Virus record (IMG/VR): IMGVR_UViG_3300021375_000031
Coordinates: 1-57,275 of that record
Reading direction: 5' to 3' (one strand)
DNA from: a virus
Length of the DNA stretch: 57,275 bases
Part shown: positions 1-57,275 of the stretch, in pieces
Numbering within the stretch: the stretch's first letter is position 1
Layout of the letters: each line of letters opens with the position of its first letter
Program-made: the position numbers and the translations under genes
The notes under the pieces: generated by a model
Database searches by the model: none
What the model was told of the DNA's origin: nothing
The model's input: the letters and a program-made list of their open reading frames with translations, nothing else

Positions 1-2149
1 TGGTTGCTGAGTTTAAAGCAAAAGCAAGTGTTGTTGAATTGGATGTTAAAGTAATACCTGTTCCACCTACCATACCTTTAATGCCGTTGAATGAATCTAC
101 ACCTACAACTCTTTGTCCTGCTAGTAAAGATTCACCGTTTCCTTGAAGTCCACCATAGGAATAAGTTACACCAGCATTTGCTCGTTCAACTGCTCCCACT
201 GATGAAGTAGGTGTAAGTTCTCTAATACCTGAACCAGGCGTTTCCACAAACACTTGGTCTCCACTTAGGAATATAGCACGGTCTGTTGAACTGTTTGCAT
301 TTGGAATAAGCAGTTCAGTACTGACTGCTACTGTGCCTAGGTTGGTCATATTGCCTGTATAGTTAGGCAATGTTGTTCCTGTTACTCTAGTATCAACTCT
401 AGTATCAGTATAATAAAAATTTGTTGTGCCTTCTGCTAAATCATCTGTATTTTTTGCTAATGGGTAGTCTGTTGATCCATCATTTGTGAACTCCCATCTA
501 TCTGCTGTTTCGTCCCATTTAATATAAACATCTGCTGATGGATTAGGTCTGTCTACTTTTAAATGAGAATCTTGAGCAACGTTACCACTGTTCATAGTGA
601 TGTCTGCGTTCTCAACTATTAAATCTGTTTGCGTAACTGAGTTTAATGTACCTGTTACGTCTAGGTTACCTGTTACAGTAAATGCTGGAACTGTTGCTCC
701 ACTTAAATCTACTGTGCCTGTAAATGTTTTTGCTCCAGCCATTGACTGGTCGCCTGTTGTTCTTATAACACTACTGTCAACTGCAAAACTTCTTGAAGTG
801 GTAATATCGCCACCTCCACTTAAACCGTCACCTGCTGTTAATGTAACACCACTATGGTCAATATGTTCGTTTGCAACAAAGCCACTTAAACTGTCGTGAA
901 GTATGGCTACATCTGTTGCACTTGTTAGTTGCCCTTGAGCATTAACTGTGAATTGACCTACTGCTGTAGCACTTCCATATGTTGCGGCAGTTACACCACT
1001 ATTAGTAATACTGATGTCACCAGCACTATATGTAATACCTGTTCCACCTACTAAGTGAGCATCTATCCTTGCTTCTGCCTCAGATTGAGTTGGCCCAGTG
1101 TATGTCATTACACCGTTGCTGTAACTAAATGATCCATCGCCACCTGCATCAACCGAACTGAATAATCCTTTTATGTGAGTGTCGTCTGTGATGAATACTC
1201 CAGTACCACTACTGTAAGTAATACCAGTACCTCCGGATACAGCACCTCTATAGTCTGCATTGCTTGGTCCGGTATATGTAAAGTTTCCTGTTGCACTACT
1301 ATAAGTTAAACTTCCGTCTCCACTAGTAACGGCATCTACTGCCGCTCTTACTCTAGCATCAGTATAATATAAATTTGTTGAACCTTCGCTTATGTTATCA
1401 GTATTTCCTGCGAGTTGACTTAATGCTGTTGGAACACTTGCAGGTGTAAATGTAAATACACCGTTGCTGTATGATAATGCTCCGTTACCACTTGCTGAAT
1501 TACTTGTTACACTAAACAATGCTTCTGCGGCTGTTTCAAAATTACTAACTTGTGAACTTGTAATACTTACTGTTGTTTCGCCTGCGGCTGTTATTAATCC
1601 TTTTGCTGTTACAGTAAAGTTTGGTATAGTTGCTCCATCGCCGAAACTTCCTACGTTACTGTTTACTGTTGCTAATGTTCCTGTTAAACTAGGTGCTGAT
1701 GTGTTAGCATTTAATCCTAATGCTACACTACCTGTGACATCGCCTGTTAGTGTTAAAGTTCTATCATTAACTAATGCTCCGGCGTTTGTTGCTGTACCTG
1801 ATAAATTACCTGTAAAGCCACCGCCTCCAATAGAGCCACCGCCGTTAATAATAATTTGCTGTCCTGCTCCAACATAAAAGTTTCCTTCTGCTGGTTTGTT
1901 AAATACAACATTTCCTGAAGCACCATAACTGATATCTGCGTTACTAGATGCGTTTCCTAGTCTTAAAGTTCCTGTTGCGGCATCATTGTCTGCGTTTATG
2001 GCATAAGTGTCTGCACTATTAAGTGTTGTTGTATCGTTAAGATATGTTGTAGTTCCACTAACTACTAAGTTACCGCCTACTGTGAATGTACCATTTTGAG
2101 GATTAAAACTTATATCCCCTTGTGGATTGAAAACTGATTTATCTGCCAT
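1..2149 (-). CDS. Tail fibre-like structural protein (C-terminus beyond the window)
   Basis: Open minus-strand frame of about 716 codons from an ATG at 2149, without a stop before the window edge, so the C-terminus is missing. Shine-Dalgarno TTAGGAG precedes the ATG and a late promoter element lies at 2172-2179. The start reads MADKSVFNPQGDISFN, followed by long Gly/Ser/Thr/Asn-rich repetitive sequence. The motif TNLYYTDARV near residue 257 recurs as TNFYYTDTRV near residue 570; such motifs are common in marine T4-like phage fibre proteins. No cysteine-rich or enzymatic motif is visible. It follows gp23 on the same strand but has its own promoter behind a terminator. It probably forms an elongated trimeric fibre involved in host contact. 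The fibre class is well supported; the exact fibre (long, short or whisker-like) cannot be told. Confidence 0.8.
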   Translation of the reverse strand, partial: MADKSVFNPQGDISFNPQNGTFTVGGNLVVSGTTTYLNDTTTLNSADTYAINADNDAATGTLRLGNASSNADISYGASGNVVFNKPAEGNFYVGAGQQIIINGGGSIGGGGFTGNLSGTATNAGALVNDRTLTLTGDVTGSVALGLNANTSAPSLTGTLATVNSNVGSFGDGATIPNFTVTAKGLITAAGETTVSITSSQVSNFETAAEALFSVTSNSASGNGALSYSNGVFTFTPASVPTALSQLAGNTDNISEGSTNLYYTDARVRAAVDAVTSGDGSLTYSSATGNFTYTGPSNADYRGAVSGGTGITYSSGTGVFITDDTHIKGLFSSVDAGGDGSFSYSNGVMTYTGPTQSEAEARIDAHLVGGTGITYSAGDISITNSGVTAATYGSATAVGQFTVNAQGQLTSATDVAILHDSLSGFVANEHIDHSGVTLTAGDGLSGGGDITTSRSFAVDSSVIRTTGDQSMAGAKTFTGTVDLSGATVPAFTVTGNLDVTGTLNSVTQTDLIVENADITMNSGNVAQDSHLKVDRPNPSADVYIKWDETADRWEFTNDGSTDYPLAKNTDDLAEGTTNFYYTDTRVDTRVTGTTLPNYTGNMTNLGTVAVSTELLIPNANSSTDRAIFLSGDQVFVETPGSGIRELTPTSSVGAVERANAGVTYSYGGLQGNGESLLAGQRVVGVDSFNGIKGMVGGTGITLTSNSTTLAFALNSAT

Positions 2150-2171
2150 TTAAGAAACTCCTAATTACAAG

Positions 2172-2179
2172 TATTTATC
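2172..2179 (-). promoter_or_regulatory. Late promoter (GATAAATA) for the tail fibre gene
   Basis: On the minus strand the sequence reads CTGATAAATACTTG. It matches T4's late -10 element TATAAATA except for the first base. By the T4 rule (element at -13 to -6) transcription would start near 2166, leaving a leader of about 16 nt that carries the Shine-Dalgarno. No -35 element is seen, as expected for gp55-type late promoters. Confidence 0.7.
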
Positions 2180-2204
2180 AGATTGTTGCAAATTTTTTAC
2201 AGTC

Positions 2205-2232
2205 AAAAAAAAGCACTCCGAGGAGTGCTTTT
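2205..2232 (-). terminator. Rho-independent terminator after gp23
   Basis: A perfect 11-bp inverted repeat (AAAAGCACTCC at 2209-2219 with GGAGTGCTTTT at 2222-2232) with a 2-nt centre. In minus-strand reading the hairpin ends in a run of eight T. It lies 26 nt beyond the gp23 stop, so it should end the head-gene transcript and isolate the downstream fibre gene. Confidence 0.9.
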
Positions 2233-2257
2233 AGTATTCAAGTTCTGAATTAAATTC

Positions 2258-3412
2258 TTATTTGAATGATACGTTTGAAAGTGCAATTTCACCGACATAG
2301 TCAGCCGCGTTACCCAATGAACTTGCTGTATTAGTAAGTTCTAAGTAACCGTAACGTGTCATAAATGAAACTACTGGTTCAAAACTGTTTGGATCCATAA
2401 CTGGTCCTGTACTCATTAAAGGAATATATGGGCAATAGAACGCAGGTGCGTCTGTTTCGCTTGATCCTTTATAACCAACTAATACAGAGCCACCGTCTGC
2501 TTGATATTGGTCTACGAATACTTTAATAGTACCGTTAAGTGTACCAACTAATTTGCTGTTTGAAGGTGCATCAAATGATCCTTCAGTTGTTCTTGCAAAA
2601 GTAGAAGTTGTCGCACTTTGTAAAATTGTTAATGCTTCTGGTGAAACAACAACATAGTTACCTGCGCCTCTTCTTGTTCTTGCCGCAATTAAGTTAGCCG
2701 CTCTGTTGATTCCGATTGCTAGTACGGCGTGCTTGTCACCGATGAATGCTGGAGTTCCGGAAATGTTTCCTGAACTTGCATCGAAGTCTAATGTATCAAC
2801 TGTTGGTGCTAGAGATCTGAGGTTGCCAAGCATTTCTTGGTCGATTTCAACCGCGATTTCTTGTGCAAGTGCCTGCATAATTTCTGCTTCAACATCAACA
2901 CCGTGCATAGAATTGGCATCTTGAGCACTCTCAAAAGTCCATCTAGCACTTAGACGTCTAGTTTTCGCTTCAACTGTTTGTTTTAAGATTTGAACACTCA
3001 TTTTTCTACCAACTGAACCCTCAGCCGCCGCTGTTGCGTCTGGTGATCCTGCGTAAGTAGATGCTAGTTTGAATGGACTTAATGCTTCGTCGCCTGCATT
3101 TGCTCCACCGCCACTTTCTGCGTATCTTACTCTTAATGTGTGAATTTGACCTACTGGTCCGGTCATTGGCTGTACCCCTAACAATTCGTTAGAAATCAAA
3201 GAAGGTAAAACCCTTCTGATTAAAGGTAGCATAACCTTGTTTAATGTTGCAATATTACCCGCCATTGTAGCACCTGAAGAAGCCGCTTCTTGAAGTTGTA
3301 CTTTAGAATTTTCTAAAATAGTCTCCATAGTCGTCTTCCTGCTACCTTGTAAACCCTCTAATAGAGCGTCTTTCGTTGCGGACCAATTGCTTTCAAATAA
3401 TGCTTCTGCCAT
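2258..3412 (-). CDS. 23: Major capsid protein gp23
   Basis: 384 aa. The segment from residue 58 to 97, with LPLIRRVLPSLISNELLG and GPVGQIHTLRVRY, is the hallmark N-terminal region of T4-family gp23, which builds the hexamers of the head shell. T4 gp23 is 521 aa before cleavage, so this is a short version. The stretch near residues 30-65 ends in a plausible site for the gp21 head protease, but no cleavage site can be fixed by eye. Strong Shine-Dalgarno AAGGAG lies 8 nt before the ATG. It is the last gene of the operon 20-(72aa)-67-21-22-23 and is followed by a strong terminator, as suits the most highly expressed virion protein. Confidence 0.97.
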   Translation of the reverse strand: MAEALFESNWSATKDALLEGLQGSRKTTMETILENSKVQLQEAASSGATMAGNIATLNKVMLPLIRRVLPSLISNELLGVQPMTGPVGQIHTLRVRYAESGGGANAGDEALSPFKLASTYAGSPDATAAAEGSVGRKMSVQILKQTVEAKTRRLSARWTFESAQDANSMHGVDVEAEIMQALAQEIAVEIDQEMLGNLRSLAPTVDTLDFDASSGNISGTPAFIGDKHAVLAIGINRAANLIAARTRRGAGNYVVVSPEALTILQSATTSTFARTTEGSFDAPSNSKLVGTLNGTIKVFVDQYQADGGSVLVGYKGSSETDAPAFYCPYIPLMSTGPVMDPNSFEPVVSFMTRYGYLELTNTASSLGNAADYVGEIALSNVSFK

Positions 3413-3423
3413 TATATTTCTCC

Positions 3424-4542
3424 TTAGTTTAGTCCTGCTAATTTTCTGATTTCGTTTAATTCAACGACATCATTGTTAGTTGCTTCTTGCTCATTGCTGG
3501 CAGGTGCAACCCTGTTACCAGTGTGTTCTGTTGTTTTCACTGATTCATTAAGTGCTTTCTTTTCAGTTCTTACTGATGCGTCCTCATTGAGTACACTTGG
3601 TAAGTACTTATTGAAAGCCTGTTCTAATTTGTTTGTTTGAACTGATTCTAACAATTCAACCATTATTTCTTTTTTCTCTTTGTTAAGCGGAGTCATTAAT
3701 TTATTTAATGTCTCGTTGCGTTGGTACTTGTCCTCTGCAATTCTCAACTTAGAGATAGTTTCTTCGTTCTTCTTAGTAGTTTCTTTTAGTTTCGTGTCTG
3801 CTTCTGTAACTGCTTCTTGCATTACTGCCATCTCTTCTCTAATCTTCTTCACTTCTGAATTTTCATTGAGGTAAGATGAAGCATACTCAGATGCAACCGA
3901 TTCAAAAATTCTTCTACCAAAATCATTTTGCCTTGCCGCTTTAATGTCGTCTCTGTACTGACTAATTTCATTATTAATGATTTTAGTAATACTTGATTCA
4001 ACTTTCCCAGCCGCTTTCTTAATGAATTGCTCTTTAGATTCTGCAAGTTTCTTACGACCTTCAGCAATCAATTGAACTTTCTTCTCAACTAATTCCTGTT
4101 TGTCTTTATGAAACTCTGAAATCTCATCAGCAACTTGTTCAATCACAAAGTTTTCTAACTTACCGATATTTGCTTTATGCGAATCTCTGTCTGCTTTTAA
4201 CTCTTTGATTTCATTTGCTAATGTTTCTGTAACAAACTTATCTAGTAATTTGCTATGTGCATCGATAGACTCTTTATATTTGACTCTATCACTTACTAGT
4301 GCTTGTTTATCTTGTGCGAACTCTTTGATCTCTTCTGCCAGTGCTTCGGAAATAAATGTGTCCATTGCTTCAACTATTTGTCCTTTATCGTGTTCAAATC
4401 GTTGAGCGAACTCTTCCCTTAACTCTGCTGTGATATCATTTCTTGCTTCGCTTAATTGAGCATTCCACGCCGATTGAATTTCGCTTCTTGCCTCTTCAGA
4501 CAATGTGCTTGATTCTAATAGGTCATTAAATGTTGTCGCCAT
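3424..4542 (-). CDS. 22: Prohead scaffold core protein gp22
   Basis: 372 aa, longer than T4 gp22 (269 aa). Almost the whole chain is charged, Lys/Glu-rich coiled-coil. It has three spaced copies of a segment of the type FISEALAEEIKEF / FVTETLANEIKEL / FVIEQVADEISEF at about residues 62-75, 103-116 and 132-145. The C-terminus is Thr/Asn/Glu-rich and ends in LNEIRKLAGLN, a tail often seen in marine T4-like gp22 proteins. The role is the internal scaffold on which gp23 assembles, later digested by gp21. It lies between gp21 and gp23 exactly as in T4, 11 nt before gp23. Shine-Dalgarno AGGAGAG precedes the ATG. Confidence 0.92.
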   Translation of the reverse strand: MATTFNDLLESSTLSEEARSEIQSAWNAQLSEARNDITAELREEFAQRFEHDKGQIVEAMDTFISEALAEEIKEFAQDKQALVSDRVKYKESIDAHSKLLDKFVTETLANEIKELKADRDSHKANIGKLENFVIEQVADEISEFHKDKQELVEKKVQLIAEGRKKLAESKEQFIKKAAGKVESSITKIINNEISQYRDDIKAARQNDFGRRIFESVASEYASSYLNENSEVKKIREEMAVMQEAVTEADTKLKETTKKNEETISKLRIAEDKYQRNETLNKLMTPLNKEKKEIMVELLESVQTNKLEQAFNKYLPSVLNEDASVRTEKKALNESVKTTEHTGNRVAPASNEQEATNNDVVELNEIRKLAGLN

Positions 4543-4552
4543 ATGCTCTCTC

Positions 4553-5179
4553 CTATTTCAGATTAAGTTCACGAATAAAATTTAAAATTTCTCGTGATAA
4601 ATGTTTTTGTGCGCCTTTATCGTGTGTAACTGCTTCGGCAATGTCGTGTATTACTCCACCGCCTTGCATATTAAATAAACTTTCCCTTATTGCCTTAGGG
4701 TAGGCATCCGGGGCACTTGGTTGTGCTACGATGTCTACGGTAACTATATCAAAGTCAGACACACGTCCTGACTCGTTTACATTACCGCTACCCCTACTAG
4801 ATACTCCTAACTTAGCACCACTCGTAAGTAGTGTTTTAGCAATATTACCCATAGGCGTATCTAAGAGTTTTAGTTTACCATAGCCGTTTGCGTCTTGCAT
4901 TTCCATATTTGTAATCATATGACTACATCTGTCTAAATTGATTTGTAACTCTTCTGGATGATCTAACTCTCCCAAAACAGTTTCGCCTTCGTCTAGACGT
5001 GACTGAATGCTTTTTACGGCTCTTGCAATCTCTGTAGTAGGATAAACCCTACCATTTTGATTTTTAACGTCTCCTTGAATAAAAAGACCACTCATAACTA
5101 AATCTTTACCGTCGGCACTACTTTCTACTAATAAGTTAGCCTTATCGTGTGAGTAATATTCGTATAATTTTCTAGTCAT
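4553..5179 (-). CDS. 21: Prohead core protease gp21
   Basis: 208 aa, near the T4 length (212 aa). It matches the T4-type prohead serine protease family: GELDHPEE with the presumed catalytic His at residue 74, and KLGVSSRGSG with the presumed catalytic Ser at 127 or 128. The next conserved segment is FDIVTVDIVAQPSAPDA at 143-159. In T4 it cleaves scaffold and capsid proteins during head maturation and itself. It is flanked by the gp67-like gene upstream and gp22 downstream, in canonical order. Shine-Dalgarno AAGGTAG is well placed. The enzyme class is secure; the exact third catalytic residue is not assigned. Confidence 0.95.
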   Translation of the reverse strand: MTRKLYEYYSHDKANLLVESSADGKDLVMSGLFIQGDVKNQNGRVYPTTEIARAVKSIQSRLDEGETVLGELDHPEELQINLDRCSHMITNMEMQDANGYGKLKLLDTPMGNIAKTLLTSGAKLGVSSRGSGNVNESGRVSDFDIVTVDIVAQPSAPDAYPKAIRESLFNMQGGGVIHDIAEAVTHDKGAQKHLSREILNFIRELNLK

Positions 5180-5206
5180 TGTATTCTACCTTTTTATTTA
5201 AAAGTC

Positions 5207-6043
5207 TTATCCACTGATAGGACTTTTTCCACCGTCACTTTCATCACCCTTAGGTGCTGGTGCGGCTTTCGGTTCTTCTCCAATGTTGTCACTTGGTGTA
5301 TGGTCTTTAGCACTTTCGCCTTTGACACTTTCTTCGCCACCGTGTGATACGTTGTCTTTTGCTGATGCGCCTGCATCAAATGTTTGTTTAGGCTTAGAAC
5401 TCAAAGGACTTTTACCGCCGCTTTGTGCTTCTTTGCTCTTAACCAACGAAGCCTTATCATCTTGAAGTTTAGTTGCTTCTTCGATTGCTAAATCTTCACT
5501 TTCTTCAGATTCGAAACCTAGTTCTGCTTCTAATTCATCTTCTGAATCTTCAACTTCTTCTTCCGCTTCGTCATCATCTGACATAAGTTTTTCAAATTCT
5601 GCTCTCAAATCATCTAATTGGTCTTCAATATCGTCGACTCTGTCTTCAATTTCTTCTTCGCCTTCTTCTTCTGACTCTTCGCCATCCATTTCAGGTTCCA
5701 TTTCCATTTCCATTTCGTCTTCGCCATCGACTTCTTCGATACTTGATTCTTCTTGGTCAATTTCTTGTTCGATTTCGTCCAGTAAGTCTTCGCTTTCTGC
5801 TCCGCCTACTGTTTCTTCCACAGACTCTTCTTCAGATTCTTCAGCCTCTTCAACTGCCTCTTCTTCAGATTCTTCTGCTTCTTCTACTGTTTCTTCTTCT
5901 ACAGCCTCTTCTTCATCTAATAGACTCTCATAAACATCGCGAGCCTTTTCCACCATAAAATCGTGAATTAAGTCTTTCGCTTTGTCCTGTTCGTCGGCAA
6001 GAAGATGCTCTAAAACTTGTTCTAGTTTTGTTTTATCTGACAT
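5207..6043 (-). CDS. 67: Acidic prohead core protein, gp67-like
   Basis: 278 aa. The first 40 residues (EQDKAKDLIHDFMVEKARDV region) form a short amphipathic helix comparable with the N-terminus of T4 gp67 (Pip). They are followed by an extremely Glu/Ser-rich region (about residues 45-190) and a Lys/Ser/Gly/Pro-rich tail. T4 gp67 is only 80 aa with one acidic run, so this version is greatly extended. Position between gp20 and gp21 matches T4 genes 67/68. The probable role is an internal prohead core protein, digested to acidic peptides that stay in the head. The identity rests on order, composition and the N-terminal helix rather than on a strong motif. Shine-Dalgarno GGAGAGG is present. Confidence 0.75.
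   Translation of the reverse strand: MSDKTKLEQVLEHLLADEQDKAKDLIHDFMVEKARDVYESLLDEEEAVEEETVEEAEESEEEAVEEAEESEEESVEETVGGAESEDLLDEIEQEIDQEESSIEEVDGEDEMEMEMEPEMDGEESEEEGEEEIEDRVDDIEDQLDDLRAEFEKLMSDDDEAEEEVEDSEDELEAELGFESEESEDLAIEEATKLQDDKASLVKSKEAQSGGKSPLSSKPKQTFDAGASAKDNVSHGGEESVKGESAKDHTPSDNIGEEPKAAPAPKGDESDGGKSPISG
5810..5925. repeat. Short tandem coding repeat (Glu/Ser) in the gp67-like gene
   Basis: Imperfect repeats of a unit like CTTCTTCAGATTCTTC on the plus strand encode repeated EEAVEEAEESEE-type segments on the minus strand. Similar acidic runs continue to about 5520. The region is prone to slippage, so its length probably varies between relatives. Confidence 0.7.
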
Positions 6044-6123
6044 CGTAGCCTCTCCGTTTTGTTATAGTTTTGGTGCTCGGACAATTTGACAAAAAATCAT
6101 ACTGACATACGAGCATCTAATAG

Positions 6124-6131
6124 TATTTAAT
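6124..6131 (-). promoter_or_regulatory. Possible late promoter variant upstream of gp67-like gene
   Basis: Minus-strand ACATTAAATACTATTAG contains ATTAAATA, two changes from T4's TATAAATA, about 80 nt before the gp67-like ATG. The 179-nt gap 6044-6222 contains no gene that I can support. The match is weaker than the GATAAATA sites elsewhere. Confidence 0.3.
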
Positions 6132-6222
6132 GTTCTATGCTGTTTTTATAGTTAAATAGTGTGTTTTTGAACTATTTTTGGTGTTTTTTCGCAGAAAATG
6201 GTATTTCTGGAGTGAAATTGTG

Positions 6223-6441
6223 TTAAATAAGACCGCCGCCCATTCCGCCTGCATTAGGGTCTTGTTTCTTATAAATCTTTTGAACAAACTCTTTACGAGA
6301 TTCATTCTCAGTTTTTTTGTAAAGTTTAATCCTTTTTAACTTGTTCAAATTCTCTAAACTTAACTTAGGCTTTCTAGTGTCATCTAAGTCATACTTATTT
6401 ATCGAATCTGCGTCTGGATTGTAAAACTCATTTAATCTCAT
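6223..6441 (-). CDS. Small conserved protein between gp20 and gp67-like
   Basis: 72 aa, basic, starting right after the gp20 stop (the two genes abut, suggesting coupled translation). The core DDTRKPKLSLENLNKLKRIK at about residues 20-39 is of a type I recognise between gp20 and gp21 in marine T4-like phages. The C-terminus is Gly/Met-rich (NAGGMGGGLI). It may be a minor prohead or core component by position, but no function is established from the sequence. Confidence 0.75.
   Translation of the reverse strand: MRLNEFYNPDADSINKYDLDDTRKPKLSLENLNKLKRIKLYKKTENESRKEFVQKIYKKQDPNAGGMGGGLI
6396..6403 (-). promoter_or_regulatory. Internal GATAAATA late element
   Basis: A full GATAAATA lies on the minus strand inside the 72-aa gene, facing the gp67-21-22-23 block. 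It could boost transcription of the scaffold and capsid genes. The predicted leader to gp67 would be about 350 nt, so it may also be a chance match in AT-rich coding sequence. Confidence 0.35.
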
Positions 6442-8142
6442 TTATATTCCTGGTTCTGTTCCTGGCTCAGTAGTATTTATGTCTCCGCCCGGTGCTAATG
6501 GGTCTATAGGTGCGCCTTCATCTGGTGATAAATCTGGCCCTAAATCAGGAGTTAAGCCTGCATCAACCTGAGGTGTTACTCCAACTTGTCTTAAATTATC
6601 TCCGTCTGGAGCAACATAATCTTCGCCGTTTTCTTCTCTCCAATGCTTTTCATTCTCTAATATTTCTTTTTCACTTAAACCTAAATACTTTTTAAGTTTA
6701 AACTGTGTACTTAGATATGGTATGCCTTCTAACTGTCCAAATACCTGTGCTCTTGCAGTATCTATTTCTAAGTCTCTGTAACTAGCAAAGTTTTGAGCGT
6801 CGGCATATCCAATGCTAAACAGTCCTGCATCAATTTCAAAGCCACTATGCTTTAGGTATCTTTTAAACTCTCTGTCAATTTCTCTTATAATAGTGTTTTG
6901 TAATCTTTGACAATATTTTGTAAATCTATATTCTTGTATATATGCTACGCCAACTTTACCATCATTGTATGTGCCTGTTCCATCATCTGGGCCTGTTGGC
7001 AAATAACTTGTTGGTATTCTTAAACCTCTAAGCAACTTGTTGTTAAAGTATTTTAAGTCATCTATCTCGCCTAAGTTGTCTCCGCCTGGTAGTGTGTCTA
7101 CTTTACTTCCTCTACCTTCTGCTGTTGTGGCAAAGAAATAATCTTCCAACATACTCATTGGATTATAACTGCTGTCTACTACGTTACCGCCTTGACTGTT
7201 TTTGCTTGGTATACGTTTTTGTTGTACTTCGTATCTAACTTTTTCCAAGTATTGCTGTGCTTTGTGGGGAGGCATATTACCTACGTCAATAAAGAACACA
7301 CGTCTTTCAGGTGCTCTGTGTACCCTATATATAATAATAGAGTCTTCTAATAATTCTTTTTGCTTAAACACTTTGAAAACAGGATCTAGTATACTACTAC
7401 CAAAGGGCCAAGTAGGTTCCATACCTTCTGCTAAACTTAAATGTACAACGTGCTCTGCTGGAATAGGCATACTGGTGCTCGATGAACCGTGGTCTGTGCC
7501 TTGTATGTATCCTGCTGTTGATGTAGGATTTGAATAGTCTGTTAATATAGCACCACTTCCATATGGTCTATTATGACTTGGTGCATAGTTAGTAGCGGCT
7601 AAGTCTTTTAAATGGAAGTCTATATTTTTAATAAAGTAGGCATCAATCTTTTTCCCTTTGCTTTCGTTTACAACGACTTTCTCTACATTGGCAGGGTCTA
7701 CCCAAAACAGTTTAAATGTTTCTGGGTCTCTTATGAAAACTTGGTCACCGTACTTTATAGTACCTCTGAACATTCCAAATGCTCTTCTATTAAGTTGATT
7801 TAGTCTGCACCATTGCTCTAACTTTTCTGTGATAATTTTTACTTCACTGTCACTAGGGTCATCATTGTAATGCACTTCAAACGGTGTTTTGCTTTTGTCA
7901 CTCACTTGAGTACTAAATTCTGCTATAGTGTCCAGTGCCGCATTTACTTCCAAATCTCTATCCATTTGGTCATATTGCATATATCTCATTAACCTATCAG
8001 GCGAACCTTGATAAACTTCAGGTAGCCAACTGCTATATCTACTAGTTGCTGATGCACCGTAAGTATCTCCTCCCTGTGTGGGATTAGTTCCATATGGTAA
8101 TCCTGCGTTATCGACTGGTGTAAAGTATTTTTTCCAACTCAT
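6442..8142 (-). CDS. 20: Portal vertex protein gp20
   Basis: 566 aa, close to T4 gp20 (524 aa). The N-terminal half contains the typical segments of T4-like portals: RYMQYDQMDRDLEVNAALDT, EHVVHLSLAEGMEPTWPFG and IYRVHRAPERRVFFIDVGN. Near residue 370 it has DTLPGGDNLGEIDDLKYFNN. The portal forms the dodecameric ring at the head vertex, nucleates head assembly and passes DNA. The C-terminal 60 residues are Pro/Asp/Gly-rich and disordered. It is the first gene of the head operon, with its own composite promoter at 8163-8191. The purine-rich AAGAGAAA serves as ribosome binding site. Confidence 0.97.
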   Translation of the reverse strand: MSWKKYFTPVDNAGLPYGTNPTQGGDTYGASATSRYSSWLPEVYQGSPDRLMRYMQYDQMDRDLEVNAALDTIAEFSTQVSDKSKTPFEVHYNDDPSDSEVKIITEKLEQWCRLNQLNRRAFGMFRGTIKYGDQVFIRDPETFKLFWVDPANVEKVVVNESKGKKIDAYFIKNIDFHLKDLAATNYAPSHNRPYGSGAILTDYSNPTSTAGYIQGTDHGSSSTSMPIPAEHVVHLSLAEGMEPTWPFGSSILDPVFKVFKQKELLEDSIIIYRVHRAPERRVFFIDVGNMPPHKAQQYLEKVRYEVQQKRIPSKNSQGGNVVDSSYNPMSMLEDYFFATTAEGRGSKVDTLPGGDNLGEIDDLKYFNNKLLRGLRIPTSYLPTGPDDGTGTYNDGKVGVAYIQEYRFTKYCQRLQNTIIREIDREFKRYLKHSGFEIDAGLFSIGYADAQNFASYRDLEIDTARAQVFGQLEGIPYLSTQFKLKKYLGLSEKEILENEKHWREENGEDYVAPDGDNLRQVGVTPQVDAGLTPDLGPDLSPDEGAPIDPLAPGGDINTTEPGTEPGI

Positions 8143-8162
8143 ATATTTCTCTTATAGTGTTT

Positions 8163-8191
8163 ATATTACTATATTTATCATTTGATGTCAA
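8163..8191 (-). promoter_or_regulatory. Composite promoter for gp20 (late GATAAATA inside a sigma70-like spacer)
   Basis: Minus strand: TTGACA (8191-8186), 17-nt spacer, TAATAT (8168-8163). The spacer contains GATAAATA (8179-8172). The late element predicts a start near 8166 and a 23-nt leader. The sigma70-like pair has a perfect -35 and a 4/6 -10, so head genes might also be read weakly early. Confidence 0.55.
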
Positions 8192-8220
8192 TCGGAAGTA
8201 TTGTTGTGGCTGGAGTGCTA

Positions 8221-11097
8221 TTACATATCTTTGATTACGTTGTGAATCTTTCTCAAATAGTTTGCTTGTTCTTGCTGTAATATTTCTGCTCTCAGTTGAG
8301 AATCAGTATTGTCTGTGTTACTAGCATTTAGAATTGCTTGTTGCTTTTTGTATTCTTCTGTGCCTTCTGTGTATTGGGCATCTAAATCTATACCTAGTTG
8401 TTTTGCACTATTCTGCATCAACTCTTTTTGACGGTCTTTGATAGCATCTATATCTGATTGAATACTTTTTCTAGATTTTTTATTACTAGTCATAGCCAAG
8501 TCTTCTTCTAGTATACTTAACTGTGTGTCAAGGTACTTGTCTTCTGCTTGTAAACTTTCCATTAATATATTTGAAAACTTTTCACTGGATTTTGCAATGG
8601 CATTATCAGCCGTCATTCCAAACGGTACTAGGAAATTGTCTGTGAGTATCTGCTTGTATTGATTTATATTTGATGCATCTGTTCGAAGCGAATCAATTTC
8701 ATCAGCACTCCAAGTTAAGCCATCACCTATAGCATCTCCTACCATTTGCGCCGCCGCAGTGGTTAAAAATCCTACTGGTCCTAGTAAAAATCCTAATGCC
8801 CCTATTGCCATACCTATTCCGCCGCCAGTTCCTTCTGCTCTTCTGGCATAAGTTTCTATAATATCTCTGCCTTGTTGCATTTGACCATCTCTGCTACCTG
8901 CCAACATATCACCTATAACATCAGCACCTGAGAAAGCAAGACTGAGTGGTCCTGCAACTCTTCCTGCAGATGAGAGTGCTTTACCTGTTTTAGTTTGACC
9001 CATAAAGTTTAAGGCTGTTGCTCCTGGTCTAGTTTGTGCTAATGCTTGTTGAGATTTACTTAAATTTTTGTATGCGTTTCCACGTTTATCATACAAGCCT
9101 GCATTTGTAATTCTTCCTCCGGCAGGAGTTCTAGTCATACCTGCGGCAAACCTTGTGCCCCTGGTTACTAGAGGTGCAATCATAGGACCTAACACCATTA
9201 AACCTAACACTTTTAAAATAATTTCCATTTTGTCTACTATGCCGCCAAGTACATTGGCAAATGTTGCTAGTGATTTACCAATTCCGTCAAATACTCCTGC
9301 AATATTTTGTGCGGCATCTATGTGTTTATTTTCAGATTTTATACCATTTTCTAGTGCTTTCGTCTGTTCTAGAATTTTTGCCCTTTGATCTTCACTTAAA
9401 GTATCATCATCTCTTAATCTAGCCTTTCTGCCGTCTATTTCTTTCTGCATAAATTTTATATTTTGTGCCGCTTCTTTGGCTCTATCTGCTTTTTCATTGT
9501 CTTCGCTTGACCTAAGACTTCTAACAAAATTCTCTATGTGCTCTGACATCCTGATAGCCATTTTACCAAATTTTTCTCCGAAATTATTTGCCGCAAGTTT
9601 TATTTTTTCGGCATTCAAAGTAAGGCTGTTGCTGAAACCATCTATTGTTGCAGATCCTGGAATTAAAGTGTTCATCAGATTCATTAATGCTGTATTCATT
9701 CCTTTTATAGCATCTTCATTGCTGAATAGTGTGATAAGAAAATTCCCAAAGGAATTCCTAACAGCATCCATATTCCTTCTAAACTGACTGAAATTTTTCA
9801 CTTGATCTTGGGCGAGTTTTTTAGCGGTAAAACCAAATAAAGAAATACTTGTTTTTGCTCTTTCAAAATTGTTAGTGAATTCAAGAAGTTTTGTGGCTGA
9901 TTCATCGCCTGCCCTAGCAAGAATGAATAAACGTTGCCTAGTTGCTTCACTTTGATTGCCTAGCAACTTGCTCATACGTTCTCGCATTTCTACTTCATTT
10001 AATTCTCCTGTGAGCAGACCCATTCGCAAATTTTGAAACTCCTTGTTCATTCCTGGCAATGCTCTCACAATACCAACTGCGGCGTCACTAAAACCTAATG
10101 CTCCTTTACCTGCGGCATCTATAAATGCGGCGGCTATCTGCCCACCTGCTTCTCCGCCCACTCTAATCATTTCATCTGCAAACTTGGTCATTGTGTCTAA
10201 CTGCATTTCTCTGGCTTGTTTGCTACCCCTAGCAAGACCTATTAGTGCATCGCCTGAAGTCACTGCGGCGTGCCTTAATGCTACAAACTCATTCACACTT
10301 AGACCTAAAACTTGTGCGTATTCAATGGCTCTGTCTGCTGATTCTAGCATTGCCGATTCAAAACTCTTAGACCCAACGTCTATCATACCTATTTGATTGA
10401 TTCTGAATTCTGTTTCTCTACCTATAAACTCTGCGGCTTCGGCGGCGGAGTAACCAAATTTTATAAGAGGACTATTTACATCTGTAACTGTTTTTATTAA
10501 ACCACTAAAACTTCGGGCATTTAAGGCTGTTACTCCTGAGAATGTATTAAGCACTCCGGCAAGTTCATCGAACGACATACCCATACCAGTTGCCGTAGTG
10601 GCTAAATCATTTGCAAAACCGTTTACATTCAATGCAAAACCTGTGCCTGCTTGTATGCTGGCTTCCATAGTACCGACATATTTCATCATTGCTTCACCGG
10701 CATAAGTAGCCGCTGTTCTCAGCAACACAAAACCTGCTGTGCCCAATGCACTACTTAATGCTCCAAAACTTCTGCCTAGACTGGCGGCGGCTTTTCGATT
10801 AAATATCGACTGACCTCTTTCAAGTTTTAAATTGTCTACTAAACCAGACCGTTCTCTGTTTTCTTTTTTTAGGTTATTTGCAAATTCATTTGCTGTTCGT
10901 TTAACATCGTCGAATGTTCCTTTGCCTGAGCCTGCATTTTTTACAGTCTGTCTGCTTGATGATCCTGCAGAACCTCCGCCCAGTTTGTTTATTAGATTAA
11001 TTAAATCTTTGGCTGTTTTTTCCGTGATGAAATCTGGTATACCGTCTACCTTAAATTGACTTCCATTGCCTCCAATTTCAGTTAATGTTATTGCCAT
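8221..11097 (-). CDS. Tape-measure-like tail protein
   Basis: 958 aa. It has the character of a phage tail tape measure. The N-terminal region is soluble and Gly/Ser-containing. Long helical Ala-rich stretches follow. Hydrophobic segments lie near residues 640-665 (ILKVLGLMVLGPMIAPLV) and 760-790 (GGIGMAIGALGFLLGPVGFL), and the C-terminus is coiled-coil. Such proteins fill the tail tube and set its length; 958 residues at about 0.15 nm each suggest a tail near 140 nm (inference). T4's equivalent gp29 has 590 aa and lies with genes 26-51-27-28-29. Here the gene faces away from gp26 across a short divergent promoter region and precedes gp20. Ribosome binding site is weak. No catalytic motif is seen. 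Confidence 0.72.
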   Translation of the reverse strand: MAITLTEIGGNGSQFKVDGIPDFITEKTAKDLINLINKLGGGSAGSSSRQTVKNAGSGKGTFDDVKRTANEFANNLKKENRERSGLVDNLKLERGQSIFNRKAAASLGRSFGALSSALGTAGFVLLRTAATYAGEAMMKYVGTMEASIQAGTGFALNVNGFANDLATTATGMGMSFDELAGVLNTFSGVTALNARSFSGLIKTVTDVNSPLIKFGYSAAEAAEFIGRETEFRINQIGMIDVGSKSFESAMLESADRAIEYAQVLGLSVNEFVALRHAAVTSGDALIGLARGSKQAREMQLDTMTKFADEMIRVGGEAGGQIAAAFIDAAGKGALGFSDAAVGIVRALPGMNKEFQNLRMGLLTGELNEVEMRERMSKLLGNQSEATRQRLFILARAGDESATKLLEFTNNFERAKTSISLFGFTAKKLAQDQVKNFSQFRRNMDAVRNSFGNFLITLFSNEDAIKGMNTALMNLMNTLIPGSATIDGFSNSLTLNAEKIKLAANNFGEKFGKMAIRMSEHIENFVRSLRSSEDNEKADRAKEAAQNIKFMQKEIDGRKARLRDDDTLSEDQRAKILEQTKALENGIKSENKHIDAAQNIAGVFDGIGKSLATFANVLGGIVDKMEIILKVLGLMVLGPMIAPLVTRGTRFAAGMTRTPAGGRITNAGLYDKRGNAYKNLSKSQQALAQTRPGATALNFMGQTKTGKALSSAGRVAGPLSLAFSGADVIGDMLAGSRDGQMQQGRDIIETYARRAEGTGGGIGMAIGALGFLLGPVGFLTTAAAQMVGDAIGDGLTWSADEIDSLRTDASNINQYKQILTDNFLVPFGMTADNAIAKSSEKFSNILMESLQAEDKYLDTQLSILEEDLAMTSNKKSRKSIQSDIDAIKDRQKELMQNSAKQLGIDLDAQYTEGTEEYKKQQAILNASNTDNTDSQLRAEILQQEQANYLRKIHNVIKDM

Positions 11098-11112
11098 TAA
11101 TCACGATCCAGT

Positions 11113-11126
11113 TAAAACTAGTTTTT
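11113..11126. repeat. Palindrome AAAACTAGTTTT upstream of the gp26 late promoter
   Basis: A perfect 12-bp palindrome (11114-11125) six bases upstream of the plus-strand GATAAATA. Similar AAAAC-NN-GTTTT palindromes precede the late promoters at 17013 and 26965. It could be a protein-binding site or a curved AT-rich upstream element. Confidence 0.5.
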
Positions 11127-11131
11127 ACGAA

Positions 11132-11139
11132 GATAAATA
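11132..11139 (+). promoter_or_regulatory. Late promoter (GATAAATA) for gp26
   Basis: GAAGATAAATACTTT on the plus strand; the predicted start is near 11145 and the leader about 44 nt, ending in Shine-Dalgarno TTGGAG before the gp26 ATG. Confidence 0.7.
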
Positions 11140-11160
11140 CTTTCCTAGTTAAGTTATAAC

Positions 11161-11168
11161 TATTTATC
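11161..11168 (-). promoter_or_regulatory. Late promoter (GATAAATA) for the tape-measure-like gene
   Basis: Minus-strand TTTTGATAAATAGTTAT. The predicted start is near 11155, only about 10 bp from the predicted plus-strand start at 11145, and the two transcripts would overlap at their 5' ends. Both genes of the divergent pair thus belong to the late class. Confidence 0.68.
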
Positions 11169-11188
11169 AAAACTAATTTGGAGCAGAA

Positions 11189-12082
11189 ATGAGCGACGAG
11201 AACACACAGAATATAGCAAGTAACCCACTTAAAGGGTTTTTTAGAAATCCAGGATTATATATTTCACTACCCAGTAGTGGAGCATTTTACGAACCAGGAG
11301 AAATAAAATTCGACAGAGGAGAAGAATTAGCAGTTTATCCTATGACAGCACAAGACGAAATGATTACAAGAAGTCCTGATGCATTATTAAACGGAGATGC
11401 TGTTTACAAAGTTATTGCAAGTTGCGTACCTGGAATTATATATCCAACAAAATTAACAGCCAAAGATGCTCAATCATTAATGATTGGTATTAGATGTGCT
11501 ACTTACGGCGATGAGCAAGAAATAAATCAAACGTGTCCGGAATGTAGAGCAGAAAGCAAGTATATGATGAACCTTAGAGATGTTATTGCAAACATTGAAC
11601 CGTTCACTGACAATCACGAAGTTAAAACTTCAAATGGTTTAAAAATTGTGCTTACACCAGTAAGTTACGATTCAACGTTGGCTACTAGCAGATACACATT
11701 TGAAAATGCTTCTATTTTAGCCAGTATGGCAAATGTGGCAGATGAAGATGCTGTTACGCAAACAGAAAGAATGGAAACATTTAGAAATGCTTTTGCCAAA
11801 ATGGCAAATTTAAATTTACAAATTATGTTAGACAGTATCAAATCTATTACTATACACAATGCTTCAGAAGAAACACAAGAAACAGTTGTTACTGACAAAG
11901 AACATATTACTGAATTCCTAACCAACTGTGATGCTAAAACCAGCCAACAGATTGAACAAGCAATAGCAGAATACAATAGCACAATTTCAACTGAAACATT
12001 ATCTGCAACTTGTGGCGAATGTTCACACGATTATGAAACACCATTGGAGTTTGATCCAGTAAGTTTTTTCTCAGGGTCCTAA
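11189..12082 (+). CDS. 26: gp26-like baseplate hub / tail assembly protein (zero-frame product)
   Basis: 297 aa, resembling the T4-like gp26 baseplate family of marine phages. The N-terminus has NPGLYISLPSSGAFYEPGE. Two CxxC pairs (CPEC near residue 116, CGEC near 275) could form a zinc ribbon. Shine-Dalgarno TTGGAG is 7 nt before the ATG. Four codons before its stop the gene carries a canonical -1 slippery heptamer, so it probably yields two products: this one and a 374-aa fusion with the following frame. In T4 genes 26 and 51 act in assembly of the baseplate hub and lie upstream of tape measure gene 29. The two-product design resembles the G/GT tail chaperones of long-tailed phages (inference). 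Confidence 0.8.
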   Translation: MSDENTQNIASNPLKGFFRNPGLYISLPSSGAFYEPGEIKFDRGEELAVYPMTAQDEMITRSPDALLNGDAVYKVIASCVPGIIYPTKLTAKDAQSLMIGIRCATYGDEQEINQTCPECRAESKYMMNLRDVIANIEPFTDNHEVKTSNGLKIVLTPVSYDSTLATSRYTFENASILASMANVADEDAVTQTERMETFRNAFAKMANLNLQIMLDSIKSITIHNASEETQETVVTDKEHITEFLTNCDAKTSQQIEQAIAEYNSTISTETLSATCGECSHDYETPLEFDPVSFFSGS

Positions 12083-12121
12083 GTAGCGAAGATCCTGAAC
12101 TGATCCAGGAGTACTTAGGAC
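12064..12121 (+). promoter_or_regulatory. Programmed -1 ribosomal frameshift signal at the end of gp26
   Basis: In the gp26 frame the codons read AGT TTT TTC TCA GGG TCC TAA, so 12064-12070 is a canonical X_XXY_YYZ heptamer, T_TTT_TTC. After a 5-nt spacer (12071-12075) comes a perfect 10-bp stem: GTCCTAAGTA (12076-12085) pairs with TACTTAGGAC (12112-12121). Inside its loop TCCTG (12093-12097) pairs with CAGGA (12106-12110). The gp26 stop codon lies in the 5' arm. Slippery site, spacing and stem all fit efficient -1 frameshifting. Confidence 0.85.
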
Positions 12122-12312
12122 GAATCAAGCAAGAATCAGAAGAGATTGTTAGATCCCTAACACTAATAGTAATGAATTACGAAGGTGGTATAAGTTATTC
12201 CGAAGTATGGGAAATGTCTCATTATCAAAGAGATATAGCAATAAAAGAACTAGTCAAGAAGAGTGATGCAATAAAGTCTTCTCAAGGCATTTCAACTCAA
12301 AAACAATTATAA
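12070..12312 (+). CDS. 51: gp51-like -1 frame extension of gp26 (frameshift part)
   Basis: 80 codons in the -1 frame, from CTC after the slip site to the TAA at 12310. It is too short to stand out as a gene and lacks a usable start: the only early ATG (12172) has no Shine-Dalgarno and would discard half the frame. The protein is helical, with SSEDPELIQEYLGRIKQES followed by a segment with SYSEVWEMSHYQRDIAIKEL. That second segment resembles the short gp51-type or 'T' chaperone domains next to gp26-like genes in T4-like phages. Expressed through the frameshift it would make a 374-aa gp26-gp51 fusion. The reading frame and signal are seen; the gp51 relation is inferred from position and style. 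Confidence 0.72.
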   Translation, partial: LRVLSSEDPELIQEYLGRIKQESEEIVRSLTLIVMNYEGGISYSEVWEMSHYQRDIAIKELVKKSDAIKSSQGISTQKQL

Positions 12313-12339
12313 AGAACTATAAACAACTAAACACTTTAT

Positions 12340-12358
12340 AGACACTTCGTGTCTTTTA
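12340..12358 (+). terminator. Rho-independent terminator after gp26/gp51
   Basis: AGACAC (12340-12345) and GTGTCT (12349-12354) form a 6-bp hairpin with a TTC loop, followed directly by a T run. It lies 28 nt after the stop of the frameshifted frame, which supports that frame being the true end of the transcription unit. Confidence 0.75.
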
Positions 12359-12435
12359 AAACTACATTCAATCGTTTCGTTTCACTTCACTCTTTCATTT
12401 GTTTTAAAGTTTTTTAAATTAATATTTAATTAACA

Positions 12436-12635
12436 TTGGCTTATCTCGAAAGTGGAGTCATAATTCACCCTTGCGGGTGAAAAATAAATCTCATCTCGAT
12501 GAGCCTCGTCATCTCTAACCCAGGTGCTATAAAGAGGTGGTGAGCCTTATCCCCTCATACACTACTGTCACGAATCTCACGGAAACCAATATAACCTGGT
12601 AGAGTTGAGTTATATTGACTGCAGGTTGCTTTTTC
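12436..12635. ncRNA. Candidate structured RNA or cis element (strand uncertain)
   Basis: Several compact inverted repeats occur together. TTCACCC / GGGTGAA (12464-12470 with 12475-12481) has a 4-nt loop that reads GCAA, a GNRA tetraloop, on the minus strand. CTCATC / GATGAG (12490-12495 with 12498-12503) has the alternative partner TCATC (12509-12513). CAATATAAC / GTTATATTG (12587-12595 with 12609-12617) is the longest; AACCTG (12593-12598) can also pair with CAGGTT (12622-12627). A near-repeat of GATGAGCCTCGTCATC at 12498 appears at 12539 (GGTGAGCCTTATCCCC). I do not recognise a known RNA family; it could lie in the 3' part of the gp46-SegE transcript. Confidence 0.35.
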
Positions 12636-12682
12636 TCAGAGCCTGATCATTTAATACTGTTTGTCGTTTGTCTGTATTTCAT

Positions 12683-12856
12683 TTAACGCCATACATTCCA
12701 GAATCTCGCACCGGGTGTTTCCATTGCCGGATTGTCAAAGAAATCGATATTAATAGCCTCGATGGGGTGGTGTATGGACCTATGTGTGCCTTGTGTAGCC
12801 TTGTGTGTTTGACTTTGCGTCTGTGTGTGCCGTAATGTTTGTTGTTGCAAAAATAG
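12683..12856 (-). pseudogene. Coding-like remnant continuing the SegE-like frame past its stop
   Basis: Directly after the SegE-like TAA the same frame stays open for 57 codons to a TAA at 12685-12683. The first half is Gln/Thr/His-rich and looks like CA-repeat noise. The last part reads FDNPAMETPGARFWNVWR, which looks like a genuine protein C-terminus. There is no ATG with a ribosome binding site. It may be a decayed gene end, a readthrough tail or chance. Confidence 0.3.
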
Positions 12857-13282
12857 TTATCTATCTTTTAATGCTTCTTTTAATATTTGTGAACCTCCGA
12901 CTCTTACATTGATGATTCCGTTGTAATAGTCGTCACTTAATAATACTTTGTGTTTGAATTGTAGTTCTGCTTCAACGTAACTTGCTACTCCTCTACTAGG
13001 GCAATACTCTAATATCTCTCTAGTAAATTGGTCTTCTCCAAGTTCGTTGACGTCATTTATTAAATGATCCGAACTCCCCCAATAAGTACGCCAGTCACTT
13101 TCTTTATAACCACGTCTTTTATTCTTTCTGCCTTTTAATGGGGGTTTGGTTGTTTTGAATTTGGCAAGTTTCTTACCAATATACTTCATACCGTTTTGGT
13201 TGTTTGTGATTAAATATACAAATGCTTCGCAATCATCAGGAAGTGTGTCTACTACTTTACCGTTATGTGTCCAGTCGCTCAT
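12857..13282 (-). CDS. SegE-like GIY-YIG domain protein
   Basis: 141 aa. Residues 21-37 (FVYLITNNQNGMKYIGK) hold a GIY-YIG-type N-terminal motif in its VYL...YIG form. A conserved basic block follows (KGRKNKRRGYKESDW near 50-64), then WGSS and an acidic helix with Glu near residue 103 (SYVEAELQFK). This pattern matches the SegE-like GIY-YIG family found as free-standing phage endonuclease-like genes. Such proteins cut DNA at specific sites and can spread their own gene, though activity is not shown here. The ATG overlaps the gp46 stop by one base (TAATG), so translation is coupled to gp46. The C-terminal stop is followed by an in-frame open stretch. Confidence 0.75.
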   Translation of the reverse strand: MSDWTHNGKVVDTLPDDCEAFVYLITNNQNGMKYIGKKLAKFKTTKPPLKGRKNKRRGYKESDWRTYWGSSDHLINDVNELGEDQFTREILEYCPSRGVASYVEAELQFKHKVLLSDDYYNGIINVRVGGSQILKEALKDR

Positions 13283-15048
13283 TAGTTTACATACTCCGTA
13301 TCGGTATTGTAACTAGTGAAGCCTCCCTCTTTGATTACAGTTAGTACATTGTTCACTCTGCCTTGTAGTTCTTCTCTGTGGCTGATTAAGTAAATGTTTT
13401 TGTTCTGCTCTCTGCTCATTTTTTTAAGTATGCTAAGAGCATTCTCTACACCTACACCGTCTAGTCCACTGTCTATGAGTTCGTCTATGCAAAGGAAATT
13501 CATTGGCTGATTAAGACTCTCATATATGTCTCTAAATGCCCAACTAAGACTTAAAATGAGTCTATTTCGCTCTCCTCTACTAAGGTTATCAAAGTCTAAG
13601 TCACGTCCAAATTCTGTAATTTCTACACTTAAATCGCTCTTAAATTTAACATCGTGTGGTAATCCTATGCGTTCTAGGTAGTTTGCAAGCCTATGATTGA
13701 GGAACATTAAGTTTTGGTCAATTATACGTCTTCTAATAAAACTATCTTTAGAAGTCAATAGTTTATATAAGAAATCTTGATGTTCTCTTAACTCATTCAA
13801 CTCGTTTACAGTCTCCCAACTTATAGGTTGTAGTCCTGTATCTTCTAATGTTTTAATTTGTTCTATATACGGATTCTCTAATGCTACAGCATCTTTAAGT
13901 TGCTGGGCAATATTGTTTAAATTGTTTTGATGTGCTATTGCTTCTTCTTTTGTGTGGTAAAACACTTCTGGTGATTCTGGAATATCGCCTACATCATCTA
14001 TGTCTTTTGTGATGTTTACAATATTTTTATCTAGTTCTTTGAAATGTTCTTGTTCTGTTGCTAGTTTGTTTTCTAAATCTTGTGTGTATTCTTCGTGTGT
14101 ATCTAAATGTGCTGTACTTTGTTCACAAGCAGGGCAAACACCTTCTTTTGCTTTTTCGATGTTTACTTTTAATTCTTGTATTCTAGTATCGGATCTTGCA
14201 AGACTGGATACGTTTGAGTCTAAATCTTTTTGCAGTTGTTTTTTCAAGGTAGACTTTTCGTTTATTTCACCTAGTAGTGTATGCGACTCTAGTTCTGTAT
14301 CTATATCTATCTCTTGTAGTGTTGCAATAGCAGTTTCAAAGTTAGCAATCTTGTCATTGCTATTCTTTTGCCACGCCTTACTGCGACTTTCAATATCTTT
14401 TATGCTTTTTTCAACTCTGCTGTTGCTATCTTTAACAGCATTTATTCTAATCTCTTCTTCTTTTATACTGTCTCTAGTTTCTTTTAGTCTAACTTTAAGT
14501 ATTTCTGCTTTTTCACTTAGTTCTGTTATGCCCAACAGTTGCTCAATCATTGCACGTTGGTCATTTGCTTTCATACCTAAGAACGGTTCGGTGTAAGTGT
14601 TAAGTGCAACAATGTGTTTGAACATATTATGACTAAAACCAATTAGTTTTTCTATATCCTTTTGTGTCTCTCTGCTGTCACCTTGTTGTTCTTGGTCTTC
14701 TTTTTCTTCTCCGTTCACATAAAACTTTAAAAAGTTAGGACGTCTTGCTCTTTCTATTTTGTACTCTATGCCATTTTTTTCAAACTCCACACTTACAACC
14801 ATATTCTTACCATTTGTTTTGTTGATAAGATTATCTCTTCTAATGTTTGTTAGTGCTTCACCATATAAGGCATAACTGAGTGCATTGATAATAGTAGTTT
14901 TACCAGTACCATTTCTGCTACCGTCTCCACCTAGGTCTAAATTATTACCTAAAACCAGTGTGAGTGTTTCACTGTCGAATCTTACTCCTTGTGTGTTGTT
15001 ACCAACACTCATAAAATTCTTTACAGTTAATGATTTAATCTTTAGCAT
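13282..15048 (-). CDS. 46: Recombination endonuclease subunit gp46 (Rad50-like)
   Basis: 588 aa, near T4 gp46 (560 aa). An SMC/Rad50 ATPase split by a coiled coil. Walker A is GTGKT at 47-51, the zinc-hook CPAC is near 303-306 within the coiled coil, the ABC signature LSRGERNRL is near 487, and Walker B with FLCIDELIDSGLD is near 517. With gp47 it processes DNA ends for recombination-dependent replication and takes part in host DNA breakdown. gp47 lies 1 nt upstream on the same strand, and the SegE-like gene overlaps the stop. All key motifs are intact. It is expressed from the early promoter in front of gp55. Confidence 0.97.
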   Translation of the reverse strand: MLKIKSLTVKNFMSVGNNTQGVRFDSETLTLVLGNNLDLGGDGSRNGTGKTTIINALSYALYGEALTNIRRDNLINKTNGKNMVVSVEFEKNGIEYKIERARRPNFLKFYVNGEEKEDQEQQGDSRETQKDIEKLIGFSHNMFKHIVALNTYTEPFLGMKANDQRAMIEQLLGITELSEKAEILKVRLKETRDSIKEEEIRINAVKDSNSRVEKSIKDIESRSKAWQKNSNDKIANFETAIATLQEIDIDTELESHTLLGEINEKSTLKKQLQKDLDSNVSSLARSDTRIQELKVNIEKAKEGVCPACEQSTAHLDTHEEYTQDLENKLATEQEHFKELDKNIVNITKDIDDVGDIPESPEVFYHTKEEAIAHQNNLNNIAQQLKDAVALENPYIEQIKTLEDTGLQPISWETVNELNELREHQDFLYKLLTSKDSFIRRRIIDQNLMFLNHRLANYLERIGLPHDVKFKSDLSVEITEFGRDLDFDNLSRGERNRLILSLSWAFRDIYESLNQPMNFLCIDELIDSGLDGVGVENALSILKKMSREQNKNIYLISHREELQGRVNNVLTVIKEGGFTSYNTDTEYVN

Positions 15049-15049
15049 A

Positions 15050-16063
15050 TTAAATTTCTATATCGTTATAAATGTCTATTAGCATTTGTTTATCGATTGT
15101 ATTACTTTCTACAGTTTCTAATTGTTGCAACACAATTTGGTTAACTGTTTCAAAATGAATATCCTCTTCTACATACTCTTCTGCTTCTTCTTTTGCAGGT
15201 ATAAGACTGAGTTCTCTTACTCCAAACTGTTTGCTAAATGCTTCTTTAATAAATGTTGCTTCTTCATAACTGATAGGCACATCTATCTTAACCCTAGCAT
15301 AAGTGTTTTCATTAAGTAGTTCATCTTTTTCATCTAGAAGTTGTTTTAGTCCACAACTTACATATCTAGGACAGTCGGGCCAGTTTACAAACACCGGCTC
15401 TTGGTCCCATTCTAAAAACATTGCTCCACGTTCGTTATCGAACACGTCTGCGTAATTGTGCGGGAAAGCATTACCTATATAATGTATATTGTTTTTGTAT
15501 TGACGTTTGTGGAAGTGCCCACTAAACACATACTCGGGTCCTTCTAAATGTTCTGCTTTAATTCCACCGTGGTCTGGCATCTCTACCATTGCATTCATTT
15601 TAAAGTATGGTAATTCAAAGTGACCAAACATATATTTAACTTGCATCTTTGCAACTTGTTTATGTTCATCTCCGACTAGCCAAGGGATAATAGCACAGTC
15701 TCCTTGTTCCATTATCTCATCTACCATAACAAAGTTATCTAAGTCTCTAGCAAACTCCATACTGTTGAGTTCACGTTTGTCTCTGTAAAACAAATCGTGG
15801 TTACCTGTTATAAAGTAAACAGTCTCAAATGCGTCGTTAAGTTTCTTTAAGTCTCTCCAACTCGCATTTAGTGTTGCCACGTTTACACTTGCTCTTTGAT
15901 GATGCCAATCACCCAAGAACAAACAAGTCTCTGCACCTCTGGCGTGAGCCTCGGCAATAAACCAGTCTATAAATTTGTTACAGTCTTTAAGATGAACACC
16001 GCTATTTGATTTCAAGCCGTAGTGTATATCTGTAAATACTGCGGCGTGTTTAAATAGATTCAT
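15050..16063 (-). CDS. 47: Recombination endonuclease subunit gp47 (Mre11-like)
   Basis: 337 aa, equal in length to T4 gp47 (339 aa). Calcineurin-like metallophosphoesterase motifs are in order: DIH at 12-14, GDWHH at 51-55, GNHD at 87-90, a His in FGHFE at 147-150, and GHFH at 182-185. These residues bind two metal ions. It pairs with gp46 as the phage Mre11-Rad50 complex that resects DNA ends. Its start overlaps the gp55 end by 14 nt and it is followed 1 nt later by gp46, giving a tight gp55-47-46 operon. Confidence 0.97.
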   Translation of the reverse strand: MNLFKHAAVFTDIHYGLKSNSGVHLKDCNKFIDWFIAEAHARGAETCLFLGDWHHQRASVNVATLNASWRDLKKLNDAFETVYFITGNHDLFYRDKRELNSMEFARDLDNFVMVDEIMEQGDCAIIPWLVGDEHKQVAKMQVKYMFGHFELPYFKMNAMVEMPDHGGIKAEHLEGPEYVFSGHFHKRQYKNNIHYIGNAFPHNYADVFDNERGAMFLEWDQEPVFVNWPDCPRYVSCGLKQLLDEKDELLNENTYARVKIDVPISYEEATFIKEAFSKQFGVRELSLIPAKEEAEEYVEEDIHFETVNQIVLQQLETVESNTIDKQMLIDIYNDIEI

Positions 16064-16910
16064 CTAAATTGGTATTTTCCTGCTTTGCTAATTCTCTGTT
16101 TGCTTTAGTTTCTTCTTCGTGTTTGATTTGTCTAGTGAAACTTGGCAACTGCCCTGCTTCGATAAGTAAATCATCTCTGATGTTTTGATTACGTTTTTCA
16201 ATGTTTAAAACTCTAGTAAAACTATTTGTAATTGCGGCAGTATAATAAGCAAATGGATTATCCGATTTTGCTTCATTAAACTGTAAACCAATTTGTGCTA
16301 ATTGCACTAATGCCTGACCTCTCATTTCATCAACGTAAGTATATCCTCTCCAGTTTGCTCTTTGACTATATCTTTCAACTAACTTTAAGAACATATGGCC
16401 CAACTTGGGAGTAATAGTTCCTTTGGTTAAATCAAACTTACCACTCTTAGGTCCGCCATTCCAATGACTTCTTGCTACTTCTGTAAGTTCGTCATCTTTG
16501 TAAGCATAGTGTTTAAAAGGTAAAAAGTTTAGTTTTACTTTTGTTTCTGCAATGTTCTTAGGATTATTTTTCCTACCTGGTTCATCAGGTATGTGGTCAA
16601 AGTCCATAACTCTAAAAGTTAATTCATCTAAACTAAAACTATCTGGATCAATAATAAATTCCTTTTGTCTAGGTTTTTTATTTGCTGGACCATCGTATTC
16701 TGCTACAGCAGATTTATAGTTTAGTTCTTTTAATTTTTGTGCTTTATTAATTCTTGCAGTTTCAATTGCATTGCTGTCAATTTCATCTGTGTGATTTACA
16801 ATAATATCAAAATCATAGTGGTTTTGTGATTTAACCCAACAAAACGACATTTTGCTTTTGTGAATCTCTAATAAGATATCTTTATTATTAAGATAATTTG
16901 TTTTAGCCAT
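16050..16910 (-). CDS. 55: Late-transcription sigma factor gp55 with a large insertion
   Basis: 286 aa from the chosen ATG at 16910, which has Shine-Dalgarno GGAG and makes an N-terminus (KTNYLNNKDILLEI) comparable with T4 gp55's YNYVNNKELLQAI. An upstream ATG at 16937 lies in the promoter and is rejected. Residues about 165-245 (ITPKLGHMFLKLVERYSQ, then NPFAYYTAAITNSFTRVLN) form the compact sigma domain that recognises the late -10 element. Compared with T4 gp55 (185 aa) about 120 residues are inserted between residue 20 and 150. It directs host RNA polymerase to GATAAATA-type late promoters. It is the first gene of the unit and has a perfect sigma70 promoter. Confidence 0.93.
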   Translation of the reverse strand: MAKTNYLNNKDILLEIHKSKMSFCWVKSQNHYDFDIIVNHTDEIDSNAIETARINKAQKLKELNYKSAVAEYDGPANKKPRQKEFIIDPDSFSLDELTFRVMDFDHIPDEPGRKNNPKNIAETKVKLNFLPFKHYAYKDDELTEVARSHWNGGPKSGKFDLTKGTITPKLGHMFLKLVERYSQRANWRGYTYVDEMRGQALVQLAQIGLQFNEAKSDNPFAYYTAAITNSFTRVLNIEKRNQNIRDDLLIEAGQLPSFTRQIKHEEETKANRELAKQENTNLDESI

Positions 16911-16936
16911 TTGTTCTCCAAATATATTTTTAAACA

Positions 16937-16965
16937 ATTATAGTACACTTTTACGGCATTGTCAA
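16937..16965 (-). promoter_or_regulatory. Perfect sigma70 promoter for gp55-47-46
   Basis: On the minus strand TTGACA (16965-16960), a 17-nt spacer and TATAAT (16942-16937) match the bacterial consensus at all 12 positions. It lies 27 nt before the gp55 ATG. This should be read by unmodified host RNA polymerase early in infection. Confidence 0.92.
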
Positions 16966-16990
16966 GTATTACTTATGCTTTTCTTTATAT

Positions 16991-17004
16991 TAAAACGTGT
17001 TTTA
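16991..17004. repeat. Palindrome-like TAAAAC-GT-GTTTTA between the gp55 and 17040 genes
   Basis: A 6-bp arm inverted repeat with a 2-nt centre, 8 bp upstream of the late GATAAATA at 17013. The copy at 26943-26956 is its exact reverse complement and has the same 8-bp distance to its own GATAAATA. Confidence 0.55.
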
Positions 17005-17012
17005 TTGATAAC

Positions 17013-17020
17013 GATAAATA
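17013..17020 (+). promoter_or_regulatory. Late promoter (GATAAATA) for the tail/baseplate operon
   Basis: AACGATAAATACAG; the predicted start near 17026 gives a 14-nt leader containing TAGGAG just before the ATG at 17040. It would drive the five-gene unit 17040-23913. Confidence 0.8.
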
Positions 17021-17039
17021 CAGTTATTAGGAGAACTTA

Positions 17040-17840
17040 ATGGCAGACCAACAAACAGTTATTACAAATCAAGTAGGAGACAGACGTCTTAGTCCTACTG
17101 ATTGGCGAGCAAAAATAGGTCCGTACAAAAAAGCAGACTTTGACCAAATATTTGGTCCTAACTTGAAGAACAAAGAAATGAGGCAAGTGTTAGGCACAGG
17201 CGAAGATGGCACCAGTGATAGGCAAGACACAATTTTACAACCACTCAAAGACATTGGTGGTATTATATATCCTTACACGCCTACTATACTTGTAACAGGA
17301 CAAGCAAACTATAACGAAATGACGTTCACTCATTATAACTATCCTATATACAGTTTTATGAACAGTACTCCTCCTGTCTTTACAGTTAGTGGACCTTTTA
17401 CAGCAAACAATGTAAATGAAGCAAGATATCTTTTAGCAGTTTTAAACTTTTTAAAAGTATGTATTAAGGCACAGAACGGAAGGGGAGCAATGAACACAGG
17501 ATTTAGAGTACCGCCTGTGTTGGCGTTTAGTTATTTAGGACCAAATGGTTATGACAAAGTGCCGTGTGTTATAAGAAACTATTCATACCAGTTAAGAGAC
17601 GATGTTGATTATGTACCAGTAGACACACAAGACTATTTTGCAACCAAGGCAATATACAAAGAAGAAACAGATAATTTATTTTTACATCAACGTGATGGTT
17701 CAGATAACTATACAACTTATGTGCCCACTAGTGTTGATATTTTGATTGACTTAGCACCACAATATAATCCTTCAGAATTACGAAAAAGGTTTGACTTAGA
17801 TCTTATGACCCAAGGAGCATTAGGAGGTAAGTATACATAA
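17040..17840 (+). CDS. Tail tube initiator/cap-like baseplate protein (gp48/gp54 type)
   Basis: 266 aa. The middle part (about residues 75-195) has GGIIYPYTPTILVTGQANY, FTANNVNEARYLLAVLNF and, later, DKVPCVIRNYSYQLRDDVDY. This is a tube-like beta fold seen in the marine T4-like proteins annotated as baseplate tail-tube cap or initiator. In T4 gp54 and gp48 cap the hub and start tube assembly. It is the first gene of a late operon also holding gp53, the hub and gp5, which supports a baseplate role. Whether it equals gp48 or gp54 cannot be decided here. Its stop overlaps the gp53 start (TAATG). Confidence 0.6.
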   Translation: MADQQTVITNQVGDRRLSPTDWRAKIGPYKKADFDQIFGPNLKNKEMRQVLGTGEDGTSDRQDTILQPLKDIGGIIYPYTPTILVTGQANYNEMTFTHYNYPIYSFMNSTPPVFTVSGPFTANNVNEARYLLAVLNFLKVCIKAQNGRGAMNTGFRVPPVLAFSYLGPNGYDKVPCVIRNYSYQLRDDVDYVPVDTQDYFATKAIYKEETDNLFLHQRDGSDNYTTYVPTSVDILIDLAPQYNPSELRKRFDLDLMTQGALGGKYT

Positions 17841-18136
17841 TGGCATCATCCAAAAACAGTTTTATTAATAATGCAAAAGAAAGAGACTTTTATTTAGATA
17901 TAAATTATTTAAATTTAAAAGGATTCAAACCATCTGTAACAGACGTTACGATTACAATAGATAAGAAAACAGAAAATAGACCAGACTTACTTGCTTACGA
18001 ATTATATGCAGATTCGAATCTATGGTGGGTATTTACATTGAGGAACCCGGACCTTTTAAGAGATCCAGTTGGAGATATGGTTCCTGGTTTAAAAATTAAA
18101 GTACCTACTTTAGAAAGAGTACAGCAAAGGTTATAA
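17840..18136 (+). CDS. 53: Baseplate wedge protein gp53
   Basis: 98 aa, about half the T4 length (196 aa). The pattern NRPDLLAYELYADSNLWWVF, then RNPDLLRDPVGDMVPGLKIKVP, is the gp53 core: a short beta domain followed by a LysM-like end (LKIKVPTLE). In T4 gp53 joins the wedges round the hub. Both neighbours overlap it by one base (TAATG at each junction), so the operon is translationally coupled. The family match is good; the short length is usual for marine relatives as I know them. Confidence 0.85.
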   Translation: MASSKNSFINNAKERDFYLDINYLNLKGFKPSVTDVTITIDKKTENRPDLLAYELYADSNLWWVFTLRNPDLLRDPVGDMVPGLKIKVPTLERVQQRL

Positions 18137-21123
18137 TGGGATTAGAAAAATATTCAGGTCCAGTTAGAGAATGCCCGTTTGTAACCGGAGGGTTTGTACC
18201 GTCTAACATTCTTGATGAATATTCAACAGCAACGTATAACCTCAAACTGTATATGCTAGGATTAAGTTCTCTTGTTGCTGGCGCAGGCGAGGGTGGACAA
18301 GGATTTATTAGAGATGATAACAACGAAATAATCATTGCTCAAACAGGTGTTACAGATATAAAAATAGATGACTTAGTTATAAGTTCCGTAGTAGGAGGAG
18401 GTGGAGAAGGAGCATCTGCTAACAGCATAGGTACAAGTATAAATTTTAAATTAATACAACCTTTGCGTTGTGATTTAATGGAAAGATTATTGGCGGCCCA
18501 AGAAGCACTTAACTTAAAACCTTTTCAAGAGTTTCCCTTATTTTTAGAAATAGGATTTGTAGGCGGACAAAGATTTAACTCAGGTAATTTAAACAGTCCT
18601 ATAGAATTTGAAGCACCTACTAAAATTATTAGAATGTTAATATCAGACTTTGATATGTTAATTCAAAGTAATTCCACAGAATATAATGTATCCTGTGTAG
18701 GATACGAAGATGGTGTATTTGAAGCCAACTTAGAAAGAAGACAGTCATTAGATAAATTTAGTATAGTATATTCCAATATCGCAGAAGGGTTAAATAATTT
18801 AGCAAAAGCATATAATAGATTGAACAAAAATGCGTACAGCGATAAAATAAGAGAAAACAAAACAGACGAAAACGAAAATCCAGGACAAACACCTTACGAT
18901 GTACACGAGTTTGATACTAGTACCATTTATCCAGAAGCAGGCACAGAGGGAGTTATTTCAGAAGATTTAAAGATATTACAAGGCTGGCCCAATTCTTTAA
19001 TAGATTTAACGGCTAAAATTGACACATCAAAATACTCTTCCGAAAGCACAGTGGCATTTAGCGAATTAGAATTAGAAAAGAGAGAAGATCTTACGGTGCC
19101 AGGATCTACTGATCCAAACCCAGATCAAACTTATATTATTACGACATTTCCAGCACAAACAGATTTAATTACTGCTACATCAAAAATTATTTTACAAGAT
19201 ATTAAAATTCAAAATATGGTTGTTAGATTAGTGAGCGGAAAAACACTTGCAGATATAAAAAAATTAGTCCCCACTGATATAGATTACGACAAGACAGCAG
19301 TATTTTGGTTTGATGTTAAAACAGATATTGCGCCACTTGGCTTAAATGTTCTACACAACAGAATAGCATACAAGTACACTCATAGAATTATGTTAAAAAG
19401 AGTGTATTCTACTATGTTCTTAATACCAGATGAAATTTTAAAAATTACAGAAATAGGAAAGAAAAACTTACAAGAAGAATTAAATGCAATCACACATAGA
19501 TACTATCCATATATTTTTACAGGACAAAATGACCAAATACTGAATGCAACTATTTCAGATACGTCCGGAAACGGAATGATGTTAACCCTGCCTACAGGCG
19601 GTGTAAACTTAAAAGCAAGAGTTAGACAAAGCGAAGTTAAGAATCAAAGTGCAAGTGAAGTTGCGGAAGAGTTTGACCAAAAATATCTAGCAGGTGTATT
19701 GAGCCAATTAGACGTTGCAAAGTATGTTACTAAGTTACAAACACAGGTTGAAGATGTTATTGTAAAAGGAGCACAGGCAACTGTCCAAGATTTTCAACGT
19801 GTTGTTACACTTGCACGAACAAAAGGATTTAGTGCTTTACTAGGAGGAGACATAGACTTTGTAAACACTAGAATAGATCCTAAACTTTTAGGAAGAATTA
19901 GTCCATTAGGAGAAGCAATTACAAAATTCGACGAACGTTTAAACAAAGCAAAATCGTTAGTAGAAGATATACAGAATTTAGATGACGTTATCTCAGAAGA
20001 CTTTGGTCAGGTTGGTGAAGACATAATGAAAGACTTCTTGTCAAAAGCAACTGATGTAGGAGATATATTTAGGCAAAAGATTGAAGAATTTACAGGTCCG
20101 TTGAGATCAGGTCTACTTGCTCCTATACAAGAACAATACGATGCATTTAAAAATGATATGCAAGGCATATTAACAGACAATGGACCACTACTTTATAATT
20201 TAGGAATAGAAGACGAATTTCAAGACTTCTTTGATAATGTGTTCGATCCAGTAGATAGTTTGCTATCAGAAATTAATAGCACATTAGATAGCCTTACAGA
20301 TTTTGATGGATTGTTAGGAGACTTAATAGAAGGATTTAATGACCCAAGAGTTATACAATTATCAGAAGATGATATTCCAGTAAAATATTTAGATGATATT
20401 TTAGAAGTAGGCGGCTTTGATAAAATACGAGACAACAACGAATCACCCACAGGTGTTGCTACCAGCAAAGCAAACGAGGAAGTTGTAGCAGATAAAGAGA
20501 AAGTCGGAGATTTAAGTATTACAAATAGTGCTATAGAATTGATGTATAATCAAAATTTATACCCTGCATTCTTAAAAACATTAGACTTAGAAATTAAAGG
20601 AGACCCTTATTGGTTACCAGGCACACTAAAAACATCAGGACCGACACAAGAAGCAGAAGGTATCACAGAGGTATCAGTTGCATTAAACAGAAAAGAATCA
20701 ATGATGCCTAGTTACTTTGAAAGGTTGTTTATTTTTAGTTTTTCTACACCTGATTATGATGTGTCATTAGGCAAAGCATCAACACCAAATCACGGTAGGT
20801 ATACAGGATACTATCTTGCTACAAATGTAGAACATACGTTCCAAGGCGGTATATATACATCTAGAATTACAGGAGTCAAGAACGAAAGACTTTCAAACCC
20901 TAAAAAGTTAAATAATGAAGTAGCAGATAACAACAGTTCAGAACCACTTGAGTTTGAAAGACCGTTAAACATCACAATGCCTGTATATTATCAAGAAGGT
21001 GGAGAGTATGACGGTCAATACTTAGATGCCGCCGGAGAGTACTGGACCGGAGAAGAAATACAAGAATGGCAAGCAAATCAAAGCACTGAAACAAACGATG
21101 ATGTACCGATAGACGGAGGATAA
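18136..21123 (+). CDS. Large baseplate hub-type protein (gp27-like candidate)
   Basis: 995 aa. Residues about 75-200 (SINFKLIQPLRCDLMERLL, then IRMLISDFDMLIQSNSTEYN) look like the beta-barrel of phage hub proteins. Residues about 800-935 carry LEIKGDPYWLPG, FSFSTPDYDVS and GYYLATNVEHTFQGGIYTS, typical of a second hub barrel. Between them lies a long Asp/Leu-rich helical region (about 480-760). It sits directly upstream of the gp5-like spike protein, where a hub is expected. T4 gp27 is 391 aa, so if homologous it is greatly expanded. The hub assignment is an inference from motifs and context. The C-terminus is acidic. Confidence 0.55.
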   Translation: MGLEKYSGPVRECPFVTGGFVPSNILDEYSTATYNLKLYMLGLSSLVAGAGEGGQGFIRDDNNEIIIAQTGVTDIKIDDLVISSVVGGGGEGASANSIGTSINFKLIQPLRCDLMERLLAAQEALNLKPFQEFPLFLEIGFVGGQRFNSGNLNSPIEFEAPTKIIRMLISDFDMLIQSNSTEYNVSCVGYEDGVFEANLERRQSLDKFSIVYSNIAEGLNNLAKAYNRLNKNAYSDKIRENKTDENENPGQTPYDVHEFDTSTIYPEAGTEGVISEDLKILQGWPNSLIDLTAKIDTSKYSSESTVAFSELELEKREDLTVPGSTDPNPDQTYIITTFPAQTDLITATSKIILQDIKIQNMVVRLVSGKTLADIKKLVPTDIDYDKTAVFWFDVKTDIAPLGLNVLHNRIAYKYTHRIMLKRVYSTMFLIPDEILKITEIGKKNLQEELNAITHRYYPYIFTGQNDQILNATISDTSGNGMMLTLPTGGVNLKARVRQSEVKNQSASEVAEEFDQKYLAGVLSQLDVAKYVTKLQTQVEDVIVKGAQATVQDFQRVVTLARTKGFSALLGGDIDFVNTRIDPKLLGRISPLGEAITKFDERLNKAKSLVEDIQNLDDVISEDFGQVGEDIMKDFLSKATDVGDIFRQKIEEFTGPLRSGLLAPIQEQYDAFKNDMQGILTDNGPLLYNLGIEDEFQDFFDNVFDPVDSLLSEINSTLDSLTDFDGLLGDLIEGFNDPRVIQLSEDDIPVKYLDDILEVGGFDKIRDNNESPTGVATSKANEEVVADKEKVGDLSITNSAIELMYNQNLYPAFLKTLDLEIKGDPYWLPGTLKTSGPTQEAEGITEVSVALNRKESMMPSYFERLFIFSFSTPDYDVSLGKASTPNHGRYTGYYLATNVEHTFQGGIYTSRITGVKNERLSNPKKLNNEVADNNSSEPLEFERPLNITMPVYYQEGGEYDGQYLDAAGEYWTGEEIQEWQANQSTETNDDVPIDGG

Positions 21124-21124
21124 G

Positions 21125-23140
21125 ATGAGCGGAAAAATTACAAGAACAAACAGACAGTCTCCGTCAGAAAGAACCAGTGACAATGATGAAAAATATTACG
21201 GCGTTTACAAATGCGAAGTTGTAAACTCCTCAGACCCAAACCGAGACGGTAGATTATTTGTAAAGAATGATTTAATAGGAGACAGTTTTTGGGTAACGTG
21301 GACAACACCCTTTGGCGGAGTAGCAAATAACAATCCAGTTGAAGGCGGAACAGAATATGCAGAAACACAAACCAGTTATGGTATGTGGATGGTACCACCT
21401 GATATAGGTAACGAAGTTATAGTTGCGTTCGAAGGCGGAGATGTCAATAGAGGGTTTTGTATAGGCTGTGTACAACCTACATTAATGAATCATATGATAC
21501 CTGGTATTCCTGCAGGTGTAACACACGACGGCAATGTTATGCCAGTCACAGAAAAAGATAAAACCACAACTGAGAATCCAGATACTGGTTACAAATATAG
21601 AGCAGGTTCAAACAAATTAGATGCAAAAGGCGGCAAACACGCGGCACACGATCCGCTTACAGCAGTATTAGAAGCACAAGGTATTAGTAATGATTGGCCC
21701 AGAGGTTTAACCAGTAGTGGTGCTAGAAGAGAATCACCTAGTCAAGTGTTTGGTATACTTACCCCTGGTCCTTTAAAATCAGCATCAGGAACAAGAGATG
21801 GAGGACATCAATTTATACTAGATGACCATCCAGACGACAGTCAAATAAGATTGCGTACTAAAAATGGTATGCAAATTCTTATGCACGATTCAACAGACAC
21901 AATTTTTATTATAAACAAATATGGCACAGGCTGGATAGAAATAGACGGCGACGGCAATATGGATTTCTTTGCAGATGGTAATTTCAGTGTTAGAGCAAGA
22001 GGCGACGTAAATCTAAGAGGCGACAACAATGTAAATATAGAAGCAGGTGGCGATGTAAACATTAAAGCAAGAAACGATAACCCTGTACCAAGTGAGATAG
22101 ATGGACTAAGTTTAAGTATAGAAGGCGGCAAGCCTAAAGTAGGACTTAAACTTTCTAGCAAGTATGGAATTATTCACCCTGCAGATAACTTAGGTAGAGG
22201 AGACCCAATTTGGGAAACACTACAGTTAGGCAGAATGCACAGCAAAGGCGGACGAGTAAACATACACGGCGTAAACGGAATGAATTTGAGAAACGATTAT
22301 GGCGGTGTTAGAATCAGTAGTAAACAAGGTAAAGTTGGTTTAAGAGGAAAACCTGTAAACATACATTCGTATGGTGTAATGGGTATTAAGTCCAGTATAC
22401 CTTTACCTGATCCTTCATTGCAAAGCCAGTTGGAAAATGCCTATGGTGCTATCGACGGAGCCATTGGAGATGCGGCGTCAGGATTGCTTAACGGAGATGG
22501 GTTAAATTTATCAAATCCTTTAGAAGCATTTATCCCAAGGGGAGGCTTACAGGTAGACATAGTAGGAGATATTACTATTAATAACGGTATTACTCCTGGT
22601 ACTGTTAAAGATGCAGTACTAGACGGAGACTTAGAAGAAGCGGCAACATCTGCCGCGGCGGCACAGTTTATACCAGGTAACTTCTATATGAACAGTATGG
22701 GACTGATGTTACAAACAGCACCGTTGGGTATTATGTTAAATACTGCACCTATACCAACAATGAAGGCGGCTAGTAGTGTAGGCAATGCCAGAAAGCCAAG
22801 TTCATCAAGAAGAACAAATACACTAACAACTCAAAGCAGTATAGGACTAAGTTTAGGTGGACCAGTAAATATTAAACGTGTTGCTCAGCAAGGTTCAGGT
22901 ATAGGACTTGACGGCATAAAAGACAAAATTGTAGGCACAATAGCAGAAGGTCTAGTAGGAGGCGGATCGCCTTATGCATCTACTCCTTCAGTATTACCAG
23001 AAATGCAAGGAGCACCAGACAGTATTATATCTAGATGGAACAGTTATCAACCAAGTCCAAGCAGAAAAGACTTAGGTGCAAACCCATTGTTCAAAGCAGT
23101 AAGTGGGTTCCTAACTAAGGTTACAGGCGGAGATGGGTAA
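21125..23140 (+). CDS. 5: gp5-like baseplate spike protein without a lysozyme domain
   Basis: 671 aa. Residues 22-140 form an OB-fold of the gp5/VgrG type (GVYKCEVVNSSDPNRDGRL, FWVTWTTPFGG, GMWMVPPDIGNEVIVAFEGG). Residues about 245-330 contain beta-helix repeats (GWIEIDGDGNMDFFADGNF, then NVNIEAGGDVNIKARN), the part that makes the membrane-piercing needle. In T4 a lysozyme domain lies between these two; here I see no such domain, only about 100 residues with a Lys/His-rich linker. The C-terminal 200 residues are Gly/Ser/Ala-rich. It lies in the hub operon and overlaps the next gene (TAATG). The spike role is well supported, enzymatic activity is not. Confidence 0.82.
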   Translation: MSGKITRTNRQSPSERTSDNDEKYYGVYKCEVVNSSDPNRDGRLFVKNDLIGDSFWVTWTTPFGGVANNNPVEGGTEYAETQTSYGMWMVPPDIGNEVIVAFEGGDVNRGFCIGCVQPTLMNHMIPGIPAGVTHDGNVMPVTEKDKTTTENPDTGYKYRAGSNKLDAKGGKHAAHDPLTAVLEAQGISNDWPRGLTSSGARRESPSQVFGILTPGPLKSASGTRDGGHQFILDDHPDDSQIRLRTKNGMQILMHDSTDTIFIINKYGTGWIEIDGDGNMDFFADGNFSVRARGDVNLRGDNNVNIEAGGDVNIKARNDNPVPSEIDGLSLSIEGGKPKVGLKLSSKYGIIHPADNLGRGDPIWETLQLGRMHSKGGRVNIHGVNGMNLRNDYGGVRISSKQGKVGLRGKPVNIHSYGVMGIKSSIPLPDPSLQSQLENAYGAIDGAIGDAASGLLNGDGLNLSNPLEAFIPRGGLQVDIVGDITINNGITPGTVKDAVLDGDLEEAATSAAAAQFIPGNFYMNSMGLMLQTAPLGIMLNTAPIPTMKAASSVGNARKPSSSRRTNTLTTQSSIGLSLGGPVNIKRVAQQGSGIGLDGIKDKIVGTIAEGLVGGGSPYASTPSVLPEMQGAPDSIISRWNSYQPSPSRKDLGANPLFKAVSGFLTKVTGGDG

Positions 23141-23913
23141 TGGCACTTTTAATAGGACAACTTGACGAGTTAGATGTTAAACCAGTATCTTATCAAACAC
23201 CAAAAGGATTATTTGTAGGAAAAGGTTTTTCTTCTGAAGGAGAACCACAATACAAAAAGGTACAACAAAAAGGTGATAAGTTTCACGATCCTATTACACT
23301 AACACTAGATGACGAAGGGGACGAAGTATTAGATAATATGTTCAAATTTTTTCCTCTAGATTTAGCAAATAGAGGAGTAGTTGGATTCTCTCACAAACTT
23401 TCAGAAAGCGAAAAGGCAGAAAAAGTTATTGCTTATAATAAAAACAGTTTCTTAGATCCTAAATCAGAAGAAATACAAAAATTAATTATTCAATATAAAG
23501 ATATTTTAGTTCCTAGCAATATGCTTGGTATAACTAATTTTGATTTGAATAGTATTCCACAAAGTTTTATAAAAATTAAAAAGTCAAACATCACGTTAGT
23601 AAGTTTAATACTTCCAATAATGCCTACTCCTTCTAGAGAGATATTTAAATTAGATAAAATAACAGCACAAAGAATTGTGCAAAAAAATGTTAAAACACTT
23701 TTAACACAAAGAATGTTTAACAGTTTGGTTGGATGTGCTATGTTGTTATCAGAATCAGATTTTATTTCTAATAAAGGTGTTCAAAGTCTTAATGCAGGAA
23801 CATATAATCAATTTCCTACATTGCTATTAACAGAAGTTGATGAACTAGTAGACTCCCAAGAATATTCTTACTTCTTGACTATGATGCAGTACTATACTTT
23901 TTTAAGAGTTTGA
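23140..23913 (+). CDS. Unknown late protein, last gene of the baseplate operon
   Basis: 257 aa; no family recognised. Soluble, with Lys/Glu-rich N-terminal half and a helical C-terminal half (ITAQRIVQKNVKTLL, RMFNSLVGCAMLLSES). It starts on TAATGG overlapping the gp5-like stop and so is translated with it. By operon it probably belongs to the hub or central baseplate. Its 3' end overlaps the convergent early gene 23892-24119 by 22 bp and no terminator lies between them. Confidence 0.8.
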   Translation: MALLIGQLDELDVKPVSYQTPKGLFVGKGFSSEGEPQYKKVQQKGDKFHDPITLTLDDEGDEVLDNMFKFFPLDLANRGVVGFSHKLSESEKAEKVIAYNKNSFLDPKSEEIQKLIIQYKDILVPSNMLGITNFDLNSIPQSFIKIKKSNITLVSLILPIMPTPSREIFKLDKITAQRIVQKNVKTLLTQRMFNSLVGCAMLLSESDFISNKGVQSLNAGTYNQFPTLLLTEVDELVDSQEYSYFLTMMQYYTFLRV

Positions 23914-24119
23914 GCCTTTAGTATATTGAGTTCAGACTTTAGGTCTGCCGATTTTACTAATGCCCTGTACTTTTGCTCTTGTTCATCTGCAACACACTTT
24001 TCCAATATTTCTATTTGAGCCTTAAGGTGTTTACACTCGTTGTTTTTATCAACGAGCATAGTCCTTAATTCTTCTTCAAGTGTATTGTTAGTGAATTTCT
24101 TTGTTAAAGAGTCAGTCAT
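23892..24119 (-). CDS. Small coiled-coil protein of the early operon
   Basis: 75 aa, almost entirely helical: a heptad-like Leu pattern runs from residue 14 to 70 (LEEELRTMLVDKNNECKHL onward). Function unknown. It is the last of four genes behind the sigma70 promoter at 25131-25159 and starts 1 nt after the stop of the 86-aa gene. It converges with the late baseplate operon and overlaps it by 22 bp. Confidence 0.65.
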   Translation of the reverse strand: MTDSLTKKFTNNTLEEELRTMLVDKNNECKHLKAQIEILEKCVADEQEQKYRALVKSADLKSELNILKAQTLKKV

Positions 24120-24120
24120 T

Positions 24121-24381
24121 TTACTTTGCTTGAGATATGATTTGTTTGATATGTCCTAATTCTTTTATATCTTCAAATCGTTTTGTTCTATAATTATTTA
24201 ATTCAACTATAGCATATTTTTTAGTTTTTGTATCATATACACCAACTGCTTTAATAAGTCCTGTGTCTGGATCCTTATCTACACATTCTGCAACACGTCT
24301 ATCCGCTGATTTATTTGGAAGTGCTGACACAATTTTGTTGTATGTATCGATGATACGCCTGTCGAGTTTACTGTATGACAA
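24121..24381 (-). CDS. Small early protein with a TTG start
   Basis: 86 aa, no recognised family. Sequence is mixed charged, with VGVYDTKTKKYAIVELNNYR in the middle, probably a small alpha/beta fold. The start codon is TTG (24381-24379) preceded 8 nt upstream by a strong Shine-Dalgarno AAGGAG. Both are caught in a hairpin (24380-24396). The stop of the upstream 51-aa gene overlaps this hairpin, so its translation would open the site. This pattern suggests tight translational coupling. Confidence 0.7.
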   Translation of the reverse strand: MSYSKLDRRIIDTYNKIVSALPNKSADRRVAECVDKDPDTGLIKAVGVYDTKTKKYAIVELNNYRTKRFEDIKELGHIKQIISQAK

Positions 24382-24396
24382 AAGGTTTCTCCTTTT
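24380..24396 (-). promoter_or_regulatory. Hairpin sequestering Shine-Dalgarno and TTG start
   Basis: On the minus strand AAAAGG (24396-24391) pairs with CCTTTT (24385-24380) across a 5-nt loop AGAAA. The 5' arm is most of the Shine-Dalgarno; the 3' arm runs into the first two bases of the TTG start. The upstream gene's TAA (24397-24395) lies on the hairpin edge. Confidence 0.6.
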
Positions 24397-24550
24397 AGAT
24401 TTTAGTCATTTCTACTAAGTAGCCTAATGCAAGTAGTTCATCCGTTCTTTGATGTGCTTCTTGCCCCTTATAAATTCTCTTATCTGTGATCCAATTTGCA
24501 TTGTTTCCTTTAATTGAGAACTTGTCAATATATTTAATTTTATATTGCAT
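24395..24550 (-). CDS. 51-aa early protein
   Basis: A short open frame from ATG 24550 to TAA 24395: begins MQYKIKYIDKFSIKGNNANW and ends GYLVEMTKI. The content is protein-like with an alternating beta start and an amphipathic helix near residues 30-45 (EAHQRTDELLALG). It fills the gap between the 175-aa and 86-aa genes, and its stop overlaps the next gene's ribosome binding site. It lacks a clear Shine-Dalgarno of its own. Function unknown. Confidence 0.6.
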   Translation of the reverse strand: MQYKIKYIDKFSIKGNNANWITDKRIYKGQEAHQRTDELLALGYLVEMTKI

Positions 24551-24571
24551 AAAGGTACAGTAAATGTGGCA

Positions 24572-25099
24572 TTATGATGCCTGTTTTATTTCCTTATACA
24601 ATAATGTGCTTTCTGCAGGGAACACTTCAACAAATCCCATTCCAGCAACTTGATGGTATCTAGTACCCTCTACAGTTCTTTCCGCAACAATGTCGCCTAC
24701 TGAAAGTGAGTGCATATCTCTGTATGTTATCACTTCACCGTCTTTACGAGTAATTGTTTTCATTTTGTATCCTGACACGTGATTATCAAATACAATATCT
24801 TCGCCTGACTCTTCATCAAAGTAGTAACCGTTAAGAATTTTAAATACTTCTTCTAAGTGGTTTACAAGATACTCATCGTCGCCTTGTGTTAAACCTCCGT
24901 TTTCAGTTACTTCACATACTTTGGTGTAATGTGCAAAGTCTTCAGGCTGGAATCCTTCTTTTCTAGAACTCATAGTATTTCGCATATGGGCCTCATAGAT
25001 TGGAAACTTTTCTTCCGCACCTAAATGACCTCTGTCATTACTGTTGACATAGTCGCTAACTTCTTTGTTGATTTTGATTTGATAAATTTCGTAAAACAT
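24572..25099 (-). CDS. Conserved early phage protein with a C-terminal SVGDIV motif
   Basis: 175 aa. First gene behind the perfect sigma70 promoter, with Shine-Dalgarno TAGGAG. The N-terminus (FYEIYQIKINKEVSDYVN) and the C-terminal MHSLSVGDIVAERTVEGTRYHQVAGMGF-type end are characteristic of a family of small phage and plasmid proteins of unknown role (written here in two parts: MHSLSVGDIV, then YHQVAGMGFVEV). No catalytic motif is visible. Given its promoter it is likely among the first proteins made, perhaps a host takeover factor (inference). Confidence 0.75.
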   Translation of the reverse strand: MFYEIYQIKINKEVSDYVNSNDRGHLGAEEKFPIYEAHMRNTMSSRKEGFQPEDFAHYTKVCEVTENGGLTQGDDEYLVNHLEEVFKILNGYYFDEESGEDIVFDNHVSGYKMKTITRKDGEVITYRDMHSLSVGDIVAERTVEGTRYHQVAGMGFVEVFPAESTLLYKEIKQAS

Positions 25100-25130
25100 A
25101 AAAACTCCTACCTTTTTAAATTATACAACT

Positions 25131-25159
25131 ATTATAACAATTCTAGTGGTACTTGTCAA
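25131..25159 (-). promoter_or_regulatory. Perfect sigma70 promoter for the early operon 25099-23892
   Basis: On the minus strand TTGACA (25159-25154), 17-nt spacer, TATAAT (25136-25131): all 12 consensus bases match. The predicted leader of about 25 nt carries the TAGGAG of the 175-aa gene. Confidence 0.92.
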
Positions 25160-25163
25160 CCCC

Positions 25164-25571
25164 TTACCAAAACATTTCTACCAGTTTTTCTTCTAACCTG
25201 TATGCTTCTACTTCCCAAGGTTTCTTTCTATATGGAGTTTGAGTATGGTCTTGCCTACACCAAGTTTCTGTGCTAGGGTGTAATTCGCCTTTAATAAATT
25301 GTTTTGCGTGGACTAACTCGTGTGCAAGATTAAGTGCTATCTCATCTGCTGATAAATGATGTTTTCCGTGTTTCCTGCATATTTCTATTTCAGCAGTCTT
25401 TTTGTCTCCCCAGCATAATCCTAAATTACCACCTTCACAGCGAGTGACAACTTGGATATCAATATTTACATCTCGTCTAATTCTAGGCATTAAATGTCTG
25501 ATAATAGTATCAGCAAACTGTGTTAGTTTTTTCTTTTGTTTTACTCTGCCTTCAATGTTTAAAATTATCAT
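25164..25571 (-). CDS. Putative zinc metallopeptidase (SprT-like)
   Basis: 135 aa. LAHELVHAKQF holds the zinc-binding HExxH motif (residues 84-88), and PWEVEAYRLEEK near 119-130 gives a likely third ligand or conserved Glu. This arrangement is like short SprT/WSS1-type minimal metallopeptidases common in marine phages. The substrate is unknown. Cys at 45, 53, 65 and 105 are scattered and do not form a clear zinc ribbon. Its start lies 20 nt inside the end of the SGNH gene, so the two are coupled. It ends just before the early promoter at 25159. Confidence 0.72.
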   Translation of the reverse strand: MIILNIEGRVKQKKKLTQFADTIIRHLMPRIRRDVNIDIQVVTRCEGGNLGLCWGDKKTAEIEICRKHGKHHLSADEIALNLAHELVHAKQFIKGELHPSTETWCRQDHTQTPYRKKPWEVEAYRLEEKLVEMFW

Positions 25572-26343
25572 TATTTTTAATCCATTCGCTTAATGTTTTT
25601 GCTATATATCTGTGCCCTTTTGCACTTGGATGATGCCAAGAATCAGGCTCAGACCATAAGACTTCAGATCCTTTCTTTTTTTGCTTGTGCAATATGTTAT
25701 TTTTAACATAACCACCTAGTGGGTCGCTGTTACCTGAAAGTCCCAATAAGTTTGTTAATGTAGTTTCATTATAGCACCAGAAATTTTCTCTGTCAACGGA
25801 TAAATGTCTGCTTATTATGTGGTCATCAGCATTATCCATATCTATATCTTTTGTAACATCTACTAAAGCATTGTTTTGACATACTTTTATGCCTCTACTC
25901 TTACAAACTTCCTGAATTAGTATAATATGGTCTAATTGTTGCCTCACTATATCATCTTCATATAGCAATGCTATTTCTCTACTTGCAAACAACATTGTTT
26001 TTAATCTCTTTGGAAGTACTAATCCATCAAAATTACTCATCTGATTTATCGAACCCATTGTAAATTTTGGATCTGCGTAATAAAATCTGTGAGGATTACT
26101 CCAACTTATAATAACTAAGTCGTCTTTTTTGATATCTGGAAGTACTTTAAAGAAATGATTTACTATGTCTTGATTGCCAAAACCACTTACAGCACAACTT
26201 TGGGAGGGACGGTCAAGTTCATCACCTATTATGCCTCCCCAACCTACTGTGTCTCTAACCCATTCTGGGTCACCTGGCTCAATAGTTGTACCATACATAA
26301 AACTGCATCCGAATCCCCATACTTTATTAAAGTTCAATTCCAT
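25552..26343 (-). CDS. SGNH/GDSL-type hydrolase-like protein
   Basis: 263 aa from ATG 26343. An upstream in-frame start at 26418 would overlap most of the previous gene's end and is rejected because the fold begins with NKVWGFGCSFMYG. Block I is GCS with Ser14 as nucleophile; GFGNQDI near 54-60 is block II-like. SWHHPSAKGHRY near 233-245, preceded by Asp, supplies the Asp-x-x-His pair of the catalytic triad. Such enzymes are esterases; phage members may deacetylate glycans or sugars (inference). The start overlaps the nucleosidase gene by 17 nt. Confidence 0.75.
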   Translation of the reverse strand: MELNFNKVWGFGCSFMYGTTIEPGDPEWVRDTVGWGGIIGDELDRPSQSCAVSGFGNQDIVNHFFKVLPDIKKDDLVIISWSNPHRFYYADPKFTMGSINQMSNFDGLVLPKRLKTMLFASREIALLYEDDIVRQQLDHIILIQEVCKSRGIKVCQNNALVDVTKDIDMDNADDHIISRHLSVDRENFWCYNETTLTNLLGLSGNSDPLGGYVKNNILHKQKKKGSEVLWSEPDSWHHPSAKGHRYIAKTLSEWIKNNDNFKH

Positions 26344-26884
26344 AATCAGTTTTAAATATAGTCTTAAAAATATCTTGCCCTGTGTTAAAGTTCTCCTTCC
26401 ATTGAGTAGACTGGTCATTACCGCCTACAATATCACTAATCCACTTGTATGATGTAAAGTGTTTGTCCATATTGTGACATACTTTTGCTAATGCGTATGC
26501 CTCCATATCTACACAATCCACTTCAATTGCAGGTTTGGTTAGTTGAAATTGGTCAAACGACATACAGGTCTTACCATCTATAAAGTCTTGGTTGAAATCA
26601 AACTGTTGAATATCTTCATAAGGTGTATGTCCCAAAGGAACGCCTAATGCTCTACAGTCTATATCTCCTTGCAAGAACTTTGTACATTTAAGTAAGCCTC
26701 TGAACTCAGGATTGATGCCTCCAGCACTTCCATAGTTTACTACATTTTCTATGTCTGGATTATCGCATAAATATTTTGTTAGTTTCCAGGCGGCATTTAC
26801 TTTGCCTATGCCCGTATATAAGATGTGTTTGTATTTGATGTCCTCTAATTCAGACTCTAGTGCAACTACTAATAGTGTGTTCAT
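26327..26884 (-). CDS. MTA/SAH nucleosidase-like protein (PNP/UDP family)
   Basis: 185 aa, shorter than cellular MtnN (about 230 aa). Motifs of the family are present: VALESELE at 7-14 with the expected catalytic Glu, TGIGKVNAA at 24-32, VNYGSAGGI at 49-57, VDMEAYALA at 125-133 with the ribose-binding Glu128, and WISD ending at Asp151. The family removes the base from 5'-methylthioadenosine or S-adenosylhomocysteine, by-products of SAM use. In a phage it could recycle these or act on a related signal nucleotide (inference). It heads a three-gene minus-strand unit with the SGNH and metallopeptidase genes. No clear promoter or Shine-Dalgarno is seen. Confidence 0.75.
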   Translation of the reverse strand: MNTLLVVALESELEDIKYKHILYTGIGKVNAAWKLTKYLCDNPDIENVVNYGSAGGINPEFRGLLKCTKFLQGDIDCRALGVPLGHTPYEDIQQFDFNQDFIDGKTCMSFDQFQLTKPAIEVDCVDMEAYALAKVCHNMDKHFTSYKWISDIVGGNDQSTQWKENFNTGQDIFKTIFKTDYGIEL

Positions 26885-26942
26885 ACTAGTACTTATCTAA
26901 GACTAAAATTTTGGTATTTTTATAAAGGAAAACTGTGCATAT

Positions 26943-26956
26943 TAAAACACGTTTTA
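26943..26956. repeat. Palindrome-like TAAAAC-AC-GTTTTA upstream of gp25
   Basis: Reverse complement of the element at 16991-17004, again 8 bp before a GATAAATA. It lies in the divergent gap between the nucleosidase gene and gp25, so it could act on either. Confidence 0.55.
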
Positions 26957-26964
26957 ATCTTTTA

Positions 26965-26972
26965 GATAAATA
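26965..26972 (+). promoter_or_regulatory. Late promoter (GATAAATA) directly before gp25
   Basis: TTAGATAAATATTGTTATGG: the element ends 5 nt before the ATG. By T4 late-promoter geometry transcription begins at 26978, the A of the ATG. There is no Shine-Dalgarno in between. Confidence 0.75.
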
Positions 26973-26977
26973 TTGTT

Positions 26978-27388
26978 ATGGCAACATTTAAAGGTTTTAG
27001 TACAGTGGACAGGAATGGACCTCCCTTTAACTTAGAAGATTTAGAATTAGTCAAACAGGACATTTTAAATCAACTAAAAACATCTAAAGGGGAGAGAGTT
27101 ATGCTACCAGAATTTGGTAGTGTTATACCTGACTTGTTAATGGAGCCTTTAACAGAAGCAACTATTGGTTTTGTTAAAGACGATGTAACAGATATTGTAA
27201 ATCAAGACCCAAGAGTAAACTTACTTAACTTAAATGTTTCCGCAATGGATAACACATTGAGATGTGAAATTCATTTAGAGTATAAACCAGACCTTACTGA
27301 AGATGTACTTGTAGCAGAATTTGAATCAACTACAGGCATATCTTTAAATAGCAGTGGAGTTGACTCCACTCAAGGCACAACGTATTAG
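26978..27388 (+). CDS. 25: Baseplate wedge protein gp25
   Basis: 136 aa, matching T4 gp25 (132 aa). The conserved core lies at residues 35-60 (SKGERVMLPEFGSVIPDLLMEPL split over the region), with the family's small alpha/beta lysozyme-like fold but no enzyme function. In T4 it joins the gp6 ring and helps start the sheath. The N-terminus MATFKGFSTVDRNGPPF is like that of relatives, fixing this ATG as the start even though no Shine-Dalgarno precedes it. gp6 follows after 7 nt, as in other T4-like phages. Confidence 0.93.
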   Translation: MATFKGFSTVDRNGPPFNLEDLELVKQDILNQLKTSKGERVMLPEFGSVIPDLLMEPLTEATIGFVKDDVTDIVNQDPRVNLLNLNVSAMDNTLRCEIHLEYKPDLTEDVLVAEFESTTGISLNSSGVDSTQGTTY

Positions 27389-27395
27389 GTAGAGT

Positions 27396-30300
27396 ATGGC
27401 GCAAGACATAAGACAAAATAATTTATTTGCCGCAGAAGATTGGCAAACAGCATATAAGGCGTTCACTAACGTAGATTTTAAAGCATACGACTTTAACACA
27501 ATACGCCAGTCTATGATTACATATATCAGGGAAAACTATCCTGAGAAATTTAACGACTATATTGAAAGTTCAGAATTTATTGCAATTATAGAATTACTTG
27601 CATACCTAAGTCAAAACTTGGCATTCAGAGTTGACTTAAACACCAGAGAAAACTTCCTAGCAACTGCTGAAAGTAGAGAAAGTGTTTTACGTTTAGCAAA
27701 GATGTTAGGTTATGCACCTAAACGTAATACTGCAAGTAGCGGTGTAATGAAAGTAACAGCAATTCAAACTACACAAAATGTTGCAGACAGTTTCGGTAGA
27801 AGTATTGCTAACGAACGTATCAATTTTGATGATGCCACAGAGTCTGAAAGTTACGACAAATTTATTAGTATAATGAATGCGGCTTTCACAACATATAACA
27901 AGTTTACAAAACCGGTTGCTAAAGAGATAATCGGAGGTATAAGTTCAGAACTATACCAAATTAATAGTGTACCAGGCACAAATGTAACATTCCCATTTAG
28001 TTTAAATTTAAGCAATACAGGTGTTCCGTTTGAAATGGTCAGTACACAGTTCAGCGAAAATAAAGCATTCCAAGAAAAAGCACCTGATCCAGATGCTCCA
28101 TTCCAAATCATATATAGAAATGACGGAAGAGGACTTTCAGGCAGTAACACAGGTTTCTTTATGATGTTCAAACAAGGCTCAATGGCATATCAAGATGCTA
28201 TTTTTGACAAGCCTATAAAGAACAACCAAGTTACAATTAGCCAATCAATGATTAACGAAAGTGATGTTTGGGTACAAGAGATTAATTCTGCAGGTGAAGT
28301 ACTAAGTCAATGGACTAAAGTTCCTAACTTGATTGGTCAAACATTGTTCTACAACAATTTAAAATTAGACAACAAAAGAGTGTTTGCAGTAGACAGCGGT
28401 TTTGAAGACAATATCACAATTAAGTTTGCAGATGGCAACTTTGGTGCTATTCCAGTAGGCACATACAGAATGTGGCACAGAAGTAGTGCAGGAACATATC
28501 AAACAATAAACCCAACAGATGCAGTAGACAAGCAAATTAATGTACCGTACACTGATGCAAACGGCGACCAACAAGTTTTAACAATGTTCTGCAGTCTACA
28601 ATATACAGTTTCAAACGGTACTCCTGCAGAAAGTATACAAAGTATTAAGCAAAGAGCACCACAAGTTTACCAATCACAAGATAGAATGGTATCAGCACAG
28701 GATTACAATGTATATCCATATGCTGTAAACAATAATATTTTAAAATTAAAAGCAATTAACAGGACACACTCAGGTCATAGTAGATTTATTGATATAAACG
28801 ATCCAACTGGAAAGTATCAAAGTGTTACTGTTTATGGTGAAGATGGATTACTTTACAAAGAAGATGCAAAAGATGTAAACACTATTGATATTGAAGGTAG
28901 TTCAATTATGTCTGAGATTGTTGAATCATTAATAACCAGTAAATTAAACAATAGTCATTTAAAGAACTTTATATATGAAGATTATAGAAATGTACATTTA
29001 GCAAATGACAGTTTGGTTTTTGATTTAACAAGAAATTATACAGTTATAAAATGGGTAACACAGCCTAATAGGTCAACAAGTACTACAGGTTACTTAACAA
29101 TAGATACTGGTGGTACTCCAGTTGTATTAAAGAATAATCAAGTAGGCGATGTTTATAGACAAATACAAGAGAATGCTAGGGTTAAATTTCAAAGTCCTAC
29201 GGATAGTACAAAATATAGATGGGTTGTTATTAAAGATATACAGAACAACGGTGGACTTATTACTAGTTCGAGTGCAGGTAAAGGCCCCATTACAATGTCA
29301 ACAAGTTTAGAAAACGGCTGGAGAGCAACAGAGTTGGTTGTAAGTGTACAATCTAATTTGCTTTCTAACATAACTACAGAAGTTAGTGCTGAACTAACAG
29401 CAAAACGAGACTTTGGTTTAGGTTATAATCCTAATCCATCAGGAGCATCGCAAACACACTTCTTTGTAATCAGTAATTCTATTCTGCAGAAAGATGCAGA
29501 GTATAGTGCAGATTTAAGCACAGGTGCTTGTTGGATTGCTAAGTTCGAATATGAGGAAGGTTCATCAGATGATGACTACTCATTTAAAATGACCACAAGA
29601 GGTAAAAAACTTTTGTTTGAAAGTTACGAAGATGTAGAGTTTATAGATGCAGATGAAAACTACACAGTTGATCCTGCAACAGGTAATGTTAAAAAAGACG
29701 TTATAGAACTGTTAGATAATAACAGTAAACCAAGTATTGAAGAAACGTACTATTGGGTAGACACCAATGCAGACGGCGTAGGCGATGCTTGGAATTTAAA
29801 AGACACAAATAACTACTATACTCCTACAGGAAATAGTCCTGAGATTGTTCTTAAAAACAGAGATGTGAGAGCAAACGAGTTAAGTGTAAAACTAATTTCT
29901 AACTTTGGATTATTACAAGGCGGAGATGCTAATGTAAGTGTTTCAGATACATACAGTGGTACAGAGTTTATAAGTCCCATAACAGTTGAAATGAGTGTTA
30001 ATAGTCAAACCAATTCAAATGGACAAGCAGTAGTTAAACCTAACTCAGGTAAAATTACAAACTTACCAAATAGTGTAGAGATACCATTAAGCAAGTTACC
30101 AGCAAATATAACAGGTGGCGCAAACGGTAATATTGCTTATGTGTTTACAGACTCATCAGGTGTAAACACTTTTAGAGGTAATGTGTCCACAACCAGTTTA
30201 CAAAGAGCAAACAGTCAAGTACAAGGCTCTATAGATGTTACAAGTAATACAACAATTAAAGTAAATGAATTTGACTCTAAAAGAACATTAGGTTTAGGTA

Positions 30301-31793
30301 ACCAAGATGTACTTAAAGTAAAATATTCAGATACAAGAGAAAGATTAGACGAAAATATTAAATTTGATATCTCAGATAAATTTACATATTCAGATGGATA
30401 TATAGATTATAGAAAAATTGAAGTATTACCAGTTGATACAGATTTCGATGGTGTGCCAGATGAGCCACTAGCATTTAGTAGATTTGTAGATCCAGACGAT
30501 TTAGTATTTTTTGAAAATCAAAAAGACTTACAAGGTAACGATTTTATTAGACCTATTAAGACTGGTATATTAGATTACAGAGCAGAAACAAGTGCTATAG
30601 TAGATTTCTTAAATGAAAACTTAGCACCAGGTTCAAATGTATTAGACCAAACAGACTTTACTAAGTTTGCATTAATACTTGTACCTACAAAAACTTTTGC
30701 TCAAACATACTTAACAAACAACAAAGCAAAATTACACGGTAAGAAGGTGTATGTAGCAGATACTAAAAAACTGTTTGACTTACAAATTGAGTTTTCAGAT
30801 TCAACTAACGTTATATTAACAGACAGTCAAAGTTATACCGTGAAAAACGGAAGATCCTTTACACAAAATACTAATACTACATACCGCCCAGTTAGTTTTA
30901 AATGGGAACACGTTGCACCTAGTGACGTTAGAATAGATCCTAGTATTAGTAATATTGTAGAAATGTTTGTTTTAACAAGAACATATTATTCAGAAGTTTT
31001 AAAATATAAAAACTCATCAGAGTTAGGTAAAACTTTCCCACTTGGTCCAACTTCTGAAACACTAGCACAAAACTTTAGTGAACTAGAAAAATACAAAAGT
31101 ATTTCAGACCAAATAATTTATAGAAGCGGAAAGTTTAAAGTGTTATTCGGCGCAGAAGCACTTCCAGAATTACAAGCAACATTTAAAGCAATCAAAATGC
31201 CAAATGTTACAATTAGTGATAACGAAATTAAGAGTAGAGTTAAACAAGCAATAGACCAATTCTTCAATATACAGAATTGGGACTTCGGTGAAAGTTTTTA
31301 CTTTACAGAATTAACAGCATACGTTCATACTCAAACAAATGATATATTAGGTAGTTTAGTAATTGTACCTAAAGACCCAAGCAGAAGATTTGGAGACTTA
31401 TTTGTTGTAAGGTGTGAACCAGATGAAATATTTATGAGTACGGCAACAGTCAACGATATTAAAATAGTATCAGACTTTAATCAAGAAACTTTACAGCAAA
31501 TTGGTTCAGCAGTACAAGGTTCAACAGCAGGAGCAACTGCTGATAATGGACCGTATGCAATTAACGGATACTATCCTTTATACTCAACAGCAGACGCGGC
31601 GTCAGAGGCAGGAGACGGTACTAGTCATCAGCACACATTCTTTGGGCAAACATTCTATATGCCTAATGGTGTAACTTATTACCACGGTACTTATAACGTA
31701 AGTAGCGATGGTCTAAATAGTAGTAACACAGGCGGTTCGGGTAGTAGTGGTAGTAGTGGTAGTAGCGGATCAAGTGGAAGTGGTGGATATTAA
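27396..31793 (+). CDS. 6: Baseplate wedge protein gp6, extended
   Basis: 1465 aa, more than twice T4 gp6 (660 aa). The N-terminal region is typical of gp6 (YIRENYPEKFNDYIESSEF, then LAYLSQNLAFRVDLNTREN near residues 47-85). The middle (about 550-1100) adds Asn/Ser/Thr-rich beta domains. Residues 1130-1380 return to a wedge-like pattern, with SDNEIKSRVKQAIDQFFN and FGESFYFTELTAYVH. The last 60 residues end in a Ser/Gly repeat. gp6 forms the continuous ring of the baseplate inner wedge. Translation is coupled to the giant gene by TAATG overlap. Confidence 0.9.
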   Translation: MAQDIRQNNLFAAEDWQTAYKAFTNVDFKAYDFNTIRQSMITYIRENYPEKFNDYIESSEFIAIIELLAYLSQNLAFRVDLNTRENFLATAESRESVLRLAKMLGYAPKRNTASSGVMKVTAIQTTQNVADSFGRSIANERINFDDATESESYDKFISIMNAAFTTYNKFTKPVAKEIIGGISSELYQINSVPGTNVTFPFSLNLSNTGVPFEMVSTQFSENKAFQEKAPDPDAPFQIIYRNDGRGLSGSNTGFFMMFKQGSMAYQDAIFDKPIKNNQVTISQSMINESDVWVQEINSAGEVLSQWTKVPNLIGQTLFYNNLKLDNKRVFAVDSGFEDNITIKFADGNFGAIPVGTYRMWHRSSAGTYQTINPTDAVDKQINVPYTDANGDQQVLTMFCSLQYTVSNGTPAESIQSIKQRAPQVYQSQDRMVSAQDYNVYPYAVNNNILKLKAINRTHSGHSRFIDINDPTGKYQSVTVYGEDGLLYKEDAKDVNTIDIEGSSIMSEIVESLITSKLNNSHLKNFIYEDYRNVHLANDSLVFDLTRNYTVIKWVTQPNRSTSTTGYLTIDTGGTPVVLKNNQVGDVYRQIQENARVKFQSPTDSTKYRWVVIKDIQNNGGLITSSSAGKGPITMSTSLENGWRATELVVSVQSNLLSNITTEVSAELTAKRDFGLGYNPNPSGASQTHFFVISNSILQKDAEYSADLSTGACWIAKFEYEEGSSDDDYSFKMTTRGKKLLFESYEDVEFIDADENYTVDPATGNVKKDVIELLDNNSKPSIEETYYWVDTNADGVGDAWNLKDTNNYYTPTGNSPEIVLKNRDVRANELSVKLISNFGLLQGGDANVSVSDTYSGTEFISPITVEMSVNSQTNSNGQAVVKPNSGKITNLPNSVEIPLSKLPANITGGANGNIAYVFTDSSGVNTFRGNVSTTSLQRANSQVQGSIDVTSNTTIKVNEFDSKRTLGLGNQDVLKVKYSDTRERLDENIKFDISDKFTYSDGYIDYRKIEVLPVDTDFDGVPDEPLAFSRFVDPDDLVFFENQKDLQGNDFIRPIKTGILDYRAETSAIVDFLNENLAPGSNVLDQTDFTKFALILVPTKTFAQTYLTNNKAKLHGKKVYVADTKKLFDLQIEFSDSTNVILTDSQSYTVKNGRSFTQNTNTTYRPVSFKWEHVAPSDVRIDPSISNIVEMFVLTRTYYSEVLKYKNSSELGKTFPLGPTSETLAQNFSELEKYKSISDQIIYRSGKFKVLFGAEALPELQATFKAIKMPNVTISDNEIKSRVKQAIDQFFNIQNWDFGESFYFTELTAYVHTQTNDILGSLVIVPKDPSRRFGDLFVVRCEPDEIFMSTATVNDIKIVSDFNQETLQQIGSAVQGSTAGATADNGPYAINGYYPLYSTADAASEAGDGTSHQHTFFGQTFYMPNGVTYYHGTYNVSSDGLNSSNTGGSGSSGSSGSSGSSGSGGY
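31735..31790 (+). repeat. Ser/Gly-coding repeat at the gp6 C-terminus
   Basis: GGTAGTAGT-type 9-nt units repeated about five times with drift, coding for GSSGSSGSSG ending in GSGGY. It probably makes a flexible tail. Confidence 0.75.
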
Positions 31794-34700
31794 TGAGCAA
31801 TAAACCTTACGATTTATTACCAATACAGTTTCAATCAGAGACCAATAAAACGTTCTTTGAAAATACCGTAGACCAACTATTTAAAAAAGCAAATACAGAA
31901 ATTGTTGACGGATTAATTGGAAGAAAAATCCCAGGCACAGACTCGCCCGAAAGAGCAGACTTCATTGAACACAATGATACGGGTAGAAACTTTTACACCC
32001 TAGAGCCTACTTATACAAGTACAGAACCAGTTTCCGGAACACCAGGTAACTTTGTATTTTACGAAGACTTGCTGTTCTCTTTAAAAAGTTACAACGCATT
32101 TGTAAACAATCATAATAGACTGTTTAAATCAAAACAGTTTACTTACAGTCCCCCGATAGACATTGATAAGTTTGTGAACTATCAAAACTATTTCTGGATT
32201 CCAGAGAATTTAGATATAGTTAAAATATATGGCTCTGCAGACAGCACTATTAACATAGACAACATTCCAGGATCTAAAACTTTTGTTGCCCCAAATGGTA
32301 CAGAATTACTTAACGGTAGTTTTGTACAATTTACTGGAACTCACGTAAGTGGTAGCACATATCTAAAGGACACAACTTATCAAGTCGAGGGTGTAGGACA
32401 CCACATAAGATTATTAGTACCAAACACAAAAGACAAAATATCTGCATACGCAACATTTGACAGTATTGCCTTTGATGCAGATTGGGACGGCATTGGAAAC
32501 TTCTCAGGTGCAGGTTTAACATACGATGCAGATAATATTAATCCTACATTATACAGTTTTGATAATCAGCCATATGATGCAGTTAGTAACCAACGTGAAG
32601 CAGATTACTTACTACAACAAAGAGGTGCAAAAAATCATAATCCTTGGAGTAGGTTAAATTACTGGTACCACATACAAACAATTCAGCAATCAAGAATTGT
32701 TTCAACACAGGTACCAAATCCTTGGGACGTTAGCAGTTACGACACAACAAGTTTCGATTATGAATTTGTTGAAGGTCAAGCAATAGGCAGTATTCCAGCA
32801 AATGCCATTAGAGCAACAAGACCAATTATAGAATTTAATAGAGATTTAGAATTATACAATTACGGTATAGATTTTAACAATTATGTAGATGTAGTAATTA
32901 ACGAACCAAAAAATCAAATTGATGACAAATTACCAATGGGTAATCCTATTAACGGCACAACTTCAGCAGTAGGTAAGAAAGCAATCTTTACTGCCAATGA
33001 ACAAGGTGCAACCATTTACGATATTGTAGATACTGGTACAGGTAATGTATCATTTACTGCAAACAGCAGTATTACAATATCAACGGGAGACACATTCTTA
33101 ATACAAGAAGGTGCTGACATAGGTGCAGAATATTATTATAATGGTTCTAAATGGACAAAAGCACAGTTCAAAAACAAAGTTAATTTAGCACCTAAGTTCA
33201 AACTGTACGATGATGCTGGAGTGTCGTTAGACGACAGTACAACGTATCCTAGTAGTACATTTAAAGGCAATGAGTTATTCAGTTATAAGACTAATAGTTT
33301 AAATGCAAACGATTCAATTTTAAACTTTGCTATAGATAGAAGAAGTGGACAGTACTCCAGTGATATGCTTTTTGAAAATGATATTTCTAAAGATATTTAC
33401 AACTATGTACCAACAGGATCTACAATAAAAAGTGTTATCCCAGGTTATTACTATGCAAAAGATTTAACATATGATTTCAACGGTAATAGAAATGATAGAT
33501 ATCTTCACAGTTGGATGCCAAATGATGTACCTAGTTTTTATCTAACCTTCGATGTTAGTAGAAATTATAAAGCAGGACAAACTGTAAGTTACAAAAAACA
33601 ATTCTTCACAGCAAAAGCAGATATCACAGCAGGTAATTTTGATATTACAGAATGGGATATAGAGGCAGAAAAATTCTCAGTACAGGTTGTAAGAGATGAG
33701 TACTTTATTACTGAAGCAAACAAAACAACAAAACGATTTGATATAAGTGCTACCCCAATAAACGAACAAGTAGATGTATTTGTTAACCAAAGAAAACTTG
33801 CTAAAGGCACAGACTTTACTGTAGTTACTAGCCAAAACGGAATATTGTTTACTAGCACTCCTGCATTAGGCAGTTTAGTTACAATTAAAACAACTACAAA
33901 CAGCGATGTAGATTTAACAAAACAAGGTAGATTTGAGATACCTAGTGCATTATCACATAACGTTGAAAACAAAAGTATTACAGAATTTACAACCAGTGAT
34001 GTTTTAAGTCATTACTTAGGACTAATAGAAGACCAGCCTACTTTCAAAGGAAATGCTTTAGGTATAAACAACTATACTAATAGTGAAAGAATACACACTG
34101 GAAATAATGCAAAAATTAGGCAAACGTTTAGTGACTTGCCAACTGCTATGCTTTTATCCAGAGGTAGTGTATTAAACTTAATAGAAGCATTAAGATATAG
34201 TGAAGTAGAATACAACAAGTTTAAAAACAGATTAAAAGGCAAAATTAAAAATTATGTCACTAATAACACCATTCAAGGTAAAACAGATGCACAAATTTTT
34301 GAAGACGTATATTCAGAATTAATTGCAACTAGAACAAATGATACTGCATTCAATAGAACATATATGTTACCTTGGGGTACAGAATACGAAGAAAAAGAAT
34401 TCACAGCAAACACAACTACAACTTTCACCACAACTGTAAGTGCAAACTTAGAGCAAATGAATAACTTTGTTAGTGTTTATAAAAATAATGAATTGCAAAC
34501 AATAGGCACAGACTATACTGTAACAAGTAGTGTGCCAGTTATAGTTTCAATGACATCAGTTGCGGCAAATGACAAGATTAAGATTAGAGCATACCAAGAT
34601 AGTTCGCCAAGTAATATACCATTTACTCCTTCAGCATTAGGATTATATGCAGTCAAAGAACCAGGTTTTATAACAGATACATCATATACAGCAAACCTTG

Positions 34701-37700
34701 ATGTTATATGTGGACACGATGGCAGTTATACCACAAAGGAAAATAACAAAGTAGATGATATTATTTTACATTATGAAAAATTGGTGTACAATAGTATTCC
34801 ACAAAGTGTTAGAGATAGAGATACAATAAGCAAATACTTAACTATAGATAATGTTAAGCCTAGTTACTTTGCAAATACAGATTTTAAAAAGAAAGAAATT
34901 GATAGTGTTTTATTTAATGGCTTCTCAAGATGGGTTAGTCAAAACAATGTAGACTTTGTAACAAACAGCACAGTTGATAGTGCAGATCCATTTACTTGGA
35001 ATTACGGAGAATTAGGACATTGGAGAAATATATTTGAATACTATTATGATACACAAACTCCTAATACAACACCTTGGGAAATGTTTGGCTTTGACAGTAT
35101 GCCTACTTGGTGGGTAACATATTATGGTAGTGCAACAGTAACCAGCAACAGTACAAGTTTTTGGACAAACGTATCAACAGGATTTATTCCAGAAGGAGAA
35201 AGACAAGGATACCATCCAAGATATAAAAGAGAAAGTATTTTGTCTATGCTACCTGTGGACACTAATGGTAATTTAGTTGCACCAAATGTAAGTATTGCAA
35301 GTGGTGTTACATCTACTTCAGATGTAATATATGAATCTTGGTCATTCGGAGACAGCGGACCAGCGGAAACGGCTTGGAAAAGAAGTTCAGCATATCCGTA
35401 TGCAGTTGTAACAGCATTGTTCTTAACAAGACCAGGCGAGTTTGTAAAATATTATTTAGATCCAGATCAAATACTAGAGCCTACTGTATTACCACAGCAA
35501 CTGGTAGATAAAACTACTAAGAAAAGAATTTCACACAGTAAAATTACTGTTCACGGTGGACTAGAAGCAGATAATACAACAAGAATTTTAAAAATAGGTT
35601 TCAGTCCTATATTAGATAGTTGGGTGTCTTCACAAGGATTAGACACTCACGTACAAGTTCAACAAACTATACAAAATACAGATGTTAAACTAGGTCATAA
35701 ACACAGCGGTTTTGTTAACCTTAATGACATTAAACTTTATAGTGATAAATTAAGTATTGACGGATTCAGTACTGGTGAAAAAGTACCGTCAGAAGATGTT
35801 TATACAGGATTACATACTAGTGGTGTAATTGCAAGAAACTATTATACTGGTGTTAAGATTACTAGAACAGCAAACGGCTATCAAGTAAATGGTTATGATA
35901 AAAGTAACAATGTGTTTAACATATTAGAGAGTGACGTAAATGGCGGCTCAGTAGGAATTGATGTAGGAGGAACTCCTATTATACCTGCTATTTTCAGTAT
36001 AAGCGGAACATACAATCAAAACGATATTATAAGTTACAACGGCAATTTTTATAAAGCAAATAATAACCTAGAACCTGCAGACTTTGATTTTGCTAATTGG
36101 ACTCAGGTTAGTGACCTTCCTAAAGAAAATGTAAGAACAGGAAAATATTATAACAATACCACAGGAAAAGTCAAGCAAATAACATACGGGCATACTTTCC
36201 CTGATATAGATTCAACTTTTGATTTCTTAATTAGTTTAGGAAGACATCAAGAAAAATTAGGTTTCGACTTCGGTGATTACAATGAAAGTATAGGAGATGT
36301 AGGTAATTGGATTTATACAGCAAAACAATTTTTATTCTGGGTAGACAGTAATCCAGCAGTTGGTACTATAACAGCATTTAGTCCAATGGCAGAAAAACTA
36401 ATGTTTGAATCTGCAATAGGCACAGTTAATCAAATAAACAAATTTACAAAAGGCATTCCATCATTTATAGATGCAGATGGTAGTGTACTAAATCCTAAAC
36501 AATGTGGAATAACTAGAAGCGGAAGACAAATTACAATTACACCTCCACAAGGAAAAAGTATTTACGGTGTTTTATTATTAACAAGTGTAACAGAACACGC
36601 AACTGTTATTAATAACAAGAGTGTGTTTAATGATACAATTAATAATGACATTTACAGTATTAGACAAGAACGTTTAAGATTAAAAACACAAATTTCTAGA
36701 GAATGGGACGGATCACTTAATGCTCCGGGTTACATTATTACACCAAGTCAAGTTTTACCTAACTTTGAAAACTTGGTAGAAGCAACTAGAAATTATCATC
36801 AAATGTTTAGTACTCCTACATTGCCAATTAAACGAATTTTATCGAGGTCATTGTTTGGATATAATGACTCAGAATATTTAAATAATTTAGGTATTGAAGA
36901 AGACGAGCAAGTTGAATTAATGAAAGGTGCTATCAGAGCCAAAGGTACAGTAGCAGGTTTAGATAGAATATTAAGAAGTGATAGCATTAACACAAATAAA
37001 GACTTTACAGTTTACGAAGAATGGGCAATTAAGCAGGGAGCATTTGGAGACATCAGTTCTAATAAGAGTTTTGATTTAATTATAAACAAAAAAGACTTTG
37101 TAAGAGACCAGCAGTTACTAGAACTTAAATTCCCTGAAAGTGTTACAGGTATTGTTTCAGCAATTAATATTGTAGAAAAGAAAACACAATACTTTGCACC
37201 ACCAATTATAGAAGTTGATAAGCCTCCAGTACCACCCTCAGGACTAAGTGGTGAAGGAAATGGTAGAGCATTAGCAAGTGCTACACTGGCATTAGATGGT
37301 ACATTGGGTAATATATCAGTAGACTACAAAGGGTTTAATTATGATAATGCACCTAATGTTACTGTAATTACAGGTAATTTGTATGTTTCTAAAATAGATG
37401 AAGTATTAACTAATGGACTTGCAATGAGTAGCAGTTTAGTTCCACAACCATTCAGCAATGTAGGGTTAAGTAATTTGGTTGTTACCGACCACACAAACGG
37501 TGGAACCATAACAACTAATGTTGCCGCAACAACAAGTTTAAGCAATTTAGTAACAGCATTTAACATTCAAGCAAGTGCAATCAGTAATGCTAATGTAATA
37601 GCGGCAACAGAATTTACAAATTCAGTTGGTCCTATGTTCCTAAAACTTACAGGTAGCGACTTCACAGTAGCAGATGACGATTCAGGAACAACATTAAGTT

Positions 37701-40700
37701 ACCTGAATATTGCGGCAGGCAGATATCAGCCAAAACAGAAATTTAAAATTGAAGTTGCAAACAATACAACAATAGATAATATTGTTACTTCGATTGATAA
37801 CACAATAGTTAACCAGTCTTACTATTCATATATGGATAGTTCAAGACACACAGTACCATCTAACGTTACATTATACACTAATTATGTAAGCAATGATTCG
37901 TTTACAATTAAACGTACATTTAATAACCTTGCACAAAACTTAACCACTAGTGGTGGTAATTATGATTATATTAGTGCTTATATAGATGGCACAAAGATTA
38001 CAAATGATGCAGACTACACTAGACTCACAGTAAGTAATGCTAGTGGTTTAGCAGAATTAGTATTTTCAAATATTAGTACATTGGTAAATTATACAACTTC
38101 ATCTCAGGTGATAATTGTAGAAGAAGCAAGTATTACATTTGATACGTCTTTAACAACAGATGTTCCTGGTAGTAATGTAGAAGTAAAAGTCGAATCTGAC
38201 GACAGGTTAGTGGCAGTACCAGGCACGACCAGAACCTATGCCATTAGCAAAGACGATCCAAATGATAATGTAGTTACTATAGATATTGACGACAAAAATA
38301 GATTTGTAAAACGACCAACAACTGAAGACCTAAATGTTAAGTTATATCCTGCAAGTAAATTTAACAAAGACAGCACACTAATTAAGAACAGTGGATTTGT
38401 ACATAAGGATAATGTAAGCATTCAGGTATTCGATATTAACCACTTTGACCAAGAAGTAAGTGCTAATACAAAAATTGTGTTGAGAGGCAATGATGTTGTA
38501 CATATGGCTAAAGGCGAACACGAAAACTTTGATGTTTATCAGTTAAGAAGTTTGAAAAACGAAACAGGGTTTAATAACTTTTATATAAATCAAGTAACAG
38601 AAGGAACAAGTAAATTGTTCAGTCCTGTGAGTTTACAAGATTTTAATGATAGTAATGTTATCAACGATCCTGAAAATAAAACTTTTTATGATAATACATT
38701 GTATATTAAAAACAGTCAATTGCCTAATGCAGTTGTAAAATATACAAACGAACAATTAGTACTAGATAATAAATCTATTTACAGAGGAACTTATAATCCA
38801 CCGCCAACCACACAAGGCTTGGTAACTAGAATTAAACCAAATAAAACTGCAAACGTTGTTGGTGTATATCCAGATATAACAAGTGAATTTAAACTTGTTA
38901 GTTTAAGACTAAACAATATTAATGGAGATGCAACTATTGCCAGTAATGTAGCCATAGCGGCAAACGTAGACGGACAAAATAATGTAGCAATTGGCATAAA
39001 CAAAATTGACGGTGTTCAAGATACAAGTTTAATTAGATTCTATGGAGATGACTTAGCGGCAACAGGTATATCAAATGGTGCTACAAAAGTGTACTCAGTA
39101 CAAAGTGTAGTTTATGACAAAGACAGTTTTACAATTTTAGAACCTAATGCAAGTGTACTAGTAGGTCAAGTAACAAGTTTAGGAAATATTAATATTAGAA
39201 GTACTGAAACTGTAACTGCAACTTCTAGTTTAGTAGCAGGAACATACCCAGTTAGCCTTACACAAATATCATCAGATGGTGCTGGTACAGGATTAAGTGC
39301 AAGTGTTGTAGTTGGTGGAGCAAGTAGTGTTACTTCTATCACAGTAACTACAGCAGGTCAGAATTATTTGTTTGATGAAGAAATTAAAATACCAGAAACT
39401 GCTTTAGGTGGTAGTGATGCAAACATATTTGTATTTGCAAATATTACAGGCACAAAAGATAACTCCACAGTGATACGAGATCAAGCAAATGTATATGCTG
39501 TTATAAGTAACCCGATACAAGGAGGCAGTAATGCTCAACCAACAGGATTTAGTTTTAGTAATAAAAGAGTTAAATTCTTAGTAGATGAAATAGATGACTT
39601 TGCCAATAGTGCAGATGTGAATGTTTCACAGGGCAAAAACGATACTTCGATGAGTATGGTAGACGCATACGGCGACTACACAATAGCAGATGTAAATGCA
39701 GTTGCAAAAACATTTAGTGTAACATCAAATAATATTAGATTTAAAGACGTTAGTGTATCCAGAGCAATAACAAACAGCAAGTTAGTAAGTATTACTGCTA
39801 ATGGAGATGGCACAGGTAATGCTGAAATGACATTGAATACTGTGATGCCAACAAATACATTTATCAAGTTAGACAGTGGCAAATCAAACGCAACCTACCC
39901 AGTTTGGAAAAACACCAATAACAATAAGAAACTGCATTTTTATGATAACAATTTTGTTACCACAGTAAGTGGAAATACTGCATTTTATAAAGGTGAAGTA
40001 ACAACACAATATGCTATAGTAAATTCATATGATGCAGGTAATAACAAGTTTATTTTAGCAAACGTTAGTACTACTGCTTTAGGTACATCATACGCAAATG
40101 CAGAATTTGTACACGCAGACATAGTAAACGGAAAAGGCGAATGCGGAGACATAGTTGGTTTAACAGGGAAAAGAAAATCACTAACTATAGAAAGTGCTTC
40201 GACAATGAGTTTGCCAGATTCAAGTGCTGTAGACATTACACCATCATTTAGTGTAAATGCAGTAAACGATACAACAGTATCTGCAAACAGCAACGTAACA
40301 GTTTTATATTTCCCTCAAAACGATGCACAAAACACAGTGGATCAATTAATAGACGACTTTGCAACTACTCAGCAAAAAACAGCAGAAATAGAAGCAGTTC
40401 CATATAGTCAAGCATATATGACAACTGCTAATACTGAAAATCCTAGTGTAGAATTACTACTAGATGGACAGGCAGGAAAACTAACATCTATTGATGATAT
40501 TGTGTTAGGGTTTAACATCAAATACTTAGATGAAGAAACAGACAAAGCATTTAAAGAAGAATTAAAAGAAGCAACAGGCGAGCAAACTAGAAGAATTATA
40601 GAAAACTATTATATAAACAAAGCCAAAGACATAGACCAACCTTCATTAGAAAACTTAACAATTAGTTTACAAAAAGTAGGCGGCAACGATGTAGGCTACC

Positions 40701-43700
40701 ACTTAATCAAAGATGGCTCACCGATTAAGGTTAACAGCGAAAGCAACAAACAAGTTATTGCTGGATTACAAAAAAGTGCAACAGACGGACTTGTATTTGA
40801 TGAAATGGGAGTAGGCGGATACAAACTAAGTCCTACAGCACCAACTGAAAAAGAAATTAAACTTTCATTTAGTGATGACTACAAAGAACCTAAAACTTCT
40901 AACAGCGACTTACTAGAATATGTGGATACTGTTCCTAGAATAAATCCTACAGTTTCTACTTCAATAGTTGATAGATTTAAATTAAAAGATATTGCAACTA
41001 CTACACAGAGTGGTGCAGTAAACAGATTAGGTGTTGCTAATGATATTAAATTAACAGAACTTGTTAGAAGAGTCAAAAACGGTAACAGAGGATTTGATGG
41101 GCAGTTTGTTGTTAAGTTTGAATTTAAAAACGGTGACAGTTTTACATATGATCCATTAAGTAATGAGTTCTCAGGATATAGAAATGCTATTGTAAGAATT
41201 AATCACGTAAAAGTTAATTACTCTGTAACAAGCAATGATCCTGGACTAGTAAACGATGTAAGAGTTTCATTATATGATCCTTCAGGAAATATTAGTATAC
41301 CTAATACACGAGTTAAAGAAGCATTTGCTAGTGGGATAATAATTGAAGATTCAATCCCTGCAGACGACGTCACAGGCAATCTTAAAGCAGTTATATGGAG
41401 TAAAGACTCTGAAACAGGAGACTTTATATTTGCTAGTTCGTTTAGTGAAAGAGCATTTAGACCTAGTGAAGCAGATAAGGGTGTAACAGTTGGTAAACTA
41501 GTTTCTAGTGATTCTACAGCAGTTGACATTTATAATAACTTCCACACCGCAGTTGTATTGAATAACAACAGAGCACACAATATAGAATCTATGGCATTAA
41601 GGATTAAAAATCCTACATCATACGATCCTTTCAAAATATTTGGTGCAGATTTAACTCCAAGCAGTTTAAAATACTTAGCAGTTAGAAACAGCAAATACAC
41701 TATAGAAAATGCTGTGATGCCAAAACTAAAACTTAAAACACAAAGTATTACAGATGACGTGTTTATGTTTGGTGATGCTAAAGGTATAAACAATGGCGAC
41801 AAAGTAAACTTTGATGATTTACTGTTTAGTGGTGCAAGTCCATTTGATACCTCAGGCGGATTTACAATATCAGATTTAGAAAGCGACAAGTTTACAATAA
41901 GCGGTATAACAACTACAGCATTTGCAGACTATTACGCAACAAGTTTAACATCTTTGAATATGCTTGTCAAGAACAGCAACAGCAAAGCATTCTTAATTAA
42001 CCATAATAATCACAACTTACAAAATGGCGACATTGTTGTGATGAATGACACATCAGGTACAAGTGCATTTAGTAATGTTAAGTTTAAAATTAACAATGTA
42101 ACAAGTAAAGACACTTACTTTGTTGGATTAAATGGAACAACACCGCCTACAAGTAACATTGCAGGACTTAAAGCATTTACCACAACACCACAAATGATGT
42201 TTGGTACAGTTAAAGCAAATTTAGAATCATTAGTAGTATACAGTAATAATCATAAAATGCTTAGTGGTATGACATTTACTGCTTACGCAGATAGTCCAGA
42301 TCCAGCATCACTGAATGGACAAACATTAACAGTTAATGAAGCATACTCACAAGATGCTTTCTCAGTTAAAGTTGCAAATATTAGTGCAGTTACAAATAAC
42401 TCTGCAAACTTAACTTATGTTTCAGATGGTACAAAATTAGTATGTAGTTACTTAGGTAGAAACTTACCAGTACACGACCAAGAATTTATGGTATACGATC
42501 CGTTAAACGAATTAGGGTTAGACGGAGAAATGTTAACGGCAAATGTTTATTATTCAGATACAGAAGATACAACTGCTGTTGAAGGAGATGTATCATTTGA
42601 TTTAGCAACACCAATTGCAAGAACAATTAATGCTAATACATTAATACTTAAACATTATGAAGATAGTGTATTGCACGTTCCAAGTCACGGTATGTTCCAG
42701 CATACTGTTAGCATTCCAGTTTTATCAACTGGCACACCAGATGCAAACAATAATGTTTCTATAACAGTAAATGACCTAACTTATTTTGAAGTTGGTAGTA
42801 CTGTATTATTCGATGATGCAAATGTTGACCATCCATTAAGTTCTAACAGTTACGATATTATAGACATTAATGAATCAAACAATACTTTTATAATTGTTGA
42901 TGCTACAGGAACTGCTACTGCTACTGCAAACATATTTAGAGTAGAAACAGATGCTTATATTACTAACTCAGAAAGAGTTATACAAATTGGTGATACAAGT
43001 TTATATGACGGATTTGCAAATCCAAAAATTGTAACGAAAGATACAATGAGTATTAAAGGCAGATTTAAAGGCACAGCAACAGGGTACATTACTAATGATG
43101 CAATGACAGTATTTGTAAACGGTGATGTAAATGAATTAAACGGTGACGCATTAGTTATATCAGATTGTCCACAGAATTATTACAACAGAGTTTATCCTGT
43201 ATTAAGCAGTTATACAGAAGACCAAAGTGCAAATATATTTGTTGTGAGAGGGTTTGCTCAAAACAATTTGACATTGGAATTAGCAAATACGCAAACTAGA
43301 TATACTAACACTAACAAAAATAGAATTACAGTAAACGGCACATCAATTAACTTGGCTAATACAGATTCAATGACAAACTTTGTGAAAAGTTTTAACCAAT
43401 CAGTTATAGACAGAGAAGGTGCTATTGTTGATAGTGAAGACGGATTACAAGTTGCATTCTTATATGGTAGAAGAAATCAAGAATTTGATAACAGCAACAG
43501 CAAGTATGTAAATGCTCCAGTTGATACATCAGGATTAAAAGTACAAGTAGATGTAAATGCTAATCCTAATATGAATCCTGGAGGGGACGATGTACTGAGT
43601 GCAAATAGATACTTGCCACTAGACAGTCAAATTATAAATGCAAAAGGCCCAGCAAGTAAAATTGGTATGCCAATGCTGGACTTAGATAGATTAGAAGGTG

Positions 43701-46700
43701 CATTTAAATCACAACGTAAGGCGTACAAGAACAAAAAACGTATACCTACAGAAAGAATTTCCAGCAATGCTTTAGATAACAATGCTAAAAACAGTATGGT
43801 GCTTAAAGAACACGACAAGTGGGTTAACGGCTATGTACAAAATTCAGATGTAACAGAAAACCCAGATGCAAGACAACCATTATCATTCAAGATTAAAACA
43901 TACAACAAAGTAGCAAAACAAGATTACTTTATTGACGATACTGAAACAAGTAACGAGTATGCAAGTAGTCCGATTAAGTTTGGTGGTGATGCTGGAAACA
44001 ATAAAGCAATGCAGAGGTTCGGACAATCTAATGGTTGGTATGATTGGGAAAATCATACATATATGCAATACAACGGACACGGAGAGCCAGGCTTTTTTGG
44101 TGTGGGAGATAATGAATACAGAGGCGGTGGCGGCGGCGGCAATGGCGGCGGTGGCGGCAGAAACGGCACAGGTAACAATGGTAACGGAAATACAGGCGGT
44201 AACAACGGAGCAAATAATGGTGCAGGCACAGTTGCAGGTAACGAAGTAGATGTAACAGTTAATCAACAATATGTTGTAGAACTTGCAGGTAACTTATGTA
44301 CACAGTCCGGAGAGATATTAGAATTCAGCGATGGTACGCAAGTAACATTAGGTGAAGGATGTGATCCAGAACAATTGGCGGCATTATTGGCTTCTCAGAA
44401 TCCTAACTACACTTATATTACTACAAACACAACACCTCAAGAACCTTGTGTTGAAACACCAGCACAAGCAATGGGACACGCGAAAGTAGATGCAAGATTT
44501 AAAGATGCGTTAAAACGTTACGGTGGCGATAATCAAAGAGGTGCAAGTAGACCTACATACAGAGCCGATGTAAAAGACTTTGGTGTTATTACAAGTAAAG
44601 CCGCAAGTAGGCATAGTTGGAATGAGTGGGACGTTAGAAATTTTGTTGAAACAGTTAAGAATATTGCAAATGCAGAAGGCATTGATATTAATAGATTCCC
44701 AACAAGTTATGGAAAAGACAAGTACTTCTCAACAGGAAAAGGCGGAGTATGGATTGAGTGGGAAGGAACTCATAGAAGTGAAATACAGATTTTAGGCTCA
44801 TCAGGACTTTGGAAAAGAAAAGGAACAATGGGATATAAAGGAATTAGTAAGTCCAGAGGATATATGTTCTTTAGAAATCCAAGAGGTATGTTAAATGACC
44901 AAGACTTTGCTGGTGCTGTAATGGGTTGGAAGATTCACCAAAAGTCATACAATGTAGGGTATAACAAATATACATTATACATTGGTGGTGCTGGACAACC
45001 TGTAGTAAGTATTCCTTTATTTAAATCCAACTACTTCCAGAGTGGAGGTGGTGACGGTAGTTCATATATGCGTAGATTTGTACGTGAAAGATTTGATGCA
45101 GGTACAGGAACATATATAGTAAGTGTTTCAGGTTCACAAGCACCAGGCTTTAGACAAAATAGTATAATACACGAATATCCAAGAGCAACAAAAACAAACA
45201 ACTGTCCTCCACCACAAGAACCAGGTGCAGGAGGCAACAACGGATTACAACAAGTTGGTGCAAGAAATATAAACAGCAGTATAAAAATTAAGAGTGACTT
45301 ACCATTTAGTTTAGCAAAAGGTTGTGCTTTTGGTAGCATAAGCGAATGTGCTGAATTTTATCCAGTACAAGAAAGAAACTTAACAACTAACTTTGATCCG
45401 CAACAAGCAAAAACAGAATTCCAAAAACTGCAAACACAAGGCTTCTATGATAAAACTTTAGAAATAAGTGCAGACAGTGAAGATCCTAGACCAGAAGCAG
45501 GATATGGCGGATTTACTTTCCCAACTAAGTTAGGATTACCTAGTGTATTTCCAGACTTCGTTGCAGGTGGTAGATTAATTTCACCTAGGGAAATAACAAA
45601 CACTAAACATAAATTTATTAATGGTAGATTTGTAGGTAGCACTAACAAAAGAGACAGCAGATTTGTAATGTTAGAACCACCAGAAATACCAACAGGAAAT
45701 TTATCAGACGGTAGTGGTTTTGGTTACAGAGTTGGAGACCAAGTTGTTGCAACAGGAGGTAGACCTAAGAGTGTACAAGATGATGACTATATGTTCCAAA
45801 GTGTAGACTTAAATGAATCTATACCTTTAAGAAGTATTGCATTGTCACAAGACTTAGTTGACTTACCAATTGACCAATTAAAACGTAGACTAACATTTGA
45901 AGTAGTTGATGAAAACAGCAATCCAATTCCAGGTGTTGCTATTAAGCCAACATTTAATTCTGTACACAATGCAGAAGATTTTGAAGAAGCACAACACGAT
46001 AAAACAATGATTAGTCCAAACGGTGTTGCTGTTATGAATTACAGAGATTACATTTATGCTGGAGGAGACACTTCAGCAGATTGGGACTCACCTGCGTATG
46101 CTGGAGTTAGAGAGCAATACAGAAACTTAGGATTAAGTGACATTGCTTCTGCAAACTTTAGATTAGATGTAGGCGAAGGAAATGCAACCACAATGACCAT
46201 TGATAATATCAGTGGACAAAGTAAAAATTACGAAGTGTTTATAGGTAATGCAGATTTACAATCATCATACTGTATGATTGGTAAAGTAGGTTACGGTCAT
46301 TTATTTGATGATGGCTCAGAAGCAAGTCAAAGTGCTAGAATGAAAAGTTTCGATTCTGCTTACTTAGAAACATATGATGGAAATACTATTGCTGTATGGG
46401 ACACACAAGGTCAACCAGCATTAGAAACATTGCTACAAAATACTCCAAAAGGTGCGGAAGGTATTTGGAAAATGGTAGGAGACTACAGCAATAATCCAGA
46501 CTTAGATAAAAAAGAACATTTATTAACAGTAGCAATGATTAACTGGAACTCGCGTTACGTTCAGTTCTTAGGATTCAAAGACCACAGAGCATACTTTAAA
46601 ATGCTTACAATTGGTACAGTTATTCCTACAAGCGAAGCAAGAAACGGATGGTATGAGTATGATGTTAAAAACTTATATGATCCTAAAAACAAATCATTTA

Positions 46701-49700
46701 GAAAAGTTACTTCAAGATTCTACGCAATGCCTTTAGGCTCATCAACAGACGGTGCTAATCAAGGACATAAGAAATATAGCCACACATCAAACAGTGGCGG
46801 CGTAGTAACTCTAGATAAGATTAGAACATTTACTGAAACTGCAAGAACAACTCACTTAGAAAATATAAATGCAAATCCAACAGCAAGTACATATGATGCT
46901 GAGACAGGTGTAACAACAGTAGATCCTTCAAGTGATAATTCATTTACAATTAACAACACTATTAGAACTATGCACCTTACAATAAGTGCAGGAACAGATG
47001 TAAGTAGAGATTCAGAACAGTTAGACGTTATGTTTATTGAAAATGACAACTACCTTAACGTATTAAGAATACCAGTTACTGTACACAAAGCAACAGCAGA
47101 AAAAACAGCAAAACAAATTGCAGACGATTACAACAAAATAGGTTTAAAACAATATTTAACAATATTCAACAAAGGTACAGGTACAAAAATTGGTGAAAGT
47201 AAAGCAGTTGTATATACATTTAGCACTAGCCACATACCAGATGGTGCAAAAATTACAGATGTTAAACTAAACATTCAATGGAAATCAAAAGATCCTTCAG
47301 AATGGGGTATGGTTTGGTTACAAGCACCAGATGGAACAAGGTTACCAGTACTACAGCCACTAGGAGAAGGTGCTATAGATTCAACTGGAACAACTACAGG
47401 TATGTTTGGCTCAGATCACCAGGGTGGGATATTCAAAGGATACGAAATTACTGAAAGAAGTGCAGGCAAATACCATAACTTTACTATATCAGGCGGTGTT
47501 GCTGACAACAATGTATTTAAACCTACAGCAGAAACGTTCCCAGTAGACGGAAGAAACATAAGTCCAATACAAGGCAAGCATAAACGTTACTATAGAGCAA
47601 AAGATAGACACGGATTTATAGGAACTGTGGATTATGACAGACCAAATACTGTGGCAAATACTATTTGGCAGGCAGAAAACATTATTAGAGAGTATATCAG
47701 ACAGTATGATAAAAATGCTAAAGGTGAATGGAGAGTAGAAATTACCAGACCAGGCAGAAATTGGGACGATTGGAAATACGAACAACCAATTACTAAAAGA
47801 GATGCCGCAGGCAATGAAACTTTTGAGTATGGTCCAGAAGATGTAAACGAAATATTTGCACCAAGACTTAAAGTTAGTTATGCAGTATTTGGAGAAGGCG
47901 AAGCACCAACAAGTGTTGCTAATTCAGACGAAGCAATCACAGGATTAGAAATTACTAACCAAGGAATTTACACACAATCAGAAATACAAACATTCGGAGC
48001 AATGAGTGTTAGAAGTACAGGTGTTATGGTTCCCGGTAGTATGTTAAGTGGTGCTAGAGTAAGAATAGAAAAAGGTAATGAACTAGATAAGTCTGTGAGA
48101 AACAGAACTGCTAAATTTGTGGTTACTGGTGTAAACAGTTTGGGTAGCATTACAAAATTAAGAATTACAGACAGAGGTACATATATTAACTTCCCACCAG
48201 AAATGGAAAGAGGTGTATCTCTAAAATATGATGATGACTTTGCAAAAGGATTAGCAGGAACTAGACCAGAAGGTTTAGGATATGGCGGTAGAGTTGCAAT
48301 GACAAGTAGAAGTAAGATAAATTGTCAAAACAATCCTCCGATATTCCCAGCACCTGGAGACAATATCGGAACACTTGAACCTATTGCAGATGCAATAGCA
48401 GACGGAATTAATGGAGCCTCTAGAGGTAATGCAGGCATACAAGCATTTAGTTATGATGTTAACCCTAGTGTTAGTGTGTTAAACATTGTTACTCCTGATG
48501 ATGGTATGGAGTTTGTTGCATTAAACGGAGGATTTAATCCGTGGAATTTCCCAGAAGGCGAAATAGATCCAGACTTAGTAGGTGTTAGAGCATTAGATGA
48601 CTTCAACAATAGTATAGATGATGTAAACAACTTATCACAATTTGGTAATTTGATTGATCCTACAACAGGTTTATCAATAGAAAGATTAAGAGAGTTAGGA
48701 ATATTAGATGATGACGATGGATCTGATAACGGTAAAGACGGGTTTACATTAATAAATGTAACAGATGCCCCTACAATAACAGGATTAGAACAAGTTACAA
48801 CAACTAATATGTACTCATATGACTTGTATACATTAGATAATACATCAGTTGACGTTACAGGAACCACAGCAAATCTAGATCCAATGTACTTTAAGAGTGT
48901 ATTATTTAAAGATGATATCGTTATGGACAGAAATAATGCAAATGTTTGGGTAACTAACTTCCAAAACGCAGGTAGTGTTTACTATGAAAACGGCAATATT
49001 GCATTTAGAGAGAATGACTTAGTAGAAAGTAAGAGAATGGAAAAGGCTGTTATATACGATTTAGATGATAACACCACAATTAAAGAATTAGAATACATCG
49101 ATCCGTTTAAAGATGCAATATCAAGCCAAGCAAAAATTAACTTGACATATATTACAGAATCAGATCCAGTTGTTTATCAAAACAACGGTTCAAACTTCAC
49201 CAACAATAACACTGGTGAACTATGGTGGGACACTTCAACTTGTAGAAGTTTATGGTATGAGCAAGGCAATGTAACATACAGAAGTAGAAATTGGGGTAAA
49301 TGGCATCCAGGTAGTAGTTTTGATGTGTACGAATGGACAAGAAGTCCTTTCTCACCAAGTGATTATGTGAGAAACGGAGGAGACGGTACTCCTAGAAACA
49401 ACACAGACTTCTTATTAGTTAAAGAATTTAATTTAAGCAATAACGCATATCAAAACGTTTATTACTATTGGGTAAAAGATGTAAAAACTGTGCCTGCTTT
49501 AGATGATAGAACAATGAGTGCTAGAAGTGTAGCATTACAAATTGAAGATCCAATTAGTTTAGGACTTCCGTTCTATGCACCAGTTAGCAATACAACTATT
49601 ATGGTACAGAACACAAAACGTTTTATTAAAGACGATAAAGTTGCTTTCCAAATGAATTACTCTGTAAAAGATACAAAGTATGACAAAAAACATACAGAAT

Positions 49701-51730
49701 GGAAACTGTATAGAGAAGGAGATACATCAAGTCAAATTAGTGCTACAATAATTAACAAGATGATTGATAGTTTATGTGGTTACGACAGCAATAATAAAGT
49801 TGTACCAGATCCAGGATTAAACGAATTTGAAAAATACGGTTTAAGTATTAGACCAAAACAAACAATGTTTAAAGACTTGAAAGCGGCTAGACGTGTATTT
49901 GTAGAATTTATTAATAGAGAAGCATACAATACTGAACTAACTGATTCGAAATATAAGAATTGGAATGCAGATATCACAGATGATACTTACTTAGAGATTA
50001 TAGATTGGATTAAGCCTAAGTTCGATAAAACTAAAAAGCCAAGATATGTACTTAACCAGTTTAAGAAATTAAACTTTGCAGGTGAATTAAGTGACGGCGA
50101 TGTTGTAAGAGTTGATAATAAGAAAGATGCTTGGAAAGATTACGAATGGAGCCAAGCAAATCAACAGTTTACTCACGTAAGAACTTATAATGCAAGTTAT
50201 AAATTAAAAGATGTGGTGTTTACTAGTAACAATACTTTAGCACTTGCTACAAAACTTAGAGTAATAGTTAATGCAATATTTAATAAATTGTACATACAAG
50301 AGAATTCAGTTAAGACTAACGAGTTGTTCTTTGCATTATTACATTATGTAAACACTGAGCAAGACGAAACTAATTGGGCATTTAAAACAAGTTACTTCAA
50401 CATCAAACAAGGTGCTGATGAACTTAGTCAAACTTATATTTCAAAAGCAGATGCTTTCCCTAACGTAACTGAATTTGTAAATGAACAAAAACCATTTACA
50501 AGTAAGTTAAGAGATTTCCAAGATGTTAAGAGTATTAGCGGAGAGATTATAAGGAACAGCAGTACAGACTTTGATAAACCACCGTACCAGCCTAATCCAA
50601 ATAATGATTCTATTGTGTTAGACGTAGATAACGTAACACATTCAAACATTATGCTAACAGATCCAGACTACAAGTTTTGGATCAGTAACTTTAACAAAGC
50701 AGACAGCAAAGTTAGAACATTTAACCAAACTATTAATATAGATAGAACAAGTTTTGTAATTAGCGAAGCAAGAAAAACAGAATTACTTGGAGGATTTACT
50801 CCAACAAATGCCGCAGAAAGAATATTCTTATATGATGTAGACGTTGCTAAACTGAATACTGCTATAGCAAACTCAGGTAACATTTATAGTGCGGCAAGTA
50901 TTACAGCATTCAAGATTGAAAGAGATGCTTTAATTAAAACTAAAGTAGGCGCAGACTTTAACGGATTAGATTTAGATGCTGGCAAGTTTGTAGATAATAT
51001 TATTAATGCAGGCGGTGACGATGCCTTAGTAGCAGTACTAGGCTGGGATAGTGCACCATATGATATTGGAGACTTTGACCAAATAATAGAAATTGAAAAC
51101 TATGACGGAGTGTTTGGAAACAACGGCAACTTAACTATTGCTGGAGTCAAATACGAAGGCTTAGGCGGAACATCATTTACTAAGATTAACGGTCCTGATA
51201 GACCAGAAGAATTAATAATGGTTGATCCAAAAGAAAACTTAATTATTAATGTTGACACATTCTCTAACAGTAGTGTGTCTGCAACAAGTACTAAAACAGT
51301 TAGTTATAGAGCACATATAGATATGTTTGGTAAAACAAACTATTACAGATTGGGTAGTGCAAACAGCACAACAATTAGTGCAAACATAACTTCAAATGAT
51401 AAAGATATTTCAGTAAGCAGTACAACAATGTTTGGTCCTGTTTCCCCAGGAAATCCAGGATACGCATTTATTAATGATGAAATGATTAAGGTAACAAGAA
51501 TAGATGGTAACACATTGGTTGGCGTACAACGTGGATTAAATGGTACAACTATTGGCGTTCATACAACTAACGATAAGATATATAACGCAAATAGTAGTGT
51601 AACATTAAATCAAGAAAATGTCAATGCAAACGTGTTGCTTTGGAACACAAATATAACTGATACTACAAATAGTAACCCAGGTGCAGTCTTTTTACAAGGC
51701 GACGATAACCCAGGAGGGTATATTTCCTAG
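31793..51730 (+). CDS. Giant 6645-aa baseplate protein at the gp7 position
   Basis: One open frame of 19.9 kb, over a third of the window. It starts on TAATG overlapping gp6, where T4 has gene 7 (1032 aa). The N-terminus (YDLLPIQFQSETNKTFFEN, then FVNYQNYFWIPENLDI) is of the wedge-protein type known at this position in marine T4-like phages. Two carbohydrate-binding-like segments, KAGQTVSYKKQFFTA near 590 and YNQNDIISYNGNFYKA near 1405, have the CBM5/12 look. A Gly/Asn hinge lies near 4110-4150, followed by a Trp-rich unknown domain (about 4230-4410). The final 100 residues contain NDEMIKVTRIDGNTLVGVQR and a GT...H pattern seen in phage adhesion modules. It may fuse the functions of several T4 wedge and pin proteins (inference). 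Confidence 0.85.
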   Translation: MSNKPYDLLPIQFQSETNKTFFENTVDQLFKKANTEIVDGLIGRKIPGTDSPERADFIEHNDTGRNFYTLEPTYTSTEPVSGTPGNFVFYEDLLFSLKSYNAFVNNHNRLFKSKQFTYSPPIDIDKFVNYQNYFWIPENLDIVKIYGSADSTINIDNIPGSKTFVAPNGTELLNGSFVQFTGTHVSGSTYLKDTTYQVEGVGHHIRLLVPNTKDKISAYATFDSIAFDADWDGIGNFSGAGLTYDADNINPTLYSFDNQPYDAVSNQREADYLLQQRGAKNHNPWSRLNYWYHIQTIQQSRIVSTQVPNPWDVSSYDTTSFDYEFVEGQAIGSIPANAIRATRPIIEFNRDLELYNYGIDFNNYVDVVINEPKNQIDDKLPMGNPINGTTSAVGKKAIFTANEQGATIYDIVDTGTGNVSFTANSSITISTGDTFLIQEGADIGAEYYYNGSKWTKAQFKNKVNLAPKFKLYDDAGVSLDDSTTYPSSTFKGNELFSYKTNSLNANDSILNFAIDRRSGQYSSDMLFENDISKDIYNYVPTGSTIKSVIPGYYYAKDLTYDFNGNRNDRYLHSWMPNDVPSFYLTFDVSRNYKAGQTVSYKKQFFTAKADITAGNFDITEWDIEAEKFSVQVVRDEYFITEANKTTKRFDISATPINEQVDVFVNQRKLAKGTDFTVVTSQNGILFTSTPALGSLVTIKTTTNSDVDLTKQGRFEIPSALSHNVENKSITEFTTSDVLSHYLGLIEDQPTFKGNALGINNYTNSERIHTGNNAKIRQTFSDLPTAMLLSRGSVLNLIEALRYSEVEYNKFKNRLKGKIKNYVTNNTIQGKTDAQIFEDVYSELIATRTNDTAFNRTYMLPWGTEYEEKEFTANTTTTFTTTVSANLEQMNNFVSVYKNNELQTIGTDYTVTSSVPVIVSMTSVAANDKIKIRAYQDSSPSNIPFTPSALGLYAVKEPGFITDTSYTANLDVICGHDGSYTTKENNKVDDIILHYEKLVYNSIPQSVRDRDTISKYLTIDNVKPSYFANTDFKKKEIDSVLFNGFSRWVSQNNVDFVTNSTVDSADPFTWNYGELGHWRNIFEYYYDTQTPNTTPWEMFGFDSMPTWWVTYYGSATVTSNSTSFWTNVSTGFIPEGERQGYHPRYKRESILSMLPVDTNGNLVAPNVSIASGVTSTSDVIYESWSFGDSGPAETAWKRSSAYPYAVVTALFLTRPGEFVKYYLDPDQILEPTVLPQQLVDKTTKKRISHSKITVHGGLEADNTTRILKIGFSPILDSWVSSQGLDTHVQVQQTIQNTDVKLGHKHSGFVNLNDIKLYSDKLSIDGFSTGEKVPSEDVYTGLHTSGVIARNYYTGVKITRTANGYQVNGYDKSNNVFNILESDVNGGSVGIDVGGTPIIPAIFSISGTYNQNDIISYNGNFYKANNNLEPADFDFANWTQVSDLPKENVRTGKYYNNTTGKVKQITYGHTFPDIDSTFDFLISLGRHQEKLGFDFGDYNESIGDVGNWIYTAKQFLFWVDSNPAVGTITAFSPMAEKLMFESAIGTVNQINKFTKGIPSFIDADGSVLNPKQCGITRSGRQITITPPQGKSIYGVLLLTSVTEHATVINNKSVFNDTINNDIYSIRQERLRLKTQISREWDGSLNAPGYIITPSQVLPNFENLVEATRNYHQMFSTPTLPIKRILSRSLFGYNDSEYLNNLGIEEDEQVELMKGAIRAKGTVAGLDRILRSDSINTNKDFTVYEEWAIKQGAFGDISSNKSFDLIINKKDFVRDQQLLELKFPESVTGIVSAINIVEKKTQYFAPPIIEVDKPPVPPSGLSGEGNGRALASATLALDGTLGNISVDYKGFNYDNAPNVTVITGNLYVSKIDEVLTNGLAMSSSLVPQPFSNVGLSNLVVTDHTNGGTITTNVAATTSLSNLVTAFNIQASAISNANVIAATEFTNSVGPMFLKLTGSDFTVADDDSGTTLSYLNIAAGRYQPKQKFKIEVANNTTIDNIVTSIDNTIVNQSYYSYMDSSRHTVPSNVTLYTNYVSNDSFTIKRTFNNLAQNLTTSGGNYDYISAYIDGTKITNDADYTRLTVSNASGLAELVFSNISTLVNYTTSSQVIIVEEASITFDTSLTTDVPGSNVEVKVESDDRLVAVPGTTRTYAISKDDPNDNVVTIDIDDKNRFVKRPTTEDLNVKLYPASKFNKDSTLIKNSGFVHKDNVSIQVFDINHFDQEVSANTKIVLRGNDVVHMAKGEHENFDVYQLRSLKNETGFNNFYINQVTEGTSKLFSPVSLQDFNDSNVINDPENKTFYDNTLYIKNSQLPNAVVKYTNEQLVLDNKSIYRGTYNPPPTTQGLVTRIKPNKTANVVGVYPDITSEFKLVSLRLNNINGDATIASNVAIAANVDGQNNVAIGINKIDGVQDTSLIRFYGDDLAATGISNGATKVYSVQSVVYDKDSFTILEPNASVLVGQVTSLGNINIRSTETVTATSSLVAGTYPVSLTQISSDGAGTGLSASVVVGGASSVTSITVTTAGQNYLFDEEIKIPETALGGSDANIFVFANITGTKDNSTVIRDQANVYAVISNPIQGGSNAQPTGFSFSNKRVKFLVDEIDDFANSADVNVSQGKNDTSMSMVDAYGDYTIADVNAVAKTFSVTSNNIRFKDVSVSRAITNSKLVSITANGDGTGNAEMTLNTVMPTNTFIKLDSGKSNATYPVWKNTNNNKKLHFYDNNFVTTVSGNTAFYKGEVTTQYAIVNSYDAGNNKFILANVSTTALGTSYANAEFVHADIVNGKGECGDIVGLTGKRKSLTIESASTMSLPDSSAVDITPSFSVNAVNDTTVSANSNVTVLYFPQNDAQNTVDQLIDDFATTQQKTAEIEAVPYSQAYMTTANTENPSVELLLDGQAGKLTSIDDIVLGFNIKYLDEETDKAFKEELKEATGEQTRRIIENYYINKAKDIDQPSLENLTISLQKVGGNDVGYHLIKDGSPIKVNSESNKQVIAGLQKSATDGLVFDEMGVGGYKLSPTAPTEKEIKLSFSDDYKEPKTSNSDLLEYVDTVPRINPTVSTSIVDRFKLKDIATTTQSGAVNRLGVANDIKLTELVRRVKNGNRGFDGQFVVKFEFKNGDSFTYDPLSNEFSGYRNAIVRINHVKVNYSVTSNDPGLVNDVRVSLYDPSGNISIPNTRVKEAFASGIIIEDSIPADDVTGNLKAVIWSKDSETGDFIFASSFSERAFRPSEADKGVTVGKLVSSDSTAVDIYNNFHTAVVLNNNRAHNIESMALRIKNPTSYDPFKIFGADLTPSSLKYLAVRNSKYTIENAVMPKLKLKTQSITDDVFMFGDAKGINNGDKVNFDDLLFSGASPFDTSGGFTISDLESDKFTISGITTTAFADYYATSLTSLNMLVKNSNSKAFLINHNNHNLQNGDIVVMNDTSGTSAFSNVKFKINNVTSKDTYFVGLNGTTPPTSNIAGLKAFTTTPQMMFGTVKANLESLVVYSNNHKMLSGMTFTAYADSPDPASLNGQTLTVNEAYSQDAFSVKVANISAVTNNSANLTYVSDGTKLVCSYLGRNLPVHDQEFMVYDPLNELGLDGEMLTANVYYSDTEDTTAVEGDVSFDLATPIARTINANTLILKHYEDSVLHVPSHGMFQHTVSIPVLSTGTPDANNNVSITVNDLTYFEVGSTVLFDDANVDHPLSSNSYDIIDINESNNTFIIVDATGTATATANIFRVETDAYITNSERVIQIGDTSLYDGFANPKIVTKDTMSIKGRFKGTATGYITNDAMTVFVNGDVNELNGDALVISDCPQNYYNRVYPVLSSYTEDQSANIFVVRGFAQNNLTLELANTQTRYTNTNKNRITVNGTSINLANTDSMTNFVKSFNQSVIDREGAIVDSEDGLQVAFLYGRRNQEFDNSNSKYVNAPVDTSGLKVQVDVNANPNMNPGGDDVLSANRYLPLDSQIINAKGPASKIGMPMLDLDRLEGAFKSQRKAYKNKKRIPTERISSNALDNNAKNSMVLKEHDKWVNGYVQNSDVTENPDARQPLSFKIKTYNKVAKQDYFIDDTETSNEYASSPIKFGGDAGNNKAMQRFGQSNGWYDWENHTYMQYNGHGEPGFFGVGDNEYRGGGGGGNGGGGGRNGTGNNGNGNTGGNNGANNGAGTVAGNEVDVTVNQQYVVELAGNLCTQSGEILEFSDGTQVTLGEGCDPEQLAALLASQNPNYTYITTNTTPQEPCVETPAQAMGHAKVDARFKDALKRYGGDNQRGASRPTYRADVKDFGVITSKAASRHSWNEWDVRNFVETVKNIANAEGIDINRFPTSYGKDKYFSTGKGGVWIEWEGTHRSEIQILGSSGLWKRKGTMGYKGISKSRGYMFFRNPRGMLNDQDFAGAVMGWKIHQKSYNVGYNKYTLYIGGAGQPVVSIPLFKSNYFQSGGGDGSSYMRRFVRERFDAGTGTYIVSVSGSQAPGFRQNSIIHEYPRATKTNNCPPPQEPGAGGNNGLQQVGARNINSSIKIKSDLPFSLAKGCAFGSISECAEFYPVQERNLTTNFDPQQAKTEFQKLQTQGFYDKTLEISADSEDPRPEAGYGGFTFPTKLGLPSVFPDFVAGGRLISPREITNTKHKFINGRFVGSTNKRDSRFVMLEPPEIPTGNLSDGSGFGYRVGDQVVATGGRPKSVQDDDYMFQSVDLNESIPLRSIALSQDLVDLPIDQLKRRLTFEVVDENSNPIPGVAIKPTFNSVHNAEDFEEAQHDKTMISPNGVAVMNYRDYIYAGGDTSADWDSPAYAGVREQYRNLGLSDIASANFRLDVGEGNATTMTIDNISGQSKNYEVFIGNADLQSSYCMIGKVGYGHLFDDGSEASQSARMKSFDSAYLETYDGNTIAVWDTQGQPALETLLQNTPKGAEGIWKMVGDYSNNPDLDKKEHLLTVAMINWNSRYVQFLGFKDHRAYFKMLTIGTVIPTSEARNGWYEYDVKNLYDPKNKSFRKVTSRFYAMPLGSSTDGANQGHKKYSHTSNSGGVVTLDKIRTFTETARTTHLENINANPTASTYDAETGVTTVDPSSDNSFTINNTIRTMHLTISAGTDVSRDSEQLDVMFIENDNYLNVLRIPVTVHKATAEKTAKQIADDYNKIGLKQYLTIFNKGTGTKIGESKAVVYTFSTSHIPDGAKITDVKLNIQWKSKDPSEWGMVWLQAPDGTRLPVLQPLGEGAIDSTGTTTGMFGSDHQGGIFKGYEITERSAGKYHNFTISGGVADNNVFKPTAETFPVDGRNISPIQGKHKRYYRAKDRHGFIGTVDYDRPNTVANTIWQAENIIREYIRQYDKNAKGEWRVEITRPGRNWDDWKYEQPITKRDAAGNETFEYGPEDVNEIFAPRLKVSYAVFGEGEAPTSVANSDEAITGLEITNQGIYTQSEIQTFGAMSVRSTGVMVPGSMLSGARVRIEKGNELDKSVRNRTAKFVVTGVNSLGSITKLRITDRGTYINFPPEMERGVSLKYDDDFAKGLAGTRPEGLGYGGRVAMTSRSKINCQNNPPIFPAPGDNIGTLEPIADAIADGINGASRGNAGIQAFSYDVNPSVSVLNIVTPDDGMEFVALNGGFNPWNFPEGEIDPDLVGVRALDDFNNSIDDVNNLSQFGNLIDPTTGLSIERLRELGILDDDDGSDNGKDGFTLINVTDAPTITGLEQVTTTNMYSYDLYTLDNTSVDVTGTTANLDPMYFKSVLFKDDIVMDRNNANVWVTNFQNAGSVYYENGNIAFRENDLVESKRMEKAVIYDLDDNTTIKELEYIDPFKDAISSQAKINLTYITESDPVVYQNNGSNFTNNNTGELWWDTSTCRSLWYEQGNVTYRSRNWGKWHPGSSFDVYEWTRSPFSPSDYVRNGGDGTPRNNTDFLLVKEFNLSNNAYQNVYYYWVKDVKTVPALDDRTMSARSVALQIEDPISLGLPFYAPVSNTTIMVQNTKRFIKDDKVAFQMNYSVKDTKYDKKHTEWKLYREGDTSSQISATIINKMIDSLCGYDSNNKVVPDPGLNEFEKYGLSIRPKQTMFKDLKAARRVFVEFINREAYNTELTDSKYKNWNADITDDTYLEIIDWIKPKFDKTKKPRYVLNQFKKLNFAGELSDGDVVRVDNKKDAWKDYEWSQANQQFTHVRTYNASYKLKDVVFTSNNTLALATKLRVIVNAIFNKLYIQENSVKTNELFFALLHYVNTEQDETNWAFKTSYFNIKQGADELSQTYISKADAFPNVTEFVNEQKPFTSKLRDFQDVKSISGEIIRNSSTDFDKPPYQPNPNNDSIVLDVDNVTHSNIMLTDPDYKFWISNFNKADSKVRTFNQTINIDRTSFVISEARKTELLGGFTPTNAAERIFLYDVDVAKLNTAIANSGNIYSAASITAFKIERDALIKTKVGADFNGLDLDAGKFVDNIINAGGDDALVAVLGWDSAPYDIGDFDQIIEIENYDGVFGNNGNLTIAGVKYEGLGGTSFTKINGPDRPEELIMVDPKENLIINVDTFSNSSVSATSTKTVSYRAHIDMFGKTNYYRLGSANSTTISANITSNDKDISVSSTTMFGPVSPGNPGYAFINDEMIKVTRIDGNTLVGVQRGLNGTTIGVHTTNDKIYNANSSVTLNQENVNANVLLWNTNITDTTNSNPGAVFLQGDDNPGGYIS
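44118..44235 (+). repeat. Gly/Asn-rich hinge-coding low-complexity stretch
   Basis: GGCGGTGGCGGC-type tracts then AACGGT/AACAAC-type tracts code for a run of Gly followed by Gly/Asn mixtures at about residues 4110-4147 of the giant protein. It is much richer in GC than the rest of the gene and separates two distinct halves. Confidence 0.8.
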
Positions 51731-51755
51731 TATTATAGTTAGTTTTAATAGAAAA

Positions 51756-51763
51756 GATAAATA
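51756..51763 (+). promoter_or_regulatory. Late promoter (GATAAATA) directly before the 209-aa gene
   Basis: AAAGATAAATATAGATATG: the element ends 5 nt before the ATG, the same spacing as at gp25. The predicted start is the A of the ATG at 51769. Confidence 0.7.
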
Positions 51764-51768
51764 TAGAT

Positions 51769-52398
51769 ATGTACGATAAAGATGATAACACTAATAAAGA
51801 GACCGACGTAATGAAGGACGAAACTAATATGAATGTGTCAGGACATATTCTTATCAGAGATAAAGAGACAGGTGAGGAATTAGTGAATAAAAGAAATGCT
51901 ATTCACTATGGAAATTTAGGTGCTCTTATTGCCGCAGGTTTACAGAATCAAAGTAATAAAATTATTCATTTTATGGCTTTTGGTAATGGTGGTAGTAGTG
52001 TAGATAGTAGTGGAACAGTTTTGTATAAAGCACCAAATACAAGTGAATCAACAGAACCCACAGCATCATTGTTCAATGAAACATTTAGTAAAGTTGTTAG
52101 TAGCACAAGTTCTAACAATGACACAGCAAACAATAAAATTGAACTTACATCAGGTACAAATTATACAGATTTAAAAATAACCTGTACATTAGGATTGAGT
52201 GAGCCTAGTGGACAAGAAAATTTTGATACGGCAACGAATCAAAACAGTAATTTTATCTTTGACGAATTAGGATTAAAAGGCTTTGCAACGTCTTCCAACA
52301 ATGCAGAACTTTTAACTCACGTAATTTTTCACCCAGTACAAAAAAGTTTGAACAGGGTTATAGAGATAGTATACACAGTTAGGATTCAACTGTCGTAA
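51769..52398 (+). CDS. Unknown late, probably structural protein
   Basis: 209 aa; about 15 hydrophilic residues, then NVSGHILIRDKETGEELVNK, which looks like the start of a small beta domain, and KIIHFMAFGNGG. The last third is beta-rich (LLTHVIFHPVQKS, VIEIVYTVRIQLS). This type occurs beside baseplate or fibre genes in marine T4-like phages, without assigned function as far as I know. The first ATG lacks a Shine-Dalgarno; internal ATGs at codons 15 and 21 have AG-rich stretches upstream and are alternative starts. It lies between the giant baseplate gene and a fibre gene. Confidence 0.75.
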   Translation: MYDKDDNTNKETDVMKDETNMNVSGHILIRDKETGEELVNKRNAIHYGNLGALIAAGLQNQSNKIIHFMAFGNGGSSVDSSGTVLYKAPNTSESTEPTASLFNETFSKVVSSTSSNNDTANNKIELTSGTNYTDLKITCTLGLSEPSGQENFDTATNQNSNFIFDELGLKGFATSSNNAELLTHVIFHPVQKSLNRVIEIVYTVRIQLS

Positions 52399-52404
52399 TA
52401 AATA
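52397..52404 (+). promoter_or_regulatory. Late promoter variant (AATAAATA) for the 716-aa fibre gene
   Basis: CGTAATAAATAGTTTAG overlaps the previous gene's stop. The predicted start at about 52410 leaves a 16-nt leader with GAGGAA, matching the spacing at the other late genes. Confidence 0.55.
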
Positions 52405-52425
52405 GTTTAGAGGAATAAAAAGAAA

Positions 52426-54576
52426 ATGGCATATACAGTATCAACGACAAGTGGCACAAGTGTTACAGTTGCAGACGGTGTAGTTGACACTACTAATTAT
52501 AGTCTTTCCTTAGTAGGTAAGAACGTTAGTGGTTACGGACAATATTTTGTTCAAAATTCAATTAGACACTTAGAGAACTTTGCAAACAGCACCGCCCCTA
52601 GTCCAACAAATAAATTAACTGGACAATTATGGTATGACACATCATCTAGTCAGATGAGAGTATACAATGGAAGTAGTTGGATCAGACTTACCCCAGGCGT
52701 TAGTGCTTCAGCACCAGCAGATGGATTCCAATCAGGTACTATGTACTTTGATACAACCGATGACAAATTAAAAATTTACAATGGAACAAGTTTTGTAGAT
52801 ACTAGTTATGCAGGTGAAGTATCAGATGCATACAGTAGCACATACGGAACAGCAGGTGGAACTAAGTTAAGAAATATTTTCTTAAATGCTACAGCAGGTG
52901 GCCCTTATCCTGTTACTGCTTTAGTAAGTGTGAACCAAACAGAAAGTTCAGGTGACGGCACAGGGTCTATACCAAGTGGTGAAACTATTATGGCTATATT
53001 CAGTGATTATGAATTTACAGCCGCAGATAGTGTTTCATCATCAATGGGCGACAACATTAATTGGCACGACCAATTAACTGCTTCAAATGGTATTGGTTCT
53101 ACAATTAAGAAAGGTCTTAATCTAAGAGACGAATATGCTAACACTTCAATTGCTTTAGCAGACAGAGCCTATAGAGCAGACGCAGTTACAGGCAACATTA
53201 TTGTTGGTGCTAGTAACGTGTCTCTTTCAGCACTTGTACAAACAGGTGGTAGTTTTGTTCCAGCAACAGATGTTACTTACGATTTAGGTAACAGCACAAA
53301 TAGATTTAGCCAAACTTGGTCACAATACGTTAATGTAGGAAATGGATCTAATGGTTTCATTAGAGCATATGGTGACTTAGCAATTGGTAATTCCACAACA
53401 AGAGTTAATACATTTCACTCAACAAATGCAGATATTAACACTCTAACTGTGAACACCGGAGCAACAATAAGTGCTCCTTTAGGTGTTACAGGAACATTAA
53501 CAGCATCAGGTAACTTAACAGTCGCAGGTACAACTACTCTAAACGGTAGTACAACGATTGGTAACGCAAGTACTGATACAGTTTCATTTGGTGGATTATT
53601 GGCAAGTCCAATTATTCCTGATACTGATGTTACTTACTCATTGGGTAATACTAATAACAAATTTAGTATTGTATATGCTAATCAGTTCCAAGGAGATGTA
53701 ACAGGTGATGTAACAGGTAATGTTTCAGGTAGTGCAGGTAGTTCAGCAACAGTGAACACTATTACTAGTGGAAACAATAGCACACATTATCTAACTTTTG
53801 TAAACAGTGACAATGGTTCATCAACAGCAGAAGTTATTAATACAGATGCAGGTATCAGTTACAATCCAAGTACAAATATTTTAACTGTGGCAGGTTCAAC
53901 TGCTTCAGACTTAACTGGTGATGTAACAGGTTCTATCTCAGGTGGAACAGTTGCAGGTAGTAGTGTAACAGCAAGTGGTACTGTAACAGGTGCAACTTTA
54001 ACTGATGGTACAGCAAGTATTAACAGTGGTCAAATTACAGGTGGTGTTACAGCAACATTCAGTGGTGCAGTACAAGGTGGTACATTAACAGATGGCACTA
54101 TGTCAATTAGCAGTGGTGTACTAACAGGTGGTGTTACAGGTGACTTTAGTGGTGATGTAACAGCAGTAAACTTTAATGGTGTTGCAACTTCCGCCAAGTA
54201 TGCGGATATGGCTGAGATATATTCAGCAGATGCAGATTATGAAGCAGGTACAGTAGTTAAAATTGGTGGCGAAGCAGAGATTACACAAACAACAGAACAC
54301 GCAGATGCAGATGTGTTCGGTGTTATATCAACTAATCCAGCATACTTAATGAACTCAGAAGCAGAAGGTTTACCAGTAGCATTAGCAGGACGTGTTCCAG
54401 TTAAAGTTGTAGGTAAAGTTGCTAAAGGAGAACGTTTAGTTGCTAGTGATGAGCCAGGAATGGCTTGGGCATTAGGTTCAGATGATTATGATACAAGAGC
54501 AATTATAGGCAGAAGTTTAGAAGATAAAGACGACGGTGGCATTGGCTTAGTAGAAGCGGTTATCGGAGTCAAGTAA
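52426..54576 (+). CDS. Tail fibre-like protein with C-terminal conserved module
   Basis: 716 aa. Residues 60-130 carry two copies of a fibre motif: TGQLWYDTSSSQMRVYNGSS and SGTMYFDTTDDKLKIYNGTS. The middle (250-590) is Gly/Ser/Thr repetitive with short beta units such as GDVTGDVTGNVSGSAG, typical of fibre shafts. The last 130 residues, from SAKYADMAEIYSADADYEAG, form a distinct domain with VALAGRVPVKVVGKVAKGER. This kind of end domain is found on many marine phage fibres and may help trimerisation or binding. It is a late gene with its own promoter and good Shine-Dalgarno. Confidence 0.85.
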   Translation: MAYTVSTTSGTSVTVADGVVDTTNYSLSLVGKNVSGYGQYFVQNSIRHLENFANSTAPSPTNKLTGQLWYDTSSSQMRVYNGSSWIRLTPGVSASAPADGFQSGTMYFDTTDDKLKIYNGTSFVDTSYAGEVSDAYSSTYGTAGGTKLRNIFLNATAGGPYPVTALVSVNQTESSGDGTGSIPSGETIMAIFSDYEFTAADSVSSSMGDNINWHDQLTASNGIGSTIKKGLNLRDEYANTSIALADRAYRADAVTGNIIVGASNVSLSALVQTGGSFVPATDVTYDLGNSTNRFSQTWSQYVNVGNGSNGFIRAYGDLAIGNSTTRVNTFHSTNADINTLTVNTGATISAPLGVTGTLTASGNLTVAGTTTLNGSTTIGNASTDTVSFGGLLASPIIPDTDVTYSLGNTNNKFSIVYANQFQGDVTGDVTGNVSGSAGSSATVNTITSGNNSTHYLTFVNSDNGSSTAEVINTDAGISYNPSTNILTVAGSTASDLTGDVTGSISGGTVAGSSVTASGTVTGATLTDGTASINSGQITGGVTATFSGAVQGGTLTDGTMSISSGVLTGGVTGDFSGDVTAVNFNGVATSAKYADMAEIYSADADYEAGTVVKIGGEAEITQTTEHADADVFGVISTNPAYLMNSEAEGLPVALAGRVPVKVVGKVAKGERLVASDEPGMAWALGSDDYDTRAIIGRSLEDKDDGGIGLVEAVIGVK

Positions 54577-54585
54577 ACAATTTAA

Positions 54586-54593
54586 GATAAATA
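54586..54593 (+). promoter_or_regulatory. Late promoter (GATAAATA) for the 300-aa gene
   Basis: TTAAGATAAATAAGTG; the predicted start at 54599 gives a 22-nt leader containing TAGGAGA. Confidence 0.75.
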
Positions 54594-54620
54594 AGTGTAT
54601 ATACTTTGTAGGAGATAAGA

Positions 54621-55523
54621 ATGGCTTTAAGCACAATGACTAACAGATCCGCAGGAGACAGTATTACTGCTTCTGATTGGGATATTGCTAGAAATAATAT
54701 ATTACTAATAACAGGTTCAGCAACTGGATCACAAGAAGGTTGGGGACAAAGTTTTTCAGTATATAATCCATCCGCAGGTGCAACAATTTCAGATACTAAC
54801 ACAAACGATATTATCAATGCCGCTCAGGACATTGCTACTTATGTTGGTGCTAGTGTTACAGTTAGTGATGTGGCAAACGCAGGAAGTATTCAAGAAACAG
54901 ATTTAAATACAATACAAAGTACAATTACAAATGCTTATAACAGCAGATTTAGTGCGTCAAGTTCATACTTATCAACAGAAGCAAAGATTTCTTCCACAAG
55001 AACATCAAGTTGGAACACTAGTGTTACTCACAACTTTACTGTAGACTTTACCAGTGACTCACACGCAAAAGAATTTTTCAATGCAGGTGGTAAGATTACT
55101 TTTAGTGCAAGTAGAAGTGGTGGTGCAACTAATGACCAAAACACAGATTGGACTAACTTACTAAGTGCTATGGGAACAATTAAAATGGGTTACACCAGTG
55201 TAACTGCTAGTTCAGGTAGTAACACAGGTTCAAGAGGTTTCTACGACTTGACATCAAGTATGCAAGAGATCTATATCAAAACAGGTTCAGGTTCATATTC
55301 AAGTAACTATTATCAAATTAGTGCCAGTTATGCAAGTGCTTCAGGAACTATTTCTTTCCAAGTAGTTATGTCAGACGTGCATACAGGTAGAGGTTACTTT
55401 GATACTGTAGACGGAACACTAACACATAATGTAGGACAAGATAGACCAAACAGTGGTACTTTGCCTAATGGATATGCTGTAACAGTTGCTACACCTACAT
55501 ACGCAGAATCCAGCGAACTGTAA
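54621..55523 (+). CDS. Ser/Thr-rich putative virion protein
   Basis: 300 aa, very rich in Ser, Thr and Gly with few charged residues. The N-terminal 100 residues form a helical start (SITASDWDIARNNILLI). The centre has FNAGGKITFSASRSGG, a pattern I recognise in marine T4-like phage tail-associated proteins of unknown role. The C-terminal half is beta-rich. Strong Shine-Dalgarno TAGGAG. It may be a fibre-associated or head-decoration protein; the sequence alone does not decide. Confidence 0.75.
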   Translation: MALSTMTNRSAGDSITASDWDIARNNILLITGSATGSQEGWGQSFSVYNPSAGATISDTNTNDIINAAQDIATYVGASVTVSDVANAGSIQETDLNTIQSTITNAYNSRFSASSSYLSTEAKISSTRTSSWNTSVTHNFTVDFTSDSHAKEFFNAGGKITFSASRSGGATNDQNTDWTNLLSAMGTIKMGYTSVTASSGSNTGSRGFYDLTSSMQEIYIKTGSGSYSSNYYQISASYASASGTISFQVVMSDVHTGRGYFDTVDGTLTHNVGQDRPNSGTLPNGYAVTVATPTYAESSEL

Positions 55524-55555
55524 ACTAAAAATACTTTAATACATTCTAGAAGTCT

Positions 55556-55563
55556 GATAAATA
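55556..55563 (+). promoter_or_regulatory. Late promoter (GATAAATA) for the 119-aa gene unit
   Basis: GTCTGATAAATACTGTG; the predicted start at 55569 gives a 19-nt leader with CAGGA. The four following genes overlap or abut and would be co-transcribed. Confidence 0.75.
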
Positions 55564-55587
55564 CTGTGTACAACAGGACACAATATT

Positions 55588-55947
55588 ATGAGCGACAGAT
55601 TAGAAAAAGCACTAAAATTTGCCAACTACAGGCATACTCTCAACAATCAAAGAATCCAACTCAAAGCAAAAAACAAAACTCTACTCACTTATAGTTTTGG
55701 TGGAGGCACGTTCTTCATAGATAGAAGTTTGATTTCATTTGTTGATATGCTAATTAAAGACGGTGAAGACTCAGTAGTATTATTAGACCAATACGAACTG
55801 CCTATTCTAGTTGAAGATTTGCAGGAATTCAAAGACGAAATACTAGGTCGTTATTTCGAATCCACTAATGAATATCACGCAGACTATACAAAACTTAGAC
55901 AGTCCAGAAGTGTTGATAAATTATTGGATTTGGATTTAGATGAGTAG
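55588..55947 (+). CDS. Unknown 119-aa late protein
   Basis: No family recognised. Basic helical start, then a beta segment with TYSFGGGTFFIDRSLISFV. An acidic helical C-terminus follows, with LPILVEDLQEFKDEILGRYF and a DLDLDE end. It is the first gene of a short unit with the glycosyltransferase-like gene, which it overlaps by 8 nt. Small acidic proteins of this type occur beside structural genes of marine T4-like phages. Confidence 0.75.
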   Translation: MSDRLEKALKFANYRHTLNNQRIQLKAKNKTLLTYSFGGGTFFIDRSLISFVDMLIKDGEDSVVLLDQYELPILVEDLQEFKDEILGRYFESTNEYHADYTKLRQSRSVDKLLDLDLDE

Positions 55948-56827
55948 TAAAGGCGTAGTATTATTTGCACATAACAACAAGGAAATTAATTATTTAAAAT
56001 TAGCCTGTGTGTCTTGTGCTATGATTAAAAAGAACTTAGGCACAGAAAATATAACTGTAGTATCAGACATTGACAGTTATGAATATAATTTAGATGTACT
56101 AGGCAAAGACTTTATAGAAAAACATATTCCCAATCTCATACTAGTTCAAAAAGATTACGACTTTAAAAATAAAAATATCAGAAGTTTTAGAGATACAAAT
56201 CATAATATACAAACATTAAGTTTTTATAACGAAAACAGATCCTCTGTTTACGACATTACACCTTACGATGAAACCCTTGTAATAGACGTAGATTACTTAG
56301 TAATGTGTGATAGTTTAAACTTATGTTGGGGACACGAAAACGATTTAATGGTTAATTATGATGTACAAGACATACAGTCAAGTAGACAAACAGGTAAAGA
56401 AAGACTGCAAAATTATGGCATAACTATGTACTGGGCAACAGTAGTGTACTTTAGAAAGAACGAGTTTACTAAACAGTTCTTCGATATAGTTACGCACGTC
56501 AAACAAAACTATGAGTTTTACAAAGACTTATATGAGTTCTCAGGTATGCTATATAGGAACGATTATGCTTTTAGTATTGCCGCTCATATGATGGGGAACT
56601 TTAGCAGTGAAGCAATACCTCCTTTGCCTGAACGCACAATGTATATGAGTTACGATTGGGACGATATTTACAAAGTAAATGGTGTAAATGATATCACTAT
56701 GTACTTGGAATTAGACAAACAAATTAAGAATTTTAACCTGTGCCGTTGGAAAGATTTAGACTTACACTTGATGAACAAGTGGGCATTACAACGACACGCA
56801 GACGATTTATTGGAAATATATGGCTAA
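55940..56827 (+). CDS. Glycosyltransferase-like protein (GT-A, DxD)
   Basis: 295 aa. The N-terminus GVVLFAHNNKEINYLKLAC is a GT-A nucleotide-sugar binding start. DETLVIDVDYLVM at 110-122 holds a DxD motif (DVD 116-118) for metal and sugar nucleotide. The C-terminal half has FSGMLYRNDYAFSIAAHMM, a pattern common in phage glycosyltransferase-like genes. It may modify a virion protein, host surface sugar or DNA; the target is not visible. It is co-transcribed with the 119-aa gene and overlaps the 60-aa gene by 8 nt. Confidence 0.72.
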   Translation: MSSKGVVLFAHNNKEINYLKLACVSCAMIKKNLGTENITVVSDIDSYEYNLDVLGKDFIEKHIPNLILVQKDYDFKNKNIRSFRDTNHNIQTLSFYNENRSSVYDITPYDETLVIDVDYLVMCDSLNLCWGHENDLMVNYDVQDIQSSRQTGKERLQNYGITMYWATVVYFRKNEFTKQFFDIVTHVKQNYEFYKDLYEFSGMLYRNDYAFSIAAHMMGNFSSEAIPPLPERTMYMSYDWDDIYKVNGVNDITMYLELDKQIKNFNLCRWKDLDLHLMNKWALQRHADDLLEIYG

Positions 56828-57002
56828 GAATAAACACCCAAAGTTAGGAGATAGAATACTACACAAAGAACCTGCATTTCGCAGAGAAAACGAAGGCATT
56901 GTTATAGAAATGTTAGGAATGCAATTTGTGTATAAAACAGACAGTGGCGAAGAACGTTTTTGTTTGTTTAGAGAAGATTGGAAAAAGATAAGTGAAAAAT
57001 AG
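56820..57002 (+). CDS. Small 60-aa basic protein
   Basis: 60 aa, basic; KLGDRILHKEPAFRRENEG then GMQFVYKTDSGEERFCLF suggest a small beta-barrel of SH3/KOW type. Function unknown. It starts within the end of the glycosyltransferase-like gene and its last codons overlap the next start (GTG at 56992). Confidence 0.65.
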   Translation: MAKNKHPKLGDRILHKEPAFRRENEGIVIEMLGMQFVYKTDSGEERFCLFREDWKKISEK

Positions 57003-57275
57003 ATATTACATACTAGCAGGTATAGTTTACACATTGCTTATAGGCTTTACTGCAAGTTCAATTCAACAAAGAGTTACAAGTGAAGCAATTAAAGACCAAT
57101 GTTTTATAGATGGCTGTACAAAAGTATATGAATTCACAGGTGAAGTCGGTGGCGAGGAATGGGAAGAATTAATTGTTATTGCTGAAGAGTATCAAGAAGA
57201 AGCAGAGATGTGGAAGGAAGATGCTGAAGCAAAATGGGAAAGTGAAGAGAATCCGTACTACAAGGCAGGCAGTGA
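56992..57275 (+). CDS. Membrane-anchored small protein, cut by the window edge
   Basis: Open from GTG 56992 to the right edge, at least 94 codons. Residues 5-23 (YYILAGIVYTLLIGFTASS) are a hydrophobic N-terminal anchor or signal. The rest is acidic, with a CFIDGC cysteine pair near 37-42 and a helical Glu/Trp-rich end (EEYQEEAEMWKEDAEAKW). It overlaps the previous gene by 11 nt in another frame. A periplasmic or inner-membrane protein is likely; the role, for example in lysis or exclusion, is open. Confidence 0.55.
   Translation, partial: MKNRYYILAGIVYTLLIGFTASSIQQRVTSEAIKDQCFIDGCTKVYEFTGEVGGEEWEELIVIAEEYQEEAEMWKEDAEAKWESEENPYYKAGS

Follow-up and report, generated by a model that had tools for sequence, protein, structure and literature searches.

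A Probable -1 Frameshift in the gp26-Like Chaperone Gene of a Marine T4-Related Phage, with Counterparts in Jumbo Phages

Introduction

In phage lambda, the part that the tail assembly chaperones gpG and gpGT share binds the tape measure protein, and the part that is extra in gpGT recruits the tube protein (PMC5009743). The synthesis of lambda-type chaperones by -1 frameshifting is credited to Xu, Hendrix and Duda (2004), as reviewed in PMC5009743. In T4, the listed hub assembly chaperones include gp26 and gp51, the latter being needed yet absent from the particle (PMC3004832). As cited in the PRFect paper (PMC10885494), Vladimirov, Gautam and Davidson (2022) described T4-like phages with short and long chaperone genes and no frameshift; as cited in a 2025 paper (PMC12846349), the same authors described poly-T slip signals in T4-like chaperone genes. 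In addition, a GTTTTT slip site was reported for the chaperone locus of Vandenendeviridae and Andersonviridae (PMC12846349). Because later papers name Vladimirov et al. (2022) as the source for T4-like chaperones and their poly-T slip sites, this kind of system is already known, and the general idea of chaperone frameshifting in T4-like phages is already published.

The window, i.e., the whole stretch of DNA that was analysed (57,275 nt, IMG/VR record IMGVR_UViG_3300021375_000031), belongs to a marine T4-related phage and carries, in addition, genes for a late sigma factor and for nuclease subunits of the gp46/gp47 type. Its gp26-like gene shares with the G/GT type a heptamer near the 3' end of the short gene and an open -1 frame without a start, both conserved in relatives. 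It differs from lambda in its poly-T heptamer and longer chaperone, no sequence link to lambda having been found; moreover, the lambda-type locus immediately precedes a tape measure gene of the same direction, whereas the window gene is divergent from its neighbour. T4 gp26 and gp51 belong to the same PF12322 family and share the C-terminal domain, gp26 corresponding to the short form and gp51 to the long form; however, T4 has two genes on opposite strands and no slip site, whereas the window has one gene with a putative -1 slip. The Vandenendeviridae and Andersonviridae resemble the window in their poly-T slip site, and their downstream frame is annotated as a separate hypothetical gene; they are other phage families with another gene order. 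The present analysis adds breadth (jumbo phages), the stem, and sequence evidence pointing to an ancestral frameshift and a derived T4 pair. The reach into jumbo phages, the near-universal T_TTT_TTC and the direction from frameshift to two genes may be new.

Results and Discussion

The gp26-like gene and its -1 frame

The following features were found on the plus strand of the window:

11189-12082, plus strand: gp26-like gene encoding the short form (TAC-N), 297 aa (PF12322, phrog_150)
12046-12049, plus strand: GGAG, a speculative internal Shine-Dalgarno-like stimulator, 14 nt ahead of the heptamer
12064-12070, plus strand: slippery heptamer T_TTT_TTC in the gp26 frame (direct reading; TTTTTTC/T invariant in 63 loci)
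12070-12312, plus strand: -1 frame of 80 codons (12070-12309) and stop codon TAA (12310-12312), putative C-terminal domain of the long form
12076-12121, plus strand: stem-loop with a 10-bp stem and an inner 5-bp stem, candidate frameshift stimulator (RNAfold, shuffles)
12080-12082, plus strand: gp26 stop codon TAA within the 5' arm of the stem (direct reading)
12340-12355, plus strand: hairpin past the -1 stop with UUCG in its loop, a weak terminator-like element (scan score below threshold)

The 297-aa product matched PF12322 (T4_baseplate; gp26/gp51 family) with 60.7 bits, the curated cutoff being 24.5, and phrog_150 (PHROG 150, baseplate hub) at 3.4e-20. Among isolates, its relatives are jumbo-myovirus gp26 proteins (Phosso, Atu_ph07, the PA5oct type, RaK2, 121Q, GAP32, CBB, XacN1 and others), and jumbo-phage gp26 is 24-35% identical to the window protein.

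From position 12062, the gp26 frame reads AGT TTT TTC TCA GGG TCC TAA, and the heptamer stands three sense codons ahead of the stop. The in-frame T_TTT_TTC, the 5-nt spacer and the stop codon within the stem, on which the original prediction was built, could all be read directly. Open reading frames of 100 aa or more, counted over the two strands, contain 64 in-frame X_XXY_YYZ heptamers, and T_TTT_TTC at 12064-12070 is the only one followed by a -1 frame running at least 50 codons past the stop.

It had also been claimed that the 80-codon -1 frame has no ribosome binding site for an independent start. This was borne out: its earliest ATG, GTG or TTG is the ATG at 12172, codon 35 counting from 12070, and no Shine-Dalgarno-like sequence was found just 5' of this ATG. 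In the window clade, codon positions 1/2/3 of the -1 frame were variable in 23/7/52% of the codons, which is the pattern of a translated frame. When the -1 domain was compared with HMM libraries, no named family was found (none in Pfam; in PHROGs only a match at E 0.04), and a tblastn search of phages with its 80 aa returned nothing.

The GGAG at 12046-12049 was kept in close relatives only. The terminator predicted past the -1 stop was confirmed in part: a hairpin, AGACAC TTCG GTGTCT, is present and is followed by TTTTAAAA, but this contains merely four T, and the scan score remained under the threshold.

Conservation of the heptamer and of the -1 frame

In the close IMG/VR relatives whose sequences reach the gene end, TTTTTTC, the stem and the -1 frame were all kept. 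The heptamer and the -1 domain were also kept across very distant T4-related phages. All 16 jumbo phages carried the heptamer at "FF" near the gp26 C-terminus, as T_TTT_TTC in 14 and as T_TTT_TTT in two (XacN1 and RAS14), and the distance between the start of the heptamer and their gp26 stop ranges from 13 to 43 nt. The heptamer and the -1 frame were likewise present in a cyanophage, in Vibrio phage Va3 and in Stenotrophomonas phage Moby, and the heptamer was found in cyanophage-type IMG/VR loci spanning the gene end and in a KVP40-type contig.

Altogether, the heptamer was present in 63 of the 63 loci measured (two records being counted twice), at the same two Phe codons and together with a short related domain encoded in the -1 frame. 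These loci were picked by protein similarity and not by the heptamer, and they lie outside the T4/44RR/133/Slopekvirus lineage and one Ackermannvirid. In all 28 representatives, whose -1 domains are less than 90% alike, the preceding codon ends in T and the first Phe codon is TTT; under synonymous codon usage and assuming independence, the chance of this is 4e-13, a value that overstates the significance because the sequences share ancestry. Scans with the proteins of Atu_ph07, 121Q and Va3 yielded few additional loci. In Klebsiella phage 0507-KN2-1, an Ackermannvirid (locus L034, near 3744), a gp51-tail-like domain was seen in the -1 frame of gp26, and no X_XXY_YYZ heptamer was found near the gp26 end of this phage.

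The second frame could instead be a separate small gene, which is how it is annotated in 121Q, Phosso and Va3; its own start would then be used through termination-reinitiation or lie in an overlap (ATGA, TAATG). Overlapping starts are indeed annotated in these three phages and in SNUABM_47, Kaldavass and XbC2, yet in the window clade, PAC2, XacN1, RAS14, XaC1 and others the early part of the -1 frame lacks a start codon. The residues of the -1 frame right after the heptamer, FRxxLL in most lineages, are conserved 5' of any possible start codon. Since these post-slip residues are conserved ahead of them, the annotated starts probably do not mark where the protein originally began; for the same reason, the stand-alone second genes of jumbo phages and cyanophages seem to reflect choices made in annotation, the conserved residues starting at the heptamer. 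A separate gene would also leave the invariant heptamer without a reason, and T4 produces a fused long form, gp51. An independent second gene in relatives, which had been named as a finding that would speak against the original prediction, was encountered only in a special way: T4 gp51 is a complete long form, and its existence as such therefore supports the need for a fused product. A separate gene is thus considered very unlikely, and fusion of the two frames by ribosomal slippage is preferred.

In cyanophage ACG-2014g, the 31-aa "gp51" (locus L033, 3777-3872) resembles a truncated annotation of a -1 frame that starts at the heptamer (3672).

RNA structure downstream of the heptamer

The arms GTCCTAAGTA (12076-12085) and TACTTAGGAC (12112-12121) are perfect complements, and the stem that they form begins 5 nt after the heptamer. 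RNAfold reproduced both the perfect 10-bp stem and the inner 5-bp stem that had been described. The folding energy of 12071-12130 was -19.2 kcal/mol (z -2.7 against dinucleotide shuffles, 3 of 200 shuffles being equally stable), and the window stem also gave z -2.7 against synonymous-codon shuffles, which preserve the -1 protein.

In the 28 related sequences, the RNA 3' of the heptamer was overall more stable than synonymous-codon shuffles (Stouffer -6.1). The effect was strongest in Atu_ph07 (z -5.3) and was strong in locus L007 (-3.0) and the window (-2.7); strong structure was also found in Hallingskeid, XacN1, Moby and some cyanophage types. In the same shuffle test, unusual downstream structure was absent in RaK2, PHA46, ACG-2014g and others. 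A universal RNA structure was ruled out, the stems being lineage-specific. Because the excess of stability is uneven among lineages, the stimulator appears to be lineage-specific and the heptamer near-universal.

The window stem is kept in the close clade and not beyond, with no compensatory changes there; since it barely varies, covariation in this clade is uninformative. A deficit of synonymous changes in the stem was significant for the window versus locus L008 only (p 0.001) and not for the other two pairs.

In Atu_ph07 (locus L002, 4826-4900), a very strong structure follows the heptamer (z -5.3 against synonymous-codon shuffles): GGCTCTTTGT is paired to ACAAAGAGCC, and an 11-bp hairpin lies between them. 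The pairing of GGCTCTTG with CAAGAGCC in Phosso corresponds to this structure.

A fused product might also arise by slippage of the RNA polymerase on the T6 run rather than of the ribosome. Six consecutive T, and seven in XacN1 and RAS14, are compatible with such an event. Transcriptional slippage usually requires longer runs. Moreover, most loci have exactly T6C in a strictly codon-phased run, and several lineages have a stem about 5 nt downstream; the phased T6C and the stem argue for a ribosomal slip because they are typical of ribosomal -1 frameshifting. Transcriptional slippage is therefore regarded as extremely unlikely. A third reading, in which heptamer and stem are mere coincidence and a decayed or overlapping -1 frame gives no product, might be suggested by the differences in the stem between lineages; it has a negligible probability given the third-position variability of the -1 frame, the homology of its domain to the gp51 tail and the conservation over distant phages.

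Ribosomal -1 frameshifting thus remains the preferred reading. The heptamer, the stem, the translation-type constraint on the -1 frame, the conservation and the homology are established at the level of the nucleotide and protein sequences.

Relation to T4 gp26 and gp51

PF12322 covers T4 gp26 (208 aa) over nearly its whole length and the first 201 residues of T4 gp51 (249 aa). PHROG 150 covers both proteins, and gp51 has about 45 further residues. By sequence, gp26 and gp51 of the T4 lineage are paralogues, gp51 being the long form. The notion that gp51 is only the extra domain had to be abandoned: T4 gp51 is a whole gp26 paralogue plus a domain of the -1 type.

When the -1 domain was matched to the gp51 tail by profile comparison (hhalign), the probability was 94% (P 1e-7) for all frameshift loci and 96% (P 1.7e-9) for the cyanophage/KVP40 type. 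A direct comparison of jumbo-phage and cyanophage -1 domains was weak (19%), so that the case for a common origin depends on where they lie and on the link to gp51 that both have. The comparison of jumbo-phage gp26 with full gp51 was also weak (39.7%), and the relation between them therefore rests on PF12322. Together, the conservation of the heptamer and the -1 domain and the match to the gp51 tail profile favour the proposal that gp26 and gp26-51 are the T4-type counterpart of G and GT.

No poly-T heptamer was found at the corresponding place in the gp26 genes of T4, 44RR, 133 and phiKp_23. In a maximum-likelihood tree, gp26 and gp51 of these four phages formed one clade (support 93/88) sitting among the frameshift lineages; within it, the gp51 subclade was strongly and the gp26 subclade moderately supported. 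The tree has long branches and an unknown root. The T4 genes 26 and 51 had both been placed upstream of gene 29; gene 26, however, is on the strand opposite to that of 51-27-28-29.

The simplest history suggested by these sequences is an ancestral frameshift that was replaced once, in the T4 lineage, by duplication, although doubt remains. It is on balance probable that frameshifting is ancestral and near-universal for the chaperone pair of the T4 superfamily, including jumbo phages of the RaK2, GAP32 and Atu_ph07 types, and that the T4 lineage left it via a single duplication giving gp26 and gp51. If so, T4, the best-studied member, would be the odd one out, and many deposited genomes would contain mis-annotated halves of a fusion, labelled "gp51" or as small hypothetical genes.

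Proposed mechanism

It is considered very probable that -1 programmed frameshifting yields a short and a long tail assembly chaperone from one gene and that the T4 lineage replaced the slip by duplication. Most ribosomes would end at 12082 and release the short, gp26-like form of 297 aa. A fraction of ribosomes would be held back by the stem, which begins 5 nt further on, while both tRNA-Phe are paired to T_TTT_TTC; a slip back by one base would then give the long form (TAC-NC) of about 374 aa in all, ending in a helical domain of 80 residues, a homologue of the C-terminal part of T4 gp51. The short form may coat the tape measure and the long form may recruit tube subunits, as in lambda gpG/gpGT. 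In the T4 lineage, the slip would have been exchanged for gene duplication, with gp26 as the short and gp51 as the long form. The occurrence of slippage, its efficiency and the gpG/gpGT-like working are what we infer, and what is known of the lambda and T4 chaperones is carried over to the window by analogy.

The predicted structure of gp26 combines alpha and beta elements (pLDDT 78), and that of the -1 domain consists of helices only. In fold searches, the predicted models matched gp26-like viral proteins, and no significant solved structure was found in the PDB. The HK97 chaperone 2ob9 (Z 5.2, 90 aligned residues, rmsd 6.9) was not separable from unrelated chains. The suggested structure search of the -1 domain did bring up several named chaperones, but only at E above 1. 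These model-based resemblances are hints only.

On the proposed reading, T4 genes 26 and 51, the long-puzzling "hub assembly" genes, would be the short and long forms of one chaperone, and most relatives would make both forms from one gene by a ribosome slip. This would account for the orphan gene of 50-80 codons after gp26 in many jumbo phages and cyanophages and correct its annotation. Moreover, phages in which frameshifting sets the ratio of the two forms lend themselves to comparison with phages in which two genes, each expressed separately, set it.

Surroundings of the gene

The order portal (minus strand), long structural ORF (minus strand), gp26 (plus strand) is common to the window and many jumbo myoviruses. 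The two-gene chaperone arrangement of T4, in which the complete long form has its own gene, was not encountered in the window; the gp26 query had no second match within the 57-kb record, which may be a fragment.

The neighbour divergent from gp26 is a 958-aa ORF (8221-11097, minus strand) at the position of the annotated tape measure gene in some jumbo phages. It had no clear family match and, by BLASTP, no similarity to the two jumbo-phage neighbour genes compared; its homology to the jumbo-phage neighbour gene is thus unsupported by BLASTP, and it is an unproven candidate for the tape measure gene.

On the other side, no convincing gene, Rfam family or tRNA was found in 12313-12856, about 540 nt 3' of the -1 stop. 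Beyond it, beside the chaperone locus, a 141-aa ORF (12857-13282, minus strand) matches homing-endonuclease PHROGs; in several jumbo phages, endonuclease VII occupies the place of this ORF.
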